The position numbers were made by a program, and so were the translations under genes. Below the pieces are notes generated by a model that worked only from the letters and a program-made list of their open reading frames with translations, had not been told where the DNA came from and ran no database searches. A stretch of DNA of 64,000 nt, from positions 53,347-117,346 of IMG/VR virus record IMGVR_UViG_3300036985_003303; one strand, 5' to 3'. Origin of the DNA: a virus. Shown piece by piece: positions 1-64,000 of the stretch; positions within the stretch are counted from its first letter, which is position 1, and each line of letters starts with the position of its first letter.

Positions 1-270
1 GTACTAGGAAATAAAATTAAAGTTTACACAAACAATGATTTTGAATTAGAGAGCACAGTTTTGACTTATTACAGACAACCAAGAAGAATACAAATTCCAG
101 GAACATCGGATCCATATACAGGACTTGTTTCAACTGTAAATGTTGAATGTGAATTTAAAGATGACTTAGTGGAATTATTCATTGATGAATGTGTAAAAAT
201 TCTAGCAGGAGATCTTGAAGATGTTACTGCAAATCAAATTGCAGATAATTCAGTAGAAACTAATAATTAA
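1..270 (+). CDS. C-terminal part of an unidentified phage protein (5' end outside window)
   Basis: The reading frame is open from base 1 to the TAA at 268-270, so this is the last 89 residues of a longer gene; the TTG at 61 is not a credible start. Visible features are a basic stretch, YYRQPRRIQ, followed by GTSDPYTG and an acidic, helix-prone tail (DDLVELFIDECVKILAGDLED). I do not recognise a named domain. It lies 7 bases before a Dps-like gene and about 540 bases before the capsid gene, in the same direction. A structural or morphogenesis role between portal and capsid genes is therefore likely, but this is inferred from position only. Confidence 0.7.
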   Translation, partial: VLGNKIKVYTNNDFELESTVLTYYRQPRRIQIPGTSDPYTGLVSTVNVECEFKDDLVELFIDECVKILAGDLEDVTANQIADNSVETNN

Positions 271-277
271 GAATAAG

Positions 278-739
278 ATGAACTCACCACAAAGAGGTCT
301 ATTAAAAAGACCAACACAACAAGCAACAAGTTCTACTTACACAAAACCATCTGGTAATCATTGTGTAGAGGAAACAACAGTTTGCGTTTGTGAATTAATG
401 AATGCATCTATTTCATTTCATAAACTACATTTAAAAGTAGCAGGTCCTGGTGCACACGCTATGCATGTTGCATTAGGCCCTTTATATGAAGGATTACCTG
501 ATCTTATAGATACTATTACAGAAGCATACCAAGGAGCAGCTGAAAGAATTTTAGTTCTTCCAGACTGTTGTCCAAGAAGTCTTAATTCTGTAGAAGAAGG
601 TATTGTTTACATCAGAGAAATTTATGATATGATTTGTGCTTTACAAGACATTATGTGTTTCTCAGAAATCAGCAATGAACTTGACAATGTAAAAAGATTA
701 CTAGGTTCAACAAAGTACAAACTTTTATTTTTAAAATAA
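278..739 (+). CDS. Dps/ferritin-like protein
   Basis: A 153-residue, mostly helical protein. Residues 47-82 match the helix A/helix B core of Dps (DNA-binding mini-ferritins): H51 is followed after 12 residues by H63, then D78 (H+15) and E82 (H+19), with the GP turn between the histidines. These are the spacings of the E. coli Dps ferroxidase ligands. The usual ligand at H+4 is glycine here (G67), so iron chemistry may be reduced. The N-terminus (residues 1-38) is an unstructured, basic, Pro/Thr/Gln-rich tail ending in a CVC motif; such a tail could contact DNA. The C-terminal half has further helices and cysteines (CC at 98-99). The gene sits directly before the capsid gene. A Dps-like fold is an inference from motif spacing; iron storage, DNA packing and a purely structural capsid role are all possible. 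Confidence 0.6.
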   Translation: MNSPQRGLLKRPTQQATSSTYTKPSGNHCVEETTVCVCELMNASISFHKLHLKVAGPGAHAMHVALGPLYEGLPDLIDTITEAYQGAAERILVLPDCCPRSLNSVEEGIVYIREIYDMICALQDIMCFSEISNELDNVKRLLGSTKYKLLFLK

Positions 740-770
740 TTTGCACTAAGTGTTGCACAATTGGATTATT

Positions 771-781
771 TTTGCTATATT
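771..781 (+). promoter_or_regulatory. Candidate promoter for the capsid gene (TTTGC-TATATT)
   Basis: The 74-base gap between the Dps-like gene and the capsid gene contains TTTGC followed by TATATT, 32 bases before the capsid ATG, in very AT-rich DNA. The same TATATT core, often preceded by TTTG, recurs upstream of four other structural transcription units in this window. The capsid gene also has its own terminator, which supports a separate transcript. No transcript data; the assignment rests on recurrence and position. Confidence 0.4.
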
Positions 782-813
782 AAATATATTGTTTATTAAC
801 TAAAAAAAGAAAA

Positions 814-2400
814 ATGAGTTATTTTAATCATGCTTACCGCAAATCATTTGTCGGAACAAAAGCAACCCAAGCAAATGTACCTGGTGTATCCAATGCGGTG
901 AATAACGGATTATTGCTTGACGCAGGTGTACCAACATCAGCTTTAGCAAATGCTGTTGCACCAAATTCATTAGGAGTTGGTACTTATGGATTTTTTAATC
1001 CAAACACTTATGTATCTGTAAACAACGCATCTCCGGAAGTAGTTGCAGGAAAACCATTGGTTTTTGCTGCTGCATCTTTGTTTACAAATGATAAGATTGG
1101 ACCTTTCCACGGAGGGTACAAAGAGTCTAACAAATCAAAGATGATCAATCCAAGATTTGTTCACAAATTTTCTAAAATGACAGGTGCTGCTCCAGAGCAA
1201 TCTATTTGGCATTTAGGAAATACAAACTGGAACTCTGATTCAATTGATACTTTAGGTTTCCTTGTAGCAGGTGTTGGTTATACCGTTGGTATTTATACTA
1301 ATGTTGCATTAGTAGGTGGTACAGGTGTTGGTGCTTTTGCTACAGTTCAAGTCAATGGTGCTGGTAATGTTGTTTCTATTGTAATTACAGAACCGGGACA
1401 AGGATACACAGTTGGTGATGTTTTAACATTGCCTGCTTCAGTTCCATTTGTTCCAGGTGCTCCTGCTTCAGTTCCAGTTGCAACAATCAAATACAACGCA
1501 GTAGGAAGTGCTCCTTGTAAATTTAATTTTGTATGTGGAGAAACATACAATCTTCGTGTTGACTTATGGGGTTCACCCGTATTGCGTTACTTGAACCATG
1601 ACTTGTACAAAACTTTCGCAGCTTATACAGGTTGTTGTCCAACAGGTGCAATTGTACCAGGAAATGTAGATTCTACATTGGTAATGATCAACTGGGCTAA
1701 CCAAATCGTAACTGATGTATGGTTGCAGTACTTTGTTCGCCCAATCGTTTATACTCAAACAGGTGTTCCATTGTTTGCTACAGCTGCTGAAGCAATTGCT
1801 GCAGGTTTCCCTGGAACTAATGTATGGTCAACTTATGTATCTCCAGGATACATTGCTGGTGCATTGGCTGGTATTCGTTTGATTGGAGCTTACATTGAAA
1901 CTAAATTTGGTAACTGTTCATTCCAAAACAGTGATTTCTATGAAAAAGAAATCATTCAGATGAACTTATCATTGACAGATTTGACTGGTGATCCATGTGA
2001 CTTCTCTGCACTTTGTGCTACTAAAGAATATGCAGGATTTACTGGACAAGGTTATGGTGAAACTGTATTGCGTGATGTGATTCTTGATGAGTCATACTTA
2101 CAAAATCATTTCTCTGATGATGTTCGTATCCGTGAGATCACTCAAGGAGATCAGTATTTCACTGCGGTTAACCGTAATGCGTTGTACACGCGTTATGTAA
2201 TCCAACACAGTGTTCCTCGTTACAACAACCCTAGTGGTGTTTATGATGATGATCAGTATGCATTGAATATCTATGTTACTGTTACTACAGCAACAGCATT
2301 TGAAACATTCATGGCAACATGGTTGGGTGCGGCTGCAGTTGGTGCAGTTACAACATTGAATACTTTTGGTCATACTGCTTACACACCAGCAGTTCTTTAA
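814..2400 (+). CDS. Probable major capsid protein (crAss-like, HK97-fold family)
   Basis: A 528-residue protein. The conserved-looking parts are residues 95-140 (PFHGGYKESN, then MINPRFVHKFSKMTG), 235-280 (CGETYNLRVDLWGSP, LNHDLYKTF, YTGCC) and the C-terminal third (GETVLRDVILDESYLQNHF, RIREITQGDQYF, NRNALYTRYVIQ, NPSGVYDDDQYAL). From memory these resemble crAss-like major capsid proteins. Residues about 148-228 form a glycine-rich insertion with GVGYTVGIYTNV and GQGYTVGD, a pattern common in phage fibre and decoration domains. The gene is flanked by a candidate promoter and a 16-bp-stem terminator, and its codons (more CGT and other GC-ending choices) differ from the neighbouring fibre genes, as expected for the most highly expressed phage gene. 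The start is the first ATG after the A-rich leader TAAAAAAAGAAAA. The alternative is another abundant shell or tail protein. Confidence 0.75.
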   Translation: MSYFNHAYRKSFVGTKATQANVPGVSNAVNNGLLLDAGVPTSALANAVAPNSLGVGTYGFFNPNTYVSVNNASPEVVAGKPLVFAAASLFTNDKIGPFHGGYKESNKSKMINPRFVHKFSKMTGAAPEQSIWHLGNTNWNSDSIDTLGFLVAGVGYTVGIYTNVALVGGTGVGAFATVQVNGAGNVVSIVITEPGQGYTVGDVLTLPASVPFVPGAPASVPVATIKYNAVGSAPCKFNFVCGETYNLRVDLWGSPVLRYLNHDLYKTFAAYTGCCPTGAIVPGNVDSTLVMINWANQIVTDVWLQYFVRPIVYTQTGVPLFATAAEAIAAGFPGTNVWSTYVSPGYIAGALAGIRLIGAYIETKFGNCSFQNSDFYEKEIIQMNLSLTDLTGDPCDFSALCATKEYAGFTGQGYGETVLRDVILDESYLQNHFSDDVRIREITQGDQYFTAVNRNALYTRYVIQHSVPRYNNPSGVYDDDQYALNIYVTVTTATAFETFMATWLGAAAVGAVTTLNTFGHTAYTPAVL

Positions 2401-2420
2401 GACCGGAGTTATATCTTCCT

Positions 2421-2461
2421 AAAATGGAGAATAGAGTCTTTCTCTGTTCTCCATTTTTTTT
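2421..2461 (+). terminator. Strong intrinsic terminator after the capsid gene
   Basis: An 11-base perfect arm (2421-2431, AAAATGGAGAA) pairs with 2447-2457 (TTCTCCATTTT). A U-G wobble and AGAG/CTCT extend it to a 16-pair stem around the five-base loop TCTTT (2437-2441). A run of T at 2454-2461 overlaps the 3' arm. It lies 20 bases after the capsid stop and ends just before the next gene, so capsid transcripts can be ended separately. Confidence 0.9.
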
Positions 2462-2473
2462 AAATGAAATCTT

Positions 2474-3034
2474 ATGGCAACAAATTCATTAAGTTTAAAT
2501 ATTCCAAACATTATGACAGACTGTGTTCTTCGCATAGAAGACACAAGCGTGTATGATTTACTCATGCCTTATGTTTGCCCTACTGTCCAAGTATTAGTAC
2601 CTGGATATAGAGATTGCATTACTTTCAATGACACAACTTTTCCACCAATTTATAAAGGATTTATTCTTAATCTCACGGCTTGTGATTTAAAAATACAAAC
2701 TGAATGTTGTGGAACTGAGTTCCATTCATTACCCGATGGGATTTATGTCATCAAGTATGCACTATCTCCGCATGATAAAATGTATGTTGAGTACAATCAT
2801 TTGCGTGTTACAGCTTTAAGAAAACAACTGAAAGAGGAATGGTGCAAACTTAAATTGAGTGCATGTGAACCAATTCCAGAAACTAAGAATAAATTTATAT
2901 CTTTGATGGAGATTACTGGTTACATAGATGCAGCTCAAGCAAAAGCTGAATACTGTTTAGACCATGATCAGGCAATGGTTTTGTATAACTATGCCAAAAA
3001 ACTGTTAGATAATTATTCATGTAAACTTTGCTAA
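2474..3034 (+). CDS. Structural protein next to the capsid gene, function unknown
   Basis: A 186-residue protein with no domain I can name. The N-terminal half is beta-rich (LSLNIPNIMTDCVLRIEDTSVYD, then PTVQVLVPGYRDC). The C-terminal half is helical (residues 112-183), with many lysines and paired cysteines (CKLKLSAC; final YSCKLC). Position directly after the capsid terminator and in the structural block suggests a capsid-associated or head-fibre accessory protein; that is inference. It runs into the next small gene with one spare base. Confidence 0.65.
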   Translation: MATNSLSLNIPNIMTDCVLRIEDTSVYDLLMPYVCPTVQVLVPGYRDCITFNDTTFPPIYKGFILNLTACDLKIQTECCGTEFHSLPDGIYVIKYALSPHDKMYVEYNHLRVTALRKQLKEEWCKLKLSACEPIPETKNKFISLMEITGYIDAAQAKAEYCLDHDQAMVLYNYAKKLLDNYSCKLC

Positions 3035-3035
3035 A

Positions 3036-3176
3036 ATGGCTCAGAATTGTCAAAATTGTGGAGTATGTACTTGTACAGGAACATACATTGTAAATGCAAC
3101 AAATGGTAAATCATGTTGCACTGCTTGCGTTAATACAGTCAATCAGCAAATTGCTGAAGGCCAAATAAAGAAATAA
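3036..3176 (+). CDS. Small cysteine-rich protein (46 residues)
   Basis: ATG at 3036 follows the preceding stop by one base, and the TAA ends one base before the next ATG at 3178, so the frame fits the operon exactly. The product has seven cysteines in two clusters: C5-x2-C8-x2-C11-x-C13, then C27-C28-x2-C31. The rest is polar. The same kind of cysteine-rich N-terminal segment heads several longer structural proteins downstream. The clusters could bind zinc or form disulfide knots in the virion. The next gene also begins with MAQ, which may hint at a local duplication. No homologue is known to me. Confidence 0.65.
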   Translation: MAQNCQNCGVCTCTGTYIVNATNGKSCCTACVNTVNQQIAEGQIKK

Positions 3177-3177
3177 A

Positions 3178-4629
3178 ATGGCTCAGGATCAAGTACAAAA
3201 TAAGTATTATACATTAATAGATTGTTGTAGCAATCAAGCGTATGTATATCCTACAGGACATCCTTATGCAGGAACACCTGTGTACATTAAATACACTGGA
3301 GTTTTCTTTGACATTGAGCCAATAGATCTTGTAATTAATCCTGAAATAATAACAAGTTTTGAAGATTCATCAGGCAATGTAACAAATGGATGTTTTATTT
3401 TAAAATCAGCAAATCCACCAGCTGGACCAGATCCAACTAATACACAGAATTGGTTTGATGCTATTTATACAGGATTAGTTACTACACCAATGTGTTGTGA
3501 TTGCAATACAGCATGTAACTCATTATTTTTTCAATGGGTAGGTGTTGGTAATATTACATTAGGTCAACCTATTTATTCTTTTGTAGGACCAACTGGAACT
3601 TATGATGGACACAATTATTATGAGATTTTAAATACTTGGACAGAGCCTGTTGTATTTGTTTGGTTTTCAGTAGATGATCAAGTGTGGTATTTATCAACTG
3701 TTTTAGGAGATGCATTAACTATTATTGATACACTTAATTCAACTGATTTAATTCCAGCAGAAGAAGGTGTAATAACATCATGGCAAAGTGGAAGATTTGA
3801 ATCTTACATTTGTAAAGCTATAGAACCAGTTATTCCAGTAGTAAATCCTGGTTTAACTTATCCAGAAGAAAGATACCAATTAACTTGCTGTTCTACAGGA
3901 GAAGCATTAGTTGTAAATGGATTACCGGGAGTATTTGTGTTCCAAGGTATAACAAGTAATGATAATCATCCAGATGACTTCTTAGAAGTTGTTTTAACAA
4001 CTATCAAAGACATCAATGCAAATGTTATTACTGGATGTTACCGCGTAACAGAGGCAGAATGTTTTGAAGAATGGGAAGAAGTTTTATGGCAAGACTTTTT
4101 TGTTGAAACTGAATGTGTAAGTACATGCCAGGAATGTTTACCAAAACCGGTAATAATTCCTCCAGTTACAAATCACAAGATGATTTATCCTGATTTTATA
4201 GTAAATAATGTAGAACCTTTTGATGCAGAACAAATATTCTGTGCATTTGGAGATGCAAACTATGAAAAGGTTTTAGCATTAAGATATGGAATACAATTCT
4301 GTTGTCCTACAGATCTAATGCAATCAACAATAGAACATGAAATCTTAAAGATGGATATTGCAGAGGATCCAAACGCGTGTTGTCCAATTGCTCCACTTCC
4401 AGGTACATGTAAAAAGTATTCAATCATTATTCCAATTGATGTTGAAGGATGGTTGTATTTTAAAGATTGCAACCGAGTTGTAAGAACTGTTATGTTCTAT
4501 TCAGCTAGTACACCTTATGAAGTCTTTGTATGTGGTACAACTGGACAAACATCAGCAGACATTTACATTCTTGCAAACAACCAAGACTTACTGCAAGTAC
4601 AGTTTTCTGAAGGAGTGGATTGCAATTAA
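3178..4629 (+). CDS. Cysteine-rich structural protein with a duplicated domain
   Basis: A 483-residue protein. Two copies of a beta-rich domain are visible: about residues 10-78 (YYTLIDCCSNQAYVYPTG ... NGCFILK) and about 232-295 (YQLTCCSTGEALVVNG ... ITGCYRVTE). Each opens with Y-x-L-x2-CC and ends with GC(F/Y). A cysteine-rich CCDCN segment lies near residue 105. The C-terminal region (from about residue 335) is different, with FCCP, ACCP and a beta-rich ending. There is no signal peptide or membrane segment. It lies among head-fibre type genes; a capsid or fibre-associated role is inferred from context. I do not recognise a named family. Confidence 0.65.
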   Translation: MAQDQVQNKYYTLIDCCSNQAYVYPTGHPYAGTPVYIKYTGVFFDIEPIDLVINPEIITSFEDSSGNVTNGCFILKSANPPAGPDPTNTQNWFDAIYTGLVTTPMCCDCNTACNSLFFQWVGVGNITLGQPIYSFVGPTGTYDGHNYYEILNTWTEPVVFVWFSVDDQVWYLSTVLGDALTIIDTLNSTDLIPAEEGVITSWQSGRFESYICKAIEPVIPVVNPGLTYPEERYQLTCCSTGEALVVNGLPGVFVFQGITSNDNHPDDFLEVVLTTIKDINANVITGCYRVTEAECFEEWEEVLWQDFFVETECVSTCQECLPKPVIIPPVTNHKMIYPDFIVNNVEPFDAEQIFCAFGDANYEKVLALRYGIQFCCPTDLMQSTIEHEILKMDIAEDPNACCPIAPLPGTCKKYSIIIPIDVEGWLYFKDCNRVVRTVMFYSASTPYEVFVCGTTGQTSADIYILANNQDLLQVQFSEGVDCN

Positions 4630-4650
4630 ATTAGGAAATTAAATTAAAAA

Positions 4651-4660
4651 TTTGTATATT
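4651..4660 (+). promoter_or_regulatory. TTTGTATATT motif before a fibre gene
   Basis: TTTG-TATATT lies in the 38-base AT-rich gap before the gene at 4668. The core matches the element before the genes at 814 and 18490. It ends only 7 bases before the ATG, so if it is a -10-type element the transcript would be nearly leaderless. Weak call. Confidence 0.25.
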
Positions 4661-4667
4661 ATTAGCT

Positions 4668-5180
4668 ATGGGAAAGCCAACAAATACTAGAAGTTCTGGA
4701 TGTGCTGTAACAACAAGTAATTGTGTTGTATGGCAAGGACCAGATTTATGTTGCATTAATTTGTGTCATGGTGATACAATTAGCGATGTCATAAATGAAT
4801 TAGCTAAAAAGATTTGCAAAATCTTTGAAATGTTAGATGTTCAGTCTTATGATTTATCAGAGTTAATAAGTACAGAATGTCCACCAGCAAACTTTGTTGA
4901 GCTTATTCAATTGCTTATTGATACTATTGCAAAAGTAAATACAGGAACATCTGTAACAACAGGTGGAACTAATGGTTGCCCTGAATGTGAAATGGCTGTT
5001 GCTACATGTTTTCAACAACAGTATGGTGCAGTTATGTCAATGACTGAATACATAACAGCTATTGGTGCAAAATTGTGTGATCAACAAGTATTAATTCAAA
5101 CACAGAATAATGCTTTAGCTCAAATGCAACAACAAATTGCTGCATTACAAGCACAGGTTAATCTTTTAATAGGCGGATAA
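4668..5180 (+). CDS. Fibre-type structural protein with C-terminal coiled coil
   Basis: A 170-residue protein. The N-terminal part carries CVVWQGPDLCCINLCHGDTI followed by SDVINELAKKICKIFEML; a WQGPD...L..GD(S/T)I..V motif of this kind occurs in head-fibre or fibre-base proteins of crAss-like phages (from memory). A Thr/Gly linker (TGTSVTTGGTNG) near residue 103 leads to a cysteine cluster (CPEC) and a long Gln/Leu heptad-like helix at about residues 138-166 (IQTQNNALAQMQQQIAALQA), which should form a trimeric or dimeric coiled coil. A base or connector for the collagen-like fibres downstream is a reasonable inference. Confidence 0.65.
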   Translation: MGKPTNTRSSGCAVTTSNCVVWQGPDLCCINLCHGDTISDVINELAKKICKIFEMLDVQSYDLSELISTECPPANFVELIQLLIDTIAKVNTGTSVTTGGTNGCPECEMAVATCFQQQYGAVMSMTEYITAIGAKLCDQQVLIQTQNNALAQMQQQIAALQAQVNLLIGG

Positions 5181-5181
5181 A

Positions 5182-6174
5182 ATGAAAAAGAAATGCACTC
5201 CGCAGAATAATGCGATAATAATTAAGACTCCTGTATGTTGTCCAGAACCAATTGTTCCTATAGTTAATGGTTGTGTAGATCCGTTTACATATACCTGGAA
5301 TATGGCAGTTAATCAAGCACTACTTGATGAAACATTATCTGTACAAGATTGGTTTGGTTCATTGATAAGTAGCGGACTAATATTGTCAGATGCTTCAAAT
5401 ATTTGTTGTTCAAACTGTAAGGATGCTCCATTTTATTTTTTAGGTGGGGTGGAAATATTTAATACACTAGGTAAAGCAGTACCAGAGTCAATATGCTGTA
5501 TAAATGTTGCAGCATCTGGTTCGATATACCCAAGTTATTTACAAAATTGGGAAGTACCACCAGCTTGTTGTAGTAATGATTTTGAAAGTTGTTTAAATCA
5601 GTTTTCAAATGTTGTAGACATGCTTACATTACTTAATACAGGAGTTGTAGAGGTTAATGGTTATGATAATACACTTCTTTGTAAAATTTACAATTTGCTT
5701 ATTAATACACCAGAAGATTTGTTTCAAGGAGAAACACTTTCAGATGTCTTTATAACTATTATAGAAAAAGGATTTATTTCTTATTGTTGTGACTGCAATG
5801 TGTTTATTGGAACTCCCGGAGCATTTACAAAATGGTTAGAACAGGGCGGATGTGGTTCAACACCTATTCCTCCACCTCAAAAACCATATAGAGTTTACAG
5901 TCAAGTACTAGAAACAGGTGCACCTTATAATTCAATTATATATAAATGTATGGGAATCCAGTTTGCAGTTTGTTATGGAACAAATCAAACAGATATTGAT
6001 GCTTTAGTAGCAATGTTTAATTCAAATCCACAAGTTCAACCAAACGCTTGTTTTTTAACCTACGGGATTTATTATAACAATGGAGATGGAAGAGTTATGT
6101 GTATGATGCCTGCTTCTACATATCTTGCAAATTGTTCTGGAGGAATGATGACACTTGAAGTTATATATGATTAA
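5182..6174 (+). CDS. Cysteine-rich structural protein, paralogue of the next gene
   Basis: A 330-residue protein starting one base after the previous stop. Its core shares an ordered series of motifs with the neighbour at 6186: C-(V/I)-(D/N)-P near the N-terminus, CC(S/P)(N/D)CK....(Y)FLGG near residues 76-90, CC...AA, CC..DF, and a C-terminal CCDCN....FTKWLEQGG. After that it has a separate C-terminal domain (about residues 235-330, proline linker PIPPPQKP, then YRVYSQVLE to LEVIYD) missing from the neighbour. Function unknown; the many CC pairs are shared with most of the surrounding structural genes. Confidence 0.65.
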   Translation: MKKKCTPQNNAIIIKTPVCCPEPIVPIVNGCVDPFTYTWNMAVNQALLDETLSVQDWFGSLISSGLILSDASNICCSNCKDAPFYFLGGVEIFNTLGKAVPESICCINVAASGSIYPSYLQNWEVPPACCSNDFESCLNQFSNVVDMLTLLNTGVVEVNGYDNTLLCKIYNLLINTPEDLFQGETLSDVFITIIEKGFISYCCDCNVFIGTPGAFTKWLEQGGCGSTPIPPPQKPYRVYSQVLETGAPYNSIIYKCMGIQFAVCYGTNQTDIDALVAMFNSNPQVQPNACFLTYGIYYNNGDGRVMCMMPASTYLANCSGGMMTLEVIYD

Positions 6175-6185
6175 TAAGATAAGCA

Positions 6186-7007
6186 ATGGGCTGTAAAAAA
6201 TGTAATACAAACAAATGTACATGTGAAGTAACTACATGTATCAATCCTTTGATCTATATGATGAAAGGAGTATTTTCTTTGGTAGGAACTGAGTCAGATA
6301 ATCTTCAAGTATTAGAAATTTTAGCAAGCATTTCAAAAAGAGGTGGACCTATTAAATTTCCAATAAAAACAACAACAACTGCTAGTACAGGTACTGCTGC
6401 GGATACAGCAACTAATGCTAAACTTGGATTTACTTTAGATATAACTACAGCGTTGATTGAAACATTGACTGATGGTATATCTATTTCTAATAACAAAAAT
6501 CTTTGTTGTCCTGATTGTAAAAATGGAGTTTACTTTTTAGGAGGTGCACAAAATTTTATAGATTTACATACAGCACTTAGTCTTTCAACAACAAGAATTT
6601 GTTGTTTAGAGCATGCAGCTACTATTGAAACATGGTTAAAAGTTTTAGAAAAAACAAATGATCAATATAAGTGTTGTGATACTGATTTTAATGAAGCAGT
6701 TCAGCAATGGTTCAATGCATCAAGTTCAACAAGTGTTAATTTTTACTTAGATGACATTTTAGCAATTGGTGTTTTAGAATCTTCTTCTTTTAATGGATAT
6801 AGCGGATTAGGAATTTTGTTTAACTATTTACAGTTAAACCATCCTGAATTAACTGCTGAAGATTACTTGAATATTTTAGGAGTCATTGTAAATTTGGGAA
6901 TTGTTATTCAGTGTAATGGTTGCGAAATGATAATGGCTTCAGTAGAAACATATTTAAAATGGGCTGAAGCTACTGGTGGCGGAGGCGGTGGTGCTATGCC
7001 CGCATAA
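6186..7007 (+). CDS. Cysteine-rich structural protein, paralogue of the previous gene
   Basis: A 273-residue protein. It begins with a cysteine-rich tag (C3, C6, C11 and C13 in MGCKKCNTNKCTCE), then an Ala/Thr linker (about residues 61-75), then the paralogous core with CCPDCKNGVYFLGG, ICCLEHAA, CCDTDF and the C-terminal CNGCEMI....YLKWAEATGG. It ends in a glycine run (GGGGGGAMPA). Compared with the 5182 product it lacks the extra C-terminal domain and has the cysteine-rich N-terminal tag instead. Probably a virion protein that arose by tandem duplication; molecular role unknown. Confidence 0.65.
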   Translation: MGCKKCNTNKCTCEVTTCINPLIYMMKGVFSLVGTESDNLQVLEILASISKRGGPIKFPIKTTTTASTGTAADTATNAKLGFTLDITTALIETLTDGISISNNKNLCCPDCKNGVYFLGGAQNFIDLHTALSLSTTRICCLEHAATIETWLKVLEKTNDQYKCCDTDFNEAVQQWFNASSSTSVNFYLDDILAIGVLESSSFNGYSGLGILFNYLQLNHPELTAEDYLNILGVIVNLGIVIQCNGCEMIMASVETYLKWAEATGGGGGGAMPA

Positions 7008-7032
7008 TTATAAAATTTAAAAACTATTTGAA

Positions 7033-7884
7033 ATGGGATGTTCATCTTGTCAACAAAATAATCATGTAGTACCAACTACACATGTACATAACTCAACTAC
7101 TCAAACGCATTGTGAATGTGCTTGTGGTTGTGATGAACCGGTGTGTCCAACACCACAACCTTGTACTGAGATTACAGACAGCAAGTGTATAATTTATACA
7201 GATGCTGCAATTAAGTGCGGTAATGATACAGTAGTTGCACAAGACACATTTGTTTCTACAGCTTTAAATCAAATTGTTACTTACTTTTGTAATCAAACTG
7301 GTTTAGTGACTACAGCGGATATTAATTGCGGGGATGTTACAATTGTTCCAGCGGGAACGAGTATTCAGGATGCACTTGATTTGGTTGTACAATTTATTTG
7401 TGAGATTCAGTTAACTCCTGGACCAGAAGGCCCCCAAGGAATTGAAGGTCCTGCAGGTCCACAAGGACCTCAAGGTGAAATTGGTCCACAAGGTCCTCAA
7501 GGAGATGTAGGTCCAGAAGGCCCTCAAGGTCCGCAAGGAGATCCAGGAACTAATGGAACTAATGCATATAAGTTTGTTTATGAGGAACTTTCAAATTTTG
7601 GTGGTGATTCTATTGATATTACTAGACCGCAATTAGAAATTTGTGGTTTGGTTCCAACTTCATGTTTTGGAAATGACAGTTTAGTTGATGAAGTTTGCGA
7701 TTTACATGTCAATGTTTATTATTTAGATTCAGGAACTTGGTATAAAATACCAAACTTACCATTTTTAAGTACTGACCAAGGTTATGGTTTAAAAATAGAC
7801 AATTTATCAGGAACAATAAGCGTTGAATTAAATGTAGCAGCTGTTGATACACCAGTAAGAGTAAGAGTTGTTATATTAGCATAA
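7033..7884 (+). CDS. Collagen-like fibre protein with duplicated N-terminal module
   Basis: A 283-residue protein. Residues 1-52 are cysteine-rich (MGCSSC, then HCECACGC). Residues about 50-128 contain two copies of a roughly 50-residue module: [27 protein letters not shown], then [27 protein letters not shown]. The second resembles the GD(S/T)I..(V/A) helix motif of the gene at 4668. Residues 130-177 are 16 uninterrupted Gly-X-Y triplets, mostly GPQ, GPE or GDP, which should form a collagen triple helix. Residues 180-283 are a beta-rich tip domain. The order anchor - stalk - tip is that of a trimeric head or tail fibre. Confidence 0.75.
7420..7563 (+). repeat. Collagen-like coding repeat, 16 Gly-X-Y triplets
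   Basis: Nine-base periodic GGN-CCN-CAN-type sequence encodes residues 130-177 of the fibre protein. The triplets are uninterrupted and proline-rich in the X position, as in phage and bacterial collagen-like stalks. Confidence 0.9.
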
Positions 7885-7894
7885 AATTTTAGAC

Positions 7895-8386
7895 ATGTGT
7901 GAAAACTGTGGAAATAATAGTTGTTCTGGAAATTGCAATGTAATTCCTAAAGGTCTTCGTGGCCCAAGAGGACATCAAGGCGATAAAGGAGATAAAGGTG
8001 ATCAAGGACCAATTGGTTTAACTGGCGCGCAAGGTCCATCCGGTGCGCAAGGTTTGACTGGTTTAACTGGTCCTATTGGTTTAACAGGTCCACAAGGTCC
8101 TATTGGTCCTTCAGGATTAGTTGGTTCAGCAGGTTTACCTGGAGCAAATGGTATTAATGGAACAAATGGTAATGACGGTGCACCTGGAGCAACTGGAGGA
8201 CAAGGTTTAATTGGAGATACAGGATTTTCTGGTCGTGGAGTTGCTGTGTTTGTTCAAACAAGTCAACCAGTAGCTGCTGACTTTACTACACAATATGGAG
8301 GCATTGATGGATTTGGTGTAAACTTTATTCCTGGAAATGATGCAATAAGACCTGGTGATATTTGGATTCAATCATGCACACCATAA
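7895..8386 (+). CDS. Short collagen-like fibre protein
   Basis: A 163-residue protein with three parts. Residues 1-14 form a cysteine knot-like tag (C2, C5, C10 and C14). Residues 20-115 are 32 perfect Gly-X-Y triplets, first charged (GDKGDKGDQ) then GLT/GPI/GPQ-rich. Residues 116-163 are a small beta-rich tip ending in GDIWIQSCTP, a pattern often seen at the ends of phage fibre proteins. It is the longest collagen stalk of the three in this block and has the smallest tip. Probable trimeric virion fibre; receptor or surface binding is not shown by the sequence. Confidence 0.75.
   Translation: MCENCGNNSCSGNCNVIPKGLRGPRGHQGDKGDKGDQGPIGLTGAQGPSGAQGLTGLTGPIGLTGPQGPIGPSGLVGSAGLPGANGINGTNGNDGAPGATGGQGLIGDTGFSGRGVAVFVQTSQPVAADFTTQYGGIDGFGVNFIPGNDAIRPGDIWIQSCTP
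7952..8239 (+). repeat. Collagen-like coding repeat, 32 Gly-X-Y triplets
   Basis: Periodic sequence encoding residues 20-115 of the short fibre protein, with no interruption of the Gly-X-Y register. The 5' part is charged, the 3' part rich in Gly-Leu-Thr and Gly-Pro-Ile. Confidence 0.9.
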
Positions 8387-8389
8387 TTT

Positions 8390-10165
8390 ATGAGCAATTT
8401 TAAAATATTTGATGGTACAAATTGGATAGATCCATGTGATTGCAATATTAGCATAGTGGATATTGATGGGGTAACTTATCAGTTACTTAATCCAAATAAC
8501 TGTATTGTAAGTTATTTTGATGGAACTAACTGGTGTCCTATAACATGTCCATGTCAATGTCCGGAAGGATACATATTTAATCCTGCAACAAATGCATGTG
8601 AACAAACAACAATTGAACCAGCTACGCCAAGTGGAGGAGCAACCGTTCCAATTGTTGCAGGTGGTGCAAGTCCTGCTTATGGTAGTGCATCAACTAGATT
8701 ATATGAAGATATTTCTACTAAAATATTTCCTTTAAATGGTTGGTCAGATTCAAGTCTTTGTCCATTTGGTACACCGAATTGTACAGCTGGTTATCAAGTT
8801 TATGAATCAGCAGGTATTGGAACTATTTTAAATATTGATGGTTTATCTGTATTAGGAAATAATGTATTTACTAACTCCCCTCCTAGTGTTACAGGTGGTA
8901 GATTAAATAATGTAGGTATATGGGCTACGGGTTATCCACTTAATCAATGGTTGCCTGTTGAGTTTTGTATAAATTTACCAGCAAGTAAAACTTACATATT
9001 TGCAATTGCCGGAGATAATCAAATTAGAGCAAGTATTACGTCTACAACTTTTATGGGAGGTGTAACTAACTTTAATCTTGTAAACTTATGGGCTTCATAT
9101 AACCCAAGCGGTACACCTACAGATGTAGCTGTATCAAGAACTTTTAGTATATGGCACATGTTTCCAATTACTTTACCAGTAGGAAGTCACATTTTACAAT
9201 TACAAGGAATGGACTTTGGTCCAGTTGCAGCATTTGGTGCAGAAATTTATGATATACCTGTTGGAAATCCCGGAGATGTTTGGCCAGCAGATCAAACTAT
9301 GCAGGCATTTTTAGCTAGCACAACAGTTACTTTAGCAGATCTTGCACCATTTCTTGCATTTACAACAGAACAATTAATTCAAACTCCTCCTTTATTAGTT
9401 GCTGATTTTGGTGAAACAATTACTTGGACTTGTCCGGATGGTAGTCCTGTAGATTTTTGTAATGGTGCACCACAATGTATTGTTACAGATTCAATTCCAT
9501 GTGGTCAAGGAAATGCATTAACAAGTGAAACAGAAATAAATATTTGGTTTGATAATTCAGGTTCAATGAATACAACATTGTCACCATTGCAATTAATGCA
9601 ATCAACCATACTTCAAGCATGCTTGTTGCCTATTTATAATAATGATCCGGTGCTTTATAATGAAAGAGTCAAAGTACTTAATATGTTTTCCGGAAATGGA
9701 TGGAATTTTAATGAAAGATTTATTAGATGTTTAGCTGAAGAAAGAAATTTTCAAAGAGCAGTAGATATAACTGTTAATCAAGTTATTAATTTAACTTTTG
9801 CAGATGAATCTAATGAATATGGATATGGAGGTTCTGCACCATTTAATAGTGGATCAAGAACAGCTGGATATGATACAGACATTGCTTATTTAAGAAATGT
9901 AATGTCAACGGTTGGATACACAATAAAAGGAACTGCATTTAGAGTAGATACTGGACCAGGTACTTATTCAGGATTTAGAGGATTAACCCAAGCAACATTT
10001 ATTAATAATGGTGCATACACTGTTCCCAATAATGTATCAGACTATTATACTATAAACTTTAATTGTAACTTAGACACATTGGCTGCAGCTTCTGCAACTT
10101 ACTATAGAGATCAGATAGTTGCTGCTCTTACAGCTTTAGGAATAAGTATCCCAGTGTGTCCATAA
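8390..10165 (+). CDS. Virion protein with EGF-like, jelly-roll-like and von Willebrand A-type regions
   Basis: A 591-residue protein. Two FDGTNW motifs (about residues 7 and 43) flank a cysteine-rich start. [14 protein letters not shown] at residues 57-70 is an EGF/chitin-binding-like mini-motif. Residues about 190-290 ([37 protein letters not shown]) look like a PA14 or carbohydrate-binding jelly roll. From about residue 380, [14 protein letters not shown] contains the MIDAS signature D388-x-S390-x-S392 of a von Willebrand A domain, followed by a helix and a second hydrophobic strand, [10 protein letters not shown], consistent with that fold. The gene lies between two collagen fibre genes. 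It is best read as a large surface adhesin or fibre-tip protein; metal-dependent binding is an inference. The end (GISIPVCP) is intact. Confidence 0.65.
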
Positions 10166-10177
10166 ATAATATATGAT

Positions 10178-11266
10178 ATGTGTACTTGTAAAGGAAATTG
10201 TGATTGCAAAAGCAATGAAATAAAATTAAAAGGTCCAAGAGGATTTGTTGGACCGGCAGGACCACAAGGTCCCGTAGGACCACAAGGTCTACAAGGTCTA
10301 CAAGGCGCACCTGGACCACAAGGAAGTCAAGGTCCGCAAGGTTTAAGTGGCGCAACTGGATCTGCAGGTGCAGCAGGTGCAACTGGAGCACAAGGTATTC
10401 CTGGAATACCTACAACTGTAGATGATACAACAACTGTAGATCTTAGTTATACTTCAGGTACATTAACTGCAAAAGTACAAGATACAGGGTGGGTAGACTT
10501 ACTTGGCTTTAGTCATTATTCTACAGATCCTACTATGACTGTTAAAAGACCGCAAGTAAGACGCATTGGAAATGTTGTGCATTTTAGAGGCAGCGTTGTC
10601 GTTCCATTAGAAGATCCTACTAAATTGGGTTCTGTTATTACATGGATATATAAATCAGGTACAAACACTTATGAAGGAGTTTTATCTTCAGCATTACCTG
10701 CACATGGTAAAAAACCATATACGGGAACAGGCGGAGTTAATATAATCACATCTGGAGGTTTAACTTTTAATAATGGACTTAGTGCAATTCCTGCTGCAGT
10801 TTTACCTAGCGGATATAGTTTAGATAATAGTTATAGTATTGGATGGAGATTAAACTGGAGAGCTATGGAAACAGGTAGTTGTGGTACAGTATTAACTTCT
10901 TTTGCAAATGTTGGTATTTCGCCTTCAGGTGTTTTATCATGGGGATGTCTTGCAGATTTAGAAGAAAGTTTTGTTACAGGTTGTCGACCTGGAGCATGGA
11001 GTACATCTGCATTAAATTATACAGTTTCTAATGTAACACAAGGACATCAAGTTACAGATTTTAAATCTGCAATAAATGTACATGACAGCGTTTCATCAAG
11101 TAATCAAGATGCACGACCTTTTTTTAAATCAACAGAAGAATATCCAATTACCATTAATGCAAATGATCCAAATGAGATTGGAGGATTTTGGATTGTTATA
11201 GATGGATTAACCGCATTTATAGGACCATGCGTTGCAACAATACCGACACCTACGCCAGTGTGTTAG
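10178..11266 (+). CDS. Collagen-like fibre protein with large C-terminal tip
   Basis: A 362-residue protein. Residues 1-10 are a cysteine tag (C2, C4, C8 and C10), residues 19-78 are 20 Gly-X-Y triplets, and residues 79-362 are a beta-rich region beginning [22 protein letters not shown], a typical phage fibre linker, followed by [11 protein letters not shown] and [17 protein letters not shown]. The latter resembles the receptor-binding tips of tail or head fibres. It ends with a TAG stop and is followed by an intrinsic terminator, closing the fibre operon. The anti-sense frame across the repeat is a by-product of the collagen periodicity. Confidence 0.75.
10232..10411 (+). repeat. Collagen-like coding repeat, 20 Gly-X-Y triplets
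   Basis: Periodic sequence encoding residues 19-78 of the third collagen-like fibre. The triplets are uninterrupted, with GPQ/GLQ first and alanine-rich GAA/GAT triplets at the end. Confidence 0.9.
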
Positions 11267-11309
11267 AAAAAATGTCACAGAAGGTTGGTTTATGTGGCTG
11301 ACTAGGATG

Positions 11310-11340
11310 AACCCCGGAGCAATCTGGGGTTTGTTTTATT
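11310..11340 (+). terminator. Intrinsic terminator closing the fibre operon
   Basis: AACCCC (11310-11315) pairs with GGGGTT (11326-11331) around a ten-base loop whose GA/TC bases can extend the stem, followed by TTGTTTTATT. It is about 44 bases after the stop of the last fibre gene and about 40 bases before the next start. GC-rich arms are conspicuous in this AT-rich DNA. Confidence 0.85.
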
Positions 11341-11370
11341 ATTTAATTTGTATTTTTGAGGATAAATTAG

Positions 11371-11376
11371 TATATT
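11371..11376 (+). promoter_or_regulatory. TATATT element before the ring/tail operon
   Basis: TATATT immediately after AAATTAG, in the short gap between the terminator and the next gene. A new promoter is needed here because transcription is terminated just upstream. It ends only 2 bases before the ATG chosen for the next gene, which is tight for a -10-type element, so the true start site of transcription is uncertain. Confidence 0.25.
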
Positions 11377-11378
11377 AT

Positions 11379-11870
11379 ATGGAGGTTGACTTAAATAAAC
11401 CAAGAGTAACTGAGAAAAAAGGCAAAGTTATTAACTATAAAGAAGTTAAAGACTTTAATAAGTTGCACCCAAAGTACAATTTAGATAAGTCTGCAATCAT
11501 AAAGATCATGAGAGCATTTAATTCAAACATGGCGGAAGAAACAATGATTAATATTTATGGAGTAATACTTCCTGAAAATATTGGTGCTGTGTTTATTAAT
11601 AATGCTGGAAAAGCAAAAGGTAAGTCTATTGACTATGCTAATTCAAAACTAGCAGGAAAAACCGTTTATCATAAAAATTGGGATACAGATAACAACATGA
11701 TGCGAATTGTGTATATTAACCACACCAAAAGAACTATGGTGAAGAATGCTAACATGTTTTCATTTAATCCTCTTCAGCAGTTTAGAAGAAAAGCTAGTGC
11801 ATATTTTAGAATGCATTGGGCCAGATGTGTTTCTGTAAACTATAATTCTACTGTTGATATTAACATATAG
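11379..11870 (+). CDS. Ring/tail connector-type structural protein
   Basis: A 163-residue basic protein. I start it at the ATG at 11379 (MEVDLNKPRVTEKKGK) because the frame upstream runs through the terminator hairpin. Residues 20-60 are helical; the middle (MINIYGVILPENIGAVFIN) and the end (MRIVYINHTKRTMV, FSFNPLQQFRRKASAYFR) are beta-strand then basic. In crAss-like phages a protein of this size precedes the tail-tube genes, and I place it there by order and general resemblance: a head-tail ring protein. The stop is TAG, three bases before the next ATG. Confidence 0.6.
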   Translation: MEVDLNKPRVTEKKGKVINYKEVKDFNKLHPKYNLDKSAIIKIMRAFNSNMAEETMINIYGVILPENIGAVFINNAGKAKGKSIDYANSKLAGKTVYHKNWDTDNNMMRIVYINHTKRTMVKNANMFSFNPLQQFRRKASAYFRMHWARCVSVNYNSTVDINI

Positions 11871-11872
11871 CC

Positions 11873-12544
11873 ATGACAACAATAAGAGAATCCATATCAA
11901 GAATTAGAAATGTCTTCAAGTTAGTAAATGAAGATGCATTTTTAACTGACCGTTTTATTTACAGTCTGCTTATAAAGTATTCAAAAGCTTTGATAAGAAG
12001 ACAAGATGTAGAAAACAAATTGATGCAATATGACAGTTTATTTGAAACACTGCCGTATGTTGAGTTGATTGAAGTAGATCGCATTGAAGCAGATTGCGCT
12101 AGAATAAAAACTGGTTGCAAAATCATGCGAACTAAAAAGAAACTTCCAAAACTAATGTCTGGAAGCAACGGTCCTATCTTTAGAACAATTGCGCCAATTG
12201 ATGGCAGTGATGTATTTCAACAATGTTTAACTGCTGTATATGTTGCAATGACACAATCAACAAACTTTAAATACAACAAGACTCACTACTATTGGTACAA
12301 GAATGGCTACTTATATTTTCCAGATATTGTTTGGGATGCTGTATCTGTAGAAGGAATGTTTGAAGAACCAGTTGATGCTTTTTGTAATGAAAATGATTCT
12401 GATTGTACACAGGCTCAAGATAGAAATGTAACAATTCCAGATTACATGTTTGCTGAAATTGAGCAAATGACACAGCAAGAGTTAATGACACTTGCTAAAC
12501 TTCCACCAGATACTGGAGATAATTCACAAAATATACTGAGATAA
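11873..12544 (+). CDS. Conserved head-tail connector/ring structural protein
   Basis: A 223-residue protein. The N-terminal 50 residues are helical (SISRIRNVFKLVNEDAFLTDRFIYSLL, KYSKALIRRQD). The middle (LFETLPYVELIEVD, CARIKTGCKIMRTKKKLPKLMSG) and TNFKYNKTHYYWYKNGYLYFPD are, from memory, typical of the crAss-like structural protein that precedes the tail-tube-like protein. The C-terminus has a short helix and a polar tail. Operon position (2-base gaps on both sides, between another ring protein and the tail-tube-like gene) agrees with a role in the neck or tail rings. Confidence 0.65.
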   Translation: MTTIRESISRIRNVFKLVNEDAFLTDRFIYSLLIKYSKALIRRQDVENKLMQYDSLFETLPYVELIEVDRIEADCARIKTGCKIMRTKKKLPKLMSGSNGPIFRTIAPIDGSDVFQQCLTAVYVAMTQSTNFKYNKTHYYWYKNGYLYFPDIVWDAVSVEGMFEEPVDAFCNENDSDCTQAQDRNVTIPDYMFAEIEQMTQQELMTLAKLPPDTGDNSQNILR

Positions 12545-12545
12545 G

Positions 12546-13517
12546 ATGCCAAATACATTTTTAAACTATAGAACTTATGATCAGTTATTGGCTGAGATCC
12601 AATCTGATTTTAAAAAATACTATCTGGAAGATTTTATTAATCCTCAAGAGTTTATCAAAGTTGCAAAAAGATGTAACTATGAACTAGGCTTGAAGATTTT
12701 TAAAACAAAAGAGGTGGTGCTTGATATTGAAAAAGGAAGAGCAAAACTTCCTAACAACTTTCAAGTGTTAAATTTTGCATTTATGCTAATGGATCATTTT
12801 ATTATTGAGCCATTAATTTCAGGAACGCATGTTGAAAATGTAAATTTAGGGCCAGTTTATAATCCAGGAAACTGGAATGATGTGAACTTGTGTTCTCCTG
12901 CACTTGCTCCTACAGAACCAGGTTGTGAGCCATGTGCTGTTCCACATCCACATAGTTGCAATGACTGCGGTTCTAAATATGAAAGCTGTTCGTGTAAACC
13001 TATTGGGGATGTCAAGTTAAATTGCAAAGGAGAGTTTGTAGCATTAACCCAACACTTTAAGTTTCATACTAGAAGATGGACAACAATGCGTTCTATAAGA
13101 ATGATAAATAGTCCTGATGTTGTAGATCCCGATTGTCCAAACAAAACATGGCAAGCCCGTGATACGGCTTATATCAAAGATGGATTTATTTACACTTCTT
13201 TTAAAACAGGAAAGCTGTATGTAAATTACCAAGGAATGATGGAAGATGATGATGGTAACTTACTAGTCCCTGATCATGATATGCTAAATGAGTTTTATGA
13301 GTATGCAATTAAACAACGCGTACTTGAGAATATGATTATGAATGGTGAAGCTGTAAATGGAAGCCAAATTCAAATCATAGAGTCAAGATTAAAAGCTGCA
13401 AGAAACAATGCATATAGTTTGGTAAATACACCTAACTTTAGTGAACTAAGACGCATCTGGGAAGTAAACAGAAAAGCACAGTATCACAATTTTTATACAA
13501 TGTTTAGATCCTACTAG
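12546..13517 (+). CDS. Tail-tube-like (P22 gp4-type) ring protein
   Basis: A 323-residue protein. The start, TFLNYRTYDQLLAEIQSDFKKYYLEDFINPQEFIKVAKRCNYELG, followed by IFKTKEVVLDIEKGRAKLPNNFQ, is the pattern of tail tubular/adaptor proteins: an N-terminal helical bundle, then a strand with the LPxNF motif. A cysteine-rich loop (about residues 117-157, CEPCAVPHPHSCNDCGSKYESCSC) is inserted before a beta-rich part and a helical C-terminus. The gene directly precedes the muzzle gene, the same order as tail-tube then tail-needle/stabilisation genes in podoviruses. The stop is TAG. The assignment is from order and sequence pattern, not from a search. Confidence 0.65.
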   Translation: MPNTFLNYRTYDQLLAEIQSDFKKYYLEDFINPQEFIKVAKRCNYELGLKIFKTKEVVLDIEKGRAKLPNNFQVLNFAFMLMDHFIIEPLISGTHVENVNLGPVYNPGNWNDVNLCSPALAPTEPGCEPCAVPHPHSCNDCGSKYESCSCKPIGDVKLNCKGEFVALTQHFKFHTRRWTTMRSIRMINSPDVVDPDCPNKTWQARDTAYIKDGFIYTSFKTGKLYVNYQGMMEDDDGNLLVPDHDMLNEFYEYAIKQRVLENMIMNGEAVNGSQIQIIESRLKAARNNAYSLVNTPNFSELRRIWEVNRKAQYHNFYTMFRSY

Positions 13518-13519
13518 TT

Positions 13520-16500
13520 ATGGCAAAGCAAAGAAGTGCAGGTAGTTCTACATTTAAGAGTCAAGGAACATTTGATAAATCGCTTGTAACTGATACAAGT
13601 GATTTTCATTTACCGGAAAACTCATGGACTTATGCAAGAAACGCAATTAATAATACAAGAAAAGGCGACTTAGGTAAATTGAGTACTGAGCCAGCTAATA
13701 ACTTCTGTACCTTTGCTCCATACACAATTATTGGAGCTTTGCACATTGAAGAAGATAGATGGTTAATGTATTCCACAAACAACACTGATTCTGAAATAGG
13801 AATTTTTAAAGAAGGTAATTGTTCTTATAGCACATTAGTAAATGATAAGTGTTTAAATTTTAACACAGATAACCTAATTAAAGGTATTACTAGAGCAACA
13901 TTTGATTGTTCATTTAATGCTTACTGGGATGATGGGCGCAATGTATCAAGAGTATTGGATATTGGAGATGTTCCTTGGATACAAGTTTGTACAACAGTAA
14001 ATGGATGTACAACATGTGTTGATACCACCGATTTAGATTGTGATAAAATAAGACTAGAATCTTTCATAGAAACGCCTTGTATAAACATAGTGAGGGGAAA
14101 AGGTGTTGCAAGTATTTTAAATGGCTCATATCAAGCGCAAGTAGCTTATTTAGTAGATGACCAAAGAGTAACTGATTACTTTATTTCATCAAATGCTTTA
14201 TCTCTTTTTGATCATACAAATGTTAATAGCTCAATAGACATCTATGTATCTAATCTAGACACAGCCTTTGACAGTTATGAGTTAGTTTTAATTTCAACCA
14301 TAAATGAAAAAACAGTAGCTAGAAAGATTGGTATCTATAGCACTAGACAAAATGTTGTTTCTATAGATTACATTGATATTACACTACCTGTAGTACCATT
14401 AGCTGATCTAACAATAATAACACCAATTCCAGATAAGTCTGAGGCAATATTTAGTGTTGGTCAATATGCATTAAGAGTTGGCCCAACAACAAAGTTTGAT
14501 TTTAACTATCAACCATTAGCAAATCAAATTGGTACATTTTGGCAATGTGTAGAATACAAAAATGAATACTACAAAAATGGTGGAACCAATATAGGTTATA
14601 TGCGCGATGAAGTATATGGCTTTTTTATACGCTGGGTTTACAATACAGGAGATAAATCAAACAGTTATCATATTCCTGGTCGCGGAGCTGGTCAATTCTA
14701 TTTGACAAATGATGCAGGTGGAAATGCAGGAGCTATATCAGAAATTGATCCTTGTCCAACTACAATAAATGATATTGAAACTCCTGATTACACACCCAGA
14801 GTGTTTGAAGTTTATAATACTGCAAGTTTAATATCAACTCCAAATACAACTTTACCTGATGGTGGACTTTTAGTTGCTGAAGGACAAATGGGTTATTGGG
14901 AATCAATTGAATTGTATGATGACAAACATCCAGAAATTTGGAACTCTTTTGTACCAGGAAGACCTGATTGGAATTTATGTGGCCAACCAATACGTCACCA
15001 TAAGTTTCCAGAAAATGTAATTACATCTGGTGGAGCAACTAACACACTTACTAATCATTACAAAGATGGCGGAGATAAAATTAGAATTATGGGTGTTAGA
15101 TTTGATAACATTCAACCACCAAAAGATAACAATGGAAATTTAATAACAAATATTGTTGGGTATGAAATATTAAGAGGAAATAGAACTGGTGCAAAAACAG
15201 TTTTATATAAAGGGCTTATCAATAATATGTTTGAATATGATGCTCCTAATTTGGTAACAAATAGAAAAGCACTGTATGCAAATTACCCATTTAATGATTT
15301 AAGACCGGATCCATTTATTTCTTCAAATACATTGCCAACTAGTTATGAACCACTTCAAGGTGGATTAATAAACTATACTCCTAATGCGGATTACAGTAAA
15401 AAACATTTTACTTTCCATTCACCAGATACAATGTTTGCAAGACCATTTTTGGTTGATGATGAAGTAAAAATATATGGTGCTTCTTGGGGGGATAGTCAAG
15501 GTTCTTATGTAGAACCTAAAAACCATCCGCGTCACAAATTCATTACTGATATATCTTTTATTACTGGAATTGTAGTTGGATTTGGATATGCTATTAGTAA
15601 AATGCTTGGTTCTAGAGATGTTAAGTATAGAGGTTATCAAATTGACAGTGATTCAATTTTTGCAGGTTCGTCAACATCTACAGGAAATATTATTCCTGCG
15701 GGTGCAGCGGTAATTGGAGCACAGGCAAATGCGATTAATGTCATGGGTATATATGGGATGTTGGATGCAATGACTGGACAAAACTCAGGTATTGCGTCAG
15801 CAACTGGACTTTCCCAAGGTACGCTGGTGTCAACATCAAAAGTAGCTGCGCAAGTACCAAGTTCAGGGGTTACTTCAGGTTATATAGAAGTAAATTATAA
15901 AGATCAAGATGCCTCACCTGGTATATTAAGAGCAGCGTTGGCATTAATGGGTAATCCAATGTTTTTAAGTTATATGGCTGCTGGTGCAGATACAACATAC
16001 AAACTAATTGAATCATTAGGAGCTTGGCAGCAGTTTGCTTTACAATATCAATCAGTATGTAAATATGAAAATTTTGCTGCACCTTATGCAAATAACAGAA
16101 GACGCAGAGTAAATGATGCTAGATATTTAAATCCAGGAGTTCAAGACTACCAAACTAATTATATTGTAAATCATATTTACAGAAATGAAACAGTAATGTT
16201 TGATACACCTGTTGATATTGAAGATATTACAGGTCCAATAGTTGATGTATCAAGACCACCGCTAGTATCAACAATGCCAGCTGGTCGCCACCTTGATAAT
16301 TTTTCAAGAAGGGCATCTTCACATTATGTAGCTTTAAAAACAAGGCTGCGTAATCAATACGGACAGTTACAATCTATAAGACAACTTATGGTTTCTTCAT
16401 GTGTAACACCTATAGCATCAACCAATTCACCAACTTTATTTGGAGGAGATACCTATATTGGAAAATATTCTGAAAAAAATACTTTGTTTTATTTTCAACA

Positions 16501-18427
16501 ATGGTTAGATGGTCAACCTGATGGAGCCATTTTAAATTACAATAAACAGAAAATGTTTGAATGGACTGCATTTTGGATGGATACAGATCCATTTGATTTA
16601 ATGGAGTTTGTTCAAAGTGTTCCTCAAGCACTTCAAGACGCAATTCAAGCTTCAGCAATTTCAACATTCTTTTCATCATTAGTCACTCCAAGTGATAAAC
16701 ATTGTTTTGATAGATTACCTGGAGCCAATGGAGTGTTCTTATTAAAGAGAGCATTTATGTACTTATTTAATTCAGGAGTTCGTGATTTCTTTGTAGAGTC
16801 TGAATTTAATGTAGACATGCGTGATTGGCAGGATACAGATGCTAAAAAACATTATCCTGTGCTTTCTGATTTGAGAACTATGTTTAATTTAAATTTGATT
16901 AAAGCTGATAACTATTATCAAATTGATAGAAGTTTGTCATGGTCATTTATGGCAAGTCAAAAGATTCCATGGGGAGTAATGCAAGGAAGAGATTATAATC
17001 CATTATTATCTGAAACTTGTTATACAAAGTATCCTAGAAGATTGTTATATTCATTGCCACAAACGGCTGCTGCAAATAATATTTCTCTTGCTAAAAAAGA
17101 TCAGTGGCGTGTATTTTTACCAAACAATTATGCTGATTATGAAAGTAATGTAACTTCAGTGAAGTCAATTAATAGAACAGCTGCTTTAATATTGTTTGAG
17201 AATCAAGCACCAGGTATGTTACCAGGAGTTGATGAATTACAAACTACAAAGGCTGCTGATATTACAATTGGAGATGGTAGATTATTTGCAAGACAATTGC
17301 AACAACTTTCCAATTCTGAAAATTCTTATGAGTACGCATCTTGTCAAAGTAGATTGTCTGTACTCAATACGCCAGCTGGTGTGTTTTGGATGAACCTGAA
17401 CCAAGGTAAAATCTTTTGCTATGCGGGTGGATTAAAAGAGATTTCACTTAAAGGAAATAGATTCTGGTTGAACATCTACCTGCCATATAAACTTTTAGAA
17501 GACTTCCCAACATATTCTGTTACAGATAATCCAGTTGCTGGAATTGGATGTCAGACTATTTATGACAATGAGTATAGTTTGGTTTACTTCTGTAAGAAAG
17601 ATTACAGACTAAAGAAAAACCTACCAGTAACAGTAGAATACATGGGAGGTTCTAAATTCTTAATCAATGGAGTCTTTATTGCTAAAACTGGAGATCCTCT
17701 TTACTTTGATGATTGTTCATGGACATTAAGTTATGATCCAAAAATTGAAGAGTTTGTTTCATTCCATGACTGGCATCCGGACTTATCTTTAGGAGCAAAG
17801 AATACGTTCCTTACAACTAATGATAATGGTATTTGGAAACACAATAATATTTGTAGTAAATATTGTAACTACTATGGTGTTGACTATCCGTTTGAGGTTG
17901 AGTTTCAGTTAGACAATAAGTTTGCTGTAGCAACTATGCGTAATGTTGAATACTACATTGAGAGTTATGTGTATGATGAGCGTAACTGTTATGATAGATT
18001 CCATGTATTAGATCATGGATTTGATGAAGCAATAGTTTATAATTCAGAACAAGTATCTGGATTACTTAAACTGCATCTTAATCCAAAAAATGACTTACCC
18101 TTATTGTTGACATTCCCAAATATTCAAACCAATTACATAAACATCTTGTTCTCTAAAGAAGAACAACAGTACAGATTTAATCAATTCTGGGATGTTACAA
18201 ATGACAGAGGTGAATATAGTGGAGCTGAAGAAAGAATTTGGATCACAGAAGATAATGGGTATATTCGCACATTAAATCCCGCAAACTTAAACTATGACAA
18301 GCAAGAGTTTCAAAGAAAAAAATTCAGACACTTCAACAATAGAGTAAGTTTAAGAAGAACTGTAAACAATAATGTAGAAATCTTAGTGAGTTTAGCTGCA
18401 AGTAATCAGCAATTATCTCACAGATAA
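13520..18427 (+). CDS. Large tail (muzzle/tail stabilisation) protein
   Basis: A 1635-residue protein starting two bases after the tail-tube-like gene. The N-terminus (FDKSLVTDTSDFHLPENSWTYARNAIN, then LGKLSTEPANNFC) is the recognisable beginning of the crAss-like protein described as tail stabilisation protein (P22 gp10-like) or muzzle. The bulk is beta-rich, as expected for a propeller-like tail-tip assembly. Residues about 675-800 are different: an Ala/Gly/Ile-rich hydrophobic stretch (ISFITGIVVGFGYAISKML, then GIYGMLDAMTGQNSGIA), followed by LRAALALMGNPMFLSYMAAG near 800-825. This region could line the channel or touch membrane during ejection (inference). The C-terminal 350 residues are Tyr/Phe/Asp-rich. 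The overlapping shorter frames are shadows. Confidence 0.75.
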   Translation: MAKQRSAGSSTFKSQGTFDKSLVTDTSDFHLPENSWTYARNAINNTRKGDLGKLSTEPANNFCTFAPYTIIGALHIEEDRWLMYSTNNTDSEIGIFKEGNCSYSTLVNDKCLNFNTDNLIKGITRATFDCSFNAYWDDGRNVSRVLDIGDVPWIQVCTTVNGCTTCVDTTDLDCDKIRLESFIETPCINIVRGKGVASILNGSYQAQVAYLVDDQRVTDYFISSNALSLFDHTNVNSSIDIYVSNLDTAFDSYELVLISTINEKTVARKIGIYSTRQNVVSIDYIDITLPVVPLADLTIITPIPDKSEAIFSVGQYALRVGPTTKFDFNYQPLANQIGTFWQCVEYKNEYYKNGGTNIGYMRDEVYGFFIRWVYNTGDKSNSYHIPGRGAGQFYLTNDAGGNAGAISEIDPCPTTINDIETPDYTPRVFEVYNTASLISTPNTTLPDGGLLVAEGQMGYWESIELYDDKHPEIWNSFVPGRPDWNLCGQPIRHHKFPENVITSGGATNTLTNHYKDGGDKIRIMGVRFDNIQPPKDNNGNLITNIVGYEILRGNRTGAKTVLYKGLINNMFEYDAPNLVTNRKALYANYPFNDLRPDPFISSNTLPTSYEPLQGGLINYTPNADYSKKHFTFHSPDTMFARPFLVDDEVKIYGASWGDSQGSYVEPKNHPRHKFITDISFITGIVVGFGYAISKMLGSRDVKYRGYQIDSDSIFAGSSTSTGNIIPAGAAVIGAQANAINVMGIYGMLDAMTGQNSGIASATGLSQGTLVSTSKVAAQVPSSGVTSGYIEVNYKDQDASPGILRAALALMGNPMFLSYMAAGADTTYKLIESLGAWQQFALQYQSVCKYENFAAPYANNRRRRVNDARYLNPGVQDYQTNYIVNHIYRNETVMFDTPVDIEDITGPIVDVSRPPLVSTMPAGRHLDNFSRRASSHYVALKTRLRNQYGQLQSIRQLMVSSCVTPIASTNSPTLFGGDTYIGKYSEKNTLFYFQQWLDGQPDGAILNYNKQKMFEWTAFWMDTDPFDLMEFVQSVPQALQDAIQASAISTFFSSLVTPSDKHCFDRLPGANGVFLLKRAFMYLFNSGVRDFFVESEFNVDMRDWQDTDAKKHYPVLSDLRTMFNLNLIKADNYYQIDRSLSWSFMASQKIPWGVMQGRDYNPLLSETCYTKYPRRLLYSLPQTAAANNISLAKKDQWRVFLPNNYADYESNVTSVKSINRTAALILFENQAPGMLPGVDELQTTKAADITIGDGRLFARQLQQLSNSENSYEYASCQSRLSVLNTPAGVFWMNLNQGKIFCYAGGLKEISLKGNRFWLNIYLPYKLLEDFPTYSVTDNPVAGIGCQTIYDNEYSLVYFCKKDYRLKKNLPVTVEYMGGSKFLINGVFIAKTGDPLYFDDCSWTLSYDPKIEEFVSFHDWHPDLSLGAKNTFLTTNDNGIWKHNNICSKYCNYYGVDYPFEVEFQLDNKFAVATMRNVEYYIESYVYDERNCYDRFHVLDHGFDEAIVYNSEQVSGLLKLHLNPKNDLPLLLTFPNIQTNYINILFSKEEQQYRFNQFWDVTNDRGEYSGAEERIWITEDNGYIRTLNPANLNYDKQEFQRKKFRHFNNRVSLRRTVNNNVEILVSLAASNQQLSHR

Positions 18428-18458
18428 ACATTTTATAGTTAAGATAAATAAAAATTTT

Positions 18459-18468
18459 TTTGTATATT
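18459..18468 (+). promoter_or_regulatory. Candidate promoter TTTG-TATATT before the cargo genes
   Basis: A poly-T/TTTG immediately followed by TATATT, 21 bases before the ATG at 18490, in a 62-base AT-rich gap. Same core as the elements before the capsid gene and the gene at 24525. The spacing leaves room for a short leader. No terminator hairpin is visible in this gap. Confidence 0.4.
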
Positions 18469-18489
18469 AGAACATAAGCAAGATTGAAA

Positions 18490-21400
18490 ATGGAAAATCC
18501 ACAAGCACAAATGCCACAAGGCCAACCAGGTCAGGCTCCAGAACAAATGCAACAAGGCGCACCTCAAGGTCAACCACAACAAGGTGGTCAAGATCCACAG
18601 ATGCAACAAATTATGCAACTTGTACAACAGATGATGCAACAAGGCGCACAACCTGCGGATGCTGCAGCTGAGTTATTAGCTAAACAAGTTCCGCCTGAAA
18701 TGATTATGCAAGTTTTTGTTCAAATGGGAATGCCAGAACAAGATGCTCAAGCAGCTATTGAACAAGCTATGCAAGGTGGTCAACAACCACAAAATCCAGG
18801 TGAAGAACAAATGGAAGGTCAAGCTAGTAATCCTCAAGAGGAAATGGCTGAACAAAGTGCACCGGCTCCAGATCAAGGCGGACAACCATCTCCTGCTGAA
18901 GAAATTCAAATGAGATATGGTGGTGGAATGCCAAGACGCTTGCGTTCATACGCTCCTGGAGGGGACACTCAAGAACTGCAAGCAGTAATGCAAAAAGTTC
19001 AAGAAATGATGTCGCAAGGTTCAGATGCAAGACAGGTTATGGAACAAATACAAGCTGCTGCACAACAAGGTCAAATTAGTCCTGAAACAGCAACATCTGT
19101 AATGGAACAACTAAGTGGTATGCAACAAGCAACAGATCCACAAGGTTCTGATGTAACAATGACAGATGGATCACAAGATCCTCAAGCACTGGATCCAAAT
19201 GTGCCTGCACCAGACTCTGCAATGGGAATGGCTAAGTTTGGAGGCAATCTTAAAAAATTAATGTCACGCGCTTATGGTGGACCGGCTATTGCTCCAGGAA
19301 CAGATTCTAAAACATACGCACAAGATAGAACATCAATGTTTGTTGGTGCTGTAAAAAATAGTGCTTACAAATCTACATTAGATGATGAGTTTCCAAGTCT
19401 TGTTGGAAATCAAAAGGTATACGGTGGCGATATTCCTAAAGCTTTTGATGGCTTTGATGTAACAAAATATAAAACAGCAGATGAAGCTGAACTTGCTGCA
19501 TATCGTTATAAACAAGGATTAAGTCCAGAAGAACAAGCTAAGTTTGATGTAACATCAACATTAAAAACTTGGAAAGAACCTGAGTTTAAAGCTGAGGCAG
19601 GCAAACAATATGAATTAGATGCGACAACTGGTAAATTAAAAGTAGTTGAAGCAAAAACTACAAATTACGGGCAGGCTTCTGATTGGCGACCATCAAATGA
19701 ACCAGGTATTCAAATGACTTATGTTAATAGCAAAGGAGAAAAAATTGGAGCAAATCAGTATAATCAACAATTTGGAAATCAACAACAAAACCTGTATGGA
19801 TATGGTGCAGTTAACCCTGTAGGTTATCAAAATCCTATGGGTAATACTTTTTGGGATAATGTAAATGCAGGTGCGTCACCATTTGCAAGAATGATGTCAG
19901 GTATTGGTACAAACAACATGTATGATCCTCGTATTACTGGTGCAAACTTACCAGGTGGTATGAATGCTAATCAATTCCTTGGTGCTATAGGACCAAATGG
20001 TTTAGTACCTGGAATGGCTGGTAAAATTGGTGAACAAAATTGGAGAGTAGGTGAAGCTGAAAAATTTAAAGAAGGAAGCATATGGAAAGGAAATAGAAGA
20101 AAAGGTGTTCGCTACCAAATAGATTGGGGTGATGCCGCTGCTATGAATCCTGCAGCACCTGCTCAAGGTCCTCAAAACAATCCAAATGCTAACGCTAATG
20201 CAAGTACTAATCCTCAAGTTCGTTTAAATACAATGACACAAACTGGTGGTTCAGGTATGGGAGCAATGGAAAGAATGGATGATAATTTATTTGATCAATC
20301 TGCGGGTAATCCAGCTGCAACCGCAACAGGTAATCCTGCAAGTACTAATAAATCTGTTCAAACAACAACGGGTGGTTCAGGCATGGGTATGATGAATGAT
20401 GAAAATTTAGGTTTTCCATCATTAAATGAATCAACTGTAAATACAGCAAATCAAAGTTTAGTTGCGCCTGGTGCTACAGATGTAGTTAATCCAGCATCTG
20501 AAGTAAATCAAATAGATCAATCTGCAGCAAATCTTAATGGTTATCCTCAAAATAATCAAGGACAAGCTCCTGTATTTAATGGTCAGCAACCAGTGATGTC
20601 TGCAACTGCACAAGATCAGGTTCAACAAGCTCCAGGAGTTGTACAGAATAGTAACTATGCTACATATGGTAATCCTACTAATACAGGCGTACCTGGAGAA
20701 TTTACTCCAGCTGAAGATTTACTTCCAGCAGGAACTGAAAATACAACTGTAGTACAAAAGCCTGGTGCTACTGTAGTACAGACTCCTGTAAAAAAGAAGA
20801 CTGTATTTAGTAAAGTTAAACCTGTTGATAATGTAGTAAAAACTGCTACACAAACAGAGGATGAACGTAGAAAGGCATGGAATGAAAAGACAGCGGTTTC
20901 AAATGCAGAATACGCTAAAGCTCAAGAAGCAGCTAAAGCAGAAGCAGATAAAAAACCTATATTGCACTCTAGTGCAGATTATCAAAAAAGGTTAGATCAA
21001 ATGCAAAAAGATAATAATGGTCAATGGTCTGATGAGATGCAAAAATTTGTGGATTTAAAAGCACAGGCTGAAAAAAGAGAAAAAGGTGTTCAGCCTAAAA
21101 AGAAAGCTCCTTTGATGGGTAAAAATTTAAATGTACAAGCCTATGGTGGAGAACCAGGCGATTGTCCAGAAGGAATGGCTTGGTCTGAAGAAGATCAAGC
21201 TTGCGTTCCTATAGCTAATACTCCAGAGTCTAAACCTTTAGATGCAAGCATAGCTGTAGGTGAGAACAATCAGTTTACTGCTAACTATTCTGGAGCTGTA
21301 GGACCAAATGGTATTGCTACTAGCAATGTAGGGTTTGGATACAATCCAAATGAAAATACAAGTTTAAAAGGTAGCTATGATGCAAATAACCAATCTGTCA

Positions 21401-22170
21401 TGTTACAAGGTAAAAAAACATGGGATGTTGGTAATGGACAATTAGGTGTTAGTGGTGGTTATACAGCTCCTGTTGGAGGAATGAATAGAGGAAACTTTAA
21501 CGGTAATGTGTATTATGATACTCAATTAGGTAAAGGACCTAATGCTGTACCCGTTAAACTTAATTTTGGTATTGGTCAACAAGCTTATGGTGGTAATGTA
21601 GATCCTGCGGCATTAGAAAATGCTATTGCTTTAATTAATCGTGCATTTGGAGGTAGAATACCAAGAGCCGTTGATGGTATTAATTTAGGTTCTGAAGATG
21701 TAGATGGAAATAAAATTCCTGATTACTTACAAGCTGAAAATTTACCAGCAGATCCATTTTCAAATAATGGAACAATTGAACAATCTGCAGGTAAAAAGTT
21801 AGACATCAATTGGAATCAAGTTGGTGCGGCTGCCGGTGACATGTACATGAACGGTGCTGGTAAAGTAACTAACTTTATGAACAAGATGCATGCTATAAAT
21901 CCTGAAAGAGATAAGGCTAAGTTGTCTGCATTAAATCGTCCAAGCAATACTTATGATACAATGAAGCAAGGGTTATATGGTCAACAAGGTGACTTTATTC
22001 CAAATGATATAGGTAATCAGGTATTGAATCCAACAGATACATATTACAATAACCAACAACAAATTTTCTCTTATGGTGGTAAAGTATATGCAATAGGTGG
22101 TGATGTTGATTTATCTGAGGATGAATATAATGAATTATTAACTGCTGGATTTAAACTTTCAAGAGTATAA
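18490..22170 (+). CDS. Gln/Pro/Gly-rich internal virion protein with repeated (Y/F)GG motifs
   Basis: A 1226-residue protein. I use the ATG at 18490 rather than the TTG six bases earlier. Residues 1-140 are low-complexity Gln/Met/Pro/Gly with two amphipathic helices (IMQLVQQMMQQGAQPADAAAELL; MIMQVFVQMGMPEQDAQAAI). Tyr/Phe-Gly-Gly motifs recur at residues 143, 250, 262, 311, 885, 1033, 1053 and 1195; four are followed by a hydrophobic residue, Pro/Lys and basic residues (YGGGMPRR, FGGNLKK, YGGDIPK, FGGRIPR). An imperfect repeat around TGGSGMG occurs twice (20238-20270, 20361-20395). Residues 892-905 hold CPEGMAWSEEDQAC. The C-terminal third includes beta-rich Gly repeats (about 920-1030). Position between the muzzle gene and the polymerase genes matches capsid cargo genes in crAss-like phages; the function is inferred. 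Confidence 0.65.
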   Translation: MENPQAQMPQGQPGQAPEQMQQGAPQGQPQQGGQDPQMQQIMQLVQQMMQQGAQPADAAAELLAKQVPPEMIMQVFVQMGMPEQDAQAAIEQAMQGGQQPQNPGEEQMEGQASNPQEEMAEQSAPAPDQGGQPSPAEEIQMRYGGGMPRRLRSYAPGGDTQELQAVMQKVQEMMSQGSDARQVMEQIQAAAQQGQISPETATSVMEQLSGMQQATDPQGSDVTMTDGSQDPQALDPNVPAPDSAMGMAKFGGNLKKLMSRAYGGPAIAPGTDSKTYAQDRTSMFVGAVKNSAYKSTLDDEFPSLVGNQKVYGGDIPKAFDGFDVTKYKTADEAELAAYRYKQGLSPEEQAKFDVTSTLKTWKEPEFKAEAGKQYELDATTGKLKVVEAKTTNYGQASDWRPSNEPGIQMTYVNSKGEKIGANQYNQQFGNQQQNLYGYGAVNPVGYQNPMGNTFWDNVNAGASPFARMMSGIGTNNMYDPRITGANLPGGMNANQFLGAIGPNGLVPGMAGKIGEQNWRVGEAEKFKEGSIWKGNRRKGVRYQIDWGDAAAMNPAAPAQGPQNNPNANANASTNPQVRLNTMTQTGGSGMGAMERMDDNLFDQSAGNPAATATGNPASTNKSVQTTTGGSGMGMMNDENLGFPSLNESTVNTANQSLVAPGATDVVNPASEVNQIDQSAANLNGYPQNNQGQAPVFNGQQPVMSATAQDQVQQAPGVVQNSNYATYGNPTNTGVPGEFTPAEDLLPAGTENTTVVQKPGATVVQTPVKKKTVFSKVKPVDNVVKTATQTEDERRKAWNEKTAVSNAEYAKAQEAAKAEADKKPILHSSADYQKRLDQMQKDNNGQWSDEMQKFVDLKAQAEKREKGVQPKKKAPLMGKNLNVQAYGGEPGDCPEGMAWSEEDQACVPIANTPESKPLDASIAVGENNQFTANYSGAVGPNGIATSNVGFGYNPNENTSLKGSYDANNQSVMLQGKKTWDVGNGQLGVSGGYTAPVGGMNRGNFNGNVYYDTQLGKGPNAVPVKLNFGIGQQAYGGNVDPAALENAIALINRAFGGRIPRAVDGINLGSEDVDGNKIPDYLQAENLPADPFSNNGTIEQSAGKKLDINWNQVGAAAGDMYMNGAGKVTNFMNKMHAINPERDKAKLSALNRPSNTYDTMKQGLYGQQGDFIPNDIGNQVLNPTDTYYNNQQQIFSYGGKVYAIGGDVDLSEDEYNELLTAGFKLSRV

Positions 22171-22172
22171 TT

Positions 22173-24479
22173 ATGGGTAAGTACACAATAACTGGATTTC
22201 CTAATCAAGAAGTACCTAAAGTAACTTTGTCAAAAGTTCTTGGTCCTGTGAATAGGAAGATAGCTAATGTTGAAGCTGAGAAAGGTGAAACAGTAGTTAC
22301 AAACATGAGCAGAGGTATTAACAATATCTATGAGATGTATTCTATTGGTGGCAAGAAGCACAGCCAAGGTGGAACTCCTTTGTCTTTACCTACTGATGGT
22401 GATAAGGAATCTGACGGAACTTCGTTTATCTTTAGTGATAACAAGAAGATGATAGTAAAAGATCCTGCAATCCTTGAGTACTTTGGTGTTAATCCAAAGA
22501 AGCCTCAAACATTTGCAGGCATTTCTAAATCATGGCTAGATGCAATCAATACGTCAAAACAAATTCTTATTGATGATACAGCGGATAAAGTAAGCAAGAA
22601 GTCTGCGGAAATGTCAATGGACAATGCCGCGTTTAAAATTGCCGCGTTGAAACTTTTACAAGAATCACGCAAAGGATTTAAAGATGGTGTACCTAATGGA
22701 CTATCTCCGTTCTTTGATAAGTTGCAGATTGATCCTAATGAAATGTTTGCAATGAACCAACAAGACGCAGGTGCAGCTAATCAAGCTGTTGCTAAAGCTT
22801 TTGGTGGTGCGGTTAATGATTTTGTAGCTACTAATGAATTGTATCCATTTCCTTCATTGGCAATGGGTGGTGAACTGCCTTATTATAAAGATAAAGGTGA
22901 GGTAAGTGAAGAAGCTTTAGCTAATTCTGAAAAGAAAGATGAACCTAAAAAAGATGAACTTGCTTGGGGTACAGTAGATAATAATTCTAAAAAACAATAT
23001 GATTACATTGTTAATCAGTTGTCTACTAATGATAAGTTTAAAGAAGCTTTATTTAAAGAATATCAAGCGGCTGCAAATCAAAGGGATAATTTTGGTAAGG
23101 GTTACAATAATCAGTTTGATACTAAAAAAGGTTCTAAAGAAGCATTGCTTAGAAAAACTCCAGAAGAAGTGTTTCAAGATTATCTTGAATTTCAAAAAAG
23201 AAATCTTATGCTTCAATCTCATGGTAAAGATGTTTTGGGTACAGAACAAAATCCAGGAAGAGATGCAAAAGGTAATAGAAATGTATCAAACAAAGACATT
23301 ACAAAATGGTCAAGTGACTTAGGTGTTCCGCTTCCAAACATGGATAAAGCTACACAAGAACAGTTATCATATATTGCTTTTGAAAATCTTTCTAAAAATA
23401 GAGATGTTTATGATGCTGAATTAAAAGATGTAATGAAACCTTTTGGTGCAAATCAAAGAGGAAAAAGTGATGAAAAAATTGCAGGTTCAACAGATTGGGG
23501 TGATATTTCAAAAGCAGATGGTGCGTACACAAACACAACTGCTGGACAAATTAGTTTTTTTACTCCTCCGGAAGAAAAAGAAATAGAAAAAGAAAAAACA
23601 CAAGTTTGTGCTACATGTCCAGATGGAACAGTTCCGGTTAGAGATGCTAGTGGTAATTGTGCACCGTGTAATACAAAAGCACCCGATTATAAAAAGTTAG
23701 GTCCAACAACACCTCTTGTAAATCCTTATGGCTTTAGGAGAGAAGACTTGGCTTCACTTAATCGTGCTGTACAAGCTAGATTTGAGATACCTGAATTACA
23801 TCCTTGGGCTAAGTCTGCTGAAGTTGTTATGCCGGATCGTGCATACTATTCACCAGAGCGAACTATTGCGGCTAAGAATGAGCAATTGAATCAAATGATG
23901 CAAGGTGTTTCTGCATTTGGAAATGCACAATCTGCGGGTGCAACTGCTATGGCTTTAAGTGGTCAAGCTTACGGTGATGTAGCAAATGCAATTAGTGACT
24001 ATGCTGATAAGAATGTAGGTGTGTTTAATGCAGGTGAGCAATACAATACTCAACTAGCAAATGCGCGTAATGCTCAAGATGCTCAGTTGGCTACAAGCAT
24101 GTATGATAAAGAGAACATTTTAAAACAAAGTCTTTCAAATTCTATTAGTGCTGCTAAAGATAAAATTGTGCAGCTTTCTAATCAAGCTTATACTAATGCA
24201 TCAAACATTTATAATTTGAATACTACAACGGAGAACTTCAAGAAAGATCCATTTACAGGTATTATAACTAAAATGAATGATAGGGCATTAACTCCTACTA
24301 AAGACAACGCAGAAGATCTTGGAACACAGTTTAATGATTTTGCAAAAACAGTACCTACATTAACTCCAGACTTGGCAATGAAGTTATTTCAAGCTCAAAA
24401 ATCTGGCAAATGGGTTGTTGAAAAGGATGATGAAATTACTAAAGCAAGTGAGTTGAACAACACCAATGTTTCGTCTTAA
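22173..24479 (+). CDS. Conserved internal (cargo) virion protein
   Basis: A 768-residue protein. Residues 1-110 are the recognisable part: VNRKIANVEAEKGETVVTN, then MYSIGGKKHSQGGTPLSLP and TSFIFSDNKKMIV. From memory the EAEKGE...IGGKxHSQGGTPL...FSD pattern recurs in Bacteroidota and crAss-like phage structural proteins. Further GG motifs follow (FGGAVND near residue 210, MGGELPYY near 230). A central charged region is followed by a cysteine mini-motif, CATCPDG...GNCAPC (about residues 478-500), and a long Ala/Gln/Asn-rich helical region from residue 560 that starts near YYSPERTIAAKNEQLNQMMQ. Lies two bases after the preceding cargo gene. Confidence 0.65.
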   Translation: MGKYTITGFPNQEVPKVTLSKVLGPVNRKIANVEAEKGETVVTNMSRGINNIYEMYSIGGKKHSQGGTPLSLPTDGDKESDGTSFIFSDNKKMIVKDPAILEYFGVNPKKPQTFAGISKSWLDAINTSKQILIDDTADKVSKKSAEMSMDNAAFKIAALKLLQESRKGFKDGVPNGLSPFFDKLQIDPNEMFAMNQQDAGAANQAVAKAFGGAVNDFVATNELYPFPSLAMGGELPYYKDKGEVSEEALANSEKKDEPKKDELAWGTVDNNSKKQYDYIVNQLSTNDKFKEALFKEYQAAANQRDNFGKGYNNQFDTKKGSKEALLRKTPEEVFQDYLEFQKRNLMLQSHGKDVLGTEQNPGRDAKGNRNVSNKDITKWSSDLGVPLPNMDKATQEQLSYIAFENLSKNRDVYDAELKDVMKPFGANQRGKSDEKIAGSTDWGDISKADGAYTNTTAGQISFFTPPEEKEIEKEKTQVCATCPDGTVPVRDASGNCAPCNTKAPDYKKLGPTTPLVNPYGFRREDLASLNRAVQARFEIPELHPWAKSAEVVMPDRAYYSPERTIAAKNEQLNQMMQGVSAFGNAQSAGATAMALSGQAYGDVANAISDYADKNVGVFNAGEQYNTQLANARNAQDAQLATSMYDKENILKQSLSNSISAAKDKIVQLSNQAYTNASNIYNLNTTTENFKKDPFTGIITKMNDRALTPTKDNAEDLGTQFNDFAKTVPTLTPDLAMKLFQAQKSGKWVVEKDDEITKASELNNTNVSS

Positions 24480-24505
24480 CTAATTTTTGTTTAGGGTTTA
24501 ATTAA

Positions 24506-24511
24506 TATATT
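24506..24511 (+). promoter_or_regulatory. Candidate promoter TATATT before the second cargo operon
   Basis: TATATT in the 45-base gap after the stop at 24479, preceded about 17 bases upstream by TTTTTGTTTAGGG and followed by an A-rich leader (TTACAAAAAAAACA) to the ATG at 24525. Shares its core with the other candidate late promoters in the window. Confidence 0.35.
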
Positions 24512-24524
24512 TACAAAAAAAACA

Positions 24525-26342
24525 ATGGCAACTTATATACAGGGACAGACAGATTATATTAGTCAGATACAGCCGACAGAACCAAATTTAGCATTTGATG
24601 CGCAAATATTGCAACAAAAACAAGCTAAGTATGATGCTAATCATAAAAAAGTAAGTGAGTTATATGGTTCATTATTAAACTCTTCATTGACGCGTTCTGA
24701 TAATATTGCAGCCAGAGATGAGTTCTTTCAAATTATCAATGATGACATTAGAAGAATGGGGGGTTTAGATTTTTCATTAGATCAAAATGTTCAAGCAGCC
24801 GCAGGTGTTTTTCAATCTATTTATACTAATAACAACATTGTTAAAGATATGGTTTGGACCAAAAACTATAACAGTGAAACAAATAGAATGGAAGGATTCA
24901 AAAATTGTTTAGATGAAGAAAAATGTGGTGGTTCATATTGGGAAGAAGGTGATAAATATATGCAGTATAAACGCGCTGAATACAAAAATGCATCAGCTGG
25001 CGATGCTTTAGGTATGGCAGATGTAACTTTTGTTCCATATAAAAGTGTAATGAAAGAAGCTATTAAACTAGCTAAAGATGCAGGTCTTAATATTGAGTAT
25101 GATAAGTTAAGTCCAGATGGTAACTACATGGTTACTACAAAAAATGGAGAAGTATTGCGTTCACCTTTAACTGCGCTTTTTAATAAAACCATTGGACAAA
25201 ATCCAAAGTTTGCTGAGATGTTTAAAACAAAAGCTTATGTAGATAGAAATGACTGGGCTTACAGTAAAGTAAACATGGGTGAATTTAAAGATGTCAATGA
25301 AGCACAGTTAGGATATGTAAAACAAATTGATAAAAATAACCAAGCAAAGATTGAAGAACAAGCTGAAGCATTAAATACAGACATTGGTCACTTAGATCAA
25401 AAATCAAGAGAGCTTGAAGAAGATTTTAAAAATGGTCGGTTTCAACAAGGTAGTGAAAAATACAATCAACTTGTTGAGTTAAAACAATTGCAAGAAAGTG
25501 CCGCAAATGCTAAAGCTTATACAGATCAAATTTCTTCTATTTCACCAACCAATCAAGCAGGCATTGGAGCTTTAACAGATCATATTGATAATCAAAACGC
25601 GTATGCTTATTTTAATGATGAGATACAAGGTGCTGTGAATACACTTATTTTTAAAGATGCTAAGTCAACTATGAAAGCAGATGATTTTGCTAAAATGAAA
25701 GTAGATCATAGTTATAAGTTATCTGAAATGGCCACTCAGCATGGTTACAATGTTGCATTGGATGCATCACAAACTGCAAATAAAATAGCATTAGAAGATC
25801 ATAAAAAGGCAATTGGTAACTCGGCTTATACAGGAGAAAGTAAAAAAGATTTATTAAATAAATCAGATACTTACATTGATACTAAAAATAAAGCTGAAGC
25901 GTATGATGTTAATGCTGCTGCAAGAGATAATATGAAAAAAATGGGATTTGGTACCGAAGTCCCTACAGCAGCAAGTGTGGCTACATATCAACCAGGAACA
26001 CAACTTTATGCTGATTATCAAAAAGCATTAAAAGCTGCTGAACAGGAATATAGCACAATACAACGTGAAGCAAATAAAGCAGCCGCTGCTTATGGTGAAA
26101 TTCCTAAGTTTAGAGATGTTATGACTATTACAGATATTCAAGAATATAATAAAAAATATGAGTGGGATTATGAAACTACTTGGTCTAAAAATACATTTAA
26201 TAATATGAAAACAAAGTATCCAAAACTTGCAGCATTAGGAGATGAAAAAGCTTTAGAAGTTTACAATGAAGCTATTTCAAAAAGTGATAAAACAAAACCA
26301 TTAGTAGGACAGATAGATATTTATTTAGATAACAAATATTAA
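24525..26342 (+). CDS. Conserved crAss-like structural/cargo protein
   Basis: A 605-residue helical protein. The first 160 residues are highly characteristic: TYIQGQTDYISQIQPTEPNL, QQKQAKYDANHKKVSELYGSL, LTRSDNIAARDEFFQIINDDI, then NNNIVKDMVWTKNYNSE and CLDEEKCGGSYWEEG. From memory I associate this pattern with a conserved crAss-like structural protein encoded before the giant polymerase genes. The rest is long charged helices with coiled-coil character (about residues 280-330). No signal peptide or membrane segment. A role as internal cargo ejected with, or holding, the polymerase is inferred from order. Confidence 0.7.
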   Translation: MATYIQGQTDYISQIQPTEPNLAFDAQILQQKQAKYDANHKKVSELYGSLLNSSLTRSDNIAARDEFFQIINDDIRRMGGLDFSLDQNVQAAAGVFQSIYTNNNIVKDMVWTKNYNSETNRMEGFKNCLDEEKCGGSYWEEGDKYMQYKRAEYKNASAGDALGMADVTFVPYKSVMKEAIKLAKDAGLNIEYDKLSPDGNYMVTTKNGEVLRSPLTALFNKTIGQNPKFAEMFKTKAYVDRNDWAYSKVNMGEFKDVNEAQLGYVKQIDKNNQAKIEEQAEALNTDIGHLDQKSRELEEDFKNGRFQQGSEKYNQLVELKQLQESAANAKAYTDQISSISPTNQAGIGALTDHIDNQNAYAYFNDEIQGAVNTLIFKDAKSTMKADDFAKMKVDHSYKLSEMATQHGYNVALDASQTANKIALEDHKKAIGNSAYTGESKKDLLNKSDTYIDTKNKAEAYDVNAAARDNMKKMGFGTEVPTAASVATYQPGTQLYADYQKALKAAEQEYSTIQREANKAAAAYGEIPKFRDVMTITDIQEYNKKYEWDYETTWSKNTFNNMKTKYPKLAALGDEKALEVYNEAISKSDKTKPLVGQIDIYLDNKY

Positions 26343-26347
26343 AAACC

Positions 26348-28633
26348 ATGGGCTTAATATTAACTGCAACGGATATAAAAAAACCAGGAACACCTGCTTT
26401 AGATAAAAGTGGAACACCAGGAAAAATTGAATCAAAAGATAAAGTAGCTAAACTTAGTAACTGGGATTCTGAAATTGCTCCTATTATAGATGAACATCCT
26501 GAACTTAAAAAGACTATAAATTTTGAAACTTCAAAACCTATGATGCGTGCTGTAAATGGCAGGTATGATAATGTAATGGGACAACTAAGAGAAGATGATC
26601 CTAAAGCTTATGAAAATTTTAAGAAGTTTAAAAATAGTTCAGTAGCTATGGCTAATGAGTTAAAAAAAATTAATACTGGTGGGTTTAGTCCTGAGAATTT
26701 GTTTAAGTATCAAAAAGACGCAATGGTTTATTTTGATAATATTGAGAAGTCTTATGCGTATGACAAAAATAAAAGATTTGCAATGAACTCTGAAGGTCAC
26801 ATGATGACAAGAGAACAATATGATAAATGGGATCAGACACCAAGAGTTTCTAGGGATAAAGCATCAACTACAGCTAAAGTAGTTTATGATCCATCAGGTG
26901 AACAAGAAATTGTTGCTGATTATGAAACAGCTAATGTAAGCAGTGGTTATAAAAAACTTAAAAACATTGACCAGCATTACAAAAATCAAGGTCTTGATTT
27001 AATTCAACCAATTACAAAATCTTGGATAGCTACTTCTTTGCAAAGAATTGATACAAAGAAACCAGTTGCTGATAGAGATTCGTCTGCTTTAAATATGAAC
27101 ATGGATATTTTAAGTCATATTGGAAAATACAAAACAACAGGTGATCCAGATTTAGCAGCAGGTGATCAGCAAACTGCAAATAATATCCTAAAGCAAATCC
27201 GAGGAAAAGATAGAACTGAACAATTGCAACTACTTAAAACTTATTCTGATAAGATTAATGGTATGGCTGGTCGAATGGGTTACTATGGTAATGCTAGTAT
27301 CTATAACAAGTATAAAAAGGGCTACATTGGAAAAACTTTAGATTATTATCCGCAATCAAAAGACAAAGACCGTACTGATTATTATAATCAAACTCAAGAA
27401 AATGGAGTTATTGATAGAACAATTAATAACTACAGACAGTTTCGCGGAGTTAATAAAGATATTAGAGTTCAGACTAGAGAGTTGACTAGTTCTAAATGGA
27501 AAGAAATTGGTGATGCTTTTGGTTATGATTTAAAAAAATCTCAATTTGATTTAGCAATGGATCAGTTAGTTGATGAAAATGGAAACATTGTAAGTTATAA
27601 AACATGGAGCAGTAATCTTAGAAAAATAAAAGATCCAACTAATCACGTTTACACTCCAGGAGGCAATCCTACAGTTGGCAGCACATTTAAAAATATACAA
27701 AAAAATGGACTTAAAAATAAATCAGCTTTAGGTCAAATTTGGGAACAAAATAAAGGTTATCATGTTGGAGATGGCGGAATAGATTGGTTGCCTTATGGAA
27801 GCACTGACAAAGAAGATGTAGAAGCGGATTTAGTTGGTATTTATAGTAACTTAAAAAAGGCTTACAAAAAGAATTTTGATAATGTTAAAACTAACACTGT
27901 GTATGGTGCTACTTTGATGGATGCGGGTTTCGGTAATGAAAGAAATCAAGCAATGGAATATCACGGTGTTAGTTTAGCTGTAGATAAAAACATGAGATTA
28001 AAAGCAACAGAGGGACCAAAACAAGAAAACATAAATAAAGTATTTGGTTTGTTGTTTGATGAAAATGGAAATGTAGATAAACAGAATGTAACATTGTTTA
28101 GCAATAAAGACATTAAAGATGGACTCAACGCAGTACAATCTGATGAATTAAAAGAACAAAGAAAAAACAATGATGTCATTTTAAAAAACTTTTTAAAAAA
28201 AGACAATGATAATGTTACTATGACTTTCTATAGGAACACTAATGTTTCTGGTCAAGCAGCTTATCAGTTCTATAATACAAAAACTAAAGAAAGCATAATG
28301 GTATATGCTCCTAAATCAATGTTAGGAAAAAATGGTGTTAAAGAAGATTTGTTTACAAAAACCGGAAGAGATCCGCTAGACTTTACTTTTAAAGCTAAAG
28401 GTGAACTTACTATGCCTCAGTTAAATGATAAAGAAGGTAAACCTGCTTATGAATCTGCAGCATTAAAATATGATAAAGAAAATGATTCATATATTGGAGA
28501 GATTTGGGATTATAATAGTGAGGGTAATTTGAAAAAGAAAGTTATTGAATATCCTTATGGTTCTGCAATTTCTGTAAATGATGTTCAGAAGAAATTTTTA
28601 GAATTTTTAGGTGATTATAGAAACAGCAAATAA
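26348..28633 (+). CDS. Lysine-rich putative internal virion protein
   Basis: A 761-residue, very lysine- and aspartate-rich protein starting five bases after the previous stop. The N-terminal 50 residues are a disordered Thr/Pro/Lys linker (TATDIKKPGTPALDKSGTPGK). The rest alternates charged helices and polar loops; residues 420-460 hold GNPTVGSTFKNIQKNGLKNK. I recognise no enzyme motif. It may be the continuation of the preceding protein (the pair could correspond to one longer cargo protein in relatives), because the upstream product ends without a clear terminal domain. Together they lead directly into the polymerase genes. Confidence 0.6.
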   Translation: MGLILTATDIKKPGTPALDKSGTPGKIESKDKVAKLSNWDSEIAPIIDEHPELKKTINFETSKPMMRAVNGRYDNVMGQLREDDPKAYENFKKFKNSSVAMANELKKINTGGFSPENLFKYQKDAMVYFDNIEKSYAYDKNKRFAMNSEGHMMTREQYDKWDQTPRVSRDKASTTAKVVYDPSGEQEIVADYETANVSSGYKKLKNIDQHYKNQGLDLIQPITKSWIATSLQRIDTKKPVADRDSSALNMNMDILSHIGKYKTTGDPDLAAGDQQTANNILKQIRGKDRTEQLQLLKTYSDKINGMAGRMGYYGNASIYNKYKKGYIGKTLDYYPQSKDKDRTDYYNQTQENGVIDRTINNYRQFRGVNKDIRVQTRELTSSKWKEIGDAFGYDLKKSQFDLAMDQLVDENGNIVSYKTWSSNLRKIKDPTNHVYTPGGNPTVGSTFKNIQKNGLKNKSALGQIWEQNKGYHVGDGGIDWLPYGSTDKEDVEADLVGIYSNLKKAYKKNFDNVKTNTVYGATLMDAGFGNERNQAMEYHGVSLAVDKNMRLKATEGPKQENINKVFGLLFDENGNVDKQNVTLFSNKDIKDGLNAVQSDELKEQRKNNDVILKNFLKKDNDNVTMTFYRNTNVSGQAAYQFYNTKTKESIMVYAPKSMLGKNGVKEDLFTKTGRDPLDFTFKAKGELTMPQLNDKEGKPAYESAALKYDKENDSYIGEIWDYNSEGNLKKKVIEYPYGSAISVNDVQKKFLEFLGDYRNSK

Positions 28634-28642
28634 CAATTGGTC

Positions 28643-31600
28643 ATGGCAGATATTACAAAAACATTTACTGATGCAGACTTTGGGGATGCACCAAAACCAA
28701 AAGTTGATGCAGATGATTTAAAGTTTAAACAGTTAGCTGATAAACATTTAGAAAAAGCACTACCTAAATTAGTAAGTGTATATAACATGGGTAAAGCTCA
28801 GGATTTTTCTGCTAAGCAGGCTAATCTTGCAAAGTTTGCAACTTATGGTTCTGAAACGTATGGCAAGTTAGGTTTTGATCCATATAAAGCAGGTGGTGTT
28901 CCGGGTGTAAAAAGTGGAATGGATGCATTGTATGATGATAACACTAGTTGGACAGCTGATACAGGAAGGGCTTGGGATGGTATGTGGAAATTAGCAGGTA
29001 TTGGATTTCAAGATACAATTGGATTAGGTGCATTTGCTGACTCAGGAAATTATCTTGATTTTGAAGATACCATGAGTAAATTTTCTTCATCAAGAGGCGG
29101 TAATGCTGGCTTTTGGTCTAATACAATGTTGTCTTCTGGATACACTATGGGTATCATTGGAGGTATTGCTGCTGAAGAATTAGCATTAGCTGGTATTACT
29201 GCATTAAGCGGTGGTACTGCTGCACCAGGAACTATTGCTGCTGGAGGAACTCTTTTTGCACAAGGAGTAGCAAGAATAAAACAAGCAGGTAATATGTTGA
29301 AGTTTGTAAATAAACTTCAAGATGTAAAATCTGCAACCGGGTTTATGGGTAAAGCTGGAGCCAGTCTAAAAGGTTTTGGTAAAGCTCTAAATCCATTAGA
29401 AAATACAATGGATTTTCTTTTTACAGCAGATAAATTAAAAGATCTGAATGGATTAAAACAAACAGCGTTAGGTGTTGGCTCTATTGTAAGAGATGCTAGA
29501 AAAATTACAATGTCCCACGGTGAATCTAAATTAGAAGCTAACATGGCTTCTAAAGAGTTTAGAGAAAAAATGTATGATGATTATTACAAAAATAATCCAG
29601 ACATGGCCGGTAAGCCAGTTTCAAAGGAAATGGAAAGTAAAATTGAAGGCGAAGCTCAAAAAGTACATGACAATGTTTATACTGCAAACTTTGGTTTAAT
29701 CTATGCTACAAATGCAATTACATTTGATAACATGCTTAAATCTATGCGGGGTACAAATAGATTTTTTGCTAATGCTGGTGATTTATTTAAAGTTGTTAAA
29801 AAAGAAGGAGGTAAAGTAGCTGTTGATGTTCTAAAGAAAAATGCTTGGAATTATGGTAGAAAAAAACTTGGAGAAATAACATGGCAAGGTTCAATTAAAA
29901 GTATTGTGTCTGGTTCAATGGAAGGATTCCAAGAACTTGGACAAGACGTAATTTCTGAATCAGTTAAATCTTACCGCGAAAGAAATGTAAAAGGTTTACA
30001 GGTTCGTGGAGGCATGATGAGTTTCTTAGAAAATGATGTTTCTAAAGCCATTGATAAACAAAATAGCGGTCAAGGTTTAAGTACATTTCTTTCTGGTGCA
30101 TTAATGGGTGTATTTGCATCACCTGTTGGTTTTGCATCACAGCAAACTCAAAATTATTTATTCAATGGTGGCGTAAATAAATCATACAAATATTTTGCGG
30201 ACAAAGAAGGATACACAAAAGAAAAGTTAGATGTTGAATCTAAAAGAAAAGAAAAAGCAAAAGTTCTTACTGAGTTCTTTAACAACAGTAAGAATTTTGT
30301 TGATGCTTGGTCAAAAGGTATTTATTCACAAAGTGAACTGCAAGAACAAATATTAACTGCTGGTGAATCTGGTGATCAAAAAACCATGAAGAATAAACAG
30401 CATGAATCTTTTGTTAATGGCATACATACTTTACTTGAATCAGGAATGGAAAACCAATTTGCTGATCACTTAGAGTATATGGGTAAAAATTTAAACGCCC
30501 AGCAATTAAATGAAATATTTAGCAGAACAGATATTACTGAAGAAACTAAAGGTCAGTATCAAAAGAAACTTCAACATCAAGCAGAAAATATTAAAAAGCT
30601 AAGGGGTGTTTACAATGAAATTCAAAATACCATCAATAACCCAATTGATTTAAAGTCTTTAGATACTAGTGATCCAGAGTATTTGAATAAGTATTTTAAA
30701 TATAGGTCAGTTGAAAACTTGAAAAAAGAGTTATTGTTTAGTCATTCTAAAATTGCAGATAGAGCAAACAGGCAGAAAGAAATTAGAACTCAACTTAATA
30801 ATGACAATCCTCTTTCTACATTGGAAGTTAATGCTCTTTTAGATGATGGTGACTTAAACCAACAAATTCAATTATTAAAAACTGAAGTAGAAACAAACTC
30901 AAAGTTGTCTGCTTATGGAGATGGTGCTGTTCAAAATCAAGCACAAGCTAGGGCTAAGTTAAAAGCTTATGAAAATTATCAAGCAAAGTTAACTGCTTAT
31001 AAAACTGAACAGAAAAATGAAAAAGGTTCTATTTCTGAATCAGATACATTTGATGAACTGTTTGATGCTTATAACAGTATTCTTGAAGTATCAGGAAAAA
31101 ATAAATTAATTGATGTTGCTGCTCAGCGTGCATTTAATAAACAACAATTTAATAAAGTTTTTGATTATATATCTCTTGGTGAAGAAGGTAGATTTAATCA
31201 AGAATTAATTGATACTATTTTAAATCCTGTAGGTTCTTCTGCTTTTATTGAAGGCCAAGAAGAAATGTTAAAAAGACTTGAAGAAAATAAAGAAGATCAT
31301 ATTCTTTCTGCACTATACGAGTTTGATAAAAAAACAGTGTCTGATGATATGCTTAATGATTTATACAATAATGATTTATTTTTTGATCTACAGGAACTAG
31401 ATGATTTGTTGAATAAAGGATTAATGCCTCAAGAAATTTTTGACATTGCCACAAACAAACAAGCAACTCCAGAACAATATGAAGCTGCTCAAAAAATTAT
31501 TAACTCTTACATTAAAAAACTCAAAGGTAAAACCATTACTAATGACAAGACTCAATTAAATAAACAAGGACGCAAACTAAAGTCTGATAAAAGAACTATT

Positions 31601-34600
31601 GCTGGTATTTTAAGACAGTACAAAGTTAAATTAAATGAGCCAATTAAGTTGTCATCTCCTGAAGGACAAAGACTTTTAGCTAAATTAATGACGGCTGAAA
31701 ATAAGTATTTAACCAAACTGGATAGAGAAATTCTTACTAAGTTAGGTGAACAAGATGTTACAATTAAATTTGTTAGTGATAACACTTTGCCGGTTCAACT
31801 AACTGATGATGGTATCTTAGAGTTAGACATACGATTTGCTGGAAGTGATTATACTAATTCAGTAATGTCATTTGAAAATCTTATTGTTACAGGCCTGACT
31901 CAACATGCAATTACAGAAAAATTAAAAACTAAGGATGACTTATATTTGGCTGCTCGTAATGCAATGGAACAAGCTAAAAAAGCTTTTGCTAGTGCAAACC
32001 CAAGAGCTAATGTAGATGAGTTATCTGTATTTGAGGATGTCAATATTTTCATGACGGAAGCCATGAATGATTTGCAATTCCAGAAATTTTTAGCAACTGT
32101 AGAAGATACAGTACAGCCTACAAGTAAATCTCTTTGGTCAACTTTAAGTACGGGAATTGGAGTCATTGTACAAGAAGACATTGATAAAAAACTAGCCAAC
32201 CGGGTAATTAACATTGCTGCTAAAGCTTTAGATGATTCCATTATAGATAACATATCTGAAAGTAATGAGGAATCAAAAGAAGTAAAACAACAAAGAGCAA
32301 CTGCATCAAAAGAACAAGTAGAGGAACTAAATAAGTTGGCTACTGAACTTGGTCAGAGATGGAATGTAAATGTAAAAGTTTTGGCTTCACAAGAAGAAGC
32401 AGACAAGATTTTAAATAGTCTTCAGGATCCGTTCTATCAAAAGTTTTCTACAATTATAAATGACTTGCTTTATGATCCATTATACATGGGTTTCAATCTT
32501 CAGAAAGGAGTAAATGAAGTTTCTTTAAAAGAACTTCTTATGTCTATTTATGAAAAGTCAGAAAACTTGTCTGATCTAATTGCCAATCTAAAAGAACTTG
32601 CAGTTTATCAAACTAATGGTAAAGTAGGAGAAATGGTTGACTGGTTAGTGAGCAATGCAGACAACATTGGTGATGGAATTGAGATGGTTAAAAACATTTT
32701 CTTTCAAGCAGAAGAAGAAACTATTGCTGGATTCTATGATGAAAAAACAAATACAGCCTACATTGTTGCAGATGCTGTAAAAGAAAATACTTTATACCAT
32801 GAGATTTTCTTGCATCCATTTTTGATTAATCTTGAAAAAACTAATCCTGAATTTTATAAACAACTTGTAGCTGAAGCAAAAGGTAGCCAAGAGATTATTG
32901 ATTATGTTGAAAAAAATTATGGCACTGAAGACAAAATTGGTTCAAGACAATTTGAACATGAACTTGTTGGTAGAGCTTATGATTTAAGTGTCAGTAACAA
33001 ATTAAGCGAAAAGAAAGAACCAGGTTTATTCAAAAAAATGGGCCAGTTCATTAAAAGAATGTTGGCTAAAGTTGCTGAGTTTCTTACTATTAGTAAGTCG
33101 GACATTGGAAGATTTAATCCAAGAAAAACTACCATTACGGATTTGGCTGAGTACTCAGTAAATAGTAATGCTAAAGTTAATCTTGGTAAAATAATTGAAG
33201 CAGGGAAACAGGCGCAATCAACTGAAGCTACACTTAAACCGCGAACAAGAAAGAAGACTGTCAAAAGTGTAAGAACTGTTATTGAAGAACAGACTGTAAA
33301 CAAGGGAGGAGATTTAATTGTATTAGATAATGCAAGTGATCGTCCAGATATTTTTGGTGATTTTTTACACCCTGAAATTGTTTTTGGAAATAACTTGGCT
33401 ATTGCTGAATGGACTGAAAAACTTGTTGAACTTGGTCAAGAACTAGATGATGCAAGAATTACTAACTGGGCTTATGGAAATATCCGCGCTCAAGTTGGTG
33501 GTAGGTTAATCATTGATGTTACAGCTGAAATTCCTGTGTTTGTAAAGAAAGCATTACAAAACAAAAAAGCTAATCCGCGAGTAATTGAATTACAAAAAGA
33601 AATTGCAGATTTAGATGCAAAAATTCAACAGTTAAGTAATCAAAAAAAGACTACAGCTAGTTCTCCTAGTATTATTTCAGCTGATACAGAAGCTAAGAGA
33701 AAACAAATCCTTGATAAATGGAATAGTAAAAGTGCTTGGTATCAAAAAGAAGGCAGGCTTTCTGAGTGGTATGCAGAACGAGATAAAGAACTAGCTGCTT
33801 TAGGACAACCTGTTTCTAATCAAGCAGAAATTGACAAGATAAAAAACCAAATTAAAGAATTAGAAAATCAAAAAGGAGAAGTAATCCCTGAACCTAATTT
33901 TAAAGGAGAAGCTCTTTATTTTAGACAACCTTCCAATGATGGATCATTTAAAGATATGCATTCGGGAAAACAGCCTGAAGCTTCTTTAACAATGGTTAAA
34001 ATAGTTGTTAATGAAAATAATCCTAGTGAAGGAAGTATTGAATATGTTGGGGATAATACTATGTCTAAATTAATTTCAAATAGTCCTCAAACTCATTTAG
34101 GATTATTTGCAGAATTTGCAGATACTAAAGAAAAATTAAATCTTACAACTCCTGTTATAAAAAATATAAAAAAAGGAATAGTAAGAAAGACAGACACAGG
34201 GTGGGAAATTGTTCAACAACCCGTAATAGTATTTGGAGAAGTTACACCTGAAATTAAAACTAAATATTTTAATACAAAAATTGATAATTCTGCAGAAATA
34301 ACTAAATTAAAAAAAGAACTAGCTGCTTTAGATGGACAAACTTCGGTTTCTGCACCAGCCGCAGCTAAAGATCAAACATTTGAAGTACATGTAGGTGGTA
34401 TTGAAAGAGGATATACGGAGGTATCAGAATCTAAGGATAAAGGCGTTGGGGACATTAGAGGTTTAATTGGTCAACAATCAACAGCACAAGGCATATTAAT
34501 TACTAAGGGTGCAACAAATAGTGCAACTGAGAATGATAGATTTGTTGTACTTTATTCTAAAGTAGATGCTAATGGAAATAGGTTAGCTGAAGGTACGTCT

Positions 34601-37600
34601 AATGGACAACCTGGAAGAGATGGATGGGTTACAACATCAGTAAAGATTTCTGAAAACGCTACACAAGAAGAAATAGATAATGCTACTAGGGCAGCAAGAA
34701 CAAAGATGAATGCAATTTTACCAAATATTACTGATGGTAAATTTGTATTGTCTGCTGTTGACACATCTCTCAATGTTTCTGTTAAAGCTAGACCAAGTGC
34801 GGCAGCCCAAGATGATTCAACCGCAGCCCTGAAAGAATTTGAAAAAGCTAGAGATGTTTTGTCATTCTCTAAGAAAAAGTTTCCAGGGAAAAACATGCCG
34901 TTGTATCAGTACTTGCGCATGTTGAATAATGTTAAACCGGTTGTTGGACAATTTGCTTACTACATAAATAGAAATAATACATCAGATCCTGTTGTAGAAA
35001 AGCTTGGGACTATTACAAAGTTTAACGACAACTCATTTACATTCACTGATGCTAGTGGTAAGTCAGTTACTAGAGCATTAGATTTAAAAACCATTGAGTA
35101 TGCTAATCCATACTTTTTATTTAGTGAGAATGAAGTAGAAAATGAAGTGTCTTATGATGCAGCTGAAAAACTCATTAATGACAGGAAAGAAAAGAATTTA
35201 CCGCAAGTTTCTACACCTGATAATACAGCTGTAGATAAAGAAATTGCAGATGTTCTTAAACAAAGAAATGCTCTTCAAGATCAACTTAATGAAGAAGATG
35301 ATGACATTGTTGAAGAAGGTGAAGAAACTGTTCAGCAGGGCACTAAGAAAGTTAAATTCTTAATGTACAAATCTACTGGTACTGGTTCAACTGCAGCTTC
35401 TGCTGGTGAGTGGGTTCCGCTATTAGCTATAGGAAAAGCTATAACTGATGAAGGTGAAGAAATAGAATGGTTTGTTAAAGCTTACCATAAGGGACAAGAT
35501 CCTAAATTTAATAAATATGGCAGTTCTGTGTTTGCTGATATAGACAGAGAACTAAAAATAATGGAGCCAAATTTATTTACTGAACCTGAAAACTGGGTTA
35601 CTGAACAAATTTCAAGAGATATTGAAGAAGAAACTGTGGTGGAAGAAGAAATCCCAGTAGAAGAACAAGAACCAGAAAATGAAATTCAAGCTGAAGCATC
35701 TTACCAATCTAGAACTGAAATTTTAGATGATCTTGATTCAGTAAAAAATGAAATTGCAAAATTAGAAGTTGAGTATGATAAAGTCACTGAAGAAATAAAC
35801 ACAGGTAAATTATCATTGATTCAAAAAAGAAAGGCAAAAAACAAACAGAATCTTTTAGCTATTGACATCAATGACTTGTATCAACAACTAAATAATTTAC
35901 AAGCCGGTTTATCTGAAATTGGTGAAGAGGCTGAAATTTTAAATAATGATGCACAGTATGTTCCAGCTTTTGATTACAATGGAAATGAAATAATTTCTAG
36001 TGAAACTCCTTGGATGGATATTCCTCAAAGTTTAAGAAATGAATTAGCTGATTTGTTTGGTAAGGCGTTGAATAAATTAAATGATGCAGATGTTATTGCG
36101 ATTAAGGCTGAAATGAAGTCTAATCCTAAATACATTTCTGTTATTTCTGCATTTTCTAAATTGAGATTAGACCAACAAGATTCTGAGTTAGGAGCTAAAG
36201 AACTAAAATTAAACAATCAAAAAGTTGAAGATGCTAAGTTGAAATTAAAACAACAACAGCAACAAAATAGAATAGCTGCTCGTCAGGCTAAAAAACAAAA
36301 AAGAGCAGCTAGACCAAAGGTTAGTGATGAAGATATTTTAAAAAGTGTTTTAAAGGACTATGATTATTCAATCCTTTCTCCTAAAGAAATTAGTCAACTT
36401 GTAGCCAAGCTGAAAGATAAAAGCAATGCCTTAATTGATTATACTGTAAATGATATTTTAGCTTATATCAATAATAAAAAATTAGTACAAGCCCAGAAAG
36501 AACAAACGCTTGCAGATATAGAGCAACAGAAAGAGGAAGCTCGTGTCAACAAACAAATCAAAGGTAATCTAGACTTCTTGATGTTGCCTGTTATACCATT
36601 TAAAACCAACTATGGCAAGGAAATAAAAATGCGTATTCCTCAGAATGGAATGGTCAAGTTTATTACTACATATCATCCTGAGATATTTACTCTACCTAGA
36701 CAAGAATTTTTAGATGCAGTTAATGACATTCTAAAAAGTAGAATTACAGACATTAAGTTCTTTAACACAAAAGATTTTGGGTTTGAAAGAGGATCTAAGA
36801 CTACACATTTAAAACTATATTCTTTATTTAGAAAGTTAGAAAAAGAAAAAAAGTTGTATCCTGAAGTGGTTAATAAAATCAACTTGGCTTTATACAATGC
36901 TGACAGCAAATTTAGAATTAGAGCTACGCGTTCTGGTAAAAATGCTACCATGTCTTCTATGTATGTTATTCAAAAAGTAAAATCTACAAAAAGAATAACT
37001 CCTCCTGGAGCGTATGGTGCAAGTAAAAAGATTTTAGGTTCTTATGAAGTAAACACAGGAAATCCTTCTGAGTTTGATTTAGAGATAGCTATTGCTATGT
37101 ATTTCTTACAGGGTGGAAAAATTAAACTTAGTGCTTTAGAACAAGTATTTGGAGAAAATACGTCTGAAGTAAAAGACTGGAAAGGTGTAGCAAGTGAAAC
37201 TGCTTCTAATTCAAAAGCAAGTTTCGATGGTGCGTCTATAGCAATTTTAGAATTACAAAATTTTGATGTAACTACAACTGGAATAGATAGTACTATGGCT
37301 GCTAATGCACTTGAAGCTTTTTTAATGAAGTATTCAAGTTTATCTAATGCTGTTAGAAATTTAGTAGATCAAGTACAAAGCGATCAATCTAAAGCTGAAG
37401 ATCAAAATAGAGGAATCAGTAATGAAGAAGCAGATGAAAGATTGTTTTTGCAAGAGCTAGAAGAAAAAGGAATGTCTATTGATGAAGCAGCTGAATATCT
37501 TGCTCACTTAAAGTTTTTACAAACCGAAGAAGGTCAAGAAGCATTAGAATCTGAAGCAAAATTATTAGATGAGTATTACAACTCTCAAGAATTTGAATTA

Positions 37601-38356
37601 TTAAATGATGAGTTTGCAGGTGATGAAAATGATTTATCAGATGCAGGATCCGAGTTAAAAGATGTTGGTTCAGAAGAAGAAGAGGTTGAAGATGTTGAAG
37701 AAGAAACTGACACAGAATCTATATTTGAAAACAAGGATACAGAAAAACCTGAAAAAACAGAAGTTGATTTATACTTAGATGAATTAGATTCTTTGGCTTC
37801 TATTCCAACGCGAGGTGCTTTATCAAATGCAATTGAATACGCTTGGGATAATTTAAATGGAGCTAAAAAAACCGACATTGCTTTTGCAGCTGCTGTGTTT
37901 AGATTTGCAACTAGTGGTAGATTTTTAGACCAGGAAGATGAAAATGGAGTAACTATTAAATCTAAAACAGTAGCAAGAAATGAAGCAATAATTAGAGCTA
38001 AAATATCTGAAGGTCACTACAGAGAAAAGTCTGTTCAAATTAATGGTAAAGTTTATAGAATTGCAGGGTATCAAAAAAGAATGGTAGTGCTGCAAGATGT
38101 AAATAACTTGTCTGAGTATTTGAATTTTGAAATGGATGCATTTTTAAATGGCATTGAAAAAGAAGTGCCTGTAAACAGTGATGTTGCAAATTTAAACATT
38201 GATTCTATTGTGAAAGTCAAAGAATTTGACTATATTAAAAGTGCTTATACTGATATTTTAAATAACTTTACTACCTATATGGGAGAGGCTAATTCATTAT
38301 CAGAAGATAAACTCATCTCCAGTTTGAAAGAAGAAACAACAAAATGTAAAACATAA
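28643..38356 (+). CDS. Giant virion protein 1 (polymerase-complex partner with degenerate zincin domain)
   Basis: A 3237-residue protein. I use ATG 28643; a TTG lies six bases upstream. Residues about 164-215 are an Ala/Gly/Ile-rich hydrophobic segment (SGYTMGIIGGIAAEELALAG onward) that could insert into membrane during ejection. A zincin-like segment follows IAGFYDEKTNTAYIVAD: H1386-E-I-F-L-H1391, then E1440. This is HExxH with one extra residue, so probably inactive. Long charged coiled-coil regions occur near residues 640-900, 1650-1790 and 2530-2600, with acidic runs near 2330-2350 and 2990-3030. I see no DFDID motif here. The next gene starts five bases later and encodes the catalytic polymerase. 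This matches the large proteins next to the crAss-like virion RNA polymerase; which activities it has is unknown. Confidence 0.75.
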   Translation: MADITKTFTDADFGDAPKPKVDADDLKFKQLADKHLEKALPKLVSVYNMGKAQDFSAKQANLAKFATYGSETYGKLGFDPYKAGGVPGVKSGMDALYDDNTSWTADTGRAWDGMWKLAGIGFQDTIGLGAFADSGNYLDFEDTMSKFSSSRGGNAGFWSNTMLSSGYTMGIIGGIAAEELALAGITALSGGTAAPGTIAAGGTLFAQGVARIKQAGNMLKFVNKLQDVKSATGFMGKAGASLKGFGKALNPLENTMDFLFTADKLKDLNGLKQTALGVGSIVRDARKITMSHGESKLEANMASKEFREKMYDDYYKNNPDMAGKPVSKEMESKIEGEAQKVHDNVYTANFGLIYATNAITFDNMLKSMRGTNRFFANAGDLFKVVKKEGGKVAVDVLKKNAWNYGRKKLGEITWQGSIKSIVSGSMEGFQELGQDVISESVKSYRERNVKGLQVRGGMMSFLENDVSKAIDKQNSGQGLSTFLSGALMGVFASPVGFASQQTQNYLFNGGVNKSYKYFADKEGYTKEKLDVESKRKEKAKVLTEFFNNSKNFVDAWSKGIYSQSELQEQILTAGESGDQKTMKNKQHESFVNGIHTLLESGMENQFADHLEYMGKNLNAQQLNEIFSRTDITEETKGQYQKKLQHQAENIKKLRGVYNEIQNTINNPIDLKSLDTSDPEYLNKYFKYRSVENLKKELLFSHSKIADRANRQKEIRTQLNNDNPLSTLEVNALLDDGDLNQQIQLLKTEVETNSKLSAYGDGAVQNQAQARAKLKAYENYQAKLTAYKTEQKNEKGSISESDTFDELFDAYNSILEVSGKNKLIDVAAQRAFNKQQFNKVFDYISLGEEGRFNQELIDTILNPVGSSAFIEGQEEMLKRLEENKEDHILSALYEFDKKTVSDDMLNDLYNNDLFFDLQELDDLLNKGLMPQEIFDIATNKQATPEQYEAAQKIINSYIKKLKGKTITNDKTQLNKQGRKLKSDKRTIAGILRQYKVKLNEPIKLSSPEGQRLLAKLMTAENKYLTKLDREILTKLGEQDVTIKFVSDNTLPVQLTDDGILELDIRFAGSDYTNSVMSFENLIVTGLTQHAITEKLKTKDDLYLAARNAMEQAKKAFASANPRANVDELSVFEDVNIFMTEAMNDLQFQKFLATVEDTVQPTSKSLWSTLSTGIGVIVQEDIDKKLANRVINIAAKALDDSIIDNISESNEESKEVKQQRATASKEQVEELNKLATELGQRWNVNVKVLASQEEADKILNSLQDPFYQKFSTIINDLLYDPLYMGFNLQKGVNEVSLKELLMSIYEKSENLSDLIANLKELAVYQTNGKVGEMVDWLVSNADNIGDGIEMVKNIFFQAEEETIAGFYDEKTNTAYIVADAVKENTLYHEIFLHPFLINLEKTNPEFYKQLVAEAKGSQEIIDYVEKNYGTEDKIGSRQFEHELVGRAYDLSVSNKLSEKKEPGLFKKMGQFIKRMLAKVAEFLTISKSDIGRFNPRKTTITDLAEYSVNSNAKVNLGKIIEAGKQAQSTEATLKPRTRKKTVKSVRTVIEEQTVNKGGDLIVLDNASDRPDIFGDFLHPEIVFGNNLAIAEWTEKLVELGQELDDARITNWAYGNIRAQVGGRLIIDVTAEIPVFVKKALQNKKANPRVIELQKEIADLDAKIQQLSNQKKTTASSPSIISADTEAKRKQILDKWNSKSAWYQKEGRLSEWYAERDKELAALGQPVSNQAEIDKIKNQIKELENQKGEVIPEPNFKGEALYFRQPSNDGSFKDMHSGKQPEASLTMVKIVVNENNPSEGSIEYVGDNTMSKLISNSPQTHLGLFAEFADTKEKLNLTTPVIKNIKKGIVRKTDTGWEIVQQPVIVFGEVTPEIKTKYFNTKIDNSAEITKLKKELAALDGQTSVSAPAAAKDQTFEVHVGGIERGYTEVSESKDKGVGDIRGLIGQQSTAQGILITKGATNSATENDRFVVLYSKVDANGNRLAEGTSNGQPGRDGWVTTSVKISENATQEEIDNATRAARTKMNAILPNITDGKFVLSAVDTSLNVSVKARPSAAAQDDSTAALKEFEKARDVLSFSKKKFPGKNMPLYQYLRMLNNVKPVVGQFAYYINRNNTSDPVVEKLGTITKFNDNSFTFTDASGKSVTRALDLKTIEYANPYFLFSENEVENEVSYDAAEKLINDRKEKNLPQVSTPDNTAVDKEIADVLKQRNALQDQLNEEDDDIVEEGEETVQQGTKKVKFLMYKSTGTGSTAASAGEWVPLLAIGKAITDEGEEIEWFVKAYHKGQDPKFNKYGSSVFADIDRELKIMEPNLFTEPENWVTEQISRDIEEETVVEEEIPVEEQEPENEIQAEASYQSRTEILDDLDSVKNEIAKLEVEYDKVTEEINTGKLSLIQKRKAKNKQNLLAIDINDLYQQLNNLQAGLSEIGEEAEILNNDAQYVPAFDYNGNEIISSETPWMDIPQSLRNELADLFGKALNKLNDADVIAIKAEMKSNPKYISVISAFSKLRLDQQDSELGAKELKLNNQKVEDAKLKLKQQQQQNRIAARQAKKQKRAARPKVSDEDILKSVLKDYDYSILSPKEISQLVAKLKDKSNALIDYTVNDILAYINNKKLVQAQKEQTLADIEQQKEEARVNKQIKGNLDFLMLPVIPFKTNYGKEIKMRIPQNGMVKFITTYHPEIFTLPRQEFLDAVNDILKSRITDIKFFNTKDFGFERGSKTTHLKLYSLFRKLEKEKKLYPEVVNKINLALYNADSKFRIRATRSGKNATMSSMYVIQKVKSTKRITPPGAYGASKKILGSYEVNTGNPSEFDLEIAIAMYFLQGGKIKLSALEQVFGENTSEVKDWKGVASETASNSKASFDGASIAILELQNFDVTTTGIDSTMAANALEAFLMKYSSLSNAVRNLVDQVQSDQSKAEDQNRGISNEEADERLFLQELEEKGMSIDEAAEYLAHLKFLQTEEGQEALESEAKLLDEYYNSQEFELLNDEFAGDENDLSDAGSELKDVGSEEEEVEDVEEETDTESIFENKDTEKPEKTEVDLYLDELDSLASIPTRGALSNAIEYAWDNLNGAKKTDIAFAAAVFRFATSGRFLDQEDENGVTIKSKTVARNEAIIRAKISEGHYREKSVQINGKVYRIAGYQKRMVVLQDVNNLSEYLNFEMDAFLNGIEKEVPVNSDVANLNIDSIVKVKEFDYIKSAYTDILNNFTTYMGEANSLSEDKLISSLKEETTKCKT

Positions 38357-38361
38357 CTAGC

Positions 38362-41300
38362 ATGAATATTTGTATTACTCCGGAGTCAATTAAATTATTT
38401 GGTTCATTCATAAATAGAAAATTAGGCGAGAGGTTAACAAATGACAAATCAGGTGAAGCATTATTGAATGAATTGTTCAATGATGCTTTAACTGTTTTTA
38501 GTGGAAATGGATTAACCGCAGATAGAAATAAAGAATTGGTGCTTCAACACATGAGCATTATTCCTCAGATTGTATTAAAACATACCGCTGACAATCCAAA
38601 ATTAACAAATGCAAAGTCACTACCTCTTTTTAGAGATCTTGCTTTACAAGTGATGAATGCGGCTGAAGACGAAAACACAAATAAATTCCAAAATGTCATT
38701 GATAGATTTGGTGGGTTTATTGGAAACAATAGTGATGTTGTTGTTACAGAAGGAGATCCGCTGGAAAGATTTGAAGCAGTGTCCATGGAGTTGGCTAAGA
38801 CTAGTAATCAAGAAGCCATTTATAATCCAGTTTTAAATAGTTATGCTGAGAATATTTTAGATCCAAGAAAAGAATTGGAGTTTAAGGTTGCTCGCAATAT
38901 TCTTAACAAGCAAAACGCGGCAGCACTAAAATTTAAAATTACTACACTTGGTGCAATTCAAAGTGAACAAAACTTTGATAATACTACAGGAACCACAGAT
39001 CCAAACTTGCCGGTATTAATTTTAATTGATTCCAACAACAATGTAGCAACTTTTGATTCTGATGGTAATTTAAACAAGGATGGTAAGTTTGTTGCATTTA
39101 CTGTAAAAACAAACAGAGAAGCTTTGCAGTATCAAGAAAGAATGATTGCAAAAAGTTTGTTGCAATCAGGAACTGTTGATTCAGAAATAAAAGCTGCAGC
39201 ATTAGCAAAAGCGCAAGTTGATAAATTTGTTAAATCTTTTGAAGCATCTTTAACTAAAGCTAAAGCAGGGACTACTGTTTTTATGAACATTGATTTATCA
39301 AGAAGTTCAATTGGCCTAGTTGCTTTAAATAGAAATATTCAAACACCGCTTACAGAAGTTTCAAATATTAGCACATCTGCTGCAGATGGCCTTACTACAT
39401 TAAAACAATCACCTCAAACAAAACAGTTTTATCCTGTTTTAGCTGTACAAAATACTAATACAGAAGAAAGAGTTTTTGGAAAACATTTATCATCTTTAGC
39501 AGAAGATGAACTAGAATTGTTGCACCATATTTTAACTACTCCTGAACTTAAAATTAAAGACAGAGTTGTTTCAGATAAAAATTCCAACGGTTTAAGAAAA
39601 GATCTTATACATTTTTTCATTGATAGTTCTAATTTATTAAAAGATAAAACATGGCTTAATAATCCATTTGAATATTTCTATGAAGGTACAGGTAAAGATA
39701 AAGTAATGATGCTGCGGTTTTTAAATCAAAAACCAATTCCTGCATCTTCTTTGACTTTAGAAAAATTAAAAGAATGGACTAATGCCAAATATGGAAAACC
39801 TATATACCGTAAGTTAAATGCTGAAGAACCTGCTCCAAAAAAATCATTAGAAGAAGCTTATTTAGGTGAATACTATACAGATGCTGATGGTAATTTATTT
39901 GAAGCAGCTGGATTAAGACGATCATTTGCAAATAGACTAAATGCGTCTATGGACGATTTAATTTACATAGTTCCTTCTAAATTAGAAGATGGAGTTATTA
40001 TTTTAGGTGAGCAAATTTCAATTGGTTCACATGTAATAAAACATGGTTATACAACTATAGTACCTACGGCTGAGAATAAATTAATTGGATTAGGTTCATA
40101 TCTTGCTTTTAAAGATGGGTATGAAGCTATGATAGATAATGAAGAATCTGATTTTAATTCTAGTGATTTTGACAACATTAAATGGCGTTCAGTTCCACAG
40201 AGAAATAATTTAATACAATCTACAAAGGAACAAGATAAAAGTGTGTCTGAGTGGTGGGAAAAAAGTCCATTAAGGAATGTAGTCAATGTTAATGTCTTAA
40301 ACAAAGTCAGTGAGTTTGGACCAAACTATTTAGCAAATTTTATTGGCAACTCTATTAATTTGTATCTTGGATCTTCACCTACAGATTTGTACCATGAAGC
40401 ATTCCATGCTTATTTTGATGGAATATTATCACCTGCAGAAAGAAAAGAAATATATGATACACTTAGAAAAACTCCAGGATACTTTACAGTAACTGTAGAA
40501 GGTGTGTCTAAAGTTGTGCCTTACGATGATGCAACAAATTTAGAACTTGAAGAGTTTTTAGCTGAAAAGTTTAGAGAGTTTGCTATGGCTGGTGGTAAAA
40601 AAACTACATTCAGCAACAACAAAGTAATGGCGTTTTTCCAAAAACTGCTTTCTCTTTTAAAGAATGTATTTGGAAACATGAGTTTTGCTGAAGCTAAAGC
40701 TTTTAATAAAACTCAAGGCATTACTGATGCAATGTTTACTAGATTGTTTAAAGGTGATTTTACTGCAGATATGTTCAACATAGAAAATGCAGAAACTAAA
40801 TGGATGTCATCTGAAATAAAAACTACAACAGGAGATACATTTTCATTAGAAGAAATGCATGATGTAATGTCTAGTATGAAATCAGTAATGTCTGATTTTG
40901 TTACACAAGGTTTGAATGTTTCTCAAAATGCGGTTGATAGAAAAAATGCTACAACGTTATTGGCAAAAATGACACAGTATCCTGAGTCATCTCAGGAATA
41001 TATTGAATTGGCTACTCAGTTAGAAAACATTTCTGAAACATCAATTAGAAGTGGAGCAGGTGTATTTACTTTGGTTTCTAATCCAGAGATGTTGAATCTT
41101 ATGAGCAAATATATTTTAGCTCGTTTTAAACAAAAACTTGCTGAAACAAATGTTAAGCTTGATGCTATTGCGGGTATAAAAGATAAATCTGCAAGAGAAT
41201 TAAGTGAAAGCACTAAATTACAATTCCAAAAAGACTTACTTGAAAAAGCAATCAAGCCTGATAATTTTGGAAAACTAACAGACCTCAATGTTATTGTCAA

Positions 41301-44300
41301 AGAAAAACAAAATGATGGACAACAAGTTGAAAGAACACTGCTCCCATTGTTCTTAAAGTCCTACAGTAATTTAGTTCTAGGTAAAGAAGTATATCAGGAT
41401 GAATATGAGGCTAAGGCTTTAGAAGAAGATATTTATGTTCCAATGTGGGATAGAACTGGTAACGATCAGTTGTTTGATGACACAATTGAAAAAGGAACTA
41501 AAGCTCTTTTAGATTCTATATTTGCTTATTCTGAACAAGGAAAAGGTGTGGTGCAATTGAATGCATTAGGTTTTAAAGAAGTTCTTCCTGTTAAAAATGC
41601 TATTGCAAAAGTGGCTAAGCTCTTGCGTAACAAGCCGGATGCTATGGACATGGCAACTGTATTAAAAGAAGCTGCAAAGAATGACAAAGAAATAGATCAA
41701 GTCTTTAGAAGACTAGGTGATATATCTGAGCTAGAGTTTGCAGATACAATGACTTCAATGGAACATCGTCAATGGTCTGATTTCTGGCAGTCATTCAATA
41801 AAGCTGATGTTTTATTGAGAGAATTTATTTTAGAAAGAGAAGACATTACAAACATTGATGATGAAAGAACTGTTAAGTTAACGTCTAAGTCTGGAAAATC
41901 TCAATCTCAAAGTATTCAAATAGAAAGACAATGGGCCGCTAATTTTAAAACTACAGCACTAATAGGGGAATATTCATCAACAAACAAAGAAGGTAATCCT
42001 GTATTTGACATTGAATCACTGTTAGATGATTTAGCAAATAACGAGGACCTTTATTATGCTTTAATTGAGGGAGGCGGTAAAACATTATTAAAATCTCAAT
42101 ATGATCCAATTAGGTCTAAGAGTAGCCGATATTCAAGAACTCCTTATGTAAAAGCTATTGCTGATCCTTATTTGTTATTTGCAGCTCTTGGTATTGATTT
42201 AGTAGATGACTCTGATGTTAGACAAGTTTTATTTGAAGGAGATTCAACTTTAGGAACAAGCCCTGCAATCTCAACTTACATTGTTGAGGCGTTAAAAAAT
42301 AGAATGAATAAAGTTGTTTTTGATGAAGAAAAAGTTCCATCTTTAGATCCAAATGCAAAATTTATAACAAGTCTTTCAGATGTGTTCAAACCATTTATGT
42401 ATTTTGATGAAACTGGTAAATTACAAACACAACCAAGTCTTACTGGTTACTTAACACAACTTCGTGAGTTGCATTATGTTTACTCAAATGACTACACAAA
42501 CTTTTCAAGTTATAATTCCAAGGGTGATCTGCAAAGTGAGAAATCATTTAATTCAAGTTTGTTAAGTTTAACAGCAGCTTTGAATAACGCTGATCACATC
42601 AATGATATAATCAACACAAAAGGACTAGAGTATTTAAACCCATATACTAATCCTCAAGCTGCTGCATCTAGATGGTTGATTGATATGTTTCAATTAGATC
42701 CCGCTATTCATTCTAAAACAAAAAGAGGTAATAGAGATTACTCAATTAAAATTAGCACTGAAAATTTATCTGGATCAAAACTTATCTCTAAAGAAGAAAA
42801 ATGGGTAGAAGACATCAATTCTGAAACTGGAGATGTTACAGATAAACGCGTTACTTTTGAGTATGACAATGGTGTTGCTTCAATGGAAACTGATGAAAAA
42901 TCAAAATTTATTTCTGATTTTCATTTAACTCTTGAGGGCAAACAAGAAATCATGCGTACAGAAGCTAAGTCTACGTCAATGACTGTTTATACACCTGCCG
43001 TTAAAAGTGATGGGAGAAGAAAGAATACTAACCTCCTTATCAATATAAATGAATCCGAAAAGATTTTTGCAGAAGGATACAAAGGAGAAATCCTTTTTAC
43101 AGAATTTAAAAATCATTTAGCTGCAGAACTTATAAGAATACAGCAAATAAAAAGACTACAATCTATGATCTTGTCGGGTGAAATTAAACCTGAAGATCTT
43201 GCTATAGATGTTGCTCAGTTAAATCGCGGAGGTGATTGGTTTGTATTTGATAAAATATTTGAGGACAGCAATGATCTCAATTTGAAAAAAGACTTATTGG
43301 CATTTGACATCAACACTGTAATTTCCGAATCAGAAAATGCTCAAGGAAAAGGAAGTTTTTCAATTGATGCTTTATCTCCAGAATTAAAAACTAGGGTTGA
43401 GGATGCATTGATTAAATACTTTAATGATGAAACCACAAAGTTAAATAATGAGTTAGGTGGCAAGTTAGTTATTGGTGATAATTTATTTGAATCATACGCC
43501 AAAGAAATAGAGTCAAATCCTGAATTATCTGAAGCTGAAAACAAAGATGCAGTAAAAGAAAAAATGATTAAAGTGTTTTTGGTGAACAACTTTATTCAAA
43601 ACTTAAACTACAATGCTTTGTTTTTAGGAGATGCAACAGTACATGATGTAGAAGGAGAAGCTTTTCACAAACGTATTGCAGGATTAATCTCTACTGGTAA
43701 AATCTTTAGACATGATGGAGTTTGGATGAAGTACATTAATTCCACACAATACAATGCTTACGGATTTGCCAAAAAACATAACAAAGAAAAACCATCTATT
43801 GCTTTAGATTATGAGTACACTGGTTTTTTAAAAACAGCTATTATAAAAGAAGCTAAATCTAATTCTATTTACATAGATCATTATCAAAAACTTTTAGGTG
43901 TAGACACATCTGATTACAATAACATGGAAGAAGCTGATGGCCAGGGATGGTTATCATTTGATGCATACCGAATACTAAATGATTCAATTGGTGAGTGGTC
44001 AGATGCTCAAGAAAAAATGTATCAAAAAATGCTTGCGGGAACTAAGTTGACACAAGATGACATGCTTGCTACATTTCCTGTTAGAAAGTTCCAGTACTAT
44101 GGTAATGTTTCAAATCCAAAATCTGAAAAAATATTAAAAGATTTAGGAATTACTTTAGGTCATTCTGCATTTCATAAGTACTCATTGATGCCATTAATCC
44201 CTGCATTAATAGAAGGGACTCCTTTGCAAATCATGCATGAAAAAATGATGGAGCAAGGAATTGATTATGTGACAATGGAATCTGGATCTAAACTATCTTC

Positions 44301-47300
44301 TCTTTCAAAAGTAAAAGTGGTTGAAACAGAAAAAGGTAAAAAGATTGAAGCTGATTTTGATAATTTTTATGATGCAAACACAAGAGAATTTAATGTAGAT
44401 ATTCAGTTTACTCCAAATGTAATTCATGTCAAGTATTTAAAAAGCCAAATCTTTTTAGATGAAGGATACAAAGAACATATTACTTTACCAACGCAGGTAA
44501 GAAAAATTGCATTGATCGGTATTTTAGATGGAGGTGTCCCTACTGATTTTAAATACACAGGTAAGAAAAACAAGAAAGATGTTTGGGAGGCACTGTCTAA
44601 AAAGGATAAGCTAAAACAATCTAAAAAATGGCAATGGTATCAAGACTATACCAGCACATTAGATGAAATGCAAAATGTTTTAAGAGACAGATTGTTGGAA
44701 GACATTGCTCTTAAAGAAGATACTGTAAATGGTCAAAAGACTTATACTGGTGACTCTACAAAATTAGCAAACTACTTGAGAGAGAAGTTAAAGTCTAAAG
44801 AGGTATTGCCAGAAGAGATTAGTTATTTGATTAAACCTGATGGAACATTAATAGATGATCTGTCCCTGTCATTGATTAGCGATAAGCTAGAAGAATTGTT
44901 AGTGACTCTTGTAGATAAAACTTTAAGGAGGATTACAGTTAATGGAGAAGCTTTAGTTCAAGTTGCAGGTACAATGTTTGAAAAATTCCAAGTGACTGGC
45001 GGAATATCTGTTTCTGAAGAAATGCTTAAAAGTTCTAATCAAGCTGCTCTGTTGAAGAATGGTTCTAATGGTTTGAAGTTTTATTTCTTACAAGATGAGT
45101 TTGGAAATGAAGTTTTAGATAATGATGGCAAAGCTATTGTAAAAGGAATGGATGTTAAGATTTCACTTCAAGGTGATTTCAAAAAATTACTTTACACAGA
45201 AAATGCCAAAGGAGAAAAAATTGCCGTTTACACTGAAGATGAAAATGGTAAAAAAGTATTAGACTACAATGCATCATTACAAAGACTTAATGCTGCAATT
45301 AAAACTACATACTGGCAAAATAAATATGGAGAGTTAATTAAACTTCCTGGTGTGCGTATTCCTACGCAGGGACCAAACTCATTAGTTGCTGCTACAGTTG
45401 CAGAATTTTTACCTGAGTTTGCCGGTCCAACAATTATACTACCTACTGAAATTGTTTCTCAGTCTGGAGCTGACTTTGATATTGATAAGTTATTTATGAT
45501 GTTCATGAATATCCGAAGCTACAATGGATCTGTAGAAGCAGTAAAGTATTCACCATCAACTCGGACTTATGAAGAAATAAGAGAGAGTATTGAAAAAGAA
45601 GAGCCTAAATTAGAAAAGGCAAACACTGCATTACAAAAAAACTGGAAAGAATACACGGATTATCTTGTTGAAAAAGAAGGTTTAAATGAGTATGTTGGTG
45701 CATTTTATGGTGAGATAAGTGATCTTCAAGTAGACATTGACGCGTTGTATGCAGAAAAGAAATCTGTGTATGAAAACAAAGACTATGACTATGAGTTTCA
45801 AGAAAAACTACACGGTGAATTACAAAAACAAATTGATGCCAAAGTAGATCAAAAATTAACATTGCTAAGTTTTGCTCAAAGTGAAACAAATGCTTTCTTT
45901 GATACAGTAATTAAGAACAAAGCGGATAGAATGGCTATTGTACAAGAAAAGTATAATGAGTTCATGTCTAAAATAAACAAGAGTCAAGAGGCAGTAGATG
46001 CCATTAAGGCAAACATTGCTAACTTCCAAAGAGAACGTGATGGCAAAGGAGTTAAAGGATTAGAGAATAGGTTTTTTGATTTGTTGAATGAAAGAGTTTT
46101 AATGAATGATAACTTGAAACATTTGATTACTCCCAATACAACTAAAGATACCGAAGAACCTTCCAGAGCTGCGGGTAAATTGACTAAGAAAAACTACAAT
46201 AAAATTCAGAAAAATGGAAAAATCTCAAACACTTCCATTTTTGAGTACAGGTTTAACTTATTAAAGCATCAGGAAAATTCTGTAGGAAAAGATTCATTAG
46301 GGATTGCCGCGGTTACATCTACATTCTATGCCCTTTTTACAACATTTGGTGCAACTTTACAAGAAACAAGTAATGAAGATCAAGCTGAGTTTGTAAAAGC
46401 GTTAGAGCTTCTTCAAGACTTTGGAAAAGCAAACACACCTCAATATGCAGCAGCATTAAAAACAGTTGATACTTTTAGAAACAAAAAATTAAATTTTGTA
46501 ACTGATGCAGGTACTCCTGGATTTAATTTGAATGTTGAGAAAAATGCGATCACTTTGGGCGCAATGAAAAATGTGGATGGCTTAGAAATTTCAGATATTC
46601 TTTCTCAGTTGATTAATGGTTTTGTGGATGTTGCTAAAGATGCTTGGATTTTTGATGCTCAAGGTACTAAAGAAACTGCGCCTGTATTATTATTTATGGT
46701 GATGGCCGGTATGAATGTAACATCTGCTATTAATATGGTGAATAACCCATTAGTTTTAGAGTTCAATCAAGTACTAGAAGAATACAAAGGAGTATTTGCT
46801 GCCCTATCTGAGGATTACGAAAAAGGTCAAACTGATACAATTGGAAAAGCAGCGGAAGTATTAAGTAAAAAATATGCTAATGTTTTTAGTGATCCAACAA
46901 ATGTAACTAAAGCTAGTTCTTTAGGATCATACAATAGAATTGCAAACACTGCAAAACCTTTTACAAATGATGACATTAAAAATAGATTAGGGCAAGAACC
47001 TAACTATAGGGATATGGAAATCTTATCTCACTTTCTTCAGATAAAAGAAATGGCTCAGGCATTAACTGATTTTACAATGGTATCCAAGTTTGATACGCAA
47101 AAGGTTTCTAATATCAGTGAAGCACAAGCAAGAATTGAATCAATAGAAAAATTTAAACTAATTCCTATTGGAGAAAAGATGATTCCAAATGAATGGTTTG
47201 ACAAATTAAAAGACACGCCTGTTGGTAAATTTAATAATGATGAGTTCATTGTTGATTTGTTTTCTAAGTATTTCAAACTCAGAAACAACAAAGCTTTGAT

Positions 47301-50300
47301 TTTAAGATCTCTTGATTTACTTGATTCAAAAAGACCAAAGGGTGTAGATCAAAGAAAATTACTTGCTGATTTTAAAAATGACTTCCTTTGGTTCTTGTAT
47401 CAAAATGCAGTCTATAATGATAACAGTTATACTACAAGTCCAACAAAGTTTATCAAAGGTAATACAGAAAAAATTGAAATACCTGGAAAATCCTACACTT
47501 TAGTTGAGGATCCCTCTATTGAGTTTGGTATGGAGATTAATGAAGAAACCGGTGAAGTAAGATACAGCCCAGATGTTTATTTTAAAGAAGCAAACATGTT
47601 GGAGTTTATGCCATTCAGAAAATTCTTTAACAACACTTTACCAAAAGAATGGGTTAAGTTTAGACTTGAATACAGTAATCTTTCTAAGGTGGCTGAAACT
47701 TTAACTGTAGATGAGTTTAAAGAAAAATTCAAAGTGTTTGATCAACCAAAGAGAACATTTATGAATCAAGGTTTTGAGCAAGGAAAACTAATTATATTAG
47801 GAAGAGCTGCTTTATATAACACAGGTAACGTAGGTGCTATGTTTGATATTTCTACTGGTGCTGCATCTGTTGTTCAAAACTTAAAAGCTCTTTATCCTGA
47901 ACTAGAAAATTATGCTTTATTCAGAGATGTAAAATATGATTTTAATGAGTCTGTTAAAAAGAACAACATTTATTTCCCGCAGGTAAAAGATCCACAAATG
48001 GCTTCTATCTATAGAGAAAATATTCAAGAACTTAAAAACAGTCCACATCCTGAAGTTAAAAATTTCATCAACAAATTAAACCATCTTGCAATAATGCAGT
48101 CTGGTGTTAATCGTGCTTCAAAGTATTCTATGCTCCCAATTATTGATCAGAGTTACTTTGAACAAGCAATTACAAATCAAATTGGGCTTCCTTATATTTA
48201 TCAAGTACTAGATGAATTGCAAAAAAGTTTTGACCAAAGAGAAAACAGAAAAGAAATTGATGCACAAATTATTGATCAGTTTAAAAACTTATATCAAGGA
48301 ATGATTGCTGGCACTGGAATGCGTATGAAAGTGCGTGGTGCTAACTATCTTGTTGATAAACTAAAATTCTCAAAAGACATTGGACTTAAAAAATCAAAAG
48401 TAAGAGCAAGCAACATTACAAAAATTCCTTTAGCTAAAGCTATAACAGCAGAACAAAAAGAATTAAAACTTGAGTACTTCTATAATGATGAATCAATGAA
48501 TCCATTAGCATTTGCTGAATCAATTCAGAACATGGAATGGGTGATTAGAGATCAGAAATTTATTGCACCGGAAGGAAAAAGTCAAAAAGAATTAGATAAA
48601 GCTTTACTTGTTTTGGGTATTGACAATTCAGGTGACTTGCCAACTTTAAGATACAAAACTAAAAATGCTAAAAAAGGATTTTTATCAGTTGCTCAGTCAA
48701 ATGTTTTCAAAGAAAAATTTGCAATTAAAGATGAGGCAATGGCAAATGCTTCTAATAAAGCAATTGGAAAAGCAACTAATCCTTTTAACTCTCAGTATGA
48801 ATCATCATCTGCAGCGTATGCCGCAGCTTTAGAATCTTTTTATCCTGGAACATTAGCTAAACCTAAGTCAGCAAAAACTGAATTTGTTCCTACAGATAAA
48901 GTTTGGGTGTTTGGTAGTACTATTACTAAACGTGCATACCAAGGTAAATCGGAAGCAGAGTTTGTAACAGCTGTTCAAAAGACTTTTGATACATATCATA
49001 AGCCTCTAATAGATAAAGCTGTAGAAGCGGGTGTATCTTCATTTTTTGTAGGTACTGCAAAAGGTATAGATGACATGGCTGTAAAACATTTAGAAGATCT
49101 TGGATTTAAAAAAGTAATACGCTATTCAGAACTAGGGACATATAATGAAATGGTTTCAGCTAAAGCATTTGAAAATGTAACAGATCCAATGTATGATCCA
49201 AAGTTGGCAAACACAAAAACTATAAACTCTAGTGTGTTTAATGAACTATTAGATATACTTTATGATGATACAGAAAGAAAAACTCCTGAGTGGTTTACAA
49301 AACTTACTCAGTCTGAATTAATCAACAATGGAAAAGAGATAGTCAAAAATGAATTACGCTCAATCATTGCTGATTTAGATACCAGCTATAGAAAAAATAA
49401 TTATGTGGGCTTCCGGGTTAAATTCATCAATGAACTTAAATTTTCATCAGGTAGAATTACTGTTGGTAACACTTTGTTTGATTCATTAGTAGAAGAAACT
49501 TTAATGGAATACAGACAAGCTGTAATTGCATCTGATGCTAAATTAAATTCTGCAAAAGTTGTTGTAAAAAAACCAGCTGAAAGTAATGAACAATACAATA
49601 ATGCGCTATTAAATTATTTACTTGAAATTGAAACACCAATTTTAAAAGTTGGAGAAGAAATTGAGCTTACTTATAAAAGCAGTGACTCAGAAGGTATAGC
49701 TACTATTACAGGAATCCAAAAAATAAACAATAATTTATTCAGAATTAAACTTAGTCCAAGTAAAGGTAAAGAATATACATTTGTTGTAGATAACTTTGGT
49801 AATGGTGAAAAAGTTGATATAGAACCATATAATTTAACAGTTTTTGAAAGAGAAGTTGATGAACTTGCAATAGCAAAAAATAATCTTGATGCTTTAGAAC
49901 CAATTGAAGAGTTAGTTAAGCAAGGTTATTTATCTACTCCAATTCTTTCCCCAGTAAAAGAAAAATACAAAATATCTAAAAACATACCTATAGATTCAAG
50001 TCAAGTCCACAGTATATCTAATTCTAAAAGAGGACCAATAGAAACAAAAGAGGGTTATAAAGTAACTTTTGCTGAACATCCAAATGCTATTTTTTATTTG
50101 ACACCCAATTACTATATTATGAATGGTCAAGAAGTGCCTTCTGGTTGGAAAATAGAAAATGTTAATTCAGGCGTTCAAGCAAATAATGGAGATTCTATAA
50201 GTGAAACATTTAAAACATTTGTAAAAAAATTCAAACAGTTACAAAATGTAAGTATAAATAATGATCAGGTAGTTGAAATCATTACTGTTACAGGAATGGA

Positions 50301-50526
50301 TATTAACAAACTTACTCCTGATGAAAATGCAGAAGTAAAATACACTTACTTGACATTACCATTTAGTAAAGCAGAAAAAGAAACTATATTGACTAACTTT
50401 ACTGCAAAGTTCTTTAAAGGCAAAAGTGTCCGTGAAGCTCAAAAATATATTGAAGAAGCTCTTGAAAAAGCTGATGAGCAAGGACAGAAAGAAATTATTG
50501 AGAAATTAAAATCATGTTATAAATGA
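38362..50526 (+). CDS. Giant virion RNA polymerase catalytic protein (DFDID type)
   Basis: A 4054-residue protein. Residues 2371-2375 (D-F-D-I-D, codons 45472-45486) in SGADFDIDKLFMMFMN give the DxDxD metal-binding loop of the double-psi-barrel RNA polymerases of crAss-like phages and phi14:2 gp66. It is preceded by GVRIPTQGPNSLVAATVAEF and GPTIILPTEIVSQ, also characteristic of that family. A zincin-type segment lies at H678-E-A-F-H682 with a candidate third ligand E731. Residues about 3510-3590 (VWVFGSTITK, FFVGTAKGIDDMAVKHLEDLG) resemble a SLOG/YspA-like nucleotide-binding fold. The protein is far longer than phi14:2 gp66 as I recall it, so it probably carries several extra modules. Role: packaged RNA polymerase injected to transcribe early genes. 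Its TGA stop overlaps the next ATG (ATGA). Confidence 0.9.
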   Translation: MNICITPESIKLFGSFINRKLGERLTNDKSGEALLNELFNDALTVFSGNGLTADRNKELVLQHMSIIPQIVLKHTADNPKLTNAKSLPLFRDLALQVMNAAEDENTNKFQNVIDRFGGFIGNNSDVVVTEGDPLERFEAVSMELAKTSNQEAIYNPVLNSYAENILDPRKELEFKVARNILNKQNAAALKFKITTLGAIQSEQNFDNTTGTTDPNLPVLILIDSNNNVATFDSDGNLNKDGKFVAFTVKTNREALQYQERMIAKSLLQSGTVDSEIKAAALAKAQVDKFVKSFEASLTKAKAGTTVFMNIDLSRSSIGLVALNRNIQTPLTEVSNISTSAADGLTTLKQSPQTKQFYPVLAVQNTNTEERVFGKHLSSLAEDELELLHHILTTPELKIKDRVVSDKNSNGLRKDLIHFFIDSSNLLKDKTWLNNPFEYFYEGTGKDKVMMLRFLNQKPIPASSLTLEKLKEWTNAKYGKPIYRKLNAEEPAPKKSLEEAYLGEYYTDADGNLFEAAGLRRSFANRLNASMDDLIYIVPSKLEDGVIILGEQISIGSHVIKHGYTTIVPTAENKLIGLGSYLAFKDGYEAMIDNEESDFNSSDFDNIKWRSVPQRNNLIQSTKEQDKSVSEWWEKSPLRNVVNVNVLNKVSEFGPNYLANFIGNSINLYLGSSPTDLYHEAFHAYFDGILSPAERKEIYDTLRKTPGYFTVTVEGVSKVVPYDDATNLELEEFLAEKFREFAMAGGKKTTFSNNKVMAFFQKLLSLLKNVFGNMSFAEAKAFNKTQGITDAMFTRLFKGDFTADMFNIENAETKWMSSEIKTTTGDTFSLEEMHDVMSSMKSVMSDFVTQGLNVSQNAVDRKNATTLLAKMTQYPESSQEYIELATQLENISETSIRSGAGVFTLVSNPEMLNLMSKYILARFKQKLAETNVKLDAIAGIKDKSARELSESTKLQFQKDLLEKAIKPDNFGKLTDLNVIVKEKQNDGQQVERTLLPLFLKSYSNLVLGKEVYQDEYEAKALEEDIYVPMWDRTGNDQLFDDTIEKGTKALLDSIFAYSEQGKGVVQLNALGFKEVLPVKNAIAKVAKLLRNKPDAMDMATVLKEAAKNDKEIDQVFRRLGDISELEFADTMTSMEHRQWSDFWQSFNKADVLLREFILEREDITNIDDERTVKLTSKSGKSQSQSIQIERQWAANFKTTALIGEYSSTNKEGNPVFDIESLLDDLANNEDLYYALIEGGGKTLLKSQYDPIRSKSSRYSRTPYVKAIADPYLLFAALGIDLVDDSDVRQVLFEGDSTLGTSPAISTYIVEALKNRMNKVVFDEEKVPSLDPNAKFITSLSDVFKPFMYFDETGKLQTQPSLTGYLTQLRELHYVYSNDYTNFSSYNSKGDLQSEKSFNSSLLSLTAALNNADHINDIINTKGLEYLNPYTNPQAAASRWLIDMFQLDPAIHSKTKRGNRDYSIKISTENLSGSKLISKEEKWVEDINSETGDVTDKRVTFEYDNGVASMETDEKSKFISDFHLTLEGKQEIMRTEAKSTSMTVYTPAVKSDGRRKNTNLLININESEKIFAEGYKGEILFTEFKNHLAAELIRIQQIKRLQSMILSGEIKPEDLAIDVAQLNRGGDWFVFDKIFEDSNDLNLKKDLLAFDINTVISESENAQGKGSFSIDALSPELKTRVEDALIKYFNDETTKLNNELGGKLVIGDNLFESYAKEIESNPELSEAENKDAVKEKMIKVFLVNNFIQNLNYNALFLGDATVHDVEGEAFHKRIAGLISTGKIFRHDGVWMKYINSTQYNAYGFAKKHNKEKPSIALDYEYTGFLKTAIIKEAKSNSIYIDHYQKLLGVDTSDYNNMEEADGQGWLSFDAYRILNDSIGEWSDAQEKMYQKMLAGTKLTQDDMLATFPVRKFQYYGNVSNPKSEKILKDLGITLGHSAFHKYSLMPLIPALIEGTPLQIMHEKMMEQGIDYVTMESGSKLSSLSKVKVVETEKGKKIEADFDNFYDANTREFNVDIQFTPNVIHVKYLKSQIFLDEGYKEHITLPTQVRKIALIGILDGGVPTDFKYTGKKNKKDVWEALSKKDKLKQSKKWQWYQDYTSTLDEMQNVLRDRLLEDIALKEDTVNGQKTYTGDSTKLANYLREKLKSKEVLPEEISYLIKPDGTLIDDLSLSLISDKLEELLVTLVDKTLRRITVNGEALVQVAGTMFEKFQVTGGISVSEEMLKSSNQAALLKNGSNGLKFYFLQDEFGNEVLDNDGKAIVKGMDVKISLQGDFKKLLYTENAKGEKIAVYTEDENGKKVLDYNASLQRLNAAIKTTYWQNKYGELIKLPGVRIPTQGPNSLVAATVAEFLPEFAGPTIILPTEIVSQSGADFDIDKLFMMFMNIRSYNGSVEAVKYSPSTRTYEEIRESIEKEEPKLEKANTALQKNWKEYTDYLVEKEGLNEYVGAFYGEISDLQVDIDALYAEKKSVYENKDYDYEFQEKLHGELQKQIDAKVDQKLTLLSFAQSETNAFFDTVIKNKADRMAIVQEKYNEFMSKINKSQEAVDAIKANIANFQRERDGKGVKGLENRFFDLLNERVLMNDNLKHLITPNTTKDTEEPSRAAGKLTKKNYNKIQKNGKISNTSIFEYRFNLLKHQENSVGKDSLGIAAVTSTFYALFTTFGATLQETSNEDQAEFVKALELLQDFGKANTPQYAAALKTVDTFRNKKLNFVTDAGTPGFNLNVEKNAITLGAMKNVDGLEISDILSQLINGFVDVAKDAWIFDAQGTKETAPVLLFMVMAGMNVTSAINMVNNPLVLEFNQVLEEYKGVFAALSEDYEKGQTDTIGKAAEVLSKKYANVFSDPTNVTKASSLGSYNRIANTAKPFTNDDIKNRLGQEPNYRDMEILSHFLQIKEMAQALTDFTMVSKFDTQKVSNISEAQARIESIEKFKLIPIGEKMIPNEWFDKLKDTPVGKFNNDEFIVDLFSKYFKLRNNKALILRSLDLLDSKRPKGVDQRKLLADFKNDFLWFLYQNAVYNDNSYTTSPTKFIKGNTEKIEIPGKSYTLVEDPSIEFGMEINEETGEVRYSPDVYFKEANMLEFMPFRKFFNNTLPKEWVKFRLEYSNLSKVAETLTVDEFKEKFKVFDQPKRTFMNQGFEQGKLIILGRAALYNTGNVGAMFDISTGAASVVQNLKALYPELENYALFRDVKYDFNESVKKNNIYFPQVKDPQMASIYRENIQELKNSPHPEVKNFINKLNHLAIMQSGVNRASKYSMLPIIDQSYFEQAITNQIGLPYIYQVLDELQKSFDQRENRKEIDAQIIDQFKNLYQGMIAGTGMRMKVRGANYLVDKLKFSKDIGLKKSKVRASNITKIPLAKAITAEQKELKLEYFYNDESMNPLAFAESIQNMEWVIRDQKFIAPEGKSQKELDKALLVLGIDNSGDLPTLRYKTKNAKKGFLSVAQSNVFKEKFAIKDEAMANASNKAIGKATNPFNSQYESSSAAYAAALESFYPGTLAKPKSAKTEFVPTDKVWVFGSTITKRAYQGKSEAEFVTAVQKTFDTYHKPLIDKAVEAGVSSFFVGTAKGIDDMAVKHLEDLGFKKVIRYSELGTYNEMVSAKAFENVTDPMYDPKLANTKTINSSVFNELLDILYDDTERKTPEWFTKLTQSELINNGKEIVKNELRSIIADLDTSYRKNNYVGFRVKFINELKFSSGRITVGNTLFDSLVEETLMEYRQAVIASDAKLNSAKVVVKKPAESNEQYNNALLNYLLEIETPILKVGEEIELTYKSSDSEGIATITGIQKINNNLFRIKLSPSKGKEYTFVVDNFGNGEKVDIEPYNLTVFEREVDELAIAKNNLDALEPIEELVKQGYLSTPILSPVKEKYKISKNIPIDSSQVHSISNSKRGPIETKEGYKVTFAEHPNAIFYLTPNYYIMNGQEVPSGWKIENVNSGVQANNGDSISETFKTFVKKFKQLQNVSINNDQVVEIITVTGMDINKLTPDENAEVKYTYLTLPFSKAEKETILTNFTAKFFKGKSVREAQKYIEEALEKADEQGQKEIIEKLKSCYK

Positions 50527-53500
50527 GTTGTGTAAATCCAAATTCACCAGAATTTAAAAAAATTCTTGAGCAGGAGCCAAATTTTTTATTGGCTGAAATC
50601 ATGTATGATAAACTCATGCAAGAACAAACTTATAAGTTGTATGATGACACGCGTGACTTTAAAGAAAGTACACCAATAGTGAAAGATCAAGAACTTATTG
50701 GACAAACTGAAGGCTGGGGTTTTAAAAATCCATCTGAAGTTGCACTTATTTCTGACAAAGAATTAAGCTTGCTAATGAATAATCCGGCTTACAATAAAAT
50801 TGAAGATCCCGTTGATCAACAAAAATTTAATGAGTTAGCAAATGCTATTGGTGAAAAAGAAGCATGGCGTGATTATTTTGAAACAAACAAAATTGTTAGA
50901 CCTGCTAATGTTGTTCTAGAAAAGTTATTTAAAAGACTTGAAGATGAAGAACAAAATTTTCAGGATACAGTAAATGAATCCATGGATTTACAACTACCAA
51001 GTATTGATGAGTTCATAAATCAGTTTGAACAAGTTGTTGAAGTAGAAAACAAAGCAAGAGCGTTGGATGTTGCTGAGAAATTGTCCAAGCAATTGAATGT
51101 TCCTTATGAAGTAATTACACAAAAAGAACTAGAAGAAAAGTTTCCTAATCAGTCTTATAGAAAAGCTTTTTATCAAGCAGGTAAAGTTTATATTGTTGCA
51201 GGTAATTTAACTGCGTCAGATGTATTCCATGAGTTTGCTCACCCGATTGTAAAATCCATGAGTAAACAAAATCCTGAGTTATTCCAAAAACTATTTGATG
51301 AACTTGCTGCTACAGAACTTGGTCAACGTATTATAGCCGATCTTAATTTAGATCCGGATTTAACCCCAGGGACGGCTGCTTATATGGAGGAAGCAATTGT
51401 TACAGCTTTAGAAGCAATCAATGAGAATGAAGAAGTAGCACCTAAGAGTTTTATTCAAAACTTATTCTTTCAAATTAAACAGTTTTTGAGAAAAGTATTT
51501 GGAAAGAAAATAGATGTGTCTAAACTTAATTCCAAAACCACACTGGCTGATTTAGTAAAAATGATCAATTATGGTGAAGAGTTTATTTTGGATACGGAGT
51601 TCTTAGACAAAGATTTGATGGTAATGTTTAAGACAGATTACGAATTGCTTAAACAACAAATCAAAGACGGTTCTGCAAAGAAAACTCAGGAGTTAATGAA
51701 CAAGTTTCATGATGTAGTTAAACTACAGCTGTCAAACTTTAAAGCAGATAATGACATTTTTAAAACTATTGAAGCAGGATTAGCTGATGAAAACAGAGAA
51801 GGTCTTTTAAATCAAGCGCAAATGATTCTTGAGGGCCTTGCAACATTTGGTTCTAGAAACCTAGTTGTTCCATTGGATGCATTAAATATTACAGGCAACA
51901 ATGCTACTGATGCAGACATTATTAGCTTTAACAACAAGATTAATTCTTTTGTTCAAGTTATTTCAACTGTAGATGAAGTTGTAGATTTGCTTAATAATAA
52001 ATTAAAAGCATTAGTTGCATCTGGTGTAAAATCTAATAATGAATTTGATCAACTGTTTGCAATCATGCAATACAATGAAGAGTGGTTAGCCAAAATAACA
52101 GATTGGAAATCTGAATATACAACTTATTCATTAGTAACTGATCCTTTAACTGGTCAACAAGTCAATCCTATTTATGATGCATTAGATGAACTACAAGAAA
52201 AACTAGATGCAGGTAAAAGAATTTCTGATAGTTTACAAATAGATTCAGTAATTGATGTTTTATATGATCACTTAAATGAATTAATGACTCCAATCAAAAA
52301 AGATTATCTTGATCAAATGGATTCATTAAAAAAAGCGGGTTCTATGACTGCGTACAATAAATTGCATGCAGAATATTACGGCTTGACTCCAACAGAAATG
52401 GTTGAGTACAACAGGTTAAAAAATAAACCTGAAGCAAGTCTTACTAGAAATGAAATGATAAAGTTGCAAGAACTTAAATTAGCAACATTTAATTCACATG
52501 TAATTTCTAAAGATGCTATTAGAGCAAAAGCAGAAGGGAGATTAGGTGATTCGCATAAATGGAATGGTTTGTTTGAATCATTTATGAATAACCAGGATCA
52601 AATTGTTGGTGGATTTTATTCATTTTTAATGAAGACTTTTAATACCATTGATGGTAATGCTAATGCAAGAAGAGCTGAATTGTTAAACAACCTTCAACCG
52701 CTTTTAAAAGCCGCAGGTTATGATACACATTTTTTAGGTGAAGGTAAACTTGGAAAAGAAGTTGGTCAAATAAACCGTTCATTTAAAACAAACAATAAAG
52801 GTCAATCAGAAGAATTTTTAGAGTGGCAGTTTTTAAGTAACTTTCATAACTATGAATATGATAGACAGCTTCTCCTTGATGCTGTTAAGTTTGCTAGACA
52901 AAAATTTAATTTGAACAAAGATGCAAAATCCAGAGATCCTTTAAAGGCAGAATTTGAAAAAGCCAAAGAAGCATTAGAAGATTTTGACACTAAGTATATG
53001 AACCGTGATTACACGGATGAGTTTTATCAAGTTGCTGCTAGATATTTTAAAACTGATTCAGGAAAACTAGCTAAGGCTGCACTGGATGATTTGTTTGATA
53101 GAATGCGTGTCATTTCTGAAAATGCAGATGTAAATCCTACAAACTTTGGAAAGGTTGATGCATTAAATGAACTCTGGAATGAATACCAATTGCTTCACAA
53201 TATTTATGATTTTAAAACAGGTGAAGAAAAAACAGGCATATCAAGAGAAATTGCTGAAATACTTACCGGCTATAGGAATGAGATTTCTGAATTTTATGAG
53301 TGGGAAGAAAAAGAAAATGCTTTTGAGTTAGCTCTTGAACTTTTGCATGATGAGTTAGTTTCTAAAGGTAAACATCCAGGAAGCGATGCATATAATGCAG
53401 TAATGGAAGAATGGATTAAGCACAACACTACGATTGCTGTAAATGAAAACTATTACATTAACAGAGCAGCATTAATTGAGGAAAGAAGTTTTTTAGTAGA

Positions 53501-56500
53501 ACCAATTACTAGAATTAATAATTCATTCATTGATGTTACTCCAATGTATGAGCAGATTTACGGAATCCTAAAGCCATCTAAAGATAATTTTAATCAGTAC
53601 AATGGTAATGATTTAACACCAACTGCTCAAGCAAAAATAAAAGACATTCAACAAACTATTTCTAATTTGAAAGAACAGTGGTTGAATATTAAAGGTTACA
53701 GTCCTCAAGAGATGCGTAACTTTAGAAGAATTGAAGAATACTATTTAGAAAATGGCGAGTTTGAATATGACAATGATCAGGATGTTTACAATAATTTTTG
53801 GATAGACTTACAAAAGCGTTTAGCTAATCTAGGAATAGATAAAGATACACTGGACAGAGTAAGAGAGATTGATAAGGAACTCAACGGTTCTAAGCTTTCC
53901 GGATTGACACAGCCGTATATTTCAAACTTAAAAGCATTTGTAGAAACAAATGATGCATTTGCTAATATATTTGAAGATGCATTTAAAGCTTATGATTTTG
54001 TTGATGGCGAATTTCCAACATCTCAAGACATTTTTGAAGCAATTAAGGATACTAAATTTACAGATGCCTTATCTGCTACTAGCCCTGAGTTTAAAGAATG
54101 GTTTGATAGAAATCACTATACTGAATCAGTAAATGAATTTGATAAAGTTGATGGTCATTTTGTTGGAGAGTTTACGCGCAACCGACCAACGGCAGCTTGG
54201 CAATTTACAATGCCTAGTGAAATTTCTGATTATGAAACTAAAAGTGTATTAGGCACAAAAATTCCTGCTGAATTTTCTCCAAATGGATACATTGAATTAA
54301 ATGGTGTTCCGCGTATTCCAACTAGAGCATACTACCGCAGAAAAGTAAAACAGGAATTTGAAACAGCTAAAATTGAAAGGGACTATGTTGACAACAACGG
54401 GGATCTTGTTATTGCTACAGTTGATAACAGAGGGAACTGGCTTCCTAAAAACTTAGATGAAACAGATCCAAATGCAAAGTATGTAAATGGTGCATACAAA
54501 AAGATGTTTTCTAACCAAAAGAATTTATGGAACCTGTTAGATTATTTAAAGAATAAACATCTGGATAATCAAAAAGGACTAGATGCTTCTCAAAAAATGT
54601 ATTTGAGTTACCCGCGTTATAGAAAAGGAGATGTTGAAGAGTATGACAAAGGTTATTTTCAAAGAAAAGCAACTAGAATTGCTGAAACATGGCGCGGTGC
54701 AGAAGATGATTTTGAATATGGTATTAGAACAAATGATCAACAAACAGCATCATACAAAACACTTACTCGTCCTATTGGAGGTAGCTATAAATTGCCGATG
54801 CTGGATGTGTCAACTAATATCATTGATTCCATGATGGATCATGCATATTCAATTGAGCACTTTAAAGGCATGCGTAAAGTCAATTCATTTGCAAATGTTT
54901 TTGAAAATGCAATAACAAACATGTACACTAATCCTGCAAAAACAGTAGTGGACAAAATGCTTAAAGATTCAGAGTTGTTAGAAAAACAAGATTCAGAGCA
55001 GAGCACAAGGATTAAAAACATTAGACAAATAATTGATAAGCATTTTAAAGGTGTTTTAATTACCGGATTTGTTTCTGGGACTAAAGATGCTTCTGAATCA
55101 GTAATGAAAACTGCAAGAGTTATTGGTGGATTACAAAGATGGATGTCATTTACATCATTTGCATTAGATCCTATTAAGTCTTTACGAAATTATGTTGGAG
55201 GTAAATCCATGATGTATAAAAAAGCAGCAGAAGGATTAGCTTACAACATGAAAGATGTTGCTTTAACAAGAGGAAAGTCTGCTTCTGTCATGGGAGAATT
55301 AATTGCTATGCAGTATTCTAATAAAAATGTAAGTGCAAGGTTGCAGTTGTTAGATGTTTTGAATGCTATACCTGGTAATTTAAAAAAAGAAATTGGTTCA
55401 AGAGGCTCTAAAACTGTAGCGCAATCTTTGTTTGGAGGAAGTTTTTTCTATGCTGATAGAAAATATTTAAGTGAATCTGTTCCGGTACATCAATTTTTAG
55501 CAATTCTTGAGCATAATTCTTTTATGTTAAATGGTAAAAAAACTTCACTGGATGAAGCTATAGAATTAATTGATGGAAAAATACAAACAGTTGCGGGTGT
55601 TCCTGCTGATATGGCAATTACTTATGATGCTGACGGCAACATTAAATTTGGAAAAAAAATACAAGATTTGATGAATGAACATCAGTCTTTCTTACAGAAA
55701 TCACTTGGTATAACAAATGAGTTTAATGAACCAGAGGTTTATAGAAGCTTATTAGGAAAAGCCGCTTTCTTTTTAATGAAATTTTTTCCTGGAATGGCAC
55801 TGGATAGATACCAAGTAAGAACCAGAAGAGGAAAGAAAGGGCAAAGAAGATTAAATTATTCAACGCGTAGGGCTGAACTAGGAACTTACTTAGGTATTGT
55901 TGCTTTGGCAAATGAACTTGTAAGCAATAAAGGAAAGTTTTGGCAATTAAATGCTTACAGTTGGCAAGCTAAAAAAGGAGCAATGCAGTTAGTTTTAGCA
56001 AAAATGATTTCAATGATCATTAATATGTTAGCTATGTCCATTGGTTTTGATGATGATGATGATGGACTTATCAATTTTACTTGGGATCCGAATGACGATG
56101 GCATTTACTCAAAGTTAAAACATTCAACATCATTACCTGAGTTACCTTTAATTTCTGATGCAAGAACTGTTCAAGGTACAAACAATCGTTATAATTCAGA
56201 AAATTATTTAAAGTTGCAGGCATTGCGTTTGCTTTTGGTCTTTAAGAAAGAGGAAGATACATTTTTTTTAACTAATGCTATGTCAACAACAAAAGACATT
56301 GTAACTGGACAATCACCTTTGTTTACTGGTGGAGGTTTAGCAACTATAGAAGATTTAGCAAGTTCATTATATGCAACATATTTTACTGATAATCCGGATG
56401 TTTATGAAAAAGCAGCAGGACCATACAAATATCAAGAAAAAGGCAGAGATAAAGCAATGAATATTGTGCTTAAATCTATGGGCTTATCTGGAAGTTTAGT

Positions 56501-56549
56501 TGATCCTGCTACTACAATTCAAAGAGAAAATTCAGATTTCTTTAACTAA
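50523..56549 (+). CDS. Giant virion protein 3 (zincin-like domain, C-terminal hydrophobic region)
   Basis: A 2008-residue protein, translationally coupled to the polymerase gene through an ATGA overlap. Residues 225-290 form the clearest zincin-like module of the three giants: VYIVAGNLTASDVFHEFAHP with H236-E-F-A-H240, and E290 fifty residues on. The middle is long charged helices. The C-terminal part is conserved-looking: RWMSFTSFALDPIKSLRNYVGG, LLGKAAFFLMKFFPGMALDRY, then a hydrophobic helix at about 1824-1841 (LAKMISMIINMLAMSIGF) followed by an acidic run DDDDDG at 1843 and DPNDDG. The last could bind calcium. This C-terminal architecture suggests membrane contact or channel formation during ejection (inference). 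It ends at the strand switch, overlapping the opposite gene by 8 bases. Confidence 0.75.
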   Translation: MSCVNPNSPEFKKILEQEPNFLLAEIMYDKLMQEQTYKLYDDTRDFKESTPIVKDQELIGQTEGWGFKNPSEVALISDKELSLLMNNPAYNKIEDPVDQQKFNELANAIGEKEAWRDYFETNKIVRPANVVLEKLFKRLEDEEQNFQDTVNESMDLQLPSIDEFINQFEQVVEVENKARALDVAEKLSKQLNVPYEVITQKELEEKFPNQSYRKAFYQAGKVYIVAGNLTASDVFHEFAHPIVKSMSKQNPELFQKLFDELAATELGQRIIADLNLDPDLTPGTAAYMEEAIVTALEAINENEEVAPKSFIQNLFFQIKQFLRKVFGKKIDVSKLNSKTTLADLVKMINYGEEFILDTEFLDKDLMVMFKTDYELLKQQIKDGSAKKTQELMNKFHDVVKLQLSNFKADNDIFKTIEAGLADENREGLLNQAQMILEGLATFGSRNLVVPLDALNITGNNATDADIISFNNKINSFVQVISTVDEVVDLLNNKLKALVASGVKSNNEFDQLFAIMQYNEEWLAKITDWKSEYTTYSLVTDPLTGQQVNPIYDALDELQEKLDAGKRISDSLQIDSVIDVLYDHLNELMTPIKKDYLDQMDSLKKAGSMTAYNKLHAEYYGLTPTEMVEYNRLKNKPEASLTRNEMIKLQELKLATFNSHVISKDAIRAKAEGRLGDSHKWNGLFESFMNNQDQIVGGFYSFLMKTFNTIDGNANARRAELLNNLQPLLKAAGYDTHFLGEGKLGKEVGQINRSFKTNNKGQSEEFLEWQFLSNFHNYEYDRQLLLDAVKFARQKFNLNKDAKSRDPLKAEFEKAKEALEDFDTKYMNRDYTDEFYQVAARYFKTDSGKLAKAALDDLFDRMRVISENADVNPTNFGKVDALNELWNEYQLLHNIYDFKTGEEKTGISREIAEILTGYRNEISEFYEWEEKENAFELALELLHDELVSKGKHPGSDAYNAVMEEWIKHNTTIAVNENYYINRAALIEERSFLVEPITRINNSFIDVTPMYEQIYGILKPSKDNFNQYNGNDLTPTAQAKIKDIQQTISNLKEQWLNIKGYSPQEMRNFRRIEEYYLENGEFEYDNDQDVYNNFWIDLQKRLANLGIDKDTLDRVREIDKELNGSKLSGLTQPYISNLKAFVETNDAFANIFEDAFKAYDFVDGEFPTSQDIFEAIKDTKFTDALSATSPEFKEWFDRNHYTESVNEFDKVDGHFVGEFTRNRPTAAWQFTMPSEISDYETKSVLGTKIPAEFSPNGYIELNGVPRIPTRAYYRRKVKQEFETAKIERDYVDNNGDLVIATVDNRGNWLPKNLDETDPNAKYVNGAYKKMFSNQKNLWNLLDYLKNKHLDNQKGLDASQKMYLSYPRYRKGDVEEYDKGYFQRKATRIAETWRGAEDDFEYGIRTNDQQTASYKTLTRPIGGSYKLPMLDVSTNIIDSMMDHAYSIEHFKGMRKVNSFANVFENAITNMYTNPAKTVVDKMLKDSELLEKQDSEQSTRIKNIRQIIDKHFKGVLITGFVSGTKDASESVMKTARVIGGLQRWMSFTSFALDPIKSLRNYVGGKSMMYKKAAEGLAYNMKDVALTRGKSASVMGELIAMQYSNKNVSARLQLLDVLNAIPGNLKKEIGSRGSKTVAQSLFGGSFFYADRKYLSESVPVHQFLAILEHNSFMLNGKKTSLDEAIELIDGKIQTVAGVPADMAITYDADGNIKFGKKIQDLMNEHQSFLQKSLGITNEFNEPEVYRSLLGKAAFFLMKFFPGMALDRYQVRTRRGKKGQRRLNYSTRRAELGTYLGIVALANELVSNKGKFWQLNAYSWQAKKGAMQLVLAKMISMIINMLAMSIGFDDDDDGLINFTWDPNDDGIYSKLKHSTSLPELPLISDARTVQGTNNRYNSENYLKLQALRLLLVFKKEEDTFFLTNAMSTTKDIVTGQSPLFTGGGLATIEDLASSLYATYFTDNPDVYEKAAGPYKYQEKGRDKAMNIVLKSMGLSGSLVDPATTIQRENSDFFN

Positions 56550-57096
56550 AGCAGTAATCTTCAATTATTTGTTTTTTAATTGAAGGTGTAACAAATATAG
56601 TTTCTTGATCAGGACTAGGCGGAGAAAGTAATTCTTTTCCTTCTAGTTCTGATTCATACACTCCTAAAATTCCAGCTATTTCTTTATAATTGCTGGCGGG
56701 TTCTAAGCACTTTAAAACTATTTTGTTTTTTTCTATAACTGACATTAGCAGTTTGTATTCTCTTGAGATTTCTGAATAACTACCACTAACTATTTTGTCA
56801 TAGTCATCTTTCAGACTATACATGTTAAATGTTACAATGTCAAATTCATCATCTGCAAAAGTAAAATCATGAAATTTTGAGTTTTCTATTTCAGGTTTTA
56901 TCTTAACATAATCTGCATCTTTATTGTAAAACAAAGCAATTAGTATTCTTGATTCTTTAGTGTGATTAACATCACCAAATTTTAAATAGGTTTCTATTGG
57001 CTGAACTTTGATATTCAGCAACGGCCATAAAAAAGTTTTGCTTTTTTGAATGTAGATACCCATTTCTTTTAATAATTCATATTGCATTTTTTCCAT
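56542..57096 (-). CDS. Early-region protein of unknown function
   Basis: A 184-residue soluble protein. Residues 10-60 contain MGIYIQKSKTFLWPLLNIKV and VQPIETYLKFGDV, then SRILIALFYNKDADYVKIKP; the middle is acidic (FADDEFDIVTFNMYSL) and the end is a Pro-rich loop plus a short helix. I do not recognise a domain. It is the most downstream gene of the minus-strand arm and its last codons overlap the end of the plus-strand giant gene by 8 bases. It starts two bases after the MazG-like gene ends, so it is probably co-transcribed with it. Confidence 0.7.
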   Translation of the reverse strand: MEKMQYELLKEMGIYIQKSKTFLWPLLNIKVQPIETYLKFGDVNHTKESRILIALFYNKDADYVKIKPEIENSKFHDFTFADDEFDIVTFNMYSLKDDYDKIVSGSYSEISREYKLLMSVIEKNKIVLKCLEPASNYKEIAGILGVYESELEGKELLSPPSPDQETIFVTPSIKKQIIEDYCFS

Positions 57097-57098
57097 AG

Positions 57099-57482
57099 CT
57101 ACAGTTTTAATATGTCGGTTAATTCTACTTTTTTAAACTCTTGTGGTTTTATAATCTTACCATCTTCTCTCAAGATTGGATTACCATCTGGTCCCAGCTT
57201 TGACATATTATTTTGGTGCACTAAGTTAAATGCAGGAATAATGTGGTTTTGCAATCCGTGTTTACAGATTGTTCCAAATAATATATACAACTGATCCGCC
57301 AAAGAATCCAAGATTTCAATCATGTTTTCTTCTCCTACAGCCATAATGTATTCATCCAGTTCCTCTTTGCCAAGAACATGCCTTAGCACTGATTCTTTAC
57401 TACTAAGCAACACAGGTGTGTCACTTTGACTCTGTTTGAATGTTTGGTGAAACTCACTCACCATTTTAATTTGTTGTTCCAT
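57099..57482 (-). CDS. MazG-like nucleotide pyrophosphohydrolase
   Basis: A 127-residue all-helical protein of the MazG/PRA-PH (all-alpha NTP pyrophosphatase) superfamily. The metal-binding signature is visible as E41-x2-E44, then E56-x2-D59 with D63 in EILDSLADQLYILFGT. Around it are the expected pieces: an N-terminal VSEFHQTFKQ helix, a conserved R34, and the C-terminal VHQNNMSKL with lysine-rich DGK and FKK motifs typical of single-domain phage members. Known family role: hydrolysis of (d)NTPs to the monophosphate plus pyrophosphate, cleaning or adjusting nucleotide pools. The exact substrate cannot be told. It precedes the 184-residue protein by two bases. Confidence 0.85.
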   Translation of the reverse strand: MEQQIKMVSEFHQTFKQSQSDTPVLLSSKESVLRHVLGKEELDEYIMAVGEENMIEILDSLADQLYILFGTICKHGLQNHIIPAFNLVHQNNMSKLGPDGNPILREDGKIIKPQEFKKVELTDILKL

Positions 57483-57497
57483 ATATTTGTTTGTTTT

Positions 57498-57713
57498 TTA
57501 CAGGTTTGTTTTCTTTAGAAAGTAGGAATATACTCCAGGAATGTGCTTTTTGTAATAAGGTTGATTATCCTTGCACCAATCCTTTAATTCCTGCTTAGAA
57601 TTAAACGGTTTTTGCCATGAATTATTGTTCATGATCATGTTAAATGTTGGCTCTAGCTCATCAATAAAATTTTGAACCGTCCATCCTTCCCAAATGTGTT
57701 TGTCATTGCTCAT
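57498..57713 (-). CDS. Small conserved-type early protein, function unknown
   Basis: A 71-residue protein with three short helices. The regular amphipathic pattern IWEGWTVQNFIDELEPTFNMI, followed by KPFNSKQELKDWCKDNQPYY, looks like a compact tryptophan-cored helical domain rather than a random frame. It is 15 bases upstream of the MazG-like gene on the same strand. I do not recognise a named family. The 80 bases upstream (57714-57793) hold no gene and could contain regulatory sequence. Confidence 0.65.
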   Translation of the reverse strand: MSNDKHIWEGWTVQNFIDELEPTFNMIMNNNSWQKPFNSKQELKDWCKDNQPYYKKHIPGVYSYFLKKTNL

Positions 57714-57793
57714 ATTACTTACGTTTTAATCAGTTTTGCTTCCATTAGTCGTGAATGTTTGAGGTGATTTCAATGCTATCTAAAATCAGATAT

Positions 57794-58165
57794 TTACAAA
57801 GCTGTAAAGTATTCATAGCAAAGTATTAGTTGTAAATAGTGTAAAAATTGGTCAAGTCCAATCACAGGAAAGAACGCAGGAAACCCATAATACTTTTCTT
57901 GTTTGTAAAGTTTACTTGTCCATCGGCTTGTTAGGTAATCAGTAATAAAATGGCAAATGAATGTTGTAATTGTAAATAGTATTACGGGCATAGGTTTGAA
58001 GAAAAACAACCCGATAAAAAACCAAGTCATACTATAAACGAATATGTGAGCAAACAACCAGTAATTGTCTTTGCTTTTATTCATTGCCATTTTTTGCGTT
58101 TGCAATAGAAAGTCTGCAACCCAATGGATGAAGATTATTGCTATAATTTGATATTCCGTTTTCAT
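57794..58165 (-). CDS. DUF3307 family membrane protein
   Basis: A 123-residue membrane protein. The family signature is visible in order: FIHWVADFLLQTQKMAMNK near residue 12, AHIFVYSM near 39, HFITDYLTSRWTSKLY near 72-87, and GLDQFLHYLQL near 102-112. Three to four hydrophobic segments lie between these His/Asp motifs (residues 5-22, 36-58, 60-76, 100-118). DUF3307 proteins are found in bacteria and many phages and plasmids; their function is not established as far as I know. The conserved His-Asp pairs in the membrane suggest metal binding or an enzymatic role (inference). Located inside the early cluster. Confidence 0.85.
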   Translation of the reverse strand: MKTEYQIIAIIFIHWVADFLLQTQKMAMNKSKDNYWLFAHIFVYSMTWFFIGLFFFKPMPVILFTITTFICHFITDYLTSRWTSKLYKQEKYYGFPAFFPVIGLDQFLHYLQLILCYEYFTAL

Positions 58166-58176
58166 CTTATTCTGAT

Positions 58177-58449
58177 TTAAGTGTTGTTTTCTTTAATGTA
58201 CTTAGTGTAACAATTTTTTAGATACCTGCTAACCCATAAGTAGTCTTCTCTTTCAAGATAGTCTTCTAAGGCTGTATAAGCATGGTAATTGTCTGATAAA
58301 AGTTTATCAGTTTGGCGGTCATACATTAATGTATTTCCATTTTCATCTCCTTCTTGATAGTCACTATAAAAGTAGAAGTCTTCAGTAATCAGTGATAACC
58401 TGTATAGATTACCACTGATTGTCTTAGTTTTTTGAAGTTTAATTTTCAT
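58177..58449 (-). CDS. Small early protein, function unknown
   Basis: A 90-residue protein starting at ATG 58449 in the context GGAAAAATG; two further in-frame starts (ATG 58470, TTG 58473) would add 7 or 8 residues. Residues 1-40 look like beta strands (KIKLQKTK, LYRLSLITEDFYFYSD) and residues 58-85 a helical end (ALEDYLEREDYLWVSRYLKNC). It overlaps the end of the preceding 48-residue membrane protein gene by 11 bases, which suggests coupled translation. No family recognised. Confidence 0.6.
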   Translation of the reverse strand: MKIKLQKTKTISGNLYRLSLITEDFYFYSDYQEGDENGNTLMYDRQTDKLLSDNYHAYTALEDYLEREDYLWVSRYLKNCYTKYIKENNT

Positions 58450-58585
58450 TTTTCCATTCTTTCCAGACATCAAAGTCCTTTAGTTTTTCAATTTGTTTTT
58501 TCCATTCAGCTTGAAGTCTTTTTGCTATAGCCCACATAATGAAAGCTCCTGTAACAAATCCTATGATAAGTTCCATATTATTCAT
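58439..58585 (-). CDS. 48-residue single-pass membrane protein
   Basis: ATG 58585 to TAA 58439. Residues 4-21 form one hydrophobic helix (MELIIGFVTGAFIMWAIA), followed by a strongly charged helical tail (KRLQAEWKKQIEKLKDFD) rich in Trp and Lys. It overlaps the gene upstream by 8 bases and the gene downstream by 11 bases, so its ends fit the tightly packed early operon. The pattern of a short transmembrane helix plus a basic coiled tail resembles small phage membrane effectors; function unknown. Confidence 0.6.
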   Translation of the reverse strand: MNNMELIIGFVTGAFIMWAIAKRLQAEWKKQIEKLKDFDVWKEWKNEN

Positions 58586-58808
58586 TGTTTTCTAGGTTTT
58601 TGAATCCTCTATCTTCAGCCGCTTCACCGATACCATAATGGATCTGTTCCATTATCCAATCATTAGTCAAAGCTGATTCTAAGATGTCTTGTGCATCTTC
58701 ATTATCAAATACTGCAAATCGCAGTTTGACATCATCAACATGCCACAAGTTGTCTGTAAAGAAGCCTGCTTCCCGCAACACTTCTTTTGCTTTTTCTATT
58801 TCAGTCAT
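58578..58808 (-). CDS. Small conserved-type acidic early protein
   Basis: A 76-residue protein. I start it at ATG 58808 (MTEIEKAKEVLREAGFF) because this ATG overlaps the TGA of the preceding membrane-peptide gene (TCATGA) and because the extra eight residues of a longer frame are antisense to that gene's end. The product is helical and acidic: TDNLWHVDDVKLRF, then EDAQDILESALTNDWIMEQIHYGI. From memory similar short proteins with a TDNLWHVDDV motif occur in phages of Bacteroidota. Function unknown. Confidence 0.7.
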   Translation of the reverse strand: MTEIEKAKEVLREAGFFTDNLWHVDDVKLRFAVFDNEDAQDILESALTNDWIMEQIHYGIGEAAEDRGFKNLENNE

Positions 58809-58903
58809 GAAAAAAATATTAAAATTAAACATGTGATTGCAATTCCTGCAAGCATTCCTACTATTGAGCCATACAAAAATGCAGGCCAGTCTTTATCATT
58901 CAT
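58805..58903 (-). CDS. 32-residue membrane peptide
   Basis: ATG 58903 to TGA 58805. A polar start (MNDKDWPAF) is followed by one long hydrophobic helix to the end (LYGSIVGMLAGIAITCLILI). The stop overlaps the ATG of the next gene in TCATGA and the start is 5 bases after the stop of the zinc-ribbon gene, so it fills the gap exactly. Size is near the limit of confident calling. Confidence 0.5.
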   Translation of the reverse strand: MNDKDWPAFLYGSIVGMLAGIAITCLILIFFS

Positions 58904-58908
58904 AATTT

Positions 58909-59229
58909 TTATTTTGATGATAAACAATTAGAACAAAAGTTATCCATGGTGTTGTCATATTCATGACCACATTTGTAACAATGTTCTGGTTCTCTTTCAG
59001 AAACTAATTCTACATCTTCCGGATCATATTCTTTATCATCATCTGGATTTTCAGATAAGTGTCCTGGAATATACCCGCAGCGGTCTAATAGACTTTGCAC
59101 GGATTCTTTTACAAACCCTTGGGATTGTAGTTCAGTGATCATGTTTCTTCCAAATGTTAGTATGTCTTCATGATCAGAAAAATACCAACTAAGGAAATCT
59201 GATTCTTTTACTTTGATTTTTTCACTCAT
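58909..59229 (-). CDS. Early protein with C-terminal zinc ribbon
   Basis: A 106-residue protein. Residues 10-55 are helical (SDFLSWYFSDHEDILTFGRN, MITELQSQGFVKESVQSLLD). An acidic linker (NPDDDKEYDPEDVELVSEREPE) leads to a zinc ribbon with C84-x2-C87 and C99-x2-C102 (CYKCG ... CSNC). The ribbon type is that of small rubredoxin-like or ribosomal-type zinc knuckles, which bind zinc and often nucleic acid or protein. It precedes the tiny membrane peptide. No specific function can be assigned. Confidence 0.75.
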   Translation of the reverse strand: MSEKIKVKESDFLSWYFSDHEDILTFGRNMITELQSQGFVKESVQSLLDRCGYIPGHLSENPDDDKEYDPEDVELVSEREPEHCYKCGHEYDNTMDNFCSNCLSSK

Positions 59230-59240
59230 GTTTTTTGTTT

Positions 59241-59474
59241 TTAAAATTCAAGATATTCTACATTGTCTGCAGATAGTGCCTGTATTATAATCTTATCTTC
59301 TACAGGTAACTCTCTAAATAAATCAGCTAAAACAAAATCAATGTTATACTGATGAGAATCTCCGTCATGAGAATCTCCGTCATTTGATGACATAGATGGT
59401 GTAATGTTATTTCTAATTAACTCTTTGGCTTCACCTGACAAATCAGGATTATATTCTACAATAATTCTACTCAT
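59241..59474 (-). CDS. Small early protein with an in-frame DGDSH duplication
   Basis: A 77-residue acidic protein. The first 27 residues (RIIVEYNPDLSGEAKELIRN) and the last 35 (YNIDFVLADLFRELPVEDKI onward) look folded; the middle loop contains DGDSH twice in tandem, encoded by two exact 15-base copies (59352-59381). Its ATG overlaps the end of the upstream 56-residue gene by 8 bases. No family recognised. Confidence 0.65.
   Translation of the reverse strand: MSRIIVEYNPDLSGEAKELIRNNITPSMSSNDGDSHDGDSHQYNIDFVLADLFRELPVEDKIIIQALSADNVEYLEF
59352..59381 (-). repeat. Exact 15-base tandem duplication inside a coding sequence
   Basis: Two adjacent identical copies of ATGAGAATCTCCGTC on the plus strand (59352-59366 and 59367-59381), encoding two DGDSH units on the minus strand. 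The reading frame is kept. The perfect identity suggests recent slippage or a contraction/expansion site. Confidence 0.9.
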
Positions 59475-59637
59475 GATTTTTTGAGATTAAATCCTGCGCA
59501 CATAAGCGCGCAAGATATAGTGAACATTTAAATTTTACTCTGATATGATCTTCTAGGGCTTTAGGAATAAAGTCTGAATAATCTTTCTTGTTTCTTTGCA
59601 TTGCATCAACAATGGTTCTTCTTTTGGTTGAAATCAT
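59467..59637 (-). CDS. 56-residue basic early protein
   Basis: ATG 59637 to TAG 59467. The product is basic and helical (KRRTIVDAMQRNKKDYSDFI, then EDHIRVKFKCSLYLARLC), with a cysteine pair near the end. It starts at the base after the stop of the upstream gene (59638) and overlaps the downstream ATG by 8 bases, so both ends agree with the operon. It could bind nucleic acid, but that rests only on charge. Confidence 0.65.
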   Translation of the reverse strand: MISTKRRTIVDAMQRNKKDYSDFIPKALEDHIRVKFKCSLYLARLCAQDLISKNHE

Positions 59638-59913
59638 TTAGTACTCATCAGTATTTTCACTATTGTGATAAATGATTTCACCTTCCTCATTGTACAACTC
59701 TTGTGTTGCACTTCCTCCATTTTCTGAAGGAATCATAGGTTCTTCACATACTTGATCAGGACCTTGATGTAATTCATAAACTCCTTCTAGTTCATGAATC
59801 TCATATACTTCATCGCAATCAGAAGCCTTCAACATTGCAATTACTTTTTTTACTTTTTTATCTGGAATGTAGTATCTTATCCAGCTGGTAACTTTAAAAT
59901 CTAAATGTGCCAT
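59638..59913 (-). CDS. Small early protein, function unknown
   Basis: A 91-residue protein. The N-terminal 55 residues look like a compact alpha/beta domain (AHLDFKVTSWIRYYIPDKKV, KKVIAMLKASDCDEVYEIHE); the C-terminal 35 residues are an acidic, Ser/Asn/Glu-rich tail (CEEPMIPSENGGSA, EGEIIYHNSENTDEY). It is 12 bases from the gene upstream and abuts the basic 56-residue gene. No family recognised. Confidence 0.65.
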   Translation of the reverse strand: MAHLDFKVTSWIRYYIPDKKVKKVIAMLKASDCDEVYEIHELEGVYELHQGPDQVCEEPMIPSENGGSATQELYNEEGEIIYHNSENTDEY

Positions 59914-59925
59914 CCGCTTCTATTT

Positions 59926-60270
59926 TTAAGGTTTATAATCAATTTTTATTTCTAAAAATAACCATGCATAACTAGCATGGATTCCTTTTAATCTTTTTGG
60001 AATTAATTTCCATTCCAATAAATTAATTTTTAATGTTATTTGTTTCATCAGTCTTGAATTTTTAATGTTTTTAATAATTTTAGTTAATTCTGCTAAACAA
60101 GTTTCTTCAGCTTCTTCATAGGTTTTAAACCCTTTATTCCAATGTAATACAGCTAAATGATTTGGTTTATAATAAATTACATAACCATAATCACCACCAT
60201 ATTCTGGTTCTACAAGTTGAACTAATCCAACATAACCGTACTCATCTCTTATTTTTTTTAAAGTTGGCAT
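59926..60270 (-). CDS. Small early protein, function unknown
   Basis: A 114-residue protein. The first 60 residues hold a beta-rich part (YGYVGLVQLVEPEYGGDYGY, VIYYKPNHLAVLHW) and a helix (KTYEEAEETCLAELTKIIKN). The remaining 40 residues (MKQITLKINLLEWKLIPKRL onward) are Lys/Leu-rich and could be a second small domain. Its start overlaps the end of the 51-residue membrane protein gene by 29 bases in another frame. Function unknown. Confidence 0.6.
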   Translation of the reverse strand: MPTLKKIRDEYGYVGLVQLVEPEYGGDYGYVIYYKPNHLAVLHWNKGFKTYEEAEETCLAELTKIIKNIKNSRLMKQITLKINLLEWKLIPKRLKGIHASYAWLFLEIKIDYKP

Positions 60271-60397
60271 GTTTATTTTTTATTTTATTAATAAATTCAG
60301 GAAAAGCCATAAACCAAAGAGCATATAAACCCATAATTGTTAGCAACAATAAACTTATTCCTAGTATAACTAATACTATTATTCCTATAATTTTCAT
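60242..60397 (-). CDS. 51-residue single-pass membrane protein
   Basis: ATG 60397 to TGA 60242, starting just after the helicase stop (60399). Residues 3-33 are very hydrophobic (IIGIIVLVILGISLLLLTIM, GLYALWFMAF), followed by a short basic tail (NKIKNKHANFKKNKR). That is the layout of a single-pass inner-membrane protein with a positively charged cytoplasmic tail. Function unknown; one of three tiny membrane proteins in this early cluster. Confidence 0.6.
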   Translation of the reverse strand: MKIIGIIVLVILGISLLLLTIMGLYALWFMAFPEFINKIKNKHANFKKNKR

Positions 60398-60398
60398 A

Positions 60399-62186
60399 CT
60401 AAACCATTTTTAGGTATTTGTTTTGTGTCACTTCTACTTTGCATTTTGCTCTTGTTATTGCGGTGTAAAACCATTTTGCTGAATCCCATACAGGCATTAG
60501 CCAGCTTGCATCAATGTAAACATTGTCCCATTCTTGCCCTTGAGCTTTGTGACAAGAGATTGCATACCCATAAGTAGCAATGATCACATCTTTGTTAAAG
60601 AAGTATCTGGTGGGACCATTGCGTGGAGTAAATTGAGTGACAAGAATTTTGTAAACATGATCTGGTACAACTGTAGTTCCATTCTTAATAGATTGAATAA
60701 TCTGTTGACCATGGAGGGAGGCTTCGGTTAAATTGGGAATTAACAGCGTCATGTGGAATGCATGTCTGTACAATAGAGCTGTGAATGATTTTACATCTCC
60801 ATCTTTTCTTCCTTCAATGCAAACTTCAAACTCAGAAACTAACTGTGCGTTGTTGATTGTGTAAATCTCACCATTGGAATAAGGCCCGGAATTGGATACA
60901 GACACAAGGATGTCATTGTTTTGAGCATACTTGTCAATTTCTCTGTCCCTGAACTTATATGCGCGGATTTTTTCATTGTAAACTACGCGTCTTTCATTAG
61001 TAGAAGTCAGTACTACATAGTTTCCATCACTGCTAATGTCTTTAGCAAGAGCTTTGCTGAACTTCTTAACGCTGGTCAAATCGGAATCTTCCGGTTGTTG
61101 GAAGCGTGGCTTCTTGTTAATTCGCATTTCTGTGGCGATTTTAAGCAATGAGCCGTCATATCTTTTGACTTCGGTAAGTTCATACCGGTTATGGTCAAAG
61201 AAGCTCTCAGGGTAACTTTTTTCCCAGTTGAAGATAAATGGGTTTTCTCCTACAGGTTCTAGTTGGAAACTATCTCCCATGAAGATCATTTTACATTTTT
61301 TCTCCGTGGCGTGTTTGATGAGAACTTCAAGTACATACTTGTCAATCATTGAGCATTCATCTACAATGTAAATGCCACGCACTCTAAGTGTTTTATCTAC
61401 AAAGAATGTATTCTTCTTGTCGCCAGCGGCAAATAAAGCAGAATGAATAGTTGAGTAGTCCAACATGGAGTTATCAATCTTTTCCTTTAATCGGTTTACT
61501 GCGGCATTGGTTGGTGCAAGTAGTGTTGCTTTGCATGCGTTGGCTATGTTTTCTGCAATGGTAGTTTTACCACAACCTGAATAACCTGCAAGCAAAAAGA
61601 AGTTGTCATCAGATTGCAAAAACTTGAACACTTTGTTGAGTGCTTGTTTCTGTCCGTCTGTGAAATCTATTGCCACTTTTCTGGCATTGAATAAGTCACT
61701 TATTGTCATGTTTATTTTGTTTAAATAGTTTTTGTAAGCTTCAGCTGCATCAATTTCATTTTTGTATATACCTAAGTATATTAATTTTCCATTGTGGTTG
61801 ATTTTTGATTCATAAGAACTTAATTTTTTATTATAGGATACACCAATGTACTTAGAAGAACCGTATATTTCTTTGGTGGTATTTTCTCTAGTTGTAAGTA
61901 GTTGAAGATTGCAGACTCTATTGTCTGTTTTAATGTTATTTATGTGATCTACTACAATTGAAAATTTACTTGGAGTGTGTTCTAAAAATGCCATTGCAAC
62001 AAGTTGATGTACTTTTAGAGTGATCTTCTTTTTATTTAAAGAAAGACTCACTTTGTAATACCCGCTTTTATGAAGGCTTGGTTTAAACAAGGTTACTTTA
62101 TTAAACCAATTTGAGCGAATGTTTCCTAGCGTGGATGCTTCATATTTTTCAAATTGAGGTATGACTTTCCATATTTCTTCTTCCAT
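60399..62186 (-). CDS. Dda/RecD-like SF1 helicase with in-frame N-terminal HNH-AP2 homing endonuclease
   Basis: A 595-residue fusion. Residues 2-158 are a homing endonuclease: NUMOD4-like EIWKVIPQFEKYEASTLGNI, an HNH core (H60, D80-H81, N89, N93, E101-N102) and an AP2-type segment (SSKYIGVSYNKK to EAYKNYLNKI). Residues 160-595 are a complete SF1B helicase: Walker A G201-YSGCGK-T208, STIHSA, motif II D276-ECSM, GDSFQLEPVGE (304-314), HKAQGQEWDNVYID and YTAITRAK. M160 (ATG at 61709), in the A-rich context AAACAAAATAAACATG, looks like the original helicase start, so the nuclease gene appears joined upstream. The start at 62186 fits the usual nuclease beginning (MEEEIW); ATG 62231 or GTG 62240 would extend it by 15 or 18 residues. 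The helicase should act in replication or recombination; whether one fused or two separate products are made is unknown. Confidence 0.85.
   Translation of the reverse strand: MEEEIWKVIPQFEKYEASTLGNIRSNWFNKVTLFKPSLHKSGYYKVSLSLNKKKITLKVHQLVAMAFLEHTPSKFSIVVDHINNIKTDNRVCNLQLLTTRENTTKEIYGSSKYIGVSYNKKLSSYESKINHNGKLIYLGIYKNEIDAAEAYKNYLNKINMTISDLFNARKVAIDFTDGQKQALNKVFKFLQSDDNFFLLAGYSGCGKTTIAENIANACKATLLAPTNAAVNRLKEKIDNSMLDYSTIHSALFAAGDKKNTFFVDKTLRVRGIYIVDECSMIDKYVLEVLIKHATEKKCKMIFMGDSFQLEPVGENPFIFNWEKSYPESFFDHNRYELTEVKRYDGSLLKIATEMRINKKPRFQQPEDSDLTSVKKFSKALAKDISSDGNYVVLTSTNERRVVYNEKIRAYKFRDREIDKYAQNNDILVSVSNSGPYSNGEIYTINNAQLVSEFEVCIEGRKDGDVKSFTALLYRHAFHMTLLIPNLTEASLHGQQIIQSIKNGTTVVPDHVYKILVTQFTPRNGPTRYFFNKDVIIATYGYAISCHKAQGQEWDNVYIDASWLMPVWDSAKWFYTAITRAKCKVEVTQNKYLKMV
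61710..62186 (-). mobile_element. HNH-AP2 homing endonuclease domain joined to the helicase gene
   Basis: This segment encodes residues 1-159 of the fusion described above: NUMOD4-like, HNH and AP2-type parts, the standard make-up of a free-standing phage homing endonuclease. No intron boundary or intein splice residue is visible, and the helicase motifs downstream are uninterrupted. It is best described as a homing gene inserted at the helicase start codon and read in frame with it. Confidence 0.75.
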
Positions 62187-62257
62187 GGGCTTTGTGATTA
62201 GTAGGTGATGATAGTAACCACACTTTCGCATGGCTACCACATCTACCTTTGGGATTA

Positions 62258-64000
62258 TTACTTGTCAACTACAAAGAACTCTTTGGAGTCTAATTCAAAT
62301 ACAACATAGTCTACATCTTCTATGGTGTTAACTACGGTGCGTTTGTTTTTGTACTTGTCTTCTAAGATTTCAGCTACTGCTTCACGCATGCTGTCTGGAA
62401 TAAGACTCGGAGCTAAATCCACTTTTTGATTAGCATTTTCATCTGTGAACCATGGTATTTCATCTACTGGTTCATCATACTCTTCCATCATATCAAATAG
62501 GTGATCATGGCTTTCATCTGTAGCACCAATCAATCCATCATCAGGATTACCTTTCTCCACAATACCATGCTCCTCTTTGACCATTTCAATTTGCTCTTCA
62601 GACATTGGAATTACGTCATCAAACTCTGGAACACCTGCAGCTTGCAATAATTGAACATCACCTTCTTCAATGTATTCAACTAATTCTTCCAACTCTACAA
62701 GTTCTCCATAGCTTATTGATTCATTGTCTAATTCAGTCCTGATTTCTTCCAATCTTTCTTTCTTAGAATTAACATCATCAAACAAGGATGGTTCTTCTGG
62801 TCTGAATAATGTTTTTTCTTTTACCTGGTTCTGCGCTTGAATAAGATTTTCTACTGATTCCATTTCATCTTTTTCAGATTCTACTGAATGACCTACACAT
62901 GGAGTAATTGTACCTTCAGCTTCAAGTTGATTCCAATCTTCATCTTCTTCAGCATCTAGATCTACTGATGGTATTGAAACCTCTATGTCATTATCTACAC
63001 CATATAACTGATGAGCAAGTTCATCTTCAGTTAATACATCTTCCTTAGCTTCATTAGTGTCTAGAATGATTTCCTCAGACTGGTGCACATCTATATCAAA
63101 ATCAGACCCATTTTGCACCACTTGATTATCAGGTAGTTCTGCTTCTATATCTGCTTTAATAGCATCCCTTTCAATTGCTAATTCAGATAACTCTGCAATC
63201 TGATCAAGTATACTTATCTGATTAGGATCAACAAACTCTGACTCAGTTACAATTGGTGTTGCAACATATAATGGAGCTGGTGTACTAGTAGGAGCAAACT
63301 TATTTACTTCAGAAATAAACATGTGTAGTATCCTCTGGTCTTCCATCCAAGTTTTTGGATGTGAATGTTGCAATGCTGTAGTTACATAGTTATAAAAAGC
63401 CCATAAGCTATCTGCATTAGAAAATACATGCACTGGTCTTTTCATCTGGTCTCTGATCATACTAGCTTGTTCTGTAGTAAGAATCTGATACTCTGCAAAT
63501 AAGATCCCAAGCATCTGAGCTTGTTTCCTCTTATTCATAGTAATTAACTCCATACTAGCTTTATCAGAACACAACTGATTATAATACATGTGAGCATTAG
63601 CTACTTGTTCATCAATTGTATCTTGTGTCTCCGTGTCTGCAGTTCCTGTATGCTTTCTAGACCAGCTTCCCATATCACCGCAAACCATTACAGTTCCAGT
63701 TTTATTTACATAGGCACCAACACCACACTTAAATCTTACTTGTTTGTTATAACTGTTTGTCCAAGCAAACATCATGGATAATTCAGGGTCTGAATTATAA
63801 TTTAATTTATAAATACCTTGAGCAATCTGACCATCTGCAGTAGCTCTGTATTCTTCTTCTACAATAGTAAACCCAGCATTAGTTAGTGCAAGGGTTGACA
63901 TATCAATAACTGACTCATGGGAGATAACTGTATAAGTTTCTCCATGAGCTGGAAGAGCTACACTTATTAAATGTGCTTTTCCATACTCTTGAATTTTCTT
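62258..64000 (-). CDS. DUF932-like phage protein with acidic C-terminal region (5' end outside window)
   Basis: The frame is open to the right edge, giving the last 580 residues; the ATG at 63901 is internal, because the 33 codons before it (HLISVALPAHGETYTVISHE) continue the same pattern. Residues 1-235 resemble DUF932-type phage/plasmid proteins: LTNAGFTIVEEEYRA, FAWTNSYNKQVRFKCGVGAY, MVCGDMGSWSRKHTG, then a helical part with NADSLWAFYNYVTTALQ and HPKTWMEDQ. Residues about 250-520 are strongly acidic and probably extended (AEEDEDWNQLEAE, LVELEELVEYIEEGD). The last 60 residues are more folded (MREAVAEILEDKYKNK, VDYVVFELDSKEFFVV). Proteins of this kind are conserved in crAss-like early regions (from memory); function is not established. 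The stop is 17 bases before the helicase frame. Confidence 0.7.
   Translation of the reverse strand, partial: KKIQEYGKAHLISVALPAHGETYTVISHESVIDMSTLALTNAGFTIVEEEYRATADGQIAQGIYKLNYNSDPELSMMFAWTNSYNKQVRFKCGVGAYVNKTGTVMVCGDMGSWSRKHTGTADTETQDTIDEQVANAHMYYNQLCSDKASMELITMNKRKQAQMLGILFAEYQILTTEQASMIRDQMKRPVHVFSNADSLWAFYNYVTTALQHSHPKTWMEDQRILHMFISEVNKFAPTSTPAPLYVATPIVTESEFVDPNQISILDQIAELSELAIERDAIKADIEAELPDNQVVQNGSDFDIDVHQSEEIILDTNEAKEDVLTEDELAHQLYGVDNDIEVSIPSVDLDAEEDEDWNQLEAEGTITPCVGHSVESEKDEMESVENLIQAQNQVKEKTLFRPEEPSLFDDVNSKKERLEEIRTELDNESISYGELVELEELVEYIEEGDVQLLQAAGVPEFDDVIPMSEEQIEMVKEEHGIVEKGNPDDGLIGATDESHDHLFDMMEEYDEPVDEIPWFTDENANQKVDLAPSLIPDSMREAVAEILEDKYKNKRTVVNTIEDVDYVVFELDSKEFFVVDK

Follow-up and report, generated by a model that had tools for sequence, protein, structure and literature searches.

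How does a homing endonuclease gene (HEG) come to share one reading frame with a helicase, and what would a phage make from such a frame? HEGs are known in introns, in inteins, and between genes, and a search of open-access literature text found no described case, outside inteins, of one fused in frame to the gene that it occupies. The window (the whole stretch of DNA analyzed here, 64,000 nucleotides) covers the final 64 kb of a virus record 117,346 bases long, and ORF analysis reveals in it a single 595-codon frame on the minus strand, running from ATG 62186 to a stop at 60399. The same frame is open further upstream, to GTG 62240 (613 aa); this extension is not conserved in a second crAss-like IMG/VR contig (L001), which makes ATG 62186 the likely start. 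In 613-aa numbering, the Pfam domains are NUMOD4 at 22–67 (E = 4.5e-10; 40.0 bits vs a curated cut-off of 23.4), HNH_3 at 77–120 (E = 1.3e-7; 31.5 bits vs 24.8), AP2 at 129–177 (E = 1.3e-5; model positions 1–52 of 54, at 25.8 bits, below the curated cut-off of 33.3), AAA_30 at 194–334 (E = 1.3e-18), and UvrD_C_2 at 557–602 (E = 2.9e-13). PHROGs likewise labels the frame as HNH endonuclease plus Dda-like helicase. The frame thus divides into a NUMOD4-HNH-AP2 nuclease part (61710–62186, minus strand, 159 codons without a stop) and a Dda-like SF1B helicase part (60399–61709, minus strand, 436 aa, starting from an ATG of its own at 61709). The in-frame fusion noted in a preliminary description of this DNA is borne out by this frame, by its Pfam and PHROGs domains, and by its recurrence in L001.

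The phage itself is crAss-like (Crassvirales), judging from the presence of 2 protein families: the crAss tail ring (PF24228, E = 1e-15, at 12546–13517) and the muzzle (PF25731, E = 4.8e-24, at 13520–18427).

Among solved structures, the closest to the nuclease part in sequence is I-HmuI (1u3e, E = 7.9e-7), which is also the best Foldseek match (E = 4.8e-4), the HNH core being a low-confidence AlphaFold2 model; the Foldseek matches ranked next include AP2 structures (E = 0.02–0.05). The putative HNH residues are D80, H81, N93, and N102 (595-aa numbering), i.e. a DH pair followed by N at +12 and +21. All 4 positions are invariant in 13 aligned sequences, and their putative roles follow work on I-HmuI. 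The 2 nucleases share the sequence family and an identical D-H...N...N spacing, but I-HmuI sits in a group I intron, whereas the window nuclease has no intron, ends in AP2, and is fused to a helicase.

The helicase part matches PHROG 325 (Dda-like helicase, E = 4.4e-69) and carries the conserved motifs GYSGCGKTT, VDECSM, GDSFQLEP, and YTAITRAK (Walker A/B and C-terminal helicase motifs). The T4 Dda helicase (3upu), which has no nuclease domain, ranks among its best solved relatives in profile searches and first in fold comparison, with Foldseek matching the helicase part of the AlphaFold2 model of the fusion to Dda; that comparison informs the helicase part only, the N-terminal nuclease part being below pLDDT 50. 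In the same model, the last AP2 helix (144–159) lies right at the junction, and about 17 residues of the helicase N-terminus, between the junction and the first core helix at 177, could serve as a linker. Since Dda-like SF1B enzymes are accessory helicases and not replicative ones of the DnaB type, the earlier label "replicative helicase" does not apply. In the genome collection, the helicase had only remote counterparts, at about 31% identity.

The preliminary description proposed a comparison with helicase genes of relatives lacking the nuclease, and this comparison reveals HEG-less relatives whose helicases begin at the ATG matching window 61709. Specifically, the site is empty in L007, L002, L008, L009, and L010, and occupied in the window and L001. 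In L007, a near twin, the nuclease is absent, the helicase is 98% (aa) and 95% (nt) identical to that of the window, and its ATG lies directly after a hairpin and a short leader. For L006, just 28 nt of sequence precede the helicase, with no in-frame extension in them. The relatives with an empty site exclude an ancient domain common to all, one of 2 circumstances named at the outset as able to undo the observation.

The other was a sequencing error, and we also considered its wider form, i.e. that a sequencing or assembly error removed the stop between 2 ordinary genes. The contig does carry an assembly branch near its end (63034/63035), though 0.8 kb from the insertion, but L001 is an independent contig with the same stop-free junction despite about 20% divergence (nuclease 80% and helicase 76% identical in amino acids). 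Because the junction recurs at this distance, error and chance are both excluded as its source, and we regard an artifact as scarcely credible; a mobile HNH nuclease is indeed joined in frame to a helicase, and this arrangement is conserved. Only two fused copies were found: a junction pattern scan of IMG/VR yielded only L001, and in a tblastn search of 50,697 phages, 80% query coverage in one place was reached only by the two-gene arrangement of phage U1G (two records). Other NUMOD4 matches were found neither in the window's own record nor in the HEG-less records searched.

Alignment with these relatives defines the insert as a short leader followed by the stopless nuclease ORF, whose last codon directly precedes the helicase ATG. 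This leader (62187–62204, minus strand) is shared in part with L001 (CACAAAGC), is unlike the empty-site leader, and, from the alignment of the window, L007, and L001, apparently moves with the nuclease. At the other end, in the junction (61707–61729, minus strand), the last nuclease codons (NYLNKIN) make up a predicted A-rich translation-initiation region, ACTATTTAAACAAAATAAAC, which abuts the helicase ATG at 61709–61707. As first described, the nuclease is joined exactly at the helicase start with the ATG and A-rich leader retained, and the alignment and leader scoring agree with this. A hairpin separates the insertion site from the DUF932-like upstream gene (62203–62247, minus strand; GTAGCC...GGTTACTATCATC), with z from −5.4 to −7.4 in the window, L001, L007, L008, and L009; it is present with or without the nuclease, HEG-less relatives included, and has small covariation support. 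Terminator-like hairpins also occur at the corresponding place in L004 and L049.

The composition of the insert bears on whether an intron or intein carries the nuclease and was simply missed, an idea that the intron-encoded I-HmuI brings to mind. We consider it very improbable: the insert holds merely the nuclease ORF and a short leader, the region has no Rfam match to group I or II introns, no intein family is among the Pfam matches listed, and the helicase is complete downstream, with no upstream part to which it could be spliced.

Both parts of the frame are full length, because free-standing nucleases mostly stop at the AP2 end and the counterpart of ATG 61709 is where the helicases of relatives begin. 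Across 79 nonredundant loci with relatives of the window nuclease, most free-standing copies end no more than about ten residues from the end of AP2, and only the L001 copy runs into another protein, a base rate that applies to about 79 relatives of one nuclease family. For example, the L026 nuclease ends in ...YQKALNKIN-stop, where the window has ...YKNYLNKIN-Met. From these ends and the L026 tail it follows that the nuclease is complete and that exactly its stop is missing. The nuclease has its own start, and the stop is absent in both fused copies.

Comparing the window with L001, we find a dN/dS of 0.17 for the nuclease, across about 0.7 dS, and of 0.08 for the helicase. The sequences thus place the nuclease under purifying selection, and this constraint acted during its fusion, provided that the junction common to both arose once. 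Synonymous divergence is lower in the nuclease (pS 0.454) than in the helicase (pS 0.717; permutation P = 0.0005, two copies), and lower than in every 159-codon block of the helicase. Because of this difference, the nuclease probably spread laterally after the helicases had parted, with the junction carried along or recreated; as helicase synonymous sites are near saturation and two copies are compared, the argument depends on how far the two pS values differ. Identity to L007 along the region revealed no clear coconversion tract around the HEG. On the helicase side, identity is 97% as far as the ATG itself, and upstream of the HEG it is about 78%, with similar dips elsewhere nearby and a contig end that is chimeric or allelic.

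These values also weigh on a neutral accident, in which the stop was lost on landing, the free helicase alone is of use, and the nuclease is heading for decay. Free-standing relatives do have a stop at the corresponding position, and the start signal of the helicase has been kept or improved, as such an accident would have it. However, the nuclease is intact and constrained at the dN/dS given above, the fusion is shared by two phages, and the nuclease is less diverged than the helicase, so we hold this explanation to be improbable. For the same reasons, the wording "recent insertion scar" does not fit: the junction is common to two phages, and their nucleases differ at 45% of synonymous sites under purifying selection.

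What would be translated from the locus depends on the 2 starts. By standard decoding, the nuclease can be produced solely as a fusion, because no stop precedes the helicase, and this fusion probably has enzymatic activity, since the nuclease has been constrained while fused. A free helicase of 436 aa is probably also made, by predicted internal initiation at ATG 61709, because this ATG is kept and has a high-scoring A-rich leader supplied by the last 20 nt of the nuclease. Its leader score of 8.14 exceeds those of 704 internal ATGs and lies at the 97th percentile of called starts, using a 20-nt leader matrix built from 77 starts in the window phage and its relatives (mechanically called ORFs of the contig and relatives, HEG-less helicase starts included). 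The L001 helicase leader likewise ranks above 704 internal ATGs and at the 97th percentile, and in both fused copies local structure is weak and the nuclease's own start scores below the helicase leader. The phage's crAss-like identity is in keeping with such signals, as crAss-like phages infect Bacteroidota, which fits A-rich leaders. In Flavobacterium, where Shine–Dalgarno sequences are naturally lacking, A at −3, −6, −12, and −13 promotes initiation, as has been described for Bacteroidetes (PMC6847099). All 4 positions are A in both fused leaders, compared with one in the empty-site leader of L007.

The A-rich tail was probably a fortunate pre-adaptation and did not evolve for the window helicase, because A-richness belongs to the nuclease family in general: A makes up 56% of its tails, vs 43% of the body and 45% of other genes' tails. 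We also asked whether the family habitually abuts the next start codon and rejected this, as it barely differs from other genes of the same contigs (start within 20 nt of the stop in 47% of HEGs vs 42% of other genes; overlaps in 22% vs 22%).

The 2 readings originally set against each other, a helicase-targeted nuclease and internal initiation that makes the helicase alone beside a recent scar, are therefore not exclusive and each probably holds in part: the lack of a stop leaves the fusion as the sole form of the nuclease, internal initiation is strongly predicted, and the "recent" scar is the part that lacks support. Whether the fusion is itself the selected product is a separate matter. 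The helicase could bring the nuclease to replicating or recombining DNA, resulting in better homing or in attack on the DNA of competing phages, and a free nuclease is indeed impossible to make, its sequence is constrained while fused, and one substitution in the last nuclease codons (e.g. AAA to TAA) would restore a stop that neither fused copy has. On the other hand, the fusion is found in only 2 of the helicase relatives and is missing from the near twin, the leader is ideal for the helicase alone, and a joined nuclease could simply be tolerated. As such, we see it as unlikely that the HEG was selected to work as a helicase fusion carried to replicating DNA, with the helicase alone also made from the built-in start.

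We favor instead, as the probable explanation, a mobile HNH homing gene that is seated on the helicase start codon and yields both a nuclease-helicase and a free helicase. An I-HmuI-like catalytic part with an AP2 DNA-binding end would occupy the start of a Dda-like helicase gene, joined to its ATG without a stop. Initiation at ATG 62186 would give the 595-aa nuclease-helicase, and initiation within the frame at ATG 61709 the normal 436-aa helicase, with the A-rich end of the nuclease gene as leader. During mixed infection, a competing phage with an empty site would be cut by the nuclease in its helicase-start region, and recombination would then copy the nuclease into the cut phage and recreate the same junction. 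If so, conserved stop-free joining at a start codon would be a further way for such elements to reside harmlessly in a constrained region, the tail of the element replacing the displaced leader, and it suggests that phages with merely A-rich start signals tolerate these insertions easily. The window fusion also provides a ready natural nuclease-helicase chimera for testing.

A similar insertion is present in Escherichia phage U1G (Schitoviridae), where an HNH-AP2-like gene (YP_010659802.1) lies at the start of a Dda-like helicase, and the U1G relative UE-S5a is without this gene. As in the window, an HNH and AP2-like nuclease sits at a Dda-like helicase start, its 3′ end holds the helicase leader, and relatives lack the nuclease. 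By contrast, the U1G nuclease has its own stop, is out of frame, and overlaps the helicase by 11 nt; the phage is unrelated to crAss-like phages, and its leader is of the Shine–Dalgarno type (ACTGGAG). Going by their sequences, HNH-AP2 nucleases thus appear at the same kind of helicase start in two unrelated phages, with the one-frame fusion only in the crAss-like phages. At this U1G locus (L039, NC_070872.1 22280–24077), the helicase is annotated as starting with TTG.

Free-standing HEGs of T4 (seg, mob) are also wedged beside conserved genes: gene 32 promoters lie within segG, and mobE overlaps the preceding gene at UAAUGA (PMC2988022). These are separate ORFs, whereas the window nuclease has no stop and embeds a signal for translation start instead of a promoter. 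The mobE, mobA, and seg43 insertions split the host genes nrdA, gene 60, and gene 43 (PMC2988022), and share with the window an HEG inside a functional gene region that is tolerated by accommodation at the protein level. There, however, the host protein is split in two, while the window helicase is whole and extended at its N-terminus.

The gene upstream of the insertion (62258–64000, minus strand) has a weak DUF932-like match, with a Pfam score under the cut-off. When the contig start (G000:C1:1-1017) is set against window 62915–64000, its first 120 bases exactly repeat window 62915–63034 and the two diverge thereafter, and the L007 contig stretch examined has one copy of the DUF932-like gene; given both observations, the last ~1 kb of the contig (63035–64000) probably represents either another allele or an assembly branch, the genome being circular. 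Another NUMOD4-HNH gene (L032:2785-3532) lies 13 nt before a DUF932-like gene, which shares 63% identity across 343 aa with the upstream neighbor of the window helicase; this HEG was rejected as a close source of the window nuclease, being only 40% identical. Elsewhere in the window, 28637–56549 holds three adjacent very long genes (3239, 4054, and 2008 aa) of the sort found in crAss-like phages, in which they hold the virion RNA polymerase.
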